This document shows, one piece after another, positions 1 to 34,289 of a stretch of 34,289 nucleotides of DNA. The notes under the pieces were generated by a model. That model was not told the DNA's origin and searched no databases. It was given only the letters and a program-made list of their open reading frames with translations. Location of the stretch: contig CATPCJ010000128.1 of NCBI GenBank assembly GCA_955652915.1, positions 1 through 34,289 of the forward strand, given 5' to 3'. Both the position numbers and the translations under genes were made by a program. Within the stretch, counting starts at the first letter, position 1, and every line of letters starts with the position of its first letter. The stretch is from an uncultured Bryobacteraceae bacterium. GTDB lineage: Bacteria; Acidobacteriota; Terriglobia; Bryobacterales; Bryobacteraceae.

Positions 1-501
1 AGTCGACTTAGTAAGTTCGACGTCGATTTCCGCAATTCGAAGCTTCCCGGCAGCGTCGAGTTCGGCGCCGTGGCGGCGGAAATTGTCAATTGTCTTTTCC
101 AGAAAACGCCGGCGCGCGCCAGAAAGCTTTCCAGCTTCTTCCGTACCGGCGTAGGCCTGTACTGTCTTCCAAAGCCGTTCGTTTAGGGGGAGCGAGGAAT
201 AAAACGCACTGACCTCGGGCTGGACGGCGTTGTATGCCGCGCGCAGCTCCGGCGTTGTAGACACGGCCTCCAGGTGCGTGGCGATGCCCATGGCATAATC
301 CAAACGCTCGGTCAGATCGTCGAAGGCATCCATGGTATTCGCGAAGGATCGAGGACCGGGTTCAGAGGTAATTCGATCGAGCTTCTCGCCAGCATCGCGC
401 AGAAGTTCCGCCACGGCCGGCTCCACGTGTTCGGCTCGAATTTGATCGAAAGGTATTTGAAATCGAATCTGCAGCAGTGGATTTATCGCCGAAGAAGTCA
501 T
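1..501 (-). CDS. M3 family oligopeptidase (oligopeptidase A / peptidyl-dipeptidase Dcp-like), N-terminal part
   Basis: The first 167 codons of a minus-strand gene that leaves the window at base 1. It starts at ATG 501-499. The N-terminus shows the M3 zinc-metallopeptidase opening: NPLL, then FQIPFDQIRAEHVEPA, then helices typical of the family's N-terminal lid (MDAFDDLTERLDYAMGIATHLEAV and following). M3 enzymes cleave short peptides in the cytoplasm. The catalytic HExxH site lies outside the window, so activity cannot be judged. No signal peptide is visible, consistent with a cytoplasmic enzyme. Family assignment is firm. OpdA/PrlC versus Dcp cannot be settled from this part. Confidence 0.85.
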   Translation of the reverse strand, partial: MTSSAINPLLQIRFQIPFDQIRAEHVEPAVAELLRDAGEKLDRITSEPGPRSFANTMDAFDDLTERLDYAMGIATHLEAVSTTPELRAAYNAVQPEVSAFYSSLPLNERLWKTVQAYAGTEEAGKLSGARRRFLEKTIDNFRRHGAELDAAGKLRIAEIDVELTKST

Positions 502-565
502 ATTGATTTGTGCTTAATTCTATAATAACTCGGGCCGGCGCTGCACGAGATCCGTATGAGCCCAT

Positions 566-687
566 GGAACCGCGACCGTAAGGAAGCGGGCCTGGAAATC
601 CTGGAATGCCGGCATTGGCTCCCAGCCGAACCCCCTGGTTCCGTGGTCGTGCCCTGGGAGGGGCACGCTCCCTTACGATCGCGGTTC
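566..687. repeat. MITE-like palindromic element, family A
   Basis: The intergenic stretch 502-774 has no gene. It carries an element with inverted ends: GGAACCGCGACCGTAAGGAA at 566-585 and its near-perfect reverse complement at 664-687 (differences only in GACCG/GATCG and AAGG[A/G]AGCG). A smaller palindrome, GAACCCCCTGGTTC, lies at 628-641. Single arms of the same sequence recur at 18649-18670, 24108-24130 and, inverted, 24313-24326, so this is a dispersed family and not a local hairpin. No transposase is present. Confidence 0.75.
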
Positions 688-774
688 TGCCGATTGCCGC
701 ACACCCAGCATGGATCGCTGGTTGGGACGATCCGGGGAACAAACACATGCGGTTCACGCGTATCCTAGTTCTTA

Positions 775-1698
775 GTGCAATCAGAATATGCGATTGAGAC
801 GTTCGACTTGACCAAGGTCTATCGCTCGCGCTGGAAACGGCGGGAAGTACGCGCCGTGGACGGCATCTCGCTGAAGGTTCCTCGCGGCACTATCTTCGGC
901 CTGCTTGGGCCAAACGGGGCGGGCAAGACCACTTTCGTTAAGTCGCTGCTCTCCGCCGTCCACCCCACCAAAGGCAGCGCGATGCTTTTCGGACGCGATG
1001 CCCGCGAACCAGAAGCACGGCGCCCCATCGGATATCTACCCGAGAATCACCGCTTCCCCACTTACTTCACCGGCATCGGCATGCTCGATTTCTACGCCGC
1101 GCTATCCGGCGTGGATTCCGGGCAGCGAAAAAAACTGATCCCGGAGTTGCTCGCCTTGGTTGGTCTGGAGCAATGGGGCAGCATGCGATTGGGCAAGTAT
1201 TCGAAAGGCATGCTGCAGCGCGTCGGACTGGCTCAGGCTCTCATCCATTCGCCCTCCATGCTCATCCTGGACGAGCCTACCGATGGCGTCGATCCAGTGG
1301 GCAGACGCCAGATCCGCGACATCCTCACCAAGTGCGAAGAGAAGGGCGTTACCATTTTCATCAACTCGCACCTGCTGGTGGAAGTGGAGACATTTTGCCG
1401 TGAGGTAGCGATTCTACACAAGGGAAAGGTGGCGCTTCAGGGCAAAATGCACGACCTTACCGCCGGGAAGGGCTATCGTCTATCGGTTGCGCAGGCGCCG
1501 GAAAATCTCGTGGATGAGTTGCGATCGAAGGCAACCTCCTTGACCGCTAAAGACGGACTTGTCGATTTTCAATTCGCGACTCGCGAGCTGGTCAACGAAG
1601 CCCTGGATCTGGTTCGGACGCAACACTGCGAAGTTGAGGCACTGACACCAACCACCAGCACGCTGGAAGAGGTCTTCGTGCGGGCGGTGGAAAAATGA
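775..1698 (+). CDS. ABC transporter ATP-binding protein (ABC-2 export type)
   Basis: Cytoplasmic ATPase of an ABC-2 type exporter. Walker A GPNGAGKT is at residues 45-52, a Q-loop-region GYLPEN near 86-91, signature YSKGMLQR (a variant of LSGGQ) at 142-149, Walker B LILDEPT at 163-169, and the switch histidine in NSHLL at 199. The C-terminal 80 residues end in TSTLEEVFVRAVEK, the tail usual in this subfamily. The start is GTG 775, because an in-frame stop lies at 766-768 and ATG 747 is in another frame. No clear Shine-Dalgarno is seen. The stop overlaps the permease start (ATGA at 1695-1698), so the two genes are translationally coupled. Substrate unknown. Confidence 0.95.
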   Translation: MQSEYAIETFDLTKVYRSRWKRREVRAVDGISLKVPRGTIFGLLGPNGAGKTTFVKSLLSAVHPTKGSAMLFGRDAREPEARRPIGYLPENHRFPTYFTGIGMLDFYAALSGVDSGQRKKLIPELLALVGLEQWGSMRLGKYSKGMLQRVGLAQALIHSPSMLILDEPTDGVDPVGRRQIRDILTKCEEKGVTIFINSHLLVEVETFCREVAILHKGKVALQGKMHDLTAGKGYRLSVAQAPENLVDELRSKATSLTAKDGLVDFQFATRELVNEALDLVRTQHCEVEALTPTTSTLEEVFVRAVEK

Positions 1699-2531
1699 GG
1701 TACACGCTGACCACCACTATCGCGCTCATCCGCGACACTTTTCGCGAAGCGTTCGCGCGTAAAATCTTTTGGGGATTGTTTGGTCTTTCGACGTTACTGA
1801 TCCTGTTCTTTCTCTTTCTGCTGAAGATCGACCTGGTGGAAGGAGCCATTGCCACCGTCTCGCTGTTCGGCCGGACAGCGAATCGCACCACCGACGTCGA
1901 CCGCCTGGTGCGCGGTATCTACGGAGGGATCGCGACGTTTCTCTGCTACTGGGGAATGATTCTAGCCGTCTTCGCGTCCGGCGGACTGATTCCCAGCATA
2001 CTGGAACCGGGCCGCATCGAGCTGCTGCTTTCAAAACCGGTTTCCCGAACACACATCCTGCTGGGACGCTATGTGGGCAACATCCTGGTAGTTTCGTGCA
2101 ACATAAGTTTTCTGGTGCTGGGCGTCTGGACCATTCTCGGCGCGAAGACTGGCATCTGGTCCAAAACCTTCCTGATCTCTATTCCGGTCACCATCTTCAT
2201 CTTCGCAGTGCTGTTGGCCGTGGTGGTGCTGATCGGCGTACTCTTCGAAAGCGCCGCGCTGTCCACCATGGTCACGATCGTATTACTGATCATGAGCCCC
2301 ATCCTGGCCCAGACCAGTATGATGCTGCGGCTGTTGTCCTCGGAGTGGTCGCGGCAGATTTGGCGAACGCTCTACTACGCTTTGCCCAAGGTCTACGATC
2401 TCGGAAAAATAATGCTGGATGCCATCCAGGACGAGACCTTCGCCGGCTACATGCCCATCTGGACATCGGCATTATTTGGAGTGGTCATGCTGAGTACGGC
2501 ACTGGCCGTCTTCGCCAGGAGAGATTTCTGA
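1695..2531 (+). CDS. ABC-2 type transporter permease
   Basis: Integral membrane partner of the preceding ATPase, 278 residues. About six hydrophobic segments are visible, near residues 22-43, 75-97, 126-148, 160-184, 190-209 and 255-272. Between the second and third is GLIPSILEPGRIELLLSKPV, the amphipathic cytoplasmic loop typical of ABC-2 permeases of the copper/NosY type. The gene overlaps the ATPase by four bases and the following lipoprotein by one base (TGATG at 2529-2533), so the three form one transcription unit. The exported substrate cannot be told from the sequence. Confidence 0.9.
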   Translation: MRYTLTTTIALIRDTFREAFARKIFWGLFGLSTLLILFFLFLLKIDLVEGAIATVSLFGRTANRTTDVDRLVRGIYGGIATFLCYWGMILAVFASGGLIPSILEPGRIELLLSKPVSRTHILLGRYVGNILVVSCNISFLVLGVWTILGAKTGIWSKTFLISIPVTIFIFAVLLAVVVLIGVLFESAALSTMVTIVLLIMSPILAQTSMMLRLLSSEWSRQIWRTLYYALPKVYDLGKIMLDAIQDETFAGYMPIWTSALFGVVMLSTALAVFARRDF

Positions 2532-3436
2532 TGCGTGCGGTCTGGGTGGCGCTCGCATGCCTGGCCTTGCCCGCTTGCCAGCCGAAAAAACTAGAGTCGC
2601 TACGCATCGATCCTTCGCTTGAATCGATGATCCCGGCCGGCACCCTGTTCATCGCCGGGGCGGACCTCGATGCCATTCGCGATACTCCCGTCTACCAAAA
2701 GCTGCTGGGCCGCATGCCATTGCCGCAGCTCGACGAATTCACGCGGCAGACCGGACTCGATCCGCGCAAGGATCTTACGCGCGTGATTTCGTGCACCAAT
2801 GGCAAACAGAGTTTGCTGATGGCGCGCGGCAAGTTTAACGTCAGCGAGTTGGAAAAACGCCTTGAAGCGCGTGGCGCCAAGCGCTTCACCTACAAGAACC
2901 ACAGCCTGTTTGGCGACGAAAAAATGGCGGTTTTCTTCATGAATGCGACCACGGCAATTGCCGGGCCGGACTCGGACTTACGTTTACTCATCGATCAGGG
3001 TAGCGGCAGTGGGCGCGGCATACCTCCGGCGCTGCGCGATTTGATCCGCACGATTCCGGCCAACAATCAGATCTGGGCGGCGCTGACCGGCGGCCTTCAG
3101 GGGTTGAACATCGGCATTCCGCCCAATAGCAACCTGGAGAATATCGTGAACGCGCTGCAATCCATCGATACCGCGACGGTGGGGATGGATTTGAGCAAGG
3201 GCTTCGATCTTACGGCGGCCGTAACGTGCAAAACCGAGCGCGACGCGAAATTCGTGCATGACATGGTGCGAGGCATGGTCGGGCTCGGCCGCCTGAACAC
3301 ACCGGACAATCATCCGGAATTTCTAAAGCTCTATGACGCGATCAAGGTGACCCATCAGCAGACTCACGCCCAGGTCACCGCCGAAATCCCCGCGGATTTG
3401 GCAGACCGATTCATGGATCTGTGGCTGAAACGATAG
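2531..3436 (+). CDS. Putative lipoprotein of unknown function, coupled to the ABC exporter
   Basis: A 301-residue protein whose first 16 residues (MRAVWVALACLALPAC) form a short signal with lipobox LPAC and acylated Cys16. The mature part reads as one globular domain opening with PAGTLFIAGADLDAIRDTPVY, with no membrane segment. I do not recognise a named family. The reading frame is open much further upstream, to 1769, but that stretch runs through the permease gene in another frame. ATG 2531, one base overlapping the permease stop and followed at once by the signal sequence, is the start. The coupling suggests it works with the exporter at the cell envelope (inference). Confidence 0.8.
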   Translation: MRAVWVALACLALPACQPKKLESLRIDPSLESMIPAGTLFIAGADLDAIRDTPVYQKLLGRMPLPQLDEFTRQTGLDPRKDLTRVISCTNGKQSLLMARGKFNVSELEKRLEARGAKRFTYKNHSLFGDEKMAVFFMNATTAIAGPDSDLRLLIDQGSGSGRGIPPALRDLIRTIPANNQIWAALTGGLQGLNIGIPPNSNLENIVNALQSIDTATVGMDLSKGFDLTAAVTCKTERDAKFVHDMVRGMVGLGRLNTPDNHPEFLKLYDAIKVTHQQTHAQVTAEIPADLADRFMDLWLKR

Positions 3437-3453
3437 GGGGCGGATGCGGCAAT

Positions 3454-3565
3454 ACGTGGCGCGGACACTACTAGTATCTGCGGCCTCGCGACTCGTTTCG
3501 AGGCTCTTCCCGCGCGGAGCATCGAGACGATTCTCGATGCCGCAGCCTGAGAGGCCGCGCCACGT
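3454..3565 (+). repeat. MITE-like palindromic element, family B, copy 1
   Basis: A 112-base non-coding element with terminal inverted repeats ACGTGGCGCGG (3454-3464) and CCGCGCCACGT (3555-3565). Internal palindromes include ATCGAGACGATTCTCGAT near 3520-3537 and a GCCTCG/CGAGGC pair near 3483-3504. A second copy lies inverted at 25525-25626, similar over its full length with a few indels. It sits between the lipoprotein and 2Fe-2S genes and has no coding capacity. Confidence 0.8.
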
Positions 3566-3583
3566 CGTTAGAGTGGTGCAAGT

Positions 3584-4003
3584 ATGACAGACGAAAATCG
3601 CGAACGGCTCCAAAAGGTCGCCGGTGATTTGGGCATTGGCCGCCTCAGCCGCCACATTTTCCTGTGCGCGGATCAAACCAATCCCAAATGTGCGCCCCGC
3701 GAAGTCACCAATGTCTCGTGGGACTTTTTGAAGAAGCGTCTGGCGGAGCTTGGACTGGTGCAAGGCGAAGGCTGCGTCTATCGCACGAAAGCGAACTGTC
3801 TCCGCATATGCGAACAAGGACCAATCGCGGTGGTGTATCCGGACGGTGTTTGGTATCACTCCGCCACTCCAGACGTATTGGAACGGATCATTCAGGAACA
3901 CCTGATCGGCGGAAAGCCGGTGGATGATTTTGTATTCGCCGTGAGTCCGCTTGGGGGGCAGGTTGGTAACCTGCCACCGATTGTAAATCGACCCGCAAAA
4001 TGA
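3584..4003 (+). CDS. (2Fe-2S) ferredoxin domain protein, thioredoxin-like fold
   Basis: A 139-residue protein with the thioredoxin-like [2Fe-2S] layout. HIFLCADQTNPKC supplies Cys28 and a nearby cysteine, and TKANCLRICEQGP supplies the later pair. WYHSATPDVLERIIQEHLIGGKPV is the usual family ending. Related domains carry electrons for hydrogenase-like or NuoE-like partners or stand alone as small ferredoxins. No partner is visible here. The last 16 codons and the TGA stop are encoded by dispersed repeat family C, so the tail is probably an acquired extension. The start is ATG 3584. An AGTGGTGCAAGT stretch precedes it without a strong Shine-Dalgarno. Confidence 0.88.
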   Translation: MTDENRERLQKVAGDLGIGRLSRHIFLCADQTNPKCAPREVTNVSWDFLKKRLAELGLVQGEGCVYRTKANCLRICEQGPIAVVYPDGVWYHSATPDVLERIIQEHLIGGKPVDDFVFAVSPLGGQVGNLPPIVNRPAK

Positions 4004-4027
4004 TGGCAGATTAGCAATCTGTCCCAC
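3954..4027. repeat. Dispersed palindromic element, family C, copy 1
   Basis: Three back-to-back palindromes: GGCAGGTTGGTAACCTGCC, then CGATTGTAAATCG, then GCAGATTAGCAATCTGTC. The ends are GGGGGCAG and CTGTCCCAC. It forms the 3' end of the 2Fe-2S gene and fills the 29-base gap to the convergent TPR gene. Its hairpins could also help end transcription from both sides, but no T-run is present. A related, longer copy lies at 15758-15865. Confidence 0.7.
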
Positions 4028-4032
4028 ACAAG

Positions 4033-5013
4033 CTATTTTGCGGCGCTCAGCAGCGCTTGCGCCTGAGCCCGCGTTGGCTCGCGGCCCTCCGGCTCCTGAC
4101 TCAAATATTTCCGGAGATAAGCTGTCGCGCGCGGACGATCGCTGCCATCCTGGATGAGAATATTGGCGGCCTGATAGTAGGGCGCGAAATTGTCCGGGAC
4201 AGCCTTTTCCGATTGCCCGAGAATCGCATCCAGGTCGGCCCAGCGCCGCGCCGCGGCATACACTCGTGCTATCAGATCGTAAGCCCCCACTCTGTCCGGA
4301 TCGATAGGCATCGCCTGCCGCGAGGTACTCTCGGCCGATCCAAGGCTTTTGTGTACCGCCGCGCAGCAATAGAATCGTGCCAGCTCATACAGCGCCCGGT
4401 AGTGCGATGGATTGACCTCAACGGCCTGTTTCAGGAGAGCTTCCAGATGGGCGTCATCGCCGGAGTCTTCCAACAACCGCGCTTCCGAGAGGTAGCCCCA
4501 GGTGGGGTCGCTCCGCACGATCTCACCGGCGATGGCCCGTGCCTTTCGTTTATCGCCGCCCACAAATTTCGGAGCGCGCAGGCAAAACATCATGGAAACC
4601 AAAAGCGTGTCGGTATGTCTCGGTGCGATCGCGAGCGACGCCGCTATTTCCCGCTTCATCAAATGAACCAGATTCACGCCTCGCAGCCAGGAGGACTGGT
4701 CCGCCGAGAAAGCGTACACCTCGGCCAGTTGAGCATGAAAATCCGCGTTGCGCGGTTCCAGAGCCACCGCTCGCTCGGCGGATGCGATCGCCCCAAGCAA
4801 ATCTCCGAAGCTCTGTCTAATTTTGGAATCGAGAAACAACGCATACGAGTCGTGCGGATTGGCGCGCAGGCGAACAGCCACAACTGTACGGGCTCGTTTG
4901 TAATGCCCCGCCTCCAGCAGCGAATCCGCGGAGCTTGATTTGACAGGATCGTGGTCCGCTAAGAGGCCGGAAGCGCACAGCAAGACTGGTAGCAATGGAG
5001 CTATACGAATCAT
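4033..5013 (-). CDS. Secreted TPR-repeat protein
   Basis: A 326-residue protein with a Sec signal peptide (MIRIAPLLPVLLCASGLLA, cleavage near 19-20). Tetratricopeptide repeats follow through most of the length, for example AIASAERAVALEPRNADFHA and LEALLKQAVEVNPSHYRALY. TPR domains bind protein partners, and the partner is unknown. It is convergent with the 2Fe-2S gene and divergent from the oxidoreductase at 5107 across about 90 bases. Acidobacterial genomes hold many such secreted TPR proteins, so context says little about role. Confidence 0.85.
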   Translation of the reverse strand: MIRIAPLLPVLLCASGLLADHDPVKSSSADSLLEAGHYKRARTVVAVRLRANPHDSYALFLDSKIRQSFGDLLGAIASAERAVALEPRNADFHAQLAEVYAFSADQSSWLRGVNLVHLMKREIAASLAIAPRHTDTLLVSMMFCLRAPKFVGGDKRKARAIAGEIVRSDPTWGYLSEARLLEDSGDDAHLEALLKQAVEVNPSHYRALYELARFYCCAAVHKSLGSAESTSRQAMPIDPDRVGAYDLIARVYAAARRWADLDAILGQSEKAVPDNFAPYYQAANILIQDGSDRPRATAYLRKYLSQEPEGREPTRAQAQALLSAAK

Positions 5014-5106
5014 CGGCTGAAATGTTCTCGAGGTAAAGAGTAGTTCGAGCGAACAACTCTAAAACTTTAGGATAGCAAGGCTAGTGATAAAATGCTCCCA
5101 GCAATC

Positions 5107-6174
5107 ATGAAAAAACTCTTGTGGGTCTTGATCGTACTCGCGCTGCCGTTGAGCGCGCAGCAATATAAAATCGCGGTAATCGGGTTGGTTCACGGGCACG
5201 CCTGGGGGCACCTGCCCAGGATGGCGAAAAGCGATGTAGTGAAACTCGTGGGCATTTCCGAGCCTAATCCGGATCTGATCGCGGAGGCAAAGAAGGTCGC
5301 GCCGGATGTCCCCGTGTATGCCGACTACAACAAGATGCTGGATGAATTGAAGCCCGACATCGTGTGGACGTTTGTCGAAAATAACCGGCATCTCGAAATC
5401 GCGAAAGCCTGCGCGGTGCGAAAAATCAACGTGATGTACGAGAAGCCTCTCGCGTCCACGCACAAAGAGGCAGTGGAGATCCAGCAACTGGCGAAGAAGT
5501 ACAACATCAGGGTGCTGACCAATTACCAGATGGCTTGGTGGGCAGCCAACTATACCGCGAAAGCGCAAGCGGATTCGGGCGCACTGGGAAAAGTTTGGCG
5601 GTTGCACGGCGTCGTCGGCCACGGCGGACCTGGTTCCGAAGGCGTCACCAACAAAGCATTCTTCACCTGGCTGACCGATCCAATGCAAAACGGCGCGGGT
5701 TCCCTAATGGATTTCGGCTGCTACAACGCGCTCTGGAGTCTCTGGTACCTGGGCCGTCCCACCAAAGTGTACGCCCAAGTAAATCACCTGCGGCCGGAAC
5801 GATTCCCCAAGGTCGAAGACAATGCCGACCTGATGCTGTCCTACCCCAATGGCGTCGGGCTGTTCGAGGGTAGTTGGGATCTTCCCTCCAGCTATCAGGA
5901 TCTGGAAGTGTTCGGCCTTGACGGCAAGGTCTACATGAAGAATGGAAAAGTAACTCTTCGTAAAAAGGGCCAGCGCGAGGAGCAGGAAGTGCCCATCGAA
6001 AAACTTCCGATCGATCGGTCCGATCCAATCGCGTACATGGTTAGCGCGATCCGTGACAATAAACCGATCGAGGGCATGACTGCGCTGGATATCAATGTGG
6101 ATGTGGTTGAGATCATCGATGCCGCGAAGGAATCGGTGAGAACCGGCCGGGCCATCGAGCTAAAAATCCGCTAA
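5107..6174 (+). CDS. Exported Gfo/Idh/MocA family oxidoreductase (paralog 1)
   Basis: NAD(P)-dependent sugar or polyol oxidoreductase family. ATG 5107 is preferred because it starts a clean Sec signal peptide (MKKLLWVLIVLALPLSA); ATG 5092 in the same frame would add MLPAI. After the signal comes the Rossmann strand IAVIGLVHGHAWGH, in which the usual GxGxxG loop is replaced by GLVHGH. EKP follows in VMYEKPLAST, then the GFO-like catalytic-face motif NGAGSLMDFGCY. Substrate unknown. A paralog with the same departures lies at 7479-8582, with a DUF1015 gene between them on the other strand. A periplasmic location would need a co-exported cofactor, as in glucose-fructose oxidoreductase (known for that enzyme, inferred here). 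Confidence 0.88.
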   Translation: MKKLLWVLIVLALPLSAQQYKIAVIGLVHGHAWGHLPRMAKSDVVKLVGISEPNPDLIAEAKKVAPDVPVYADYNKMLDELKPDIVWTFVENNRHLEIAKACAVRKINVMYEKPLASTHKEAVEIQQLAKKYNIRVLTNYQMAWWAANYTAKAQADSGALGKVWRLHGVVGHGGPGSEGVTNKAFFTWLTDPMQNGAGSLMDFGCYNALWSLWYLGRPTKVYAQVNHLRPERFPKVEDNADLMLSYPNGVGLFEGSWDLPSSYQDLEVFGLDGKVYMKNGKVTLRKKGQREEQEVPIEKLPIDRSDPIAYMVSAIRDNKPIEGMTALDINVDVVEIIDAAKESVRTGRAIELKIR

Positions 6175-6195
6175 CGGGTGGCAGTTTACCGCGGG

Positions 6196-7422
6196 CTATT
6201 TTTCTATCTTGTAAATCGTCACGCCGCTCAAGAGCTTCGGATAAAAATCTGTCGACTTTTGCGGCATCACGCCACCGCCAAACGCTACCTCCGACACTTG
6301 TTCAATCGGAGTCGGCTCCAGCAGAAACGCTGCGTCAGCCTCCCCATCGCGAACCTTCGCGTAAGCCGCATCCAGCCCGCGAAGATATTCGATGTGTTTC
6401 TGCTCGCGCACCGCCTCTTCACTGATGCCGAGCATCTCACCCAGCAAATATTCGTGCAGCACCTTCACGTCCAACTCGCCGACGCCACGGTCGCGTTTGT
6501 ACAAATGAATCCCACCACCGCGCAGCGCAATTCCAATACGGATTTTGTCCGGCGCAGGATTCTGAAACACCTGCCGCAGTTCTTCCAATGAACTGAGCTG
6601 CCGGCCCATTACTTTCGCGAGAGAAGCCTCCGCATCCAAGCCCTTCAACACACGATGCGTCGCCAATATTTCGAGTCCCGGCGAATGCATGTTGACGAAC
6701 GTCATCATCACCTTGCCCGCATCCGCCACTCCGGGATTCTCATTCCGAAACGCCAGCGCAGTCTCATAGCGATGATGTCCATCCGCGATCAGCAGCTTTT
6801 TATCGGCCATCAAAGATTGAATCCGCTCGACCGTGGGCGCGCCGGAAATCTTCCATACCCTATGAAATGCGCCGTCCTCGTCGGTCACCTGCAAGATCGG
6901 CGTCCCCGCCGCGGCCGTATCCAGCAGTTTGTCGATTGCCAGTTCCGGATCTGGATACAACATGAAAATCTGCCCGAAATGCGCGCGCGTGTGCCGCAAC
7001 AATTCCGTGCGATCTTTCTTGGGACCAGTTAGCGTTTGCTCGTGACGATGCACCACGCCGGCCGAATAATCTTCGATAACCCCGAGTCCGATGAATCCTT
7101 TGCGCTCACGCGTCTCGCCAGTGTCCGGCGCCGTGAAGCGCTGGTAGTATGCGTACAGGCTCGGCGTATTCTCACGCTCCAGAATCCCATTCTGAATCCA
7201 GGAATTGAGCCAAGCCGCCGCCCGCGTGTACACATTATCCCGATCGGAATCCGTTGGAAACTTCTCTCCCAGAATCACGCGAACAAGATTGTAGGGACTC
7301 AGTGAAAGATAACGCGCCTGCATGACGGGAGAAATCTTGTCGTACGGCTGGGTAACTAAATTCCCGGCCGGACCGGCCTTCGCGCTATAGCGATAAGGTT
7401 GGAAAGGAAATATGCGTGCCAA
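6196..7422 (-). CDS. DUF1015 family protein
   Basis: A protein of about 408 residues matching the DUF1015 pattern (COG4198): IFPFQPYRY near the N-terminus, QPYDKIS shortly after, NLVRVILG, and the central LIADGHHRYETALAFRNE. The family is widespread and uncharacterised. Start choice: ATG 7458 is the longest, but TTG 7422 gives an N-terminus reading ARIFPFQPYRY straight after the start, as in relatives, and leaves about 56 bases for a promoter shared with the divergent oxidoreductase. I prefer TTG but cannot prove it. The 3' end is 21 bases from the convergent oxidoreductase, with no clear terminator between. Confidence 0.88.
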   Translation of the reverse strand: MARIFPFQPYRYSAKAGPAGNLVTQPYDKISPVMQARYLSLSPYNLVRVILGEKFPTDSDRDNVYTRAAAWLNSWIQNGILERENTPSLYAYYQRFTAPDTGETRERKGFIGLGVIEDYSAGVVHRHEQTLTGPKKDRTELLRHTRAHFGQIFMLYPDPELAIDKLLDTAAAGTPILQVTDEDGAFHRVWKISGAPTVERIQSLMADKKLLIADGHHRYETALAFRNENPGVADAGKVMMTFVNMHSPGLEILATHRVLKGLDAEASLAKVMGRQLSSLEELRQVFQNPAPDKIRIGIALRGGGIHLYKRDRGVGELDVKVLHEYLLGEMLGISEEAVREQKHIEYLRGLDAAYAKVRDGEADAAFLLEPTPIEQVSEVAFGGGVMPQKSTDFYPKLLSGVTIYKIEK

Positions 7423-7478
7423 CGGATCAGGATAACATCGCAAGCCGCTTAGCTCCACGCGATATGATGCAAGAGATC

Positions 7479-8582
7479 ATGTTGCGAAAAATGCTGCCGG
7501 CCGTCTTACTTCCGCTTGCGTGCCTCGCGCAAACGCACAACACTGGCGATCCGAAACCGCTTCGACTCGCCATCGCCGGCCTGGTCCACAGCCACGTCGA
7601 TGGATTTCTCCGTGGCGCCACGAAACGTTCTGACGTTCAAATCGCCGGCGTCTTTGAGCCCGATGCCGCGATTCAGCACAAGTACGCCGAAAAATACAAG
7701 CTGGCCGGCGCGCTGTTCTTCACCGACCTAAACGCCATGTTGGACTCCGTGAAACCGGAAGCCGTGGCCACGTTCACCAGCACCTACGATCATCCGGTTA
7801 TCGTCGAAGCGTGCGCCAACCGCCACATCCCCGTCATGATGGAAAAGCCATTGGCCGTCAGCTTGGATCATGCGCGAGCCATCCAGCGTGCCGCCGGCCG
7901 CGCGGAAATCGCCGTGGTTGTCAACTACGAGACCACCTGGTACCGCAGCCACGCGGCGATGTGGGAGCTCATCAAGGAACAGCGCGCGGGAGGCGAGATC
8001 CGGAAAATGGTTGCCATGGACGGCCACCAGGGACCCAAGGAAATTGGCGTGCCTCCAGAGTTTTTCAGTTGGCTTACCGACCCCGTCAAGAACGGCGCGG
8101 GCGCTCTGTTCGATTTCGGATGCTACGGCGCGAACCTCATGACCTGGATGCTGGACAACCAACGGCCGATCTCCGTCACCGCCATGACTCACCGTTTCAA
8201 ACCGCAAATATATCCGCGCGTCGACGACGAAGCGGCCATCCTCGTCGAATATCCTAAAGCGCAGGGCATCATTCAGGCCTCCTGGAATTGGCCTTTCAAT
8301 CGCAAAGATTTCGAAGTTTATGGTGAACGAGCTTACGCGATCGCCACCGGAGGGAACACTTTGCGCGTGCGGCTTCCCGGCCAGCCGGATGAAGAGATGC
8401 GCGGCAAACTTGCAGACCGGCCGCTCGACGAACGCGATTCAATTTCGTATCTCACCGCGGTCGCTCGCGGAAAACTGAAACCTTCCGGTCTATCGTCGCT
8501 CGAGAACAACATGATCGTCACCGAAATTCTCGAAGCAGCGCGTGAGTCGGCTCAGAGCGGTAAGACGATCCGGATCCGGTGA
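7479..8582 (+). CDS. Exported Gfo/Idh/MocA family oxidoreductase (paralog 2)
   Basis: Paralog of the protein at 5107. The N-terminus MLRKMLPAVLLPLACLA is a Sec signal. The Rossmann strand LAIAGLVHSHVDGF again lacks a standard GxGxxG loop. EKP appears in VMMEKPLAV, and FFSWLTDPVKNGAGALFDF matches the other copy closely. The reading frame stays open to GTG 7416, and ATG 7464, 7467, 7479 and 7491 are all possible. 7479 is chosen because it puts a short charged region before the hydrophobic core. The stop overlaps the next glycosyltransferase start (GTGA at 8579-8582). Substrate unknown. Confidence 0.88.
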   Translation: MLRKMLPAVLLPLACLAQTHNTGDPKPLRLAIAGLVHSHVDGFLRGATKRSDVQIAGVFEPDAAIQHKYAEKYKLAGALFFTDLNAMLDSVKPEAVATFTSTYDHPVIVEACANRHIPVMMEKPLAVSLDHARAIQRAAGRAEIAVVVNYETTWYRSHAAMWELIKEQRAGGEIRKMVAMDGHQGPKEIGVPPEFFSWLTDPVKNGAGALFDFGCYGANLMTWMLDNQRPISVTAMTHRFKPQIYPRVDDEAAILVEYPKAQGIIQASWNWPFNRKDFEVYGERAYAIATGGNTLRVRLPGQPDEEMRGKLADRPLDERDSISYLTAVARGKLKPSGLSSLENNMIVTEILEAARESAQSGKTIRIR

Positions 8583-9733
8583 ACAAGCGGCTGCTTTTTC
8601 TTTCCGAACGTTATCCTCCGGATTTGGGCGGCGTGGCCACCAGTTCCGGCCGTATTTCGCGCGCTCTCGCGGACATTGGCTGCGGCGTGGACGTCATTAC
8701 CTGGACGCGATCTCTGCAGCCAGGCGTTGTGTCGCACGAGGAAGGAAATCCAGCGGTGTACCGCATGGGCCGCTATCGGGAATGGGACACCACCATGCCG
8801 CACACGCTCAATCTCTTCGACTGGCTCAACACCAAACACAGTTACCAAGCCATCTGGGGCCATTACCTGGCGCCCGCCGGATTCCTCGCCACCTGGTTGG
8901 GCCGTTTGAAGAACATTCCCACCACCGTTAGCGTTCGTGGAAACGATCTGGATCGCGACATGTATCCGCCCGGCGATTTCTCGCGCTTGCTGTGGTCGCT
9001 TAACAACGCCACTTGCGTCAGCGCCGTCACCCGGGATCTAGCTGCAAAAGTTACTGCCCTCTGCGGCCGGCAAGACGTCGTCTGGCTGAAGAATGCCGTC
9101 GATTCCAAGATCTTTTTCCCCACGCACCCCAACGCAGAATTGCGCGAGAGGCTTGGCATTCGTGCCGCCGAGATCGTACTGGGATTCGCGGGCGAATTGC
9201 GCGAAAAAAAGGGGCAGCATTTTCTGTTCGAAGCTCTTCGCACTATTCGCGAGACCCGGCCCGCCTGTCTTCTGATAATCGGCGAAGTGCGCCCGTCGGA
9301 AATGCCTCGCCTGATGCAGTGGACGGGCGCCGGAAGCCTCGAAGAACATCGCATCCTGGTAACTGGCCAATTGGCGACGCCATCTGAAGTCAACCAGCAT
9401 CTCCAGCTTTGCGACGTGTATCTCCAACCTTCGCTTTGGGACGGAATGCCGAATGCGCTGCTGGAAGCGATGGCGGCCGGCTGCGGTTGCATCGGAAGCG
9501 ACGCCGGTGGCATCCCGGAAGCGATAGTCAATGGAGAGAACGGGATTTTACTTCCGCGCTGGCAGCTCCAGCATTTGCCCCATGCTGTGCTGCAATGGAT
9601 CTCGCGTCCACCGGAATATCGCGCGCAGATTCGACAGGCCGCGCGCGAACGCGTCGTCGCCGATTATGGATCCGATGTAGAGCGACGCCAGCTTCAATCC
9701 CTACTCGAGCGATTGATTCCAACCTCGGCGTAA
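8579..9733 (+). CDS. Glycosyltransferase, GT4 / group 1 family
   Basis: A 384-residue cytoplasmic or membrane-associated glycosyltransferase of GT-B fold. The N-terminal acceptor half begins LLFLSERYPPDLGGVATSSG. The donor half has LGFAGELREKKGQHFLFEA and the EX7E-type region LWDGMPNALLEAMAAGCG followed by GGIPEAIVNGENGILL, diagnostic for GT4. It starts at GTG 8579, overlapping the stop of the upstream oxidoreductase by four bases, so expression is coupled to it. Its 3' end overlaps the convergent GT4 gene by 40 bases. The sugar and acceptor are unknown; export polysaccharide or glycolipid synthesis is a reasonable guess. Confidence 0.92.
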   Translation: MNKRLLFLSERYPPDLGGVATSSGRISRALADIGCGVDVITWTRSLQPGVVSHEEGNPAVYRMGRYREWDTTMPHTLNLFDWLNTKHSYQAIWGHYLAPAGFLATWLGRLKNIPTTVSVRGNDLDRDMYPPGDFSRLLWSLNNATCVSAVTRDLAAKVTALCGRQDVVWLKNAVDSKIFFPTHPNAELRERLGIRAAEIVLGFAGELREKKGQHFLFEALRTIRETRPACLLIIGEVRPSEMPRLMQWTGAGSLEEHRILVTGQLATPSEVNQHLQLCDVYLQPSLWDGMPNALLEAMAAGCGCIGSDAGGIPEAIVNGENGILLPRWQLQHLPHAVLQWISRPPEYRAQIRQAARERVVADYGSDVERRQLQSLLERLIPTSA

Positions 9734-10881
9734 GCCCCCATCAACAACTCGCCGGAGCGATCCCAAGTGTGGTTCACCAACACCTGCGCCCGCGCTTGTT
9801 CCGCAATCCTAGCGGCCAGAACCCGATCGCGCGCCAGCCGCAACGCAGCTTGGGCAATCTGATCCACCGACCCGGCTTTCACCAAAAGAAAATGCACTCC
9901 ATCGCATCCCAGCTCTCGAACCACCGGCAGATCGGACGCGATCACCGGAACGCCCGCTGCCATGCCTTCCAGAATCTTCAGCGGGCAGCAACCCTGCACC
10001 ACATTCCGGTCGTTCAGCGTCAACGGCGCCAGTATCACATCAGCCGCGCCCAAAAGCTCTGCTAGCTCCGCCCGTGGAAGCGCCGGAATCATGGTAACGT
10101 GAGCGGCGACGCCCAACTTTGCAGCCAACTGCATCAACCCATCTCGCTCCCGGCCGCTCCCAGTCCCAACAATCAGGAGCGATGCGGCAACCTGTAATCG
10201 AATTTGGGCAAGAGCGCGGACACCAAGCTCAACCCCTTGCCAGGAAGACAGCGTCCCGAAATAAATCATTTTCCAACCTTGTGCGTCGCCCGCATGCAAG
10301 CGCGGCCGAAACAATTCTGTGTCCACGCCGTTTGGTATGACTCGCACTTTTTCCGCCGGCACTCCTCTCGCCGAAATCAGATAGTGCGCGGTGACACTAC
10401 TGGGCGACACGATCAAATCCGACTTCTCAAAGCACCTCTGTTCCTGTGCCAAAAGCTTGCGCATCAATTCCCGGTCGTCTTCCATGCCTGGATACCGGTA
10501 CTTCAATTCAATTGACGGAAGTCCATTTACTTCGAAGACCAGCTTGCCTCCTCCACCGAGATCCAACAGCGGCAGCCCTTCGAAAATCGAGCGAAACTGT
10601 ATCGACTCAAATGTCCGGCCCGCCAGCCAATGTGCGAGAAACTGCCGGAAGCACAGCACGCGGTCGATCAGAGTTGTCCCCAATGCCGGAAGCTCGGTAT
10701 GAAAAACGCCCGGCCATCGTTCGATGCGCGCCGTCGATTCCGTACCTGAGGCAACCGTCACCAGTTCCACTCCCTTAAACGTTGCGCCAAGGGTGCGGGC
10801 AAAGGCCTCGATGTGCGTAGCAGCGCCTTTTGGCGCCGGAACAGTATCGAAAGAAACGTACGCAATCCGCGAACCTTGCAT
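9694..10881 (-). CDS. Glycosyltransferase, GT4 / group 1 family
   Basis: A 395-residue GT-B glycosyltransferase. The N-terminal half opens RIAYVSFDTVPAPKGAATHI. VRVIPNGVDTELFRP marks the start of the donor half, and GCCPLKILEGMAAGVPVIAS gives the donor-binding EX7E region. It is only distantly like the convergent neighbour at 8579, so this is not a tandem duplicate. The last 40 bases are shared in antisense with that gene. ATG 10881 starts about 30 bases from the divergent gene at 10912, leaving room for only a compact shared promoter region. Sugar specificity unknown. Confidence 0.92.
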   Translation of the reverse strand: MQGSRIAYVSFDTVPAPKGAATHIEAFARTLGATFKGVELVTVASGTESTARIERWPGVFHTELPALGTTLIDRVLCFRQFLAHWLAGRTFESIQFRSIFEGLPLLDLGGGGKLVFEVNGLPSIELKYRYPGMEDDRELMRKLLAQEQRCFEKSDLIVSPSSVTAHYLISARGVPAEKVRVIPNGVDTELFRPRLHAGDAQGWKMIYFGTLSSWQGVELGVRALAQIRLQVAASLLIVGTGSGRERDGLMQLAAKLGVAAHVTMIPALPRAELAELLGAADVILAPLTLNDRNVVQGCCPLKILEGMAAGVPVIASDLPVVRELGCDGVHFLLVKAGSVDQIAQAALRLARDRVLAARIAEQARAQVLVNHTWDRSGELLMGAYAEVGINRSSRD

Positions 10882-10911
10882 GCTTTGATAAGATAACCGA
10901 AACTAAATCAC

Positions 10912-11757
10912 ATGGCCATAGACGTACGGAAGCTGCAGAGCGGCGGGACGTATCAAGCCGAAGGTCCGCTGAGCTCAATCCTCAACGATATCGAGCAAAT
11001 CGGTAATTTCCTGCGGCAGATCGAGACCCAGCGCCGCAACTTCCGCAAATTCAGCGGCGTATCGATGGCCGCTGGTCTGGTGCTGGCCGTCGTGGCTAGC
11101 GTCCTGCATATCAACGTCCTCGGATTTCTTGCGTTCCTCGCTTTTGCGACCGGCGTCATTATGTACATTTACTCCTTTGTATACGGCCGCGGCATGCACA
11201 CCCACCATAGCCGCTATGATTTGCTGAATGAATTGTTCCAAGTGCTGCAACGGGACGCTGACCCTCGTTCATCTTTTTCGGTGAAACTCGCGTTGAAACC
11301 GCAGCCTAGCCAGCTAAGCAACGAGCCATGGTCCGATCGTAAGAATGGGAAACAGCAGTTTTTCGAAGAGGACTATCTTTCCATTCAAGGTGAACTGCTG
11401 GACGGAACCGTGCTGTCCGAGAATCTTACGGAGCTGACGCGCAAACGCAGCTTCACGAATCCTCGCGGCAAGTCGAAAACGAAAACCCGGCGCCGATATA
11501 TGCTCGCCTTGAAATTTCGCTATCCCAGCGATGTGTACGCGGACGCGCGCCCTGCCCACCATGCTTTGCACGAGGAGATTCGCGTTCCTCCCTCCGCCAT
11601 TGTTCGTGAGACGCGAGTGGATGAGAAAGCGATCACTGTAAAATCGCTAGTGACAGCGGAAATGGAAATCGTGCCGGCCACCACCATGACGTGCCTGGGC
11701 GCCTATCGCATTCTCAATCTGGCGCGCCGGGCTCGAGCAACCGGAGGCGCACAATGA
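10912..11757 (+). CDS. Two-TM membrane protein of unknown function
   Basis: A 281-residue protein. The N-terminal 45 residues are probably helical (SSILNDIEQIGNFLRQIETQ). Two adjacent hydrophobic segments near residues 48-70 and 72-92 form a hairpin, and a soluble C-terminal domain of about 190 residues follows. It contains a very basic stretch near 178-195 (RKRSFTNPRGKSKTKTRRR). I do not recognise the family. The layout resembles DUF3137-like proteins, but I see no diagnostic motif. The stop overlaps the following Cys-rich ORF (ATGA at 11754-11757), so the two are coupled and probably act together. Confidence 0.75.
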   Translation: MAIDVRKLQSGGTYQAEGPLSSILNDIEQIGNFLRQIETQRRNFRKFSGVSMAAGLVLAVVASVLHINVLGFLAFLAFATGVIMYIYSFVYGRGMHTHHSRYDLLNELFQVLQRDADPRSSFSVKLALKPQPSQLSNEPWSDRKNGKQQFFEEDYLSIQGELLDGTVLSENLTELTRKRSFTNPRGKSKTKTRRRYMLALKFRYPSDVYADARPAHHALHEEIRVPPSAIVRETRVDEKAITVKSLVTAEMEIVPATTMTCLGAYRILNLARRARATGGAQ

Positions 11758-12038
11758 TTCCCGCTGTCTGGAAATGCCCGCGCAGCACCGGATTTTTGTT
11801 TCCACACGAATGCGATCGACCCTCGCCCATCGGATGCCCGGATTGCAACAACGGCCAGGTGGGCGACCCCTTTCGCCAGCGCACCGACCGATACGGCTAC
11901 GACGACTATGACGACTACACCGGCGTCAGCATGGCCGGATTCGCATTAGGAAGCGCTCGGGACAACTTCACGGAAGCCGACGGAGAAACGCTTGTCCGTC
12001 CGCGCAAACAATTTGAAGAAGACATGTCCGCAAGCTGA
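11754..12038 (+). CDS. Small Cys-rich (zinc-ribbon-like) protein
   Basis: A 94-residue protein starting at ATG 11754, which overlaps the previous stop by four bases; the frame is open further upstream but only inside the neighbour. Cysteines at 8, 20, 28 and 31, with WKCPRSTG and GCPDCNNGQ, suggest one four-cysteine zinc site. After it comes an acidic Tyr/Asp patch (YGYDDYDDY) and no membrane segment. Function unknown. Its last 47 bases are also the 5' end of the next gene in another frame. Confidence 0.65.
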   Translation: MIPAVWKCPRSTGFLFPHECDRPSPIGCPDCNNGQVGDPFRQRTDRYGYDDYDDYTGVSMAGFALGSARDNFTEADGETLVRPRKQFEEDMSAS

Positions 12039-13005
12039 TCCACCAAATTGGCTTATTTACGCCCTGGGCGGTGGCTGGGGACACCTCACGCGCGCGGTAG
12101 CTCTGGCCTTACGATCCAGCGCCCGCATCCTCACTAATTCACCATTCGCGGCCCAAGTTCATGGGGCCTTTCCACAGCTTGATCTCGTAATCCTGGATCC
12201 TCAACTCCCGATTCGGATTGCGCGCGAACAAGCTCTCAAGGCGATTGAATTGGCCGCGCCCGCGTGCCTGGTCGTCGACACTTTTCCGAGAGGCCTGGGC
12301 GGCGAACTGGCCGGCGTGCTTGCTTCCTTGGCGGCAACCAAGGTCCTGGTACATCGCGATATGAATCCGCGTTACGTAGCCGAGGCCAATCTTCTCGACT
12401 TCGTAAAATCCTCGTACGACCTCATCCTGATTCCCGGCAAATCCGAGGGCCATGCGTTCGCAAAACTTCCAAACGCAGTAGTCACCGACCCGTGGCTAAT
12501 CCGGAACGCCGATGAATTGCCATCGCCGGCCCCCGCCCGCAAACTGCTAAACATCGAAGACAATCAACGATGCATTCTGGTGTCCGCCACTCAGGAATTG
12601 TTATGGTTCGACGCGGTCATTTCAGAGTTGCTGGCCCGCCATCCAGAGGCGGCCGTTCGATGTGTCGCCCCAACCTGCCCACCTAATTGCCCGAGCGAAT
12701 GCTGGATCAAGTACTGGCCGGCAATCGATCTATACCCGGCGACTGACGTTGTAATCGGCGGCGCAGGTTACAACACCATCCATGAATGCCTCGCCTGTAA
12801 TGTGCCTTTGATCGCCCGCCCGTGGCCTCGCTTGTACGATCGCCAATGGCTCCGCGCAAGACGTGCCGGTGTAGTTGTAATCGACGGTCCAGCGGAAGCC
12901 GCGGCGGCGGCAATCCATCAACTCAAGACCGGATCCCCCCGCCGCAAACCCAACTTCCATAACGGCACTGCCCAAGCAATCACGCTAATCGAAACAATGA
13001 GGTGA
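11992..13005 (+). CDS. MurG-like / GT28-type glycosyltransferase
   Basis: A 337-residue GT-B protein. The N-terminal loop YALGGGWGHLTRA matches the glycine-rich acceptor-side loop of MurG-like enzymes, and IGGAGYNTIHECLACNVPLI matches the C-terminal donor site. The length suits the family. No ATG is available near the start. TTG 11992 is chosen because GGAGA stands six bases upstream (11982-11986), and it overlaps the Cys-rich gene by 47 bases. The final codons (ETMR, then TGA) lie in the left arm of the inverted repeat at 12991-13080. True MurG is unlikely, since no cell-wall genes are nearby. The acceptor is unknown. Confidence 0.75.
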   Translation: MSVRANNLKKTCPQADPPNWLIYALGGGWGHLTRAVALALRSSARILTNSPFAAQVHGAFPQLDLVILDPQLPIRIAREQALKAIELAAPACLVVDTFPRGLGGELAGVLASLAATKVLVHRDMNPRYVAEANLLDFVKSSYDLILIPGKSEGHAFAKLPNAVVTDPWLIRNADELPSPAPARKLLNIEDNQRCILVSATQELLWFDAVISELLARHPEAAVRCVAPTCPPNCPSECWIKYWPAIDLYPATDVVIGGAGYNTIHECLACNVPLIARPWPRLYDRQWLRARRAGVVVIDGPAEAAAAAIHQLKTGSPRRKPNFHNGTAQAITLIETMR

Positions 13006-13080
13006 CAGTGGTGACAGCCACCTCAATCACCGTCCAAATCGCATCAATCGGCCACTGGGTGGCTGTCACCGCATTGTTTC
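12991..13080. repeat. 90-base inverted-repeat element, family D
   Basis: Outer ends GAAACAATG (12991-12999) and CATTGTTTC (13072-13080) are exact inverted repeats. Inside them GGTGACAGCCACC (13010-13022) pairs with GGTGGCTGTCACC (13058-13070). The left arm carries an extra GGTGACAGT duplication. The element lies between the convergent transferase and MscS genes. The loop of about 35 bases and lack of a T-run argue against an ordinary terminator. Confidence 0.7.
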
Positions 13081-13083
13081 CCC

Positions 13084-14811
13084 CTAAGACTTCGGCCCTT
13101 CCTGAACAACCGGCTTATGCACTAACGCCACTATCGCTTCAAACAATCGCGATTTCACTTCGTACCTCTGCGGGGCCCGCGTAATGTACCGCACGATCAC
13201 TTCCAGCCCATTGATTGACGGCCGCAGGTCCACCACCGGCTTCGCCGAAAACACCTGAGTGCCGTATTGGTGCGTCACTCGTTCCCAATCGTGTTCCGCG
13301 GCAAGCGCATCGTCGGCCGTCTCTCGCTCCACCCGTTCGCGGATTTCAATGGCCATCCGATAGGGATCGCCCACCAGCGGCAGAGTCATCTGCAGCTCAT
13401 CCCAAAGCCAGGCACCCGCGGTCGAAAAATTGAAGTAATGATTCTCGATCGCGTACTTGTTCATGAACGTCACGCGCCGTCCGGTAGGATGACCGGTGTT
13501 CGTCCAATTTCCCATCTCCAGCAGCACCGTTTTCAAAACACCGATCTCAACCACTTCTCCGCCGACCCCTTCAATCTCCACCCAGTCGCCCACTCGAATG
13601 CCGTTCTTTCCCATCAGCGCGAACCAGCCGATGAACGCCAGGATAAAATCTTTCAGCGCCACCGTTAGTCCCGCGGTTGCCAACCCAATCAACGTCGACA
13701 CTTGATTGGGCGGTCCGAAGATCGCGAGCAAGATACACAGCGCACCCACGAATTGGACCGAAAGAGTAGCCACCACGCGCAAGTGATGCCGGCGTCTCCG
13801 GTCGGGATGCCGGTCAAAAGCATGCCGAATCCCCAGATCGATGATGACCACCACCAGCAGAATCGCGAGTACAACGGCGGACGAAATAAGCAGCAAGTGC
13901 AAAACGGCGCGCTTTCTTATTTCCAGCAGCGCGTTCCACCGTTTGTAGACATCGCTCAGTTGCTGGTTGTCTTGAATGCGCTTGTCAAACTCAGTGAGCG
14001 TCTTGGTCTGATCGGAAAGCTGGCGCAAGCCCGCCAACATCGCCGCCGCCTCCCCGCCATCCGCGGATTGTCCGGCAGACACCGGTTTGCCGGCGATCAG
14101 ATTCTCCAGCGCCTGGTGTTGCCCCTCCAACGCCGCCGCCTTGTTTACGCTTTGCTTCCATGCCGATTCGACTTGCCGGGCGCGCTCTTGCAATGAAAGC
14201 CATGCCAGCAGTTGTTCGGCCATCGTCTGCGTACGCGCCGCACTCGATTTCGACGGTTGCGCCGTTTGGTGTTGCGCGGCCTCATGTTCTTGAAGCAGCC
14301 GTTCCAGCTTTGAATGTTGATCGCCACCTAGCTTGGCCAGGTCTTCCTGCGCATCGCTCAATTCATCCTGATCGAGCGCAAGCTGTGCCTTGGCCAATTC
14401 CAATTCGTCACCCGCGGCCGCGTCCTTATTCAATTTTTCTATGAGTGCCTGGTCCACCGCGATCCGCGCCTTGCCCTTTGTGACGCGATCCGCGAGTTCT
14501 TTGAAGGGGCCCTTGGCCGGAGGCGCGGCCGCCGACGCCTGCCGTAGCGCACTCGCGAACGCCTGATCCAGCTCATGATCGGCTAGCCTCAGCGCCTCGT
14601 GCGCGAGCGCTTGCTCCTCCGCTGTGTCGGCAACTGCCGCCAACTGGCGCGCCGTCTGCAACGGCTTCTCGTCAATCTTTGAAACTTGGACGGCTGAATC
14701 GGATTTCTTGGCGGGGGAATCCGCGCCGCGAAACAGGTAGGACCCAACGATACAGGCCCCTAACATCAGAGCCAGAATCGCGGGAAGCAGAAGCCTTTTC
14801 CAACGTCGCAT
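13084..14811 (-). CDS. MscS family mechanosensitive ion channel with long N-terminal coiled-coil region
   Basis: A 575-residue membrane channel expected to open under membrane tension and release solutes on hypo-osmotic shock. An N-terminal hydrophobic segment (residues 7-26) ends in LGAC, a possible lipobox. A long charged, Ala-rich region predicted to be coiled coil follows (about 50-300). Transmembrane helices lie near 304-328 and 344-366, and the pore helix TM3 is in LIGLATAGLTVALKDFILAF. After it, GIRVGDWVEIEGVGGEVVEI is the classic MscS beta domain. The big extracytoplasmic N-terminus is longer than in E. coli MscS and closer in plan to MscK-type proteins. The upstream gene ends five bases before the start. 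Confidence 0.92.
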   Translation of the reverse strand: MRRWKRLLLPAILALMLGACIVGSYLFRGADSPAKKSDSAVQVSKIDEKPLQTARQLAAVADTAEEQALAHEALRLADHELDQAFASALRQASAAAPPAKGPFKELADRVTKGKARIAVDQALIEKLNKDAAAGDELELAKAQLALDQDELSDAQEDLAKLGGDQHSKLERLLQEHEAAQHQTAQPSKSSAARTQTMAEQLLAWLSLQERARQVESAWKQSVNKAAALEGQHQALENLIAGKPVSAGQSADGGEAAAMLAGLRQLSDQTKTLTEFDKRIQDNQQLSDVYKRWNALLEIRKRAVLHLLLISSAVVLAILLVVVIIDLGIRHAFDRHPDRRRRHHLRVVATLSVQFVGALCILLAIFGPPNQVSTLIGLATAGLTVALKDFILAFIGWFALMGKNGIRVGDWVEIEGVGGEVVEIGVLKTVLLEMGNWTNTGHPTGRRVTFMNKYAIENHYFNFSTAGAWLWDELQMTLPLVGDPYRMAIEIRERVERETADDALAAEHDWERVTHQYGTQVFSAKPVVDLRPSINGLEVIVRYITRAPQRYEVKSRLFEAIVALVHKPVVQEGPKS

Positions 14812-14816
14812 CGCTC

Positions 14817-15695
14817 TTACGCCAACGGCAAACCACTGCCAGCCTTTGTCTCCTGATCGTGATACTCGATCAATTGCGCGAAGGCCTCGTGACTCTCACC
14901 GAAACTAGCCAGAAGCTTGCACGTAGCATACCCGGCAATCTTCGCCGTGTACTGCCGCACCCACTGCTGAAACCGCGCCTCAGCATCGGCGGTCTCAAAC
15001 GGAAAGGTCACGGGAGGCGTGCCCAAATCGCAGCGCCATGGCTTCGGCGTCAGTCTGGCGCGAAACGATTGCTGCATTTTGCACAGCCGGACATAAAGCG
15101 GATCGGCCTCGAACTCTTTCAGAACCTCCTCGCTCCTGGCGCTTCCCGCGTCGAAGCCCGCGTTCACCACCATCGCGCGGTATCCGGCCGCGGTCTTGTA
15201 CACGCGGACCGCGAGACCATTGCGCGCCGCGACCTTTTGAATGCCATCCACCACCGCATCGCCCGCTTGCGGCGCCGGCGCTGCTTGCCCGGCCGGCTTA
15301 CTAAAGAGCGAAAAAACGCTCGACATCAGATTCTGCGCAATTGCCCCGACGTGCTGTACGTTCTGACGATCGATATCGACGAACATCAGGTCCCGCGCGT
15401 TCATCACCAGCGACCCATATGCGTTCCGCGTGATCACAGCATTGGGCGTCGCGGTGGTATCGCGAAATTCACGGACAACCGGTTCCGGCAACGGACGGTC
15501 GCCATAGCCGTATTGTTTGCGTCCGCCCGGATCGGATGCGAGCCTCTGCGCCACACCATGCGCATTCTCGCGCGCCACTTCGGCTGCCGCCTCCAAGCTC
15601 TCATTCGACCACCCGCGCGCCACCACGCGAATCAATTTGCCGTTCGCGTCCCTCGCCTCCCCCGCCTGCCGCGTCCAAAACTTAGCCAGTTTCAT
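14817..15695 (-). CDS. Conserved protein of unknown function with primase-like features
   Basis: A 292-residue protein, probably cytoplasmic. Visible blocks are LMFVDIDRQN (103-112), LAVRVYKTAAGYRAMVV (161-177) and SFRARLTPKPWRC (210-222). From memory, proteins with a DxD block, an R-x-Y-x-T-x-x-G-x-R block and an FRARLTPKPWR block occur as conserved hypotheticals in many proteobacteria. The order recalls archaeo-eukaryotic primase-like folds, where the DxD would bind metal; this is inference from pattern only. It is the first gene of a two-gene unit with the MscS channel (gap five bases). Confidence 0.7.
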   Translation of the reverse strand: MKLAKFWTRQAGEARDANGKLIRVVARGWSNESLEAAAEVARENAHGVAQRLASDPGGRKQYGYGDRPLPEPVVREFRDTTATPNAVITRNAYGSLVMNARDLMFVDIDRQNVQHVGAIAQNLMSSVFSLFSKPAGQAAPAPQAGDAVVDGIQKVAARNGLAVRVYKTAAGYRAMVVNAGFDAGSARSEEVLKEFEADPLYVRLCKMQQSFRARLTPKPWRCDLGTPPVTFPFETADAEARFQQWVRQYTAKIAGYATCKLLASFGESHEAFAQLIEYHDQETKAGSGLPLA

Positions 15696-15757
15696 CAGCG
15701 CCCAGTATATCCCGACAGCCTGGGGAGACCTGTCCCACCGGAGTTGGACACTCTTAT

Positions 15758-15865
15758 GTGGGGCAGGATGGCATCCTGCCGCGGATTGGCAATCCGCCTG
15801 GTGTTGTATCCGGAATTACTCAGGGGCCGATTGCCAATCGGCGGCGGGTTACCAACCTGCCCCAC
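15758..15865. repeat. Dispersed palindromic element, family C, copy 2
   Basis: A 108-base element with ends GTGGGGCAGG (15758-15767) and CCTGCCCCAC (15856-15865), an exact terminal inverted repeat. It contains nested palindromes: GGCAGGATGGCATCCTGCC, GCGGATTGGCAATCCGC and CCGATTGCCAATCGG. It shares the GGGGCAGG...CC(T)G(C/T)CCCAC plan with 3954-4027. It ends two bases before the stop codon of the rhamnose isomerase gene. Confidence 0.8.
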
Positions 15866-15867
15866 AA

Positions 15868-17049
15868 TTATGCGTAACTCGACGCCGTCGAGCGATTCCT
15901 CTCCGCCCGTTCCGCCGTGATGCGCTCCAGATATCCACTCTCGCGAAAAGCCGCCAGTGGGTCAGCCGGAAGCCCGTGCGATTGGCGCCACTCCTGGATC
16001 GCCGGCCGGACATCCGTCGAAAAAGCGTCCTTCAGACAATTCTCGGCGTCCACCAGCGAGGAATTCTTTTGATGCCGCGCCAAGCTTCCGTGATCCACCA
16101 GCGCCGCCTTTGCGTACAGTTCTTGCGCCGTGGTGACGGTCTGGATCATGGCCTCCATTTTGCCCTTCAGATTGTGGCTCTGGTCCACCATATAAGCGAT
16201 GCCGGCGCGCTTTCCCGTTTCCCATTCGTACATGGCGATCTCGTGGAAGATTCGGAACACCTGATAAGGATCGATGGAGCCGAGCGTCAGATCGTCGTCG
16301 GCATAGCGCCGGTCGTTAAAGTGAAAACCTCCCAACATTCCGTCCGTGAGTAGCCAGGCGACAATCTGCTCGATGTTCTGCGCTTGATAGTGATGGCCGG
16401 TGTCCACCAGGACCTTGGCGCGCGGACCGGCGGACTTAGCGAGCAAGAGCGCCATGCCCCAGTCGGCGATATCGGTGTGATAGAAAGCCGGCTCGAATGG
16501 TTTGTATTCCACCAACAGCCGCTGATTGAGCGCGACATGAGAATGCGCCTCTTGCAACGCCTCTTCGAACCATGCGCGCCGATGCCGGATGTTCGCCGTG
16601 CCCGGATAATTCGATCCGTCCGCGAACCACAGCGAAACATCGCGGCTGCCCAATTGCCGCGCAATCGAAATGCTCTCGACAATGTGATTCAACGCTGTCC
16701 GCCGGATTTCTGAATCCGGATTCCCCAGCGAACCGTGCTTATAAATCTGATCCTGAAAAACGTTGGGATTGATCGATCCCGGCCGCACGCCGCACTTCTT
16801 CGCGAGACGGCTGGTTTCTTCAACGCTTCTCAGCCCATCGGGAAAGTCCCACAACACGTGTAATGCGACGGTCGGGCAAACGCCGGTCAAGCGATGAACC
16901 TCTCCGGCATCGCTCAGTTTTTCCTCCGTCGTGGTGGCGGCGGCAAGCTGCAGAAATTTTCCGAAGCGCGTACCGGTATTCGCAAACCCCCACGACGGCA
17001 GTTCGATTTGAAATGAGTCCAACGCTTCCCCGACAGAATTGTTTTGCAT
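15868..17049 (-). CDS. rhaI: L-rhamnose isomerase, RhaI type (TIM barrel)
   Basis: A 393-residue xylose-isomerase-like TIM barrel that should interconvert L-rhamnose and L-rhamnulose. Candidate metal and catalytic residues are Glu181 and Lys183 (LLVEYKPFEP), Asp216 and His219 (VLVDTGHH), His243 (GGFHFND), Asp251 and Asp253 (RYADDD) and Asp289 (AYMVDQSHN). Their spacing matches, as I recall them, Glu219, Lys221, Asp254, His257, His281, Asp289, Asp291 and Asp327 of Pseudomonas stutzeri L-rhamnose isomerase with a constant offset of 38. A broader rare-sugar specificity is possible, as in that enzyme. No rhamnulokinase or aldolase gene adjoins it. ATG 17049 has no Shine-Dalgarno; a leader ORF and promoter lie upstream. 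Confidence 0.85.
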   Translation of the reverse strand: MQNNSVGEALDSFQIELPSWGFANTGTRFGKFLQLAAATTTEEKLSDAGEVHRLTGVCPTVALHVLWDFPDGLRSVEETSRLAKKCGVRPGSINPNVFQDQIYKHGSLGNPDSEIRRTALNHIVESISIARQLGSRDVSLWFADGSNYPGTANIRHRRAWFEEALQEAHSHVALNQRLLVEYKPFEPAFYHTDIADWGMALLLAKSAGPRAKVLVDTGHHYQAQNIEQIVAWLLTDGMLGGFHFNDRRYADDDLTLGSIDPYQVFRIFHEIAMYEWETGKRAGIAYMVDQSHNLKGKMEAMIQTVTTAQELYAKAALVDHGSLARHQKNSSLVDAENCLKDAFSTDVRPAIQEWRQSHGLPADPLAAFRESGYLERITAERAERNRSTASSYA

Positions 17050-17061
17050 GCTTGAACACGT

Positions 17062-17136
17062 TTAGAGTACAGCGGTCTCAGTGAGAAGAGCAAATGTAAT
17101 TGTTGAACGAGGGAATCGTTTCGTGGTGCGTAACAC
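17062..17136 (-). CDS. Possible 24-residue leader peptide upstream of rhaI
   Basis: GTG 17136 follows a perfect AGGAGGT (17141-17147) at about five bases. It opens a 24-codon frame (MLRTTKRFPRSTITFALL and six more residues) that stops at 17062-17064, 12 bases before the rhaI start. rhaI itself lacks a ribosome binding site, so the small frame could deliver ribosomes to it. There is no run of regulatory codons to suggest attenuation. It could also be a chance frame. Confidence 0.35.
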   Translation of the reverse strand: MLRTTKRFPRSTITFALLTETAVL

Positions 17137-17152
17137 GAGGACCTCCTCTTAC

Positions 17153-17181
17153 ATTAAACGAACCCAGTATAGGATTACCAA
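17153..17181 (-). promoter_or_regulatory. Sigma70-type promoter upstream of rhaI
   Basis: A -35 box TTGGTA (17181-17176) and a -10 box TTTAAT (17158-17153) are separated by exactly 17 bases and face rhaI. Transcription would start near 17146, very close to the AGGAGGT of the leader frame. The rest of the gap 17182-17427 shows no convincing gene or repeat on either strand. Confidence 0.5.
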
Positions 17182-17427
17182 TTCTCCGCTATACGTGACT
17201 ATGGGCACGATCCGTTGACGTGAGCTTCGTCGCCAGGTTTCTCATTGCGAAATGACGTGATCCTGGGAATTTGCTTTTTGGCTACGGAGTTACGTTGGGA
17301 TTGGCTTCGACCGCTAGCGCAGGCCCTACCATGCGATTGTTTCCGTGGATCAGCCCGGCGATCGCGTGGATCGCCGCTCCCGGTACTCCCGTAGTACGAT
17401 CACCGACAGGGCAACTACGGGTGTTAT

Positions 17428-17607
17428 CTAGCGCCTGCCACGCAACGTGGTATGTTTCGGCCGTCGCTCCACTCGCCGCGACGCCGAGAGCGGAGCAACC
17501 AGATACTGATTGCAGTGCAGGCAGCGCGTCACGTCCGACCGCGTGGACAAGTGACACGTACGGCAATAAACCTGCGGCAACGAAACGGTCGTAAGTGCAG
17601 TTGACAT
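17428..17607 (-). CDS. Small zinc-ribbon protein, 59 residues
   Basis: ATG 17607 is preceded by AAGGAG at six bases, one of the best ribosome binding sites in the window. The product has two CxxC knuckles, VYCRTCHL (Cys15, Cys18) and RCLHCNQYL (Cys29, Cys32), 10 residues apart, as in a zinc ribbon. A basic tail (SRRVERRPKHTTLRGRR) ends at TAG 17430-17428. The tail would suit nucleic acid or ribosome binding (inference). Longer overlapping frames on both strands here have no recognisable motif. It is divergent from kdsD across about 70 bases. Confidence 0.7.
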   Translation of the reverse strand: MSTALTTVSLPQVYCRTCHLSTRSDVTRCLHCNQYLVAPLSASRRVERRPKHTTLRGRR

Positions 17608-17679
17608 TTTCGACTCCTTCTGCTTTATCGTCGCGTCTTAGATATTTCTTTAGGAATGCGATGATGGTTTCGTCCCCCT

Positions 17680-18663
17680 ATGCAAGGAAAGCAACACCTG
17701 GAAGCCGCCCGGCGGGCCATGCTGATCGAGTCCGAAGCCATCACCCGCGCCGCCCATAGGCTCGACGGAAACCTTTCCAGCGCCGTCGACTTAATCGCTT
17801 CCCATCCAGGCAAGCTCGTCGTAACCGGGCTCGGCAAATCGGGCCACATCGCCAGAAAAATTGTTGCGACACTCTGCAGCACTGGCACCCCAGCCGTTTT
17901 CCTGCACGCCGCCGAAGCGTCTCACGGCGATCTCGGAATCTATGCCCCGGGCGACCCCACACTTATGATCTCCAAGAGCGGCAGCACGTCAGAGTTGCTC
18001 GCGATGCTTCCGTTCCTGCGCGATCTTCCTTCAAGTTCAATCGGAATCCTCGGCAATATCGCGTCACCCTTGGCGTCCGAAATGGATGTCGTGCTGGATG
18101 CATCGGTGGAGCGTGAGGCCGATCCGGAAAATGTAGCTCCCACTGCCAGCGCGATAGTGGCCCTGTCGCTCGGCCACGCGCTGGCGATCGCCCTAATGCG
18201 CTCTCGAAATTTCGGCGTGGAAGATTTCGGACGTTTTCATCCCGGCGGCCACTTAGGCCGCAGCGTGCGCCTGACCGTTCGCGAAGTTCTTCACGGCCCA
18301 GACCAAGTGGCCTGGGCGAAGCCCGGCGATTCGTTGAAGCAAGTGGTTATCGCCATGACGCATCGCCCGCTCGGCGCCGCCTGCGTGGTTGGAGCGAACG
18401 ACAAGCTAATGGGATTGATCACCGACGGCGATCTCCGCCGCGCTTTGCAGACTCACGACGACATTCGCGAACTGCGCGCCGCCGACGTCATGACGGCGAG
18501 TCCCACAACCATAGACCCGGAAGCGCGCCTGCTGGATGCGCTGCGCCTAATGGAAGACCGTCCCTCGCAAATCGCCGTCCTACCGGTAGTCGATCCCGTC
18601 ACCGCCCAGTGCGTGGGCCTCCTGCGCCTCCACGACATCTACCGTGCAGAACCGCGACCGTGA
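17680..18663 (+). CDS. kdsD: D-arabinose-5-phosphate isomerase (KpsF/GutQ family)
   Basis: Converts ribulose 5-phosphate to arabinose 5-phosphate, the first step toward Kdo for lipopolysaccharide. The SIS domain has TGLGKSGHIARK (49-60), HAAEASHGDLG (76-86) and SKSGSTSEL (98-106). Two CBS domains follow (about 206-327), with GLITDGDLRRAL in the first. The length of 327 suits the family. Relatives end at or just after LHDIYRA; here EPRP and the stop are added by a family A repeat arm that overlaps the gene end. ATG 17680 has no clear Shine-Dalgarno, but the N-terminus aligns well in style with the family. Confidence 0.93.
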   Translation: MQGKQHLEAARRAMLIESEAITRAAHRLDGNLSSAVDLIASHPGKLVVTGLGKSGHIARKIVATLCSTGTPAVFLHAAEASHGDLGIYAPGDPTLMISKSGSTSELLAMLPFLRDLPSSSIGILGNIASPLASEMDVVLDASVEREADPENVAPTASAIVALSLGHALAIALMRSRNFGVEDFGRFHPGGHLGRSVRLTVREVLHGPDQVAWAKPGDSLKQVVIAMTHRPLGAACVVGANDKLMGLITDGDLRRALQTHDDIRELRAADVMTASPTTIDPEARLLDALRLMEDRPSQIAVLPVVDPVTAQCVGLLRLHDIYRAEPRP

Positions 18664-18670
18664 GGGAGTG
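18649..18670 (+). repeat. Family A repeat arm at the kdsD 3' end
   Basis: GAACCGCGACCGTGAGGGAG and two further bases match the arms at 566 and 24108. In the kdsD frame it reads Glu-Pro-Arg-Pro-stop. No second, inverted arm is seen nearby. Confidence 0.65.
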
Positions 18671-18674
18671 TGAC

Positions 18675-19010
18675 TCACGCCGACTTCTCCAACTGTGCAA
18701 CCAATCCCAACAGCGTCGCTGAAAGCGCCCGTGCCGCCTCCGCCTCCATATCGGCATACACCTGGAACGTTCCAGTCAGCTTGCCGCTCTCCTTCACCTC
18801 AAAGTTCAGCCGAACCCGCCCGCCGTCTGAAGTGGGCCGGCAACTCCCGTCAACGGAAGCAAGGATCAGAGCCCGGCCGCAGCCCGGCAAATCGGATCCG
18901 GGAATTGCGTCCCGAAGCTCATGCGGGAACACCATGGCATTTGGAAATATCCACTTCATCGCGCTCCGAACCTGCTTGCGGCTTACCACTGCTCGTTTGG
19001 AGGATTTCAT
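18675..19010 (-). CDS. Small conserved-looking protein of unknown function
   Basis: A 111-residue protein, ATG 19010. It has a basic N-terminus (MKSSKRAVVSRKQVRSAMKW), a central AIPGSDLPGCGRALI and a C-terminal half LNFEVKESGKLTGTFQVYAD followed by a helix. No signal peptide or membrane segment is seen. The strand is chosen over an overlapping plus-strand frame because the C-terminal half reads as a regular beta-then-helix segment and the plus frame is low-complexity Pro/Ser/Arg. It is divergent from the acyl-ligase gene across 45 bases. I do not recognise a family. Confidence 0.6.
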   Translation of the reverse strand: MKSSKRAVVSRKQVRSAMKWIFPNAMVFPHELRDAIPGSDLPGCGRALILASVDGSCRPTSDGGRVRLNFEVKESGKLTGTFQVYADMEAEAARALSATLLGLVAQLEKSA

Positions 19011-19055
19011 GATTCCTCAAGGTATCAATTCCCGTTCCACTCGATAATGTAAAGG

Positions 19056-21368
19056 ATGCCCCGCGAAACCCTGCTCGACTTCTTCCAGGACTTCGCGGAG
19101 CTGCCCAACGAATTCCTGATCTACGACGACGGCTTCCGCAGCCGCGTCTATCGCTATAACGAAGTAGCCGCCAAAGCGCGAAGCTTTGCCGCTCGACTAC
19201 GCGACGCCGGCATCGGCAAGGACGAGAAGGTCATTTTTTATGGCGAGAATCGCCCCGAGTGGATCATCGCCTGGTGGGGCTGCCTGCTCGAAGGCGTCAT
19301 CGCCGTTCCCATCGACTACCGCTCCTCATCCGAATTCGTCGACCGCATCGACAAGATCGTCAATGCTCAAGCAATCGTCACCGGAGACGAAACCGCGCTC
19401 CCGGATTCTCCCAAAGTCTGGAAATTTACGAGCCTCAATGACGATCCGCCGGGCACTCTCACGTCCCCATCTATTGAGAAGGATCAAGTGGCGGAGATCA
19501 TCTTCACGTCCGGCGCCACGGCCGAGCCTAAAGGCGTCGTAATCACGCACCGCAACATTCTCGCCAACATCGTTCCAGTGGAAGGCGAGGTTCGCAAATA
19601 TCGAAAATACGCCGGACCATTTTCCCCCATCCGATTTCTAAATCTTTTGCCGCTCAGCCACATGTTCGGACAAGCCATGGCGGCGTTTATCCCGCCCATG
19701 CTGCCGGGCGTCGTCGTCTTCATGCGCGGATTCAACCCCAGGGAAATTCTGCGCCAGATCCGCACGCGCCGGATCTCGGTGCTGGTTTCGGTGCCGCAAA
19801 TTCTCGAGATTCTGCGGGAGTATTTGCTCCAAATGTTCCCGGACCTAAAAAACATACAGCCGGGCAGCATGCACTGGATGCGCCGCTGGTGGCGATACCG
19901 TAAAGTACACCGCCTGTTCGGTTGGAAGTTTTGGAGCTTCATTGTTGGCGCGGCGCCGCTGCCCCCCAACCTCGAATCGTTCTTTTCGGAACTGGGTTTC
20001 CTGGTAATCCAGGGCTATGGACTCACCGAAACCGCTCCCATCGTTACGCTGAACCACCCGTTCCACGCGCGCAAAGGGACGGTCGGCAAACCCATCGGCG
20101 GCGTCGAAGTGAAGATCGCGGACGACGGCGAAATCCTGGTGCGCGGTCCGAACGTTACGACCGGCTATTATCAACGTCCGGAAGAAACAGCCAAAGCCTT
20201 CGAGGACGGATGGTTCCACACCGGCGACATCGGAGTGTTCCAGGAAAACGGTGAGCTGGCAATTCTCGGCCGCAAGAAAGAAATGATCGTGACGCCCGAA
20301 GGACTCAACGTATTTCCGGAAGATGTTGAAGGCGTGCTCAATCGTCTTCCCGGCGTCCGTGATTCGGCGATGATCGGAACCGACCGCGTACAAGCCGTGC
20401 TGATTCTGAATCCGGGCATCGATCCTGGGGACATCGTCCGCGAAGCCAACGCGCAGCTTGCCGACTACCAGCGGATTCGCAGCGTCTCAATCTGGCCATA
20501 CGCCGAATTTCCGCGCACCGAAGGAACCGGAAAACTCAAACGTCACGAGATCGCGAAAGGCACTCCGCCGCCGGCCAAGCAAAACAAATTCGATATTAAT
20601 GTCCCGCTCGAATCCCTGACCTCGCTGGAGCGCGTCGAGCGGATGGTCGCATTGGGTCAAGATGAATCGGAAATCACCGGCGTGCCCAATCCGCCGTCGC
20701 CAGCCGATTTTCCCAGGTGGAATAGAAGCGCACTCGCGCGCGCGAGCCGGTGCATTCTCCAATCAATATTTATACTCCCCTTAATGCGCATCTTCGCCCA
20801 CATCCGAAGCGAAGGTTTGGAAAACCTCCAGAACATCGAGCCTCCGGTGATCTTTGCATCCAACCACCAGAGCTACATGGACGCGCCCGCCATTCTGGCC
20901 GCGCTGTCTCCACGTTGGCGCTCCCGAGTGGCTCCCGCAATGCGAAAAGAATTTTTCGAGATGCATTTCCACGGGCGAAGTTTCAGCAACAGCTTGAACT
21001 ACTACCTGTCATCCTGGCTCTTCAACGCCTTTCCCATCCCTCAACGCGAGCCGGGCGCGCTCGAGACGCTTCGCTACATGGGCGAGATGTCCAACGAAAA
21101 ATGGTGTGTTCTAATCTTTCCCGAAGGCAAGATGACGCGCGATGGTGAGATCGCTCCGTTTCAACCCGGCGTGGGAATGATCGCATCGAGACTGGCTATC
21201 CCCGTGATCCCACTCCGCATTGAAGGACTCAATCGTGTCCTGCATCCGACCTGGAGAATGGCCCGCATGGGCAAAGTCCGAATCGCGTTCGGCGCGCCTC
21301 TTCACCTGAAGGGTGACGATTACCTCGCACAGGCTAAGCAAGTAGAAGACGCCGTCAAGGCGCTATGA
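19056..21368 (+). CDS. Fused AMP-dependent acyl ligase and PlsC-type acyltransferase
   Basis: A 770-residue two-domain protein. Residues 1-505 form an ANL-superfamily fatty acyl-CoA or acyl-ACP ligase: P-loop TSGATAEPKG (151-160), YGLTETAP (321-328), GWFHTGDIG (385-393), and catalytic-lysine motif PRTEGTGKLKR with Lys493. Residues 560-770 form a PlsC acyltransferase with NHQSYMD (603-609, the NHx4D motif) and FPEG (688-691). It should activate fatty acids and pass them to lysophospholipid, like E. coli Aas with the domains in reverse order. The linker holds LESLTSLERVERMVAL, resembling part of an acyl carrier domain but too short. ATG 19056 sits directly after AAAGG. Confidence 0.9.
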   Translation: MPRETLLDFFQDFAELPNEFLIYDDGFRSRVYRYNEVAAKARSFAARLRDAGIGKDEKVIFYGENRPEWIIAWWGCLLEGVIAVPIDYRSSSEFVDRIDKIVNAQAIVTGDETALPDSPKVWKFTSLNDDPPGTLTSPSIEKDQVAEIIFTSGATAEPKGVVITHRNILANIVPVEGEVRKYRKYAGPFSPIRFLNLLPLSHMFGQAMAAFIPPMLPGVVVFMRGFNPREILRQIRTRRISVLVSVPQILEILREYLLQMFPDLKNIQPGSMHWMRRWWRYRKVHRLFGWKFWSFIVGAAPLPPNLESFFSELGFLVIQGYGLTETAPIVTLNHPFHARKGTVGKPIGGVEVKIADDGEILVRGPNVTTGYYQRPEETAKAFEDGWFHTGDIGVFQENGELAILGRKKEMIVTPEGLNVFPEDVEGVLNRLPGVRDSAMIGTDRVQAVLILNPGIDPGDIVREANAQLADYQRIRSVSIWPYAEFPRTEGTGKLKRHEIAKGTPPPAKQNKFDINVPLESLTSLERVERMVALGQDESEITGVPNPPSPADFPRWNRSALARASRCILQSIFILPLMRIFAHIRSEGLENLQNIEPPVIFASNHQSYMDAPAILAALSPRWRSRVAPAMRKEFFEMHFHGRSFSNSLNYYLSSWLFNAFPIPQREPGALETLRYMGEMSNEKWCVLIFPEGKMTRDGEIAPFQPGVGMIASRLAIPVIPLRIEGLNRVLHPTWRMARMGKVRIAFGAPLHLKGDDYLAQAKQVEDAVKAL

Positions 21369-21375
21369 TGTCCAC

Positions 21376-21756
21376 ATGCGCCTCTCCATCGTCCTGTTCG
21401 CCCTCATCGCGGCCATCACCCTTTTCGCCGCGGGACTAGCCGGAACATATAAAGGAACCTGGTCGGGACAAGGCAACGGCGACTTCACCATCACCCTAAC
21501 CCAGGCCGGCGACGACTGGAAAGCGGACATCACCTTCACTTTCGGCGGCGAAACGGTGAAGACAAAAGTCACGTCGCTTAAGGTCGAAGGCTCGAAGTTA
21601 AAGGCCAGCTACCAATTCGATTTGCAAGGCACAGTTCTGGAGTCAACCATAACAGGCGAGCTAAACGGAACCACCTTGGCAGGCGACTATCATACGAAAG
21701 CCGTAGCCGACGGTTCAGCGGTAGACGATGGCACCTGGAAAACAACGGGGCAATAA
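21376..21756 (+). CDS. Small secreted beta-rich protein (paralog of 30737)
   Basis: A 126-residue protein with a Sec signal (MRLSIVLFALIAAITLFAAG, cleavage near 19-22). The mature domain of alternating strands, GTYKGTWSGQGNGDFTITL through TTLAGDY, ends in DDGTWKTTG. The plan (opening G-x-W, a central K-L-x-x-x-Y or K-L-T-G-T-Y strand, closing G-x-W) is shared with the protein at 30737. Function unknown. It lies seven bases after the acyl-ligase gene and may be cotranscribed with it. Confidence 0.75.
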   Translation: MRLSIVLFALIAAITLFAAGLAGTYKGTWSGQGNGDFTITLTQAGDDWKADITFTFGGETVKTKVTSLKVEGSKLKASYQFDLQGTVLESTITGELNGTTLAGDYHTKAVADGSAVDDGTWKTTGQ

Positions 21757-21852
21757 GCCGGCAGGGTCATTTTTCACGCGAACTCCGGAAGCGCAGTACT
21801 CCGTTGCGGATAGATCGCCCCCACAATCGACAAATCGGCACAAGCTAAAATA

Positions 21853-22236
21853 GTGGATGCAATGAGCGACCAGCAAATTCCCCTTCCACCAGCCACTTTC
21901 GAGTTCCTCGTCGTCTCGCTAAAGACCCAAACCGAGTTTCATCTCGGCTGGCTTCATTTCGGAGATGCGGAGGATCGGCCCGAACCCGATTTTCGAATCG
22001 CGCGCCACAATGTCGACTTGCTGGCGATGCTCCAGGAGAAGACTCGCGGCAACTGCACGCAGGAAGAACAGCGTTTGCTCGACAATGCCTTGACCGAACT
22101 GCGCTTTCGTTTCGTCCAGGTCATGGAGCAACACCACAAGAAAGCCGCCGAATCCCCTGCCGCGAATGCCGATGCCGGCACTCCCACGAGCGCCGATTCC
22201 GGCACCCCTCCGGCCGAAGGGCAGGCTAGCGAATAG
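21853..22236 (+). CDS. DUF1844 family protein
   Basis: A 127-residue cytoplasmic protein. The conserved block TFEFLVVSLKTQTEFHLG, then FRIARHNVDLLAMLQEKTRG and EEQRLLDNALTELRFRFVQV, is the DUF1844 pattern. The C-terminal 30 residues are a low-complexity Ala/Pro/Ser/Thr tail. The family is widespread in Acidobacteriota and other groups, with no assigned function. ATG 21853 or the in-frame ATG 21862 may be used; neither has a strong Shine-Dalgarno. Confidence 0.88.
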   Translation: MDAMSDQQIPLPPATFEFLVVSLKTQTEFHLGWLHFGDAEDRPEPDFRIARHNVDLLAMLQEKTRGNCTQEEQRLLDNALTELRFRFVQVMEQHHKKAAESPAANADAGTPTSADSGTPPAEGQASE

Positions 22237-22270
22237 TGTGCTGTCCCGGCTAATTGTTGACTCACGCTAC

Positions 22271-22381
22271 GTGGGGCAGTCTATCCAGGCTACAGACCCT
22301 CTTTCCAGCGCGTCTAGCCGTCTGAAATCGGGCTGTGGGCAGGATTGCCGGCCCCCCAAAAACTTACGAGGGGCGGGACAC
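22271..22381. repeat. Possible diverged family C element
   Basis: Starts GTGGGGCAG and ends GGCGGGACAC, with GC-rich partial palindromes between. The ends resemble family C, but the centre does not match the other copies, so membership is uncertain. It fills most of the 148-base gap before the hydrolase gene. Confidence 0.35.
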
Positions 22382-22384
22382 TAA

Positions 22385-23173
22385 ATGGCCGTTGAATCCC
22401 TGAGCATCACGGTGCTGGGTTCCGGCACCAGCGTCGGGGTTCCCACCATCGGCTGTCATTGCGCGGTGTGCAGTTCCGGCGATCCGCGCGACAAGCGGCT
22501 TCGGCCCTCGATTTACATCAAATACGCGGATCGCGGCGTCATCATCGACACTACCCCGGATTTCCGGCAGCAGGTCCTGCGCGCGCGGATCGAAAGAGTA
22601 GACGGTATTTTCTTCACGCACTCGCACGCCGACCACGTCATGGGCCTCGACGATGTGCGGCCTTTCAACTTCAAGCAAGGCGGCGTCATTCCCATCTATG
22701 GATCGGCGGATACGATCGAAAATATCCGGCACGCTTTTCGCTACATCTTCGATAGCCGTTTTTCGGAATCCTCCGTCCCCCGCCTGGTAACCAACGTCTT
22801 TGACCGCGCGCCCATCGACTTTTTCGGATTGGAATTCACGCCCATCCGCTTGTGGCACGGCAAGGGTATTGTTTATGGTTTCCGCTTTGGCTCGGCGGCT
22901 TATCTAACCGATCACAGCGATATCCCCGACGAGTCGATGGAACAGCTACGCGATCTGGAGGTGCTGTTCCTCGACGCATTGCGGCATCGGCCCCATCCTA
23001 CGCATTCCACCGTGGAACGCTCCTTGCGATCCGTGGAAAAACTAGCGCCGCGGCGAGCCTTCTTTACGCACATCTGTCACGATCTGCCGCACGCGCGAAC
23101 CGAAGCCGATTTGCCGCCGCACGTGCGATTGGCCTACGACGGGCTAGAGCTTACCGTCGGGGTTTCAAAGTGA
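22385..23173 (+). CDS. MBL-fold metal-dependent hydrolase, PhnP-like
   Basis: A 262-residue metallo-beta-lactamase-fold hydrolase. HSHADH at 79-84 supplies the dinuclear metal site, with TDHSD and a late HICHDL histidine region. The N-terminus has LGSGTSVGVPTIGCHCAVC, including Cys24, Cys26 and Cys29, like the structural zinc loop of PhnP, the phosphoribosyl cyclic phosphate phosphodiesterase. No phosphonate genes are nearby, so the substrate is open. Its stop overlaps the GTG start of ribF (GTGA, 23170-23173), so the two are coupled. Confidence 0.9.
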   Translation: MAVESLSITVLGSGTSVGVPTIGCHCAVCSSGDPRDKRLRPSIYIKYADRGVIIDTTPDFRQQVLRARIERVDGIFFTHSHADHVMGLDDVRPFNFKQGGVIPIYGSADTIENIRHAFRYIFDSRFSESSVPRLVTNVFDRAPIDFFGLEFTPIRLWHGKGIVYGFRFGSAAYLTDHSDIPDESMEQLRDLEVLFLDALRHRPHPTHSTVERSLRSVEKLAPRRAFFTHICHDLPHARTEADLPPHVRLAYDGLELTVGVSK

Positions 23174-24123
23174 TCCACCGCGGCCTCGACGAAACGCCCG
23201 GCGGCTTCGGGCCGTGCGCCATAACCATCGGTAATTTCGACGGCGTCCACAACGGGCATCGGGAAATCTTGCGCCGAATCGTCAGCATTGCGCGCGAGCG
23301 TGGCTGGAAATCGGCCGTCCTGACTTTCGACCCGCATCCGACCAAGCTGGTGGCTCCAGCGCGCGCGCCGCGTCTGCTGACGACGCCAGAGCAGCGCGCC
23401 CGGCTGATCCAGGAGCTAGGCATCGACGAGATCCTGATTCTGCCCTTCACGGCGGCGATCGCCAAGCTGACGCCCGAAGAGTTCGTGAGCGGGATTCTGG
23501 CGGGCAAACTTCAAGCGCGAGCGGTGTTGATTGGCGACAATTTTCGCTTTGGAAATCGGGCCGCCGGGAACGCGGCCACGCTGGCCAGGCTGGGACGGAA
23601 ATATGGTTTCGACGTGGAGATTACTGCTACCATCTCCTGGCGCAACCGGATTATCTCCAGCAGCGAAATCAGAGCATTGATCGTAACCGGCGATGTCGCG
23701 CGCGCCTGCCGCATGCTCGGGCGGCCATACACGCTAGAGGGCGTGGTGGTGCCGGGAGAAGGAGTTGGTTCCAAGCAAACGGTGCCTACCCTAAATCTGG
23801 ATACACAAGCCGAGGTGCTGCCGAAGACCGGCGTTTATGTGACGCGGACGCACGATAAAGCGCGATCGCGCCAATGGCCCTCCATCACGAATGTTGGATA
23901 TCGGCCGACCTTCAATGGCCATCGGCTGACCATCGAGACCTACTTGTTAGCACCGCTCCAGGGGGACTCGCCGCCGGAGATCGCGGTCGAATTTTTGCGC
24001 TTTGTTCGCGACGAGCGCAAGTTCGACGATGCAGTGGCGCTCAAGGCGCAAATTCTTAGAGACGTAGCGCGGGCCCAGGTTTATTTCCGAAGGCTGCCCG
24101 CGCCTATGGAACCGCGACCGTAA
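23170..24123 (+). CDS. ribF: Bifunctional riboflavin kinase / FAD synthetase
   Basis: Makes FMN and then FAD from riboflavin in the cytoplasm. The N-terminal adenylyltransferase domain has TIGNFDGVHNGH (19-30, with the HxGH-type nucleotide site), LTFDPHPTKL and GDNFRFGNRAAGN. The C-terminal kinase domain has VPTLNL (usually PTANL) and NVGYRPTFNGHRLTIETYLL. The start is GTG 23170, overlapping the hydrolase stop; a longer open frame to 22852 only runs through that gene. 317 residues, normal for the family. The last residues MEPRP and the TAA come from a family A repeat arm. Confidence 0.95.
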   Translation: MIHRGLDETPGGFGPCAITIGNFDGVHNGHREILRRIVSIARERGWKSAVLTFDPHPTKLVAPARAPRLLTTPEQRARLIQELGIDEILILPFTAAIAKLTPEEFVSGILAGKLQARAVLIGDNFRFGNRAAGNAATLARLGRKYGFDVEITATISWRNRIISSSEIRALIVTGDVARACRMLGRPYTLEGVVVPGEGVGSKQTVPTLNLDTQAEVLPKTGVYVTRTHDKARSRQWPSITNVGYRPTFNGHRLTIETYLLAPLQGDSPPEIAVEFLRFVRDERKFDDAVALKAQILRDVARAQVYFRRLPAPMEPRP

Positions 24124-24300
24124 GGGAGTGCCCATTGGCCTGCGGCCCACCAAAGGTGATGAAGACGCGGCGGGCCGCTTTCGTGCAATCAATAATTTGC
24201 ACCGCGTCTTCAACGGAGCGATCCAGGTGAAAATCGAGCGCTCCCTTGGCGAGGGGCTGCGGTCAATCCCAACTTGTCAGCGGAGAAGGTGACGGGAGGA
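24103..24300 (-). pseudogene. Possible broken gene fragment between ribF and the aldolase
   Basis: On the minus strand, the frame LAKGALDFHLDRSVEDAVQI continues as IDCTKAARRVFITFGGPQANG and ends HSLTVAVP-stop, the last eight residues from the family A arm read in reverse. It has no usable start. About 24250-24270 the frame appears to shift to one reading PPVTFSADKLGLTAAP. It looks like protein but I recognise no family. It is flanked by family A arms at 24108-24130 and 24313-24326. Confidence 0.3.
24108..24130 (+). repeat. Family A repeat arm at the ribF 3' end
   Basis: GGAACCGCGACCGTAAGGGA and three further bases, nearly identical to the arm at 566 and reading Glu-Pro-Arg-Pro-stop in the ribF frame. 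An inverted partial arm, ACGGTCGCGGTTCT, lies at 24313-24326 before the aldolase. Confidence 0.7.
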
Positions 24301-24376
24301 CGCCTGTTGCCAACGGTCGCGGTTCTGTGCCGAGGGCTGCCCTGATGCGCGACAATCGATTTAGACAGGAGACCGA

Positions 24377-25393
24377 ATGAGTTTTTCCCCAGGCAAAATC
24401 CGCCACATGAAGGCGCTCTCGAACAAGAACGGCGTTATCGCCGCGGCCGCCATGGACCAGCGCGGAAGCTTGCAGAAATCCATCGCGAGCGCCAAGGGTG
24501 TTCCCATGGAACAGGTGACCCCCGCCATGATGGAGGAGTTTAAAGTCACCGTCGCCAAAGCTCTCACGCCACATGCCAGCGCGATTTTGCTCGACCCGGA
24601 GTTCGGGCTTCCAGCGGCCAAGGCGCGCGCATCCAACGCGGGACTCTTGCTGGCTTACGAAGAAAGCGGCTACGACAACACCAAGCAAGGCCGTCTGCCC
24701 GATCTTCTTCCGCACGTCTCCGCCAAACGCATTCTGGATTGGGGCGCCAATGCAGTCAAGATTTTGCTGTACTACTCCTCCGTCGACGATGCTCAAGTGA
24801 ACGACATCAAGCATGCGTTTATTGAAAGGATCGGCGCGGAATGCCAAGCTAACGACGTCCCGTTTTTCCTGGAGTTCGTCACCTACGACCCCAAAGGCGG
24901 CGACGAAAAGGGTTTGGAGTTCGCCAGGCAGAAACCCAAGCTGGTCACGGCCGCAATGGAAGAATTTTCCAAACCACAATACGGCGTGGATGTTCTGAAG
25001 GTTGAAGTTCCCATTAACGCGGTTTACGTCGAGGGCAGCACGGCCTACAAAGGTCAGAAAGCTTATAACCGCCAGGAGGCGCTGGATCACTTTCGGAACG
25101 CAGCCAGCGTGGCCAAGAAGCCATTTATTTATCTGAGCGCGGGCGTAAGCAATCCCGTCTTCATCGAGAACTTGAGCATGGCGGCCGAGTCCGGCACCGA
25201 CTATTCCGGGGTCCTTTGCGGACGCGCCACGTGGGCCGATGGCGTTCCGATCTACGGAAAGCAAGGCGTCCAGGCGCTGGAGGATTGGCTATCCACCGAA
25301 GGCGTGAAGAATATCAATTCCGTAAACGCCGCCATCAAAAGCGCCAAGCCGTGGTACCTGAAGGCCGGATTATCCCAGTCGGTATTGGCGTAG
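24377..25393 (+). CDS. lacD: Class I tagatose 1,6-bisphosphate aldolase (LacD family)
   Basis: A 338-residue Schiff-base aldolase of the LacD family, which cleaves tagatose (and related ketohexose) 1,6-bisphosphates to glycerone phosphate and glyceraldehyde 3-phosphate. Lys128 (AVKILLYY), Glu166 (FLEFVTYD) and Lys208 (VLKVEVPIN) match, as I recall them, Lys125, Glu163 and the Schiff-base Lys205 of streptococcal LacD with a constant offset of three. ATG 24377 follows AGGAG at five to six bases. No tagatose operon is present, so it may serve as a general sugar-bisphosphate aldolase (inference). Confidence 0.88.
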   Translation: MSFSPGKIRHMKALSNKNGVIAAAAMDQRGSLQKSIASAKGVPMEQVTPAMMEEFKVTVAKALTPHASAILLDPEFGLPAAKARASNAGLLLAYEESGYDNTKQGRLPDLLPHVSAKRILDWGANAVKILLYYSSVDDAQVNDIKHAFIERIGAECQANDVPFFLEFVTYDPKGGDEKGLEFARQKPKLVTAAMEEFSKPQYGVDVLKVEVPINAVYVEGSTAYKGQKAYNRQEALDHFRNAASVAKKPFIYLSAGVSNPVFIENLSMAAESGTDYSGVLCGRATWADGVPIYGKQGVQALEDWLSTEGVKNINSVNAAIKSAKPWYLKAGLSQSVLA

Positions 25394-25524
25394 CTCGCGT
25401 CGCGGCTGCTCGGAAGTTTGCTGGTCGGCGTGAGCGCGAGCGGCGGGAATAAGTTTACTTGCATGTTACGTGCCCGCACGCGCGCAGCCAGAGTAGATCC
25501 ACTGGTAGCCTTGCGCCAGGACTG

Positions 25525-25626
25525 ACGTGGCGCGGCCTTCAGGCTGCCGCATCGAGACTCGTCTCGATGCTCCGGAAAAAAGCCTCGATACGAATCTCGA
25601 GGCCGCGACGTGTGTCCGCGCCATGT
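25525..25626 (-). repeat. MITE-like palindromic element, family B, copy 2
   Basis: A 102-base element, inverted relative to the copy at 3454. The ends are ACGTGGCGCGG (25525-25535) and CCGCGCCATGT (25616-25626, one mismatch). It carries ATCGAGACTCGTCTCGAT inside and the GCCTCGATACGAATCTCGAGGC palindrome in place of the copy 1 hairpin. It lies between the convergent aldolase and symporter genes; 25394-25524 beside it shows no gene. Confidence 0.8.
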
Positions 25627-25643
25627 TTTTCGGGGAGCGTTTG

Positions 25644-26876
25644 CTAGCTTTCCGCTTCCACCAACGTCGGCGCATCCTGATCGAACTTCACGCCCTCCCA
25701 CCGCGCCACCACCACCGTCGCCATGCAATTGCCCAGCAGGTTGACCGACGTCCGCGCCATGTCCATCAGCGCATCCGCTCCCAGAATCAGTGCCACCCCG
25801 GAAATCGGCAGACCAAAGCTTGCCAGCGTTCCCGCCAGAATCACGAGCGACGCGCGAGGCACCGCCGCAACGCCCTTGCTGGTCAGCATCAGCGTAAGCA
25901 TCATGAGCAACTGCTGGCTTAACGGCATGTGTACTCCGGCGGCCTGCGCGACAAAAACCGAAGCCAGCGAAAGATAAAGCGTGCTGCCGTCCAGATTGAA
26001 GCTATATCCGGTCGGAAGCACGAAAGCCACGATGTGCTTCGGCACTCCCATCAATTCCAAATTTTCGAGCGCCAAGGGCAGCGCCGCTTCGCTCGACGCC
26101 GTGGAGAAGGCGATTATGAATGGCTCCCGCGCCGCCCGAAAAAAAGGCTTGAGCGGCACTCGCGCGATGAGAGCGACTGCGCCTAACACCACAAAGATGA
26201 AAATGAACAACGCCCCGTAGAGCGTCAAAATCAGTTTGCCCAAGCCCAGCAATACGCCGATTCCTTTGCTGCCGATGGTATGCGCCATGGCCGCGCCAAC
26301 GCCGATCGGCGCCAGATACATCACGTACTTCGTGTATCGAAACATCACTTCGGAAAGCGACTTGCAAACTTCGACGACCGCGGCCGACTTGGCGCCAATA
26401 GCCGCGCACGCCGCGCCGAACAGAAACGCAAACACCACGATCTGCAATACGTCGCCGCGCGCCATGGCGTCGATCACGCTGGCGGGGAAAGTGTGTTCCA
26501 GCGTGCCGGAGAGAGTGGGGGTTGTTTTCACCAATCCGGTCTCGGTTGGAGCTCGTTCCAGCGTCATCCCTTCGCCCGGACGAATCAGATTCACCGCGCC
26601 CAAGCCCAGGAACAGCGCGATGGTAGTCAATACTTCGAAATAAACGATCGCCTTCAGACCTATGCGCCCCATGGTCTTCACGCTGCCCGTGCCCGCGATC
26701 CCGTACACCAGCGTTGCAAAAATCAGCGGCGCGATGATGGACTTAATCAGACGCAGGAAGACGTTGGATAGCGCCGCCATCCAGTCCGCTTTGCCAACCT
26801 CCGGAAATATGGCGCCAACCGCCACGCCCAGCACCATCGCAATGAAGATCCACGCTGTAAGAGACAACCGCCTCAT
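25644..26876 (-). CDS. Dicarboxylate/amino acid:cation symporter (DAACS family)
   Basis: A 410-residue inner membrane carrier of the GltP/DctA family, which takes up glutamate or C4-dicarboxylates with protons or sodium. It has AFSTASSEAALPLALENLEL (the HP1 serine-rich hairpin), GYSFNLDGSTLYLSLASVF (N-x-D-G motif in TM7), TSKGVAAVPRASLVILAGTL (HP2) and MDMARTSVNLLGNCMATVVV (TM8). All are the normal binding-site elements. ATG 26876 overlaps the nadK stop (ATGA). The frame is open further upstream, but that part lies inside nadK. Substrate cannot be fixed from these motifs. Confidence 0.92.
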   Translation of the reverse strand: MRRLSLTAWIFIAMVLGVAVGAIFPEVGKADWMAALSNVFLRLIKSIIAPLIFATLVYGIAGTGSVKTMGRIGLKAIVYFEVLTTIALFLGLGAVNLIRPGEGMTLERAPTETGLVKTTPTLSGTLEHTFPASVIDAMARGDVLQIVVFAFLFGAACAAIGAKSAAVVEVCKSLSEVMFRYTKYVMYLAPIGVGAAMAHTIGSKGIGVLLGLGKLILTLYGALFIFIFVVLGAVALIARVPLKPFFRAAREPFIIAFSTASSEAALPLALENLELMGVPKHIVAFVLPTGYSFNLDGSTLYLSLASVFVAQAAGVHMPLSQQLLMMLTLMLTSKGVAAVPRASLVILAGTLASFGLPISGVALILGADALMDMARTSVNLLGNCMATVVVARWEGVKFDQDAPTLVEAES

Positions 26877-27736
26877 CGTTCGCCCCATTTTAGTTTTTGC
26901 CGCAAGACATCGAAGAAAAACATTTTGGGCGGACGGATCAGGTGGACGCTGTGCGGCGAGCTGCGGCAAATCAGGCGATCGCCGTTCATCAACGGCTCGC
27001 CCACTTGCCCGTCCACCGTCAGAAACGCTTCGCTGTCCCCTGCCAGACAAATGACTTCGATAACGCTCGTGTCCGGAACCAGCACCGGCCGGTTGGTCAG
27101 CATATGGGGACACACCGGAGTGATGCAGATGGCCGCCACGGAGGGATAAACGATGGGTCCGCCGGCCGACAATGAATACGCCGTCGAACCTGTGGGCGTC
27201 GCGACGATCAGTCCATCGGCTTTGAAGGTGCTGACGTACTGCGAATCGACGTGAGTTTCCAAATCGATCATACGCGCGATTTGTGTCTTGGAGATCACCA
27301 CGTCGTTGAGCGCCTCGTAGGCTTTTATCGTTTCCGACTGGCGCACCAGCTCTCCGTGCAACATGCGCCGCGGCACGATTCGTTGTTCGTTCTGAAGCGC
27401 TCGCTCCAACTCCGGATAAAGTTGATCCAGCGTGATGGCGGTGAGAAATCCCAAGCCGCCCAGGTTTACGGGAAACAGCGGAATCACGCGGCCGGCCACG
27501 GCGCGCGCCGCGGAAAGCAGCGTGCCGTCGCCGCCCAGAACGATCACCAGTTGCGCGCCATCGGGAATTTCCGCGCGCGGCAGTCCGTCCTCGCGGCCCA
27601 GGTAAAGTGCCGTTTCTTCATCCAGGCGCGATTGCACTCCGCGGGATTCCAGCCATTGAATCAACTCCGGCACAATCGCCGAGGCGTGCGGAATCCCCGG
27701 CTTGGCCATGATGCCGACCACCCTAATGTCTGGCAT
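26873..27736 (-). CDS. nadK: NAD kinase
   Basis: Makes NADP from NAD with ATP or polyphosphate, in the cytoplasm. It has the GGDGT motif (68-72), PVNLGGLGFL, the ALNDVVISK block with Asn143-Asp144, and TPTGSTAYSLSAGGP (179-193). 287 residues, normal length. ATG 27736 (MPDIRVVGIM) is preferred over the longer frame from 27769, since it fits the family N-terminus and has GGAG about ten bases upstream. It overlaps tlyA by 14 bases. Confidence 0.95.
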   Translation of the reverse strand: MPDIRVVGIMAKPGIPHASAIVPELIQWLESRGVQSRLDEETALYLGREDGLPRAEIPDGAQLVIVLGGDGTLLSAARAVAGRVIPLFPVNLGGLGFLTAITLDQLYPELERALQNEQRIVPRRMLHGELVRQSETIKAYEALNDVVISKTQIARMIDLETHVDSQYVSTFKADGLIVATPTGSTAYSLSAGGPIVYPSVAAICITPVCPHMLTNRPVLVPDTSVIEVICLAGDSEAFLTVDGQVGEPLMNGDRLICRSSPHSVHLIRPPKMFFFDVLRQKLKWGER

Positions 27737-28451
27737 GCAAGAGAAACTCCTGGTTGCCTTCCGCGCCAAGAATCGGCGATGGGATTATTTCGGACCGGTA
27801 GCCCAGCCGCTCAACCGCTTCTTCCACGCGCCGGCAAGCCTGCTGGTGCAATTCGGGGTCGCGAATAATCCCTCCTTTGCCCACCTGATGCCGTTCCAGC
27901 TCGAACTGGGGCTTTACTAGAATAACCATTTCCGCGCTCTCTGTAAGCAGGTTCGGCAACACGGGTAAGATCATTGTGATGGAGATGAAGCTCACATCGC
28001 AAACAGCGAGATCGATAGGCTCTGGAATCTGCTCACGGCCAAGAAAGCGCGCATTCACCTGCTCCCGCGCGATAACTCGCGGATCGTTCCGTAATTTCCA
28101 ATCCAGTTGCCCGGTTCCCACATCGATCGCGTAGACTCGCGCCGCCCCGCGCTGCAGCAGGCAGTCCGTGAATCCGCCGGTGGACGAGCCGATGTCTAGA
28201 CAAACTTTGCCGCCAGGTTCAATCCGGAAATGATCCAACGCAGCCTCCAGCTTCAGTCCGCCACGCCCCACATACCGGGGCGATTCCAGCACTTCGATCT
28301 TGCTGTCGATCGAAACACTATGACCGGCCTTATCCGCCTTCTGCCCTTGCACCAGCACTTGGCCCGCGAGAATCAAAGCGCGCGCCTTCTCCCGCGATTG
28401 TGCCAGCCCGCGCTCCACCAGCAGCAGGTCCAGCCGTTGTGCATCCTTCAT
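27723..28451 (-). CDS. tlyA: TlyA family rRNA (cytidine-2'-O)-methyltransferase
   Basis: A 242-residue protein. The N-terminal S4 RNA-binding domain (RLDLLLVERGLAQSREKARA, about 1-60) is joined by YVGRGGLKLEAAL to an FtsJ-like Rossmann methyltransferase with CLDIGSSTGGFTDCLL (84-99), the S-adenosylmethionine loop, then AIDVGTGQLDWKL and LVKPQFELERHQVGKGGI. Mycobacterial TlyA methylates 16S and 23S rRNA and sets capreomycin sensitivity. It sits six bases after ispA, in the common xseB-ispA-tlyA-nadK order. Confidence 0.95.
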   Translation of the reverse strand: MKDAQRLDLLLVERGLAQSREKARALILAGQVLVQGQKADKAGHSVSIDSKIEVLESPRYVGRGGLKLEAALDHFRIEPGGKVCLDIGSSTGGFTDCLLQRGAARVYAIDVGTGQLDWKLRNDPRVIAREQVNARFLGREQIPEPIDLAVCDVSFISITMILPVLPNLLTESAEMVILVKPQFELERHQVGKGGIIRDPELHQQACRRVEEAVERLGYRSEIIPSPILGAEGNQEFLLHARH

Positions 28452-28457
28452 CCGGAT

Positions 28458-29339
28458 TCACGCTTTGCGCTGCACGATCAGATCCGCCAGCTCCCGCAAC
28501 CGTTCGGCGCGCTCGTCGAAGGATCGCAACGCCAGATGCGCCGCGATACGTTCTTCTTCGGCCATCTCCCGCGATCGCTCCACGCCGTATACAGCCGGAA
28601 ACGTTATCTTCTTCTGCTGTGCATCTTTGCCCGCTGTCTTGCCCAGAGTCTCCGACGGTTGCTCCACGTCCAGCACGTCGTCGACAATCTGAAACGCAAG
28701 GCCCACGTGCTCGCCATAGTTCGATAGCGCCCGCAACTGCTCGTCGTCGCAGCCCGCGTAAATGCCGCCCATCCGCAGACTGCCTTTAAGAAGCGCGCCG
28801 GTTTTCGCATGATGGATCGCATACAACAAAGCTGCGGTAGGATGTTTTCCTTCGCCTTCGATGTCGTTCACCTGGCCGCCGATCATGCCGTCCACCGTCC
28901 CGGCGGCTACAGCCAGTTCCGCGACCAGCAACGCCTTTCGCTCCGGCACGCATTCCATTTGCGCCAGCACCTGAAACGCCAGCGTCAGCAAAGCGTCGCC
29001 CGCCAGGATCGCCATCGCATCGCCGAAAACTTTGTGACAAGTTGGTACGCCGCGCCGCAAATCGTCATTATCAAGAGCGGGAAGATCGTCATGAATGAGC
29101 GAATAGGTATGGATCAATTCCAGCGTGCACGCGGCCGGCTCAATTCCATCGGGCGAGTCCGACACCGCTTCCGCCGCCGCGATGCACAGGATCGGCCGGA
29201 TGCGTTTCCCTCCAGCGAAAAGGCTGTAGCGCATGGCTTTGTGAATGGACTTCGGCGGCGTCGATTCCGACGGAACCCAATGCCCGAGCGCTGCATCGAT
29301 CCTGCGTTGTTGGCCCGCCAGGTATTCCGCGAGCGTCAT
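28458..29339 (-). CDS. ispA: Polyprenyl diphosphate synthase (farnesyl diphosphate synthase type)
   Basis: A 293-residue trans-prenyltransferase that condenses isopentenyl diphosphate onto allylic diphosphates. It has the first aspartate-rich motif DDLPALDNDD from Asp84, preceded by LIH, GGKRIRP (43-49), GGQVNDI and the second motif FQIVDDVLD with Asp220-Asp224. The FARM region has the two-residue insertion of bacterial type FPP/GGPP synthases. Product length cannot be fixed. It overlaps xseB by four bases (ATGA at 29339-29336). Confidence 0.95.
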   Translation of the reverse strand: MTLAEYLAGQQRRIDAALGHWVPSESTPPKSIHKAMRYSLFAGGKRIRPILCIAAAEAVSDSPDGIEPAACTLELIHTYSLIHDDLPALDNDDLRRGVPTCHKVFGDAMAILAGDALLTLAFQVLAQMECVPERKALLVAELAVAAGTVDGMIGGQVNDIEGEGKHPTAALLYAIHHAKTGALLKGSLRMGGIYAGCDDEQLRALSNYGEHVGLAFQIVDDVLDVEQPSETLGKTAGKDAQQKKITFPAVYGVERSREMAEEERIAAHLALRSFDERAERLRELADLIVQRKA

Positions 29340-29578
29340 GCTTTGTCCGGACGCAACGGCTCAGCCTGAGTTTTGTCGCCTCGCCGCACCAACATTTCGA
29401 TCCGAGTCTCGGCTGCTTCCAATTGTTTGCGGCAACTCTCGCTCAGGCGCATTCCTTTTTCGAACAGGTCCAGCGCGCGCTCCAACGGCAGGTCGGCGCT
29501 TTCCATTTCCTTGACGATCTGCTCGAGTTCCTGGAGCCCACTCTCAAAGCTTTCGACTGGCTTTTCTTCACCGGGCAT
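29336..29578 (-). CDS. xseB: Exodeoxyribonuclease VII small subunit
   Basis: An 80-residue helical protein. FESGLQELEQIVKEMESADL is followed by the block LPLERALDLFEKGMRLSESC, the standard XseB signature. With XseA it degrades single-stranded DNA. xseA is not in the window, so the large subunit must be encoded elsewhere. It is the first gene of the five-gene minus-strand operon. Confidence 0.95.
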   Translation of the reverse strand: MPGEEKPVESFESGLQELEQIVKEMESADLPLERALDLFEKGMRLSESCRKQLEAAETRIEMLVRRGDKTQAEPLRPDKA

Positions 29579-29598
29579 CTCTACATTCTAGTAGGGTG

Positions 29599-29630
29599 GA
29601 CCCCCTGGTCCGCGGCCGGCCCCCTGGCGG
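29599..29630. repeat. Paired CCCCCTGG palindromes between xseB and the dehydrogenase gene
   Basis: GACCCCCTGGTC (29599-29610) and GGCCCCCTGGCGG (29618-29630) are two adjacent small hairpins sharing the CCCCCTGG core. The same core forms the inner palindrome of the family A element (628-641). They lie downstream of the dehydrogenase region and upstream of xseB and could act as a processing or termination site; no T-run is seen. Confidence 0.4.
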
Positions 29631-29656
29631 GCTTTCAGTGGCGGGCAAAAACATGA

Positions 29657-30691
29657 CTACCCCGGCAACTCCACTCCCAACCTTTCCGCCGACGCCACTA
29701 AATTCTGCCAAACCCCTTCCGATAGCGTTATTCCCTCGCGTCGCCGATCCTCCTCCGCACGCCACTCCGGTTCCCCCGCCACCAGAACTTCATCGAACCC
29801 CTTGGCGTTCTTGGACGATTTCACCATTTCCACCAGCGTCCGCATTCGCGCTTCGAATAAATCCAGCGGCATAAAACGCGTCACGTCGATCGCCAGGAAA
29901 AACTGGCTGGTGCGCATCGGTTGTCCCTGAACGCGAATCCCCCCAAGCTCGGTACACATGGCGCCCCCGCCAAGAACGCCGCACAGAATTTCGACCATCA
30001 TCGCCAGACCACTGCCTTTGTACCCGCCCAGAGGCATCAGCAGACCGCTAAGCGCGGTTTGTGTATCCGTGGTCGGAACGCCTTCCGAATCCATCGCCCA
30101 GTCCGCTGGAATCGTAGTCCGGCCATGGAACTGAGCATTCAGAATCTTCCCGAGCGCCACTGTGGTCGTGGCCATGTCGAGCAGCCAGGTGTCTGCCCCA
30201 GGCACCGACATACAAATCGGATTGGTGCCAAATCGCGGATCTTTCCCCTGCCACGGCGCGACTAATGGCGATGCGTTGCACATCACAATTCCAAGCATGC
30301 CCGCCGAGGACATGCGCTGCGCCCAAAAAGCCGCGGCTCCAAAATGATTCGATTCCCGCGCTACAACCACCCCCAGGCCGTGAGCTCGCGCCAGCCGGAC
30401 CGCATGCTCGCAGCACAGGCTGGAAATCCACTGGCCGATTCCATTTTGAGCGTCATAGATCATGCAGCCGCCGCTCTCCGACACCACGCGCCCATCGGTT
30501 TGGATATCGATGTTGCCCATCAGGATCAAATCGATATAAAACGGCAGCAATTGCAGACCGTGCGAATCCACACGCCGAAGGTTTGCCGCAACCAGGGACT
30601 GCGCTACGATCTCGGCCTTTGCGTGCGAAACTTTGGCGGTGGTCAACAGCTTGTACGCAAATGCAGTAAGAGAATCGGAAGAGAGCGTCAT
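29657..30691 (-). CDS. Malate/L-lactate dehydrogenase family (LDH2) oxidoreductase
   Basis: A 344-residue NAD(P)-dependent 2-hydroxyacid dehydrogenase of the LDH2/MDH2 family, unrelated to classical lactate dehydrogenase. It has RRVDSHGLQLLPFYI with catalytic-region DSHG (42-45), VVVARESNHFGAAAFWA with NHFG (115-118), FGTNPICMSVPG and PLGGYKGSGLAMMVEIL. All conserved blocks are present. Members use malate, lactate, ureidoglycolate, sulfolactate or delta-pyrroline carboxylates, and the sequence does not decide. It starts at ATG 30691 and is divergent from the small secreted protein across 45 bases. Confidence 0.92.
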   Translation of the reverse strand: MTLSSDSLTAFAYKLLTTAKVSHAKAEIVAQSLVAANLRRVDSHGLQLLPFYIDLILMGNIDIQTDGRVVSESGGCMIYDAQNGIGQWISSLCCEHAVRLARAHGLGVVVARESNHFGAAAFWAQRMSSAGMLGIVMCNASPLVAPWQGKDPRFGTNPICMSVPGADTWLLDMATTTVALGKILNAQFHGRTTIPADWAMDSEGVPTTDTQTALSGLLMPLGGYKGSGLAMMVEILCGVLGGGAMCTELGGIRVQGQPMRTSQFFLAIDVTRFMPLDLFEARMRTLVEMVKSSKNAKGFDEVLVAGEPEWRAEEDRRREGITLSEGVWQNLVASAERLGVELPG

Positions 30692-30736
30692 CGAGCCACA
30701 ATGCTAACGTCCAATCGCACCGTGCGTCAAACGTTC

Positions 30737-31108
30737 ATGCGAATCTTCTTGCTTGGACTAACATTGGCGGCGGTCCTATCGGTCCCGTCGCAAGCCGCGG
30801 ACATTTCCGGAAAATGGGCGTTCTCCGTGGATATCGAGGATGGCGGCCACGGCGAACCGGTCTTCGTCTTGAAACAGCAGGATGGCAAACTCACCGGAAC
30901 TTATAACGGCCCGTTAGGCGAAAAGGAAGTTTCTGGCGCCGTGACGGGCGGCCAGGCGACCTTCGGTTTCTCGACAGAACGGGATGGTGAGACCGTCAAG
31001 GTGACCTACACGGCAAAGATCGAAAGCCCAACCAAGATGTCTGGGACGGTGAAGTTCGAGAGCCCCAGTGGCGGCGCATCGGGCAATTGGACGGCCGTCA
31101 GGCAGTAA
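30737..31108 (+). CDS. Small secreted beta-rich protein (paralog of 21376)
   Basis: A 123-residue protein with a Sec signal (MRIFLLGLTLAAVLSVPSQA, cleavage after SQA). A strand-rich mature domain runs ADISGKWAFSVDIED through DGKLTGTYNGPLGEKEVSG to GNWTAVRQ. The start is ATG 30737, where the signal begins; the frame is open to 30344 but only antisense to the dehydrogenase. Same plan as the protein at 21376. Function unknown. Confidence 0.75.
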   Translation: MRIFLLGLTLAAVLSVPSQAADISGKWAFSVDIEDGGHGEPVFVLKQQDGKLTGTYNGPLGEKEVSGAVTGGQATFGFSTERDGETVKVTYTAKIESPTKMSGTVKFESPSGGASGNWTAVRQ

Positions 31109-31207
31109 AAGGCAAAATAGAAATCCCCAGTGAAGAACGGCGGTGTAGAACCGCTTGCAGTGGAAGCCAAGCGGGTATACAATTTCAACCGTCGAAGGGA
31201 GGGCTAG

Positions 31208-32197
31208 ATGTCTCTATCCGTCCGGCTCCGTTTCCTTGCTCTCTACGCGATGGCGCTCCTCCTGGTTAGTTGCCGGGAATCCCAACACAGCGTGGACGAG
31301 AAATACTACCTCATCGCAACCAACATCAAGCTTCCTTACTGGGAGGCCGCCGGCGCGGGCCTAATGCGGGCAGCGTCGCAGATGCAGGTGAAGGCTCAGT
31401 TCGTGGGCCCGGACACCTACGACGCGAAAGCGCAACAGGCGGAGTTTCAAAAAGTGCTGGCCCAAAAACCGGCCGGCATCCTGATCTCGCCGGCGGATCC
31501 GGAACTCATGCAGCCGGAGATCGATCGTGCGATCGGCCTCGGCATCCCGGTAATCACCATCGATTCCGACGCGCGGTCGAGCAAACGGCTTCTGTTCATC
31601 GGGACCGACAACTACAAGGCCGGACAGATCGGTGGTGAGGTGCTGGCGAAGCGCCTGCAGGGCAAGGGCAATGTGATCCTGCTCAGCATGCCGGAACAGG
31701 CCAATCTCCGGGACCGGTTGCGCGGCTACCAGGATGCCTTGGCTGCTCATCCACAGATCAAGATCGTCGACGTTCTCGACATCCGGGGCAATCCGGGAAC
31801 CGCCTTTGACAAGACCATGGAGATCATGGAAAAGCGGGCTGCGAAGGTGGACGCGTTTGCCTGCCTCGAAGCGGTCGCCTGCCCCGAGGTGGCGGAGGTG
31901 CTCGATCGCAAGAAAGCCGACAAGGTAGTGGTGGCGATGGACGTCGATCCGCTGACGCTGCAATGGATTCAAAAAGGAAGAATCACCGCGACCATCGGCC
32001 AGAAGCCGTACACGATGGCATACTTCGGACTCAAGATGCTGGACGATCTACACCACCACAAAATCGCTCCGCTCGACACGAACTGGGCGAAAGATCCCTT
32101 CTCGCCGATCCCAACTTTAGTGGACACGGGCGCCACGCTGATCGATAAGAGTAACGTCGAAGCGTTCCTGCACGATTTAGCGACCGTCAAGCAGTGA
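31208..32197 (+). CDS. Sugar-type periplasmic binding lipoprotein (RbsB-like)
   Basis: A 329-residue substrate-binding protein of the type I fold (Peripla_BP_4), anchored by Cys22 (lipobox LVSC). The mature protein opens YLIATNIKLPYWEAAGAGL, the ligand-binding first strand, then AGILISPADPE, GIPVITIDSDAR and FIGTDNYKAGQIGGEVLA, all typical for ribose/xylose/autoinducer-2 type receptors. GGGAGGG precedes ATG 31208 by four bases. No permease or ATPase gene follows, which is unusual. It may feed a transporter elsewhere or act as a sensor. The last 11 bases overlap the convergent antitoxin gene. Confidence 0.9.
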   Translation: MSLSVRLRFLALYAMALLLVSCRESQHSVDEKYYLIATNIKLPYWEAAGAGLMRAASQMQVKAQFVGPDTYDAKAQQAEFQKVLAQKPAGILISPADPELMQPEIDRAIGLGIPVITIDSDARSSKRLLFIGTDNYKAGQIGGEVLAKRLQGKGNVILLSMPEQANLRDRLRGYQDALAAHPQIKIVDVLDIRGNPGTAFDKTMEIMEKRAAKVDAFACLEAVACPEVAEVLDRKKADKVVVAMDVDPLTLQWIQKGRITATIGQKPYTMAYFGLKMLDDLHHHKIAPLDTNWAKDPFSPIPTLVDTGATLIDKSNVEAFLHDLATVKQ

Positions 32198-32519
32198 CTA
32201 GGCGTGTCTTCGCGATGCGCCGCCTTCGTGATGGCACGAATCGAAGCTCCAACCGCTGCTCGAGAGCGGCGGCGATGCGTTGCAGCATGGTCAGAGAATG
32301 GCCTTCGTAGCCGGCATCTTCGAGTCGGGCAATCACCGGCTGCTTAGACCCAATGAGGGCGGCGAGTTCACTTTGCGAAAGGCCGGCTTTTGTGCGGGCA
32401 TCGTAGATCATCTGGGCCACTTCGAAGTTGATCTTGGCCTGGGCGATACCGGCCTTGACGGCTTCGCTGGAGCCGGTCACCCGCTCTAAAATCTTCAACG
32501 CGTCTTTCGTCTTTGCCAT
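32187..32519 (-). CDS. HigA-type antitoxin, XRE helix-turn-helix
   Basis: A 110-residue DNA-binding protein. The XRE domain at about 36-90 contains AQMIYDARTKAGLSQSELAA and LIGSKQPVIARLEDAGYEGH. The C-terminus is basic. It starts two bases after the toxin gene's stop. It should bind and neutralise the toxin and repress the operon. The order toxin then antitoxin is that of higBA systems. Confidence 0.88.
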   Translation of the reverse strand: MAKTKDALKILERVTGSSEAVKAGIAQAKINFEVAQMIYDARTKAGLSQSELAALIGSKQPVIARLEDAGYEGHSLTMLQRIAAALEQRLELRFVPSRRRRIAKTRLVTA

Positions 32520-32521
32520 GG

Positions 32522-32905
32522 CTACGCTCTCTCCTCCTCGGAATAAGTGTGTTTTACCGGGTCGGCCTCAAAAGCCTTCTTTCGCCGGATGGCTCGCTCG
32601 ATATCAGCCTTCGGCACCTTGTCTTCCTTCGTGAGCGCGTGATCGAGAATCGCTAGATTCCTTCCATGAAAGAAGTAGAGAATCCTGTAGTTCACGCGGC
32701 CTCTCCTTATCCGTAGCTCGTGGATGCCATCTCTCAGGATGTCGGCGAGTGGCCTTCGTAGTTCGTGGCCGAACTCCGCCAGCCGCCCCATGGCGGCAAC
32801 ACATCTCTCATATGCCCGTTGGTCAGAGCGGCGAAGTGCCTTTAACCAATCCAGCACCGGAACATCTTCTTCCTCCTGGTAGAAGACGACATCGGTTCGA
32901 GGCAT
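32522..32905 (-). CDS. HigB/RelE-type toxin, phage-derived Gp49-like family
   Basis: A 127-residue protein. It has VLDWLKALRRSDQRAYERCV, LADILRDGIHELRIRRGRVN, YRILYFFHGRNLAILDHALT and a C-terminal helix IERAIRRKKAFEA, the Gp49/HigB pattern. Such toxins cut mRNA on the ribosome. ATG 32905 is preferred over TTG 32920 because GGAGG (32918-32914) stands eight bases before it. Residues of the RelE-like fold (Arg and Tyr-Arg-Ile-Leu-Tyr-Phe) are present, so it may be functional. Confidence 0.88.
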   Translation of the reverse strand: MPRTDVVFYQEEEDVPVLDWLKALRRSDQRAYERCVAAMGRLAEFGHELRRPLADILRDGIHELRIRRGRVNYRILYFFHGRNLAILDHALTKEDKVPKADIERAIRRKKAFEADPVKHTYSEEERA

Positions 32906-32926
32906 CGGCCCCACCTCCAAATTATC

Positions 32927-32936
32927 ACAATATTGT
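32927..32936. promoter_or_regulatory. Candidate operator and extended -10 of the toxin-antitoxin operon
   Basis: A perfect palindrome ACAATATTGT is followed directly by TGTGATAAT (extended -10 style, 32928-32920) and then the GGAGG of the toxin. An AT-rich palindrome at this place is where the XRE antitoxin would be expected to bind. No -35 box is clear. Confidence 0.45.
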
Positions 32937-32962
32937 TATCGGTTCTAGGGAAACCGTCCCTC

Positions 32963-33163
32963 TTAACCAAGGCCGATAATAGTCCGCTCTCGCCCAATTT
33001 CCGGCCGCGCTTTGTTCGGAAGATGTCTGCCGCCAGACACATTGTCGAGTAGGACGCAATTGTGGAACCAGGATAGTCTCGCAGCAAGCTGCTGCAAAAT
33101 TGCTTCGTCAAGCCACGCCTTCGCGAAAGCCTTCGTATAGCCGAGGTCACGCGTCGAGAGCCC
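32963..33163 (-). pseudogene. DUF1016 (YhcG-like) N-terminal fragment
   Basis: The frame from 33163 reads GLSTRDLGYTKAFAKAWLDE, then AILQQLAARLSWFHNCVLLD. This matches, from memory, the E. coli YhcG segment beginning GFSASNLWRMRNFY and containing ISWSHNLVILEK. The resemblance stops after LLDNV (about 33040), and the rest to the TAA at 32965-32963 is unrelated. There is no start codon, and both ends are broken. DUF1016 proteins are PD-(D/E)XK nuclease-like, often in mobile regions. This is only about 40 residues of one. Confidence 0.6.
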
Positions 33164-33663
33164 GTCGTGATCTCGTCTGCCTCGTTCACCATCTGCACGC
33201 CTTGCGCCTTCAGCCGGCCCTGTAGTTCGCGCACGTCCGTGAAAACGGCTAGTTTTTCGGTGTTACTGTTCCAGCCAGGGTTAAAGGTTAGTATGTTCTT
33301 GTCGAACATGCCTTGAAAGAGGCCGATGGCGTGATCGCCGTTCTTCAAGATCAGCCAGTTCTGTGAGGGATTTCCACCGAACGCCTTGAAACCGAACTTC
33401 TCGTAAAACTGCCTCGAAGCTTCAAGGTCCTTGACAGCCAAGCCGATTGAAAACGCACCGAGCTCCAAGCATGCGCGTGGCCGAGCGAGGTAATGTGTCC
33501 CGGAATCCCGCGTGTTGGCAGTGTCGATCGTCGAGGCCGGGCCCTCTTGAATGTGCCAGCCGAACAGGTCCGTGAAGAACCGCGCCGTTTTTGCGCGGTC
33601 CCGACATCCGATCTCTCCGGAAGGCGCCGAGCCCAGCCTTGAGTCCCCAACTCCAGTCACCAA
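33164..33663 (-). pseudogene. Broken glyoxalase/VOC genes (two fragments joined)
   Basis: One open frame joins two VOC-like pieces. Upstream is a short N-terminal fragment, CRDRAKTARFFTDLFGWHIQ (about 33500-33610). Downstream is a nearly whole VOC domain from TTG 33468: LELGAFSIGLAVKDLEASRQ, FYEKFGFKAFGG, WLILKNGDHAIGLFQGMFDK and TDVRELQGRLKAQGVQMVNE. The second lacks its usual C-terminal strand (DPDGNP-type), because at 33163 the sequence changes to the DUF1016 fragment in another frame. Neither piece looks functional as it stands, though the larger could still fold. Confidence 0.6.
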
Positions 33664-33769
33664 CCCTGAAAAATTGAATCTCCCCCGCTTCCCACAACTT
33701 GGCGGCTTCTAGCCTGCTGATCCCAACATCCAGGGAACATAATTGAATCGACACAGAAAGGTCGACCTC

Positions 33770-34289
33770 ATGGCATCTCCAGCCCGTCAATTAGCAAACA
33801 CGGCAAACGCCCAGCTCAGCACCGGACCGCGCACCGAAGCCGGCAAAGCGCAATCCGCCCAGAACGCGCGCAAGCACGGCCTAACCGCCGCCGAACTCCT
33901 CATTACCTTCGAGGACCGCGAAGAATTCGAAGCGCTCCGCTCCGATTACCAGACCGAAATCGACCCTCGCGGCCCACTGCAGCAGACCCTGTTCAATGAG
34001 CTGGTTGCCTCCGCCTGGAACCTGGCCCGGATTCGCCGCATGGAAACCGAGCTCTGCTCTGCTGCCAAGTCCTACTGGGAAATCCTGGACGATGCCGACA
34101 TCCGGACCAAGCTCGACCGGCTCGCCCGCCACCAGGCCCGTATTGAACGCACTTTCCATCGCTGCCTGCGCGAGTTGAAGGCCCTGCAAACAAACGAGGT
34201 AGTCGCCCGGATGCTCGTCGACACCTCAATCCCAATCCTTCCACGGCTCGCGTGCGCAAAGGAAATCGCAAGAATTGCAAAACGAACCC
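33770..34289 (+). CDS. Protein of unknown function, 5' part, runs off the window
   Basis: The first 173 codons from ATG 33770 to the right edge. The N-terminus reads ANTANAQLSTGPRTEAGKAQ, then SAQNARKHGLTAAELL. From memory, this NAxxSTGPxTxxGK...NAxKHGL opening is common to multi-copy hypothetical proteins of Acidobacteriota and Planctomycetes. A long charged helical region follows (LVASAWNLARIRRMETEL; LARHQARIERTFHRCLRELK). Function unknown. AAAGG stands about eight bases upstream, and a perfect palindrome AGGTCGACCT (33759-33768) abuts the start. It may be tied to mobile DNA (inference from copy number). Confidence 0.7.
   Translation, partial: MASPARQLANTANAQLSTGPRTEAGKAQSAQNARKHGLTAAELLITFEDREEFEALRSDYQTEIDPRGPLQQTLFNELVASAWNLARIRRMETELCSAAKSYWEILDDADIRTKLDRLARHQARIERTFHRCLRELKALQTNEVVARMLVDTSIPILPRLACAKEIARIAKRT

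Follow-up and report, generated by a model that had tools for sequence, protein, structure and literature searches.

A RAYT-associated family of short inverted-ended repeats, probably REPIN-type mobile elements, in a Bryobacterales genome

Two short sequences with inverted ends lie in opposite orientation in the 34,289-nt stretch of DNA analysed here (the window, corresponding to contig C128 of a 7.09 Mb genome in 506 contigs). Which kind of element do they represent, and which enzyme, if any, would move them?

Family B in the window and in the genome

The first-pass annotation had described two matching, MITE-like copies of a "family B", and their positions, 3454–3565 on the plus strand (copy 1) and 25525–25626 on the minus strand (copy 2), were borne out, in agreement with a repeat search of the window in which nt 3515–3550 pair with nt 25539–25574 at 94%. 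In copy 1 the core GTGG...CCAC spans nt 3456–3563, and the outer AC (nt 3454–3455) and GT (nt 3564–3565) are read as target flank. The shared terminal inverted repeats are found at the termini as originally given, with the exception of one end of copy 2, which is ACATGGCGCGG. Both copies were also correctly placed directly past gene ends: copy 1 begins 17 nt after the stop of ORF 2531–3436, and 17 nt separate copy 2 from the 3' end of a symporter ORF on the minus strand (25644–27113). At the copy 1 locus the upstream genes are kept in three congeners, where the downstream gene is not adjacent within the stretches compared, and these gave no readable empty site. No Rfam match above the gathering score was found in the whole window, and a structured RNA family was rejected on this basis.

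Each copy contains two inner hairpins. Those of copy 1, both on the plus strand, belong to the ACAC half (GCCTCG..CGAGGC, nt 3483–3504), where the stem departs from the consensus by one mismatch and one G-T pair, and to the CCTGAGAGG half (GCATCG..CGATGC, nt 3519–3540). On the minus strand, copy 2 carries GCATCGAGAC..GTCTCGATGC (nt 25549–25570), an intact core located by pattern search, and GCCTCG..CGAGGC (nt 25582–25603), which in the minus-strand reading is followed by a T run, the sole terminator-like match there. The difference between the hairpins at nt 3483–3504 and 25582–25603 had been taken as compensatory change; however, the consensus palindrome is perfect and each of the two hairpins has a broken pair and a G-T pair where it has none, so that the difference reflects decay and not compensation.

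Further copies abound in the genome. A search with copy 1 as query gave 40 places (the best 40 of 223 candidates), all of 85–100% identity and nearly full length, and the remaining 23 rows of the search are the same places on the opposite strand, matched because the halves of the element resemble each other. The palindrome core TCGAGACNNGTCTCGA occurs at 185 genome sites, versus 0 for a reversed-pattern control. Since the first 50 listed core sites correspond to about 40 elements, we estimate, short of a census, the number of elements that retain one or more intact cores at roughly 150, to which some with none, e.g., copy 1, are to be added. A literature search, incomplete in coverage, retrieved no description of the family B repeat.

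The anatomy of the element was derived by nhmmer from 67 loci or regions of the same genome, comprising the window, 29 BLAST-best loci, 36 core-list regions in contig order and contig C267, and leaving aside L001 and L034 as duplicates of the window and C267, respectively; L031–L033, L035 and L036, also included, gave no match. Among 74 non-overlapping matches, 58 cover more than 85 model positions, and 56 distinct near-complete copies lie within 3 positions of both model ends; the BLAST-best part biases this set towards copies resembling copy 1. The consensus left half reads GTGGCGCGG, a short hairpin ACAC/GTGT, CTGC and a long hairpin GCCTCGAGAC/GTCTCGAGGC, and the right half a long hairpin GCATCGAGAC/GTCTCGATGC, GCAG, a short hairpin CCT/AGG and CCGCGCCAC, with a spacer of about 10–15 nt between the two long hairpins. 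The whole element, ~105 nt in length, is bounded by GTGG...CCAC and consists of two unequal halves, each having a GTGG foot and two hairpins; the foot is present in nearly all of the 56 copies. Single halves exist as well, both in the same genome (L050, L063 and L065 are one half each by nhmmer) and in several relatives. Another short repeat, GCGTCCTGTTTRGTTCCGGCYATGCC, was observed at 13 places of the genome (e.g., L126 and L128), often adjoining family B copies.

A RAYT gene between the ends of the element and its relatives

The transposase with matching ends that the first-pass annotation had suggested looking for is present in the genome. One of six genes with a Pfam Y1_Tnp domain, the RAYT gene at C267:5976–6560, lies between both family B halves, in the same order and orientation as in the element, with 96% identity to the element consensus over 46 nt at the left end and 100% over 52 nt at the right end. 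This unit of left end, RAYT gene and right end, about 670 nt long, is present once, and contig C267 stops 4 nt beyond the right end. The encoded protein, P0001 (195 aa), has the motifs NHVH, WQ and YIENNP and scores 31.2 bits against Pfam Y1_Tnp (cut-off 23) and 74.5 bits against NCBIfam REP_Tyr_transpos, just below the equivalog cut-off of 80; three of its relatives score 67.3, 79.6 and 80.4 bits. The right end of the unit is at the same time the last ~17 codons of the P0001 ORF, i.e., the C-terminal tail of the protein. No relative of P0001 with a solved structure was found by sequence at E ≤ 0.001, and structure prediction of a RAYT relative with a 3-row alignment gave a mean pLDDT of 37.5, too low for use.

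Because the RAYT gene lies between exactly the same ends, the ~105-nt element looks like the unit minus its gene and, RAYT being an HUH/Y1 enzyme, a REPIN or TIRtron derivative is a closer label than MITE. Two more RAYT genes of the genome have ends of another kind: L033, on contig C369, lies between two halves of another repeat (family A), and L035 has a 23-nt inverted repeat, so that different RAYTs carry different ends. Family A (GTGGGGCAGG...CCTGCC...) occurs in the window as a full inverted pair (nt 15757–15867) and as a single half (nt 3951–3994), and the latter encodes the final codons (GGQVGNLPP...) of the window ORF 3584–4003. The homolog of this ORF product in genome G004 aligned only up to residue 127 of 139, so that this tail could have arisen by insertion, unless the stop is wrongly placed.

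Relatives of P0001 at E ≤ 1e-10 were retrieved in 27 of 61 genomes (its own and 60 others). The named relatives are Candidatus Solibacter and Bryobacterales MAGs which, together with the search itself, place the genome under study most likely in the order Bryobacterales. A first set of 25 RAYT loci (23 from the P0001 search plus L033 and L035, without the distant L094–L100, L032 and L036) includes 19 with inverted flanking ends at E ≤ 1e-4; in 14 of these 19 the stop codon falls within the right end or past it, and in the remaining five the contig ends first (two loci) or the ORF stops earlier (three loci). In a second set of 24 further loci, 17 have inverted ends, 13 of them with a stop codon within or past the right end; one locus was cut. 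Altogether, 36 of 49 Bryobacterales RAYT loci are bounded by inverted double-hairpin ends, which share a common plan (foot, hairpin, hairpin) and differ in the sequence of the stems. Two RAYT copies in genome G002 (L075 and L101) are 84% identical over 589 nt, with homology stopping at the outer limit of the right end; this similarity is suggestive of the movement of a RAYT unit, although the L101 sequence is cut before any left end.

Within the family, the core pattern was found in 43 of 237 genomes, with 185 sites in the genome under study (G000), 79 in G171, 56 in G198 and at most 17 elsewhere; four congeners have 0–5 sites. A P0001-like gene at E ≤ 1e-30 is present in 17 of the 19 genomes having at least 3 core sites versus 73 of the 218 others (Fisher p = 2e-6, in a test that ignores relatedness and genome size and at a threshold that lets in RAYTs with other ends), and P0001-like genes are also present in many genomes without these cores. 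Against this association, no P0001-like gene was found at the same threshold in G171 (79 cores) and G258 (3 cores); REP families without their own transposase have been reported (PMC6006769). The cores of G171 (L180–L186) belong to a sister family with longer spacers, as read from two full copies (L184 and L186).

Insertion sites and pairing of the ends

Target-site duplications were searched for in the 56 copies at lengths of 2–12 nt and five boundary offsets, and none was found: only two of the 55 combinations gave a weak signal, reached by 2 and 5 of 300 shuffles, respectively. The "MITE-like" description thus stands as far as a miniature, high-copy, inverted-ended element with a matching-ended transposase is meant, and falls for a classical MITE with target-site duplications. 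The base preceding the core GTGG...CCAC is C in 48 of 56 copies, itself preceded by A in 35 of 56; the core is followed by G in 44 of 56, then by T in 35 and C in 37, and C before and G after the core occur together in 37 of 56. An element-free copy of a host repeat on contig C83 (L126) reads CGCACCACGTAGCGTCC, and its paralogs with an element read CGCACC-AC[GTGG...] (L127) and CGCACT-AT[GTGG...] (L128) on one side and have [..CTAC]GTC at the opposite side. The comparison fits an insertion at AC^GT, although the two paralogs have diverged in their right flanks.

In genome G248, of a related genus, an element of a sister family, and not of family B, lies in frame within hypF (ORF of 775 aa; TIGR00143, 767 bits). 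It is found at the same place in G249 and is absent in G254, G252, G255 and G250, with a net gain of 120 nt relative to G254; the exact junction is blurred because the flanks diverge. A second in-frame copy in G248 is located in a pyridine-nucleotide oxidoreductase gene, with a remnant in G249 and none in G254. Both the hypF and the oxidoreductase elements (L198 and L197) are read through in frame. At two other sites in the genus of G248 (L195 and L190) the neighbours have other insertions or unrelated sequence, and no clear empty site was found.

As single-stranded DNA, four copies are predicted to fold far more stably than shuffled sequences (z from -5.3 to -9.1), and the predicted fold is one long arm instead of local hairpins; both forms are therefore possible. 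Under the local-hairpin structure, 95.8% of the cells are paired in the 56 own copies versus 94.3% in shuffled ones, 7 pairs are changed on both sides versus 3.1 (7 being reached by 2 of 500 shuffles), and 19 double-changed cells are found versus 4.3 (0 of 500). In a set of 30 distinct long hairpins, taken from the genome under study and its relatives, the covariation score is 0.208 versus 0.102 (0 of 500), the outer four pairs being the informative ones since the inner seven are fixed or nearly so by the way the sites were found. Kinship among sequences inflates both covariation tests, and some double changes are possibly swaps between halves. From these alignments we conclude that pairing has been maintained, most clearly between lineages. 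The selection on structure proposed from the two window copies is accordingly supported by stems that covary in the 56 copies and across relatives, and not by the hairpin pair on which it was based, which shows decay.

Origin, alternatives and comparison with known systems

These results make it very probable that family B is a non-autonomous REPIN-type mobile element of a Bryobacterales genome, which a RAYT, as a single-strand HUH/Y1 transposase, mobilises in trans. The existence of a parent unit and of a miniature that shares its ends, the lack of duplication on insertion and the pairing within the ends are all directly observed or well supported, and the following scheme builds on them. The parent unit consists of left end, RAYT gene and right end, and the miniature, which has both ends, each with its GTGG foot, short hairpin and long hairpin, would have lost the gene by deletion. 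P0001 would recognise the foot and hairpins on single-stranded DNA and would cut after C at both ends (AC|GTGG and CCAC|GT); the cut ends would then be joined and re-inserted at an AC|GT-like target without duplication. Recognition by P0001, the cut sites, a single-stranded intermediate and AC|GT as the insertion site are inferred by analogy with TnpAREP, which is described as cutting C|T, and in one case C|A, beside the foot (PMC8266576); catalysis by the RAYT is presumed. Movement of family B, and the present activity of any of its copies, are likewise presumed. It is even conceivable, although we consider it doubtful, that the Bryobacterales RAYT is a still autonomous single-strand transposon and not a domesticated gene, moving as one compact unit and shedding its gene to give miniatures with both recognised ends, in which case the protein tail and the DNA end would coevolve, because the right end and the last codons are the same bases.

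The position of the copies relative to genes might instead point to a transcription terminator or mRNA-stability element under selection, whose mobility is now irrelevant. According to gene calls from a home-made codon-usage gene finder, not curated, 35 of the 56 copies lie between co-directional genes, 14 between convergent and 1 between divergent genes, 5 overlap a gene by more than 20 nt and 1 is at an edge. The distance to the nearest gene 3' end has a median of 6 nt and does not exceed 20 nt in 35 of 49 copies. With a single divergent copy among the 50 classified, and divergent gaps making up 3,022 of the 5,262 intergenic bases (window only), divergent regions are avoided, which selection against promoter insertions explains as well as targeting does. 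The terminator-like match at copy 2 also speaks for such a function. However, the orientation relative to the nearest gene is unbiased (25 same, 24 opposite), copy 1 has no terminator-like match, only 3 of 56 copies have at least 5 T among the 7 bases that follow the long hairpin, and numbers vary widely among relatives, from 185 sites in this genome to 0–5 in the four congeners. A primary function of this kind is thus improbable, and may exist as a secondary role. Far less probable still, to the point of being negligible, is a classical MITE derived from a DDE transposon whose terminal inverted repeats are short: the length of about 105 nt, the inverted termini (ACGTGGCGCGG ends) and the high copy number would suit it, but the matching ends flank a Y1 transposase, and the DDE-type MITE was rejected for the absence of target-site duplication in the 56 copies.

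A different origin with the same enzyme deserves more weight, although it too seems rather unlikely: two single REP-like repeats could have become paired, and the RAYT gene could later have come to lie between two of them, with no internal deletion. The single halves reported above agree with it, and the origin is left open in Bertels and Rainey 2011 (PMC3116915). Against it, the element has two unequal halves, and this very pair encloses the gene without a change of order; related RAYT ORFs usually enter or cross the right end, as fits a compact unit; and the run GGAAAGAG, of only 8 nt, beside the right end is common to many elements and to the end of the G002 RAYT gene. Deletion of the gene from a RAYT unit is our preferred reading over the capture of a RAYT by two repeats.

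The kind of element is already known, among REPINs, REPtrons and TIRtrons, and family B is not a DDE-type MITE. As in the REPINs and RAYTs described in PMC3116915, an inverted palindromic pair with a short spacer is present in hundreds of intergenic copies together with one cognate, repeat-carrying RAYT; with respect to the same description, each family B half has two hairpins and about 46 nt, the foot is GTGG and not GTAG, and the unequal halves are the RAYT's own left and right ends, the latter crossed by the ORF. A GT[AG]G foot is accepted, GTAG being the usual form (PMC6006769). In TIRtrons (TIRYT; BMC Genomics 2013, PMC3733652), tyrosine transposase genes lie between terminal inverted repeats, as do the P0001 gene and most of the related loci, and some of these repeats are double palindromic, overlap the gene 3' end or form repeat families, in hosts that include Acidobacteria. 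This likeness is drawn from the description. Some TIRtron repeats share GGGGWSAS, which the family B ends lack (PMC3733652), and most TIRYTs fall in another subclass, 2.1 (PMC6006769).

Closer correspondence is found with TnpAREP subclass 2.4 of Quentin et al. 2018 (PMC6006769), characterised by NH[IFV]H, WQ, YIxNNP and a median of 194 aa, with "double foot" REPs bounded by GT[AG]G and C[TC]AC and in-frame REP insertions. P0001 agrees in NHVH, WQ, YIENNP, 195 aa and GTGG...CCAC, an assignment by motifs and length only, and the two-hairpin half is a family B feature that does not appear in the subclass 2.4 description of PMC6006769 in the portion considered. The class 3 repeats of Solibacter usitatus share with family B an acidobacterial host and a high copy number (about 600), whereas their foot is CnGA and the Y motif of their enzyme ends in EQ, compared with YIENNP in P0001 (PMC6006769). 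Against the IS200 equivalog, P0001 scores 25.2 bits, with a cut-off of 55. IS200/IS605 elements have an enzyme of the Y1 superfamily and subterminal hairpins, and make no target duplication.

What family B contributes is an exact match, in one genome, between unequal ends flanking a gene and the unequal ends of an element. In other respects family B is an ordinary, abundant genomic parasite. The origin of REPINs and their movement by RAYTs are general questions, and family B makes the origin of such an element easy to test: one RAYT unit and ~150 miniatures, with relatives having other hairpin sequences, are natural matched pairs of enzyme and DNA, which would allow tests of recognition, of cut sites and of the deletion origin.

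Follow-up and report, generated by a model that had tools for sequence, protein, structure and literature searches.

A dispersed palindromic repeat, probably a REP of the class 3 type, supplies gene stop codons from its hairpin loop in an uncultured Bryobacteraceae bacterium

The kdsD and ribF genes, which are unrelated, end in the same four residues, Glu-Pro-Arg-Pro, in the window (the whole 34,289-nt stretch of DNA that was analysed), and a single dispersed element lies across both stop codons in the same frame. Taking the evidence together, we regard it as very probable that this element is a class-3-type REP spread by an HuH/Y1 transposase, that it supplies stop codons through the TNA of its loop, and that the EPRP tail is a by-product. 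The tail is not confined to these two genes: the original prediction of a common tail holds, and was understated, as at least 12 unrelated genes share it in 683 kb of gene calls.

RESULTS AND DISCUSSION

A common element at the ends of kdsD and ribF

The exact 13-mer GAACCGCGACCGT is present at 18649-18661, at the end of kdsD, and at 24109-24121, at the end of ribF. On reading the sequence, the former gene (17680-18663, plus strand) closes with GAA CCG CGA CCG TGA, and the latter (23170-24123, plus strand) with GAA CCG CGA CCG TAA. The copy at kdsD comprises a CAGA foot (18647-18650) and a hairpin (18652-18670) with a GTGA loop (18660-18663), such that the stop codon TGA (18661-18663) is itself the TNA of the loop; likewise, the ribF stop codon TAA (24121-24123) is the loop TNA of its own copy. 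In ribF, the codons ahead of EPRP are also derived from the repeat, given that an upstream GCC(T/C)ATG is common to the copy at 560-586 and to one on contig C142. Other features of the window are listed in Table 1, where, as in the text, C-termini are written up to the stop codon.

Table 1. Repeat copies and associated genes in the window
Feature	Position	Strand	Basis and remarks
REP copy in spacer, left arm of inverted pair	567..589	+	Pattern, repeat comparison
REP copy in same spacer, right arm of inverted pair, one mismatch in the 13-mer	665..687	-	Pattern, repeat comparison
kdsD-like gene, 327 aa, C-terminus YRAEPRP	17680..18663	+	ORF; Pfam SIS and CBS domains; same-genus orthologues end YRAELK or YRADLE
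REP copy over kdsD stop	18647..18671	+	Sequence, consensus and foot, consensus fold
Convergent small ORF, 111 aa, weak coding score	18675..19010	-	ORF and gene call; stop ~4 nt past the kdsD REP copy
ribF (FAD synthetase and riboflavin kinase), 317 aa, C-terminus LPAPMEPRP	23170..24123	+	Pfam FAD_syn and Flavokinase; 31 relatives without EPRP
REP copy over ribF stop, foot variant TGGA	24107..24131	+	Sequence, pattern, consensus
Long repeat variant (REP plus ~90 nt), 94-98% identical to at least 8 other copies	24109..24223	+	blastn
Copy of a second ~90-nt repeat family, adjoining, ending in a GAACCGCGACCGT arm (24313-24325, minus strand)	24239..24327	-	blastn, pattern

Copy number and distribution

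Across the 7.09 Mb of the genome (506 contigs), GAACCGCGACCGT occurs exactly 107 times (60 on the plus strand and 47 on the minus), as compared with 0.4 occurrences expected from base composition, and the reversed-pattern control gives zero and one matches on the respective strands. Allowing up to two mismatches, CCGCGACCGTNAGGNAGCG has 175 copies genome-wide, against 10 for its control. Four of the exact 13-mers fall within the window (starting at 567, 18649 and 24109 on the plus strand, and at 24313 on the minus), together with a one-mismatch copy (675-687, minus strand). The family differs in abundance between relatives: CCGCGACCGTNAGGGAGCG has 36 exact matches in this genome versus 0-9 in those of the same genus, and there are up to 237 exact copies in a relative from another genus (G024). 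Most copies are intergenic, and some lie within the last few codons of genes.

Other repeats are also present. The second ~90-nt family, which ends in a GAACCGCGACCGT arm, is found at more than 20 places in this genome, with copies that are 75-88% identical. A further dispersed palindromic family, of the GGCAGGATGGCATCCTGCC / GGCAGGTTGGTAACCTGCC type, occupies positions 3951-3994, 15757-15798 and 15824-15867 of the window, and an additional inverted repeat pair, GCATCGAGACGATTCTCGATGC-like and 94% complementary over 36 nt, is located at 3480-3550 and 25539-25606.

Anatomy of the repeat and its assignment to class 3

The consensus reads (W)CA-GAACCGCGACCGTNAGGRAGYG, with C at position -2 in 84% of copies and GA in 98%. 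The consensus is predicted to fold into the hairpin CCGC-GA-CC-(GTNA)-GG-GA-GCGG (-11 kcal/mol for 23 nt), that is, a short stem interrupted by a tandem-GA internal loop and capped by a GTNA loop, with the foot C-n-G-A at its base. This foot is conserved in 133/167, 78/102 and 91/94 distinct copies in three genomes, and the GT[AG]G foot of the GTAG REPs (RAYT class 2) is absent from the base of the hairpin. Pairing is corroborated by compensatory changes: the 9-16 pair switches from C-G to G-C in 11, 7 and 12 distinct copies of the three genomes, and the 5-20 pair varies between G-C, G-U and A-U. Neighbouring copies are inverted in 41 of 52 pairs, mostly 5-35 nt apart, an organization of the BIME/REPIN kind. 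A search of Rfam with the window found no match to a curated RNA family.

The family is linked to a transposase gene. Contig C149 encodes a 151-residue HuH protein, with HVH and YVIREQ (Y----Q) motifs, between two inverted copies of the repeat, which lie 5 nt past the stop codon and 24 nt before the start codon of the gene; the same arrangement is seen in G023, a second relative from another genus, and in other relatives. The match of this protein to Y1_Tnp is weak (22.4 bits versus a cut-off of 23), and those to the IS200 and REP_Tyr_transpos models are also below threshold. Relatives of the protein are encoded by 26 of 101 related genomes, with Y----Q in 25 of the 26 examined; a repeat copy is situated within 700 nt at 20 of these 26 loci, and an inverted copy follows the transposase stop codon by 0-18 nt at 11 of them. 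Moreover, the transposase is present in 16 of the 21 genomes with at least 10 copies versus 10 of the 80 others (p = 4e-8), leaving five copy-rich genomes where it was undetected. The other five Y1 transposase genes of this genome have no copy nearby. We infer that the C149 protein mobilizes the repeat. At one locus of G024 (L440, contig C49), the gene for a relative of the class 3 transposase seems to have its own 3' end in a repeat copy, giving the C-terminus TGPRP.

Class 3 TnpA-Y1 systems are described as having a CnGA foot and a Y----Q motif, with ~600 repeat copies in Solibacter usitatus Ellin6076 (PMC6006769). The present system resembles that account in its CnGA foot, its hairpin, its high copy number, its repeat-flanked HuH Y----Q protein and its occurrence in the Acidobacteriota. 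The repeat is, therefore, in all likelihood a REP of the class 3 TnpA-Y1 (CnGA-foot) type, an assignment matched on these described features. It departs from the published accounts of class 3 in supplying the stop codons of genes; our literature search found no report of class 3 CnGA repeats doing so.

The loop stop and the base that sets its strand

A six-frame table of the repeat shows that, with A or G as N, the loop TNA reads as a stop codon on the forward strand (TAA or TGA), and that C or T as N places the stop on the reverse strand (TGA or TAA). The pattern TNA is preserved on reverse complementation, which gives every intact copy one loop stop, on a single strand; the tails encoded are (S/T)EPRP in the forward direction and AP in the reverse. 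We compared this genome (G000) with G023 and G024, and the strand switches with the loop base. A and G predominate at N in G000 and G024, and these two genomes have 14 forward stops (offset -15, giving EPRP) and one reverse stop, the single G000 gene in this reverse register having the C-terminus MNAC. In G023, 79 of 111 copies have C at N; this genome shows no EPRP endings, three read-throughs to EPRPSGSG and four reverse genes ending AP. The contrast between 14 forward and 1 reverse in the A/G-rich genomes, and 0 and 4 in the C-rich one, is significant (Fisher p = 0.0013). A literature search on the read-through peptide RPSGSG and on overlaps of the MIRU type yielded nothing useful.

These data bear on whether EPRP is a functional C-terminal tag that selection maintains, perhaps for stability or localization. 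Although the identical four residues terminate 12 unrelated proteins, those proteins have no function in common, their orthologues lack EPRP, and the tail varies with the strand and the loop base (AP, EPRPSGSG, RDRKGA, SLTVAVP and PLPDGRGS). Above all, the C-dominated G023 yields AP and EPRPSGSG but no EPRP ending, indicating that EPRP is incidental, and this rules out the tag as the main reading; we consider a tag highly improbable in any form. Hence, nothing marks out EPRP as special: AP and MNAC arise according to the strand, and five genes use the first GA of the repeat instead.

Gene ends rewritten relative to orthologues

For statistics on gene ends, 683 kb around the copies were fetched, and genes were called by a dicodon model for which this DNA also served as the training set; 173 copies were classified at up to four mismatches, against one for the reversed control. 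The source is a fragmented metagenome-assembled genome, and the gene-end statistics vary with our gene caller and with the read-through cases counted. Within this sample (about 172 copies), a copy supplies the EPRP ending of 12 gene calls: kdsD, ribF, a recJ-like gene, and genes for a PIG-L deacetylase, a histidine kinase, a radical SAM/SPASM protein, a kdsA-like protein with a DAHP-synthase-family domain, a glucuronyl-esterase-like protein and four others.

None of the 49 orthologues of RibF and KdsD ends in EPRP (0/31 RibF relatives and 0/18 readable KdsD relatives); orthologues free of the repeat do not have this ending. The probability that two genes came to share four C-terminal residues by chance is practically nil; it was already refuted by the 107 copies where 0.4 were expected, by the 12 genes and by these 49 orthologues. 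The original prediction that relatives end earlier is only approximately right: it stands for KdsD, where same-genus proteins stop about two residues sooner (YRAELK or YRADLE), but not for RibF, whose C-termini are variable and in some relatives of equal or greater length.

Comparisons with same-genus relatives show how the C-termini have changed. The PIG-L deacetylase ends FPMLTEPRP here versus FPMLR in relatives, the histidine kinase FTLLSEPRP versus FTMQV, the radical SAM protein LVQIELSEPRP versus LVQIDRK, KdsA IHALSEPRP versus IHGLEL, and KdsD YRAEPRP versus YRAELK; RecJ ends KDVRPPG in relatives, and the version here is ~14 residues longer. In five further genes, the stop codon TGA is made from a T and the first GA of the repeat, with no EPRP; among genes terminated at this first GA, SecD and RibA retain an unchanged protein length. 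From the native ends seen in relatives, the repeat is no more than a few codons away from the native stop in most of the cases checked; the genes on contigs C167 and C409 were left out of this comparison, their matches being distant or unrelated. Divergence is too high for clean empty sites to be recognized in same-genus relatives, and no insertion event was directly observed.

One copy (C266:17532-17568; L107) ends two convergent genes, an EPRP-terminated histidine kinase and an Fe-S/cysteine-rich-domain protein with the C-terminus SLTVVVPKAV. In same-genus relatives, including G002 and G003, a different, GTGGCGCACGCACTCGTGCGTGCCGCG-like palindromic repeat directly follows the orthologue stop codons of several of these genes (L149, L150, L356, L361, L383 and L384). 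The idea that such gene ends are hairpin hot spots in relatives was rejected: the folding energy over the 60 nt past each of 46 orthologue stops was not below that of 115 controls (p = 0.37).

Register bias: selection or targeting

The original prediction also held that an excess of copies should carry their stop codon in frame, and such an excess is indeed present. Of the 66 gene ends that extend into a copy, 20 use the loop-stop register when tails of any length are counted (1/6 expected, p = 0.004), as do 20 of the 31 events with short tails (p = 3e-9). Both counts vary with our gene caller and assume independence among copies, and the smaller excess (20/66) is the safer. The suggestion that the element inserts, or is kept, at gene 3' ends was thus upheld as regards the stop register, which is over-represented there; the general preference for 3' ends is weak. 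Tandem, convergent and divergent spacers are filled approximately by length in G000 (p = 0.19) and G024 (p = 0.67), with no clear skew, some skew away from divergent spacers is seen in G023 (p = 0.007), and EPRP endings come from only 12 of about 172 copies. Given the spacer occupancy in G000 and G024, we make no claim of 3'-end targeting.

An active preference of the transposase for stop codons or gene 3' ends, for instance because TGA resembles the cleavage foot CnGA, would fit the position of the breakpoints in several genes, only a few codons from the native stop, the preserved lengths of SecD and RibA, where TGA is made at the first GA of the repeat, and the crowding of reverse-oriented copies 0-30 nt after stop codons in G023. 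Against it, spacers are filled approximately by length in the two genomes cited above, numerous copies are located in divergent spacers or within long-gene calls, and selection would yield identical breakpoints, as insertions further upstream would remove more of the protein. On balance, targeting seems unlikely. The simplest reading is that insertion occurs wherever it is tolerated and that gene-spoiling copies are lost, which accounts for the pattern without targeting; we, therefore, infer selection to be the cause of the register bias.

On our main reading, the REP most likely spread as single-stranded DNA through the action of an HuH/Y1 transposase, with some copies falling in the last few codons of genes and replacing the native end. 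A copy in the stop register would halt translation immediately, adding only a few residues, and be tolerated, whereas copies in other registers would lengthen or spoil the protein and probably be lost more often. Because the stop register would be tolerated and the others lost, the shared EPRP tail is best seen as a by-product of insertion and purifying selection, and not as a tag. A combination, in which the loop TNA is kept for tolerable gene-end insertions and the class 3 transposase also favours stop sites, strikes us as quite doubtful; if it were true, the element would be adapted to living on gene 3' ends.

Relation to other palindromic elements

Stop-donating REPs have already been published for another class: the termini of GTAG-tagged REPs often provide a TAG stop codon to flanking ORFs, and some of these elements are located at the ends of coding regions and others inside ORFs (PMC3733652). 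Those RAYT-associated elements share with ours short palindromes, inverted pairs, proximity to gene 3' ends and stop donation; they differ in having the stop in the terminal GTAG motif, whereas here it lies in the loop, on one strand only and set by one base, and in having GTAG in place of the CnGA foot (PMC3733652). The Rickettsia palindromic elements RPE-4 and RPE-6 are CGTC REPs (PMC3733652). Rickettsia elements are similarly translated within unrelated proteins; however, they are inserted within ORFs and have no CnGA foot, whereas the present repeat supplies the stop. As far as our search extended, three points are new: the description of this acidobacterial repeat at the ends of genes, the placement of the stop codon within the loop, and the dependence of its strand on one base.

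Ribosome stalling has been reported in Escherichia coli for REPs that lie 15 nt or less from a stop codon (as cited in PMC12306157). By analogy, the loop stop could be regulatory, lowering or coupling translation, and the location of the TNA in a hairpin loop would suit such a role. The E. coli hairpin likewise adjoins the stop codon but comes after it, whereas here the 5' half of the hairpin is translated and the stop lies in the loop. The ribosome opens the stem before reaching the stop, and copies are absent at these genes in same-genus relatives; we view a regulatory function as unlikely.

Implications

The orthologue comparisons illustrate how a REP rewrites protein C-termini, with its orientation and one loop base setting the tail. 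EPRP, AP, RDRKGA or PLPDGRGS tails in predicted proteins of this phylum are best taken as probably derived from the repeat. Furthermore, an acidobacterial REP family tied to class 3 HuH transposase genes in more than 12 genomes makes the little-studied class 3 testable.
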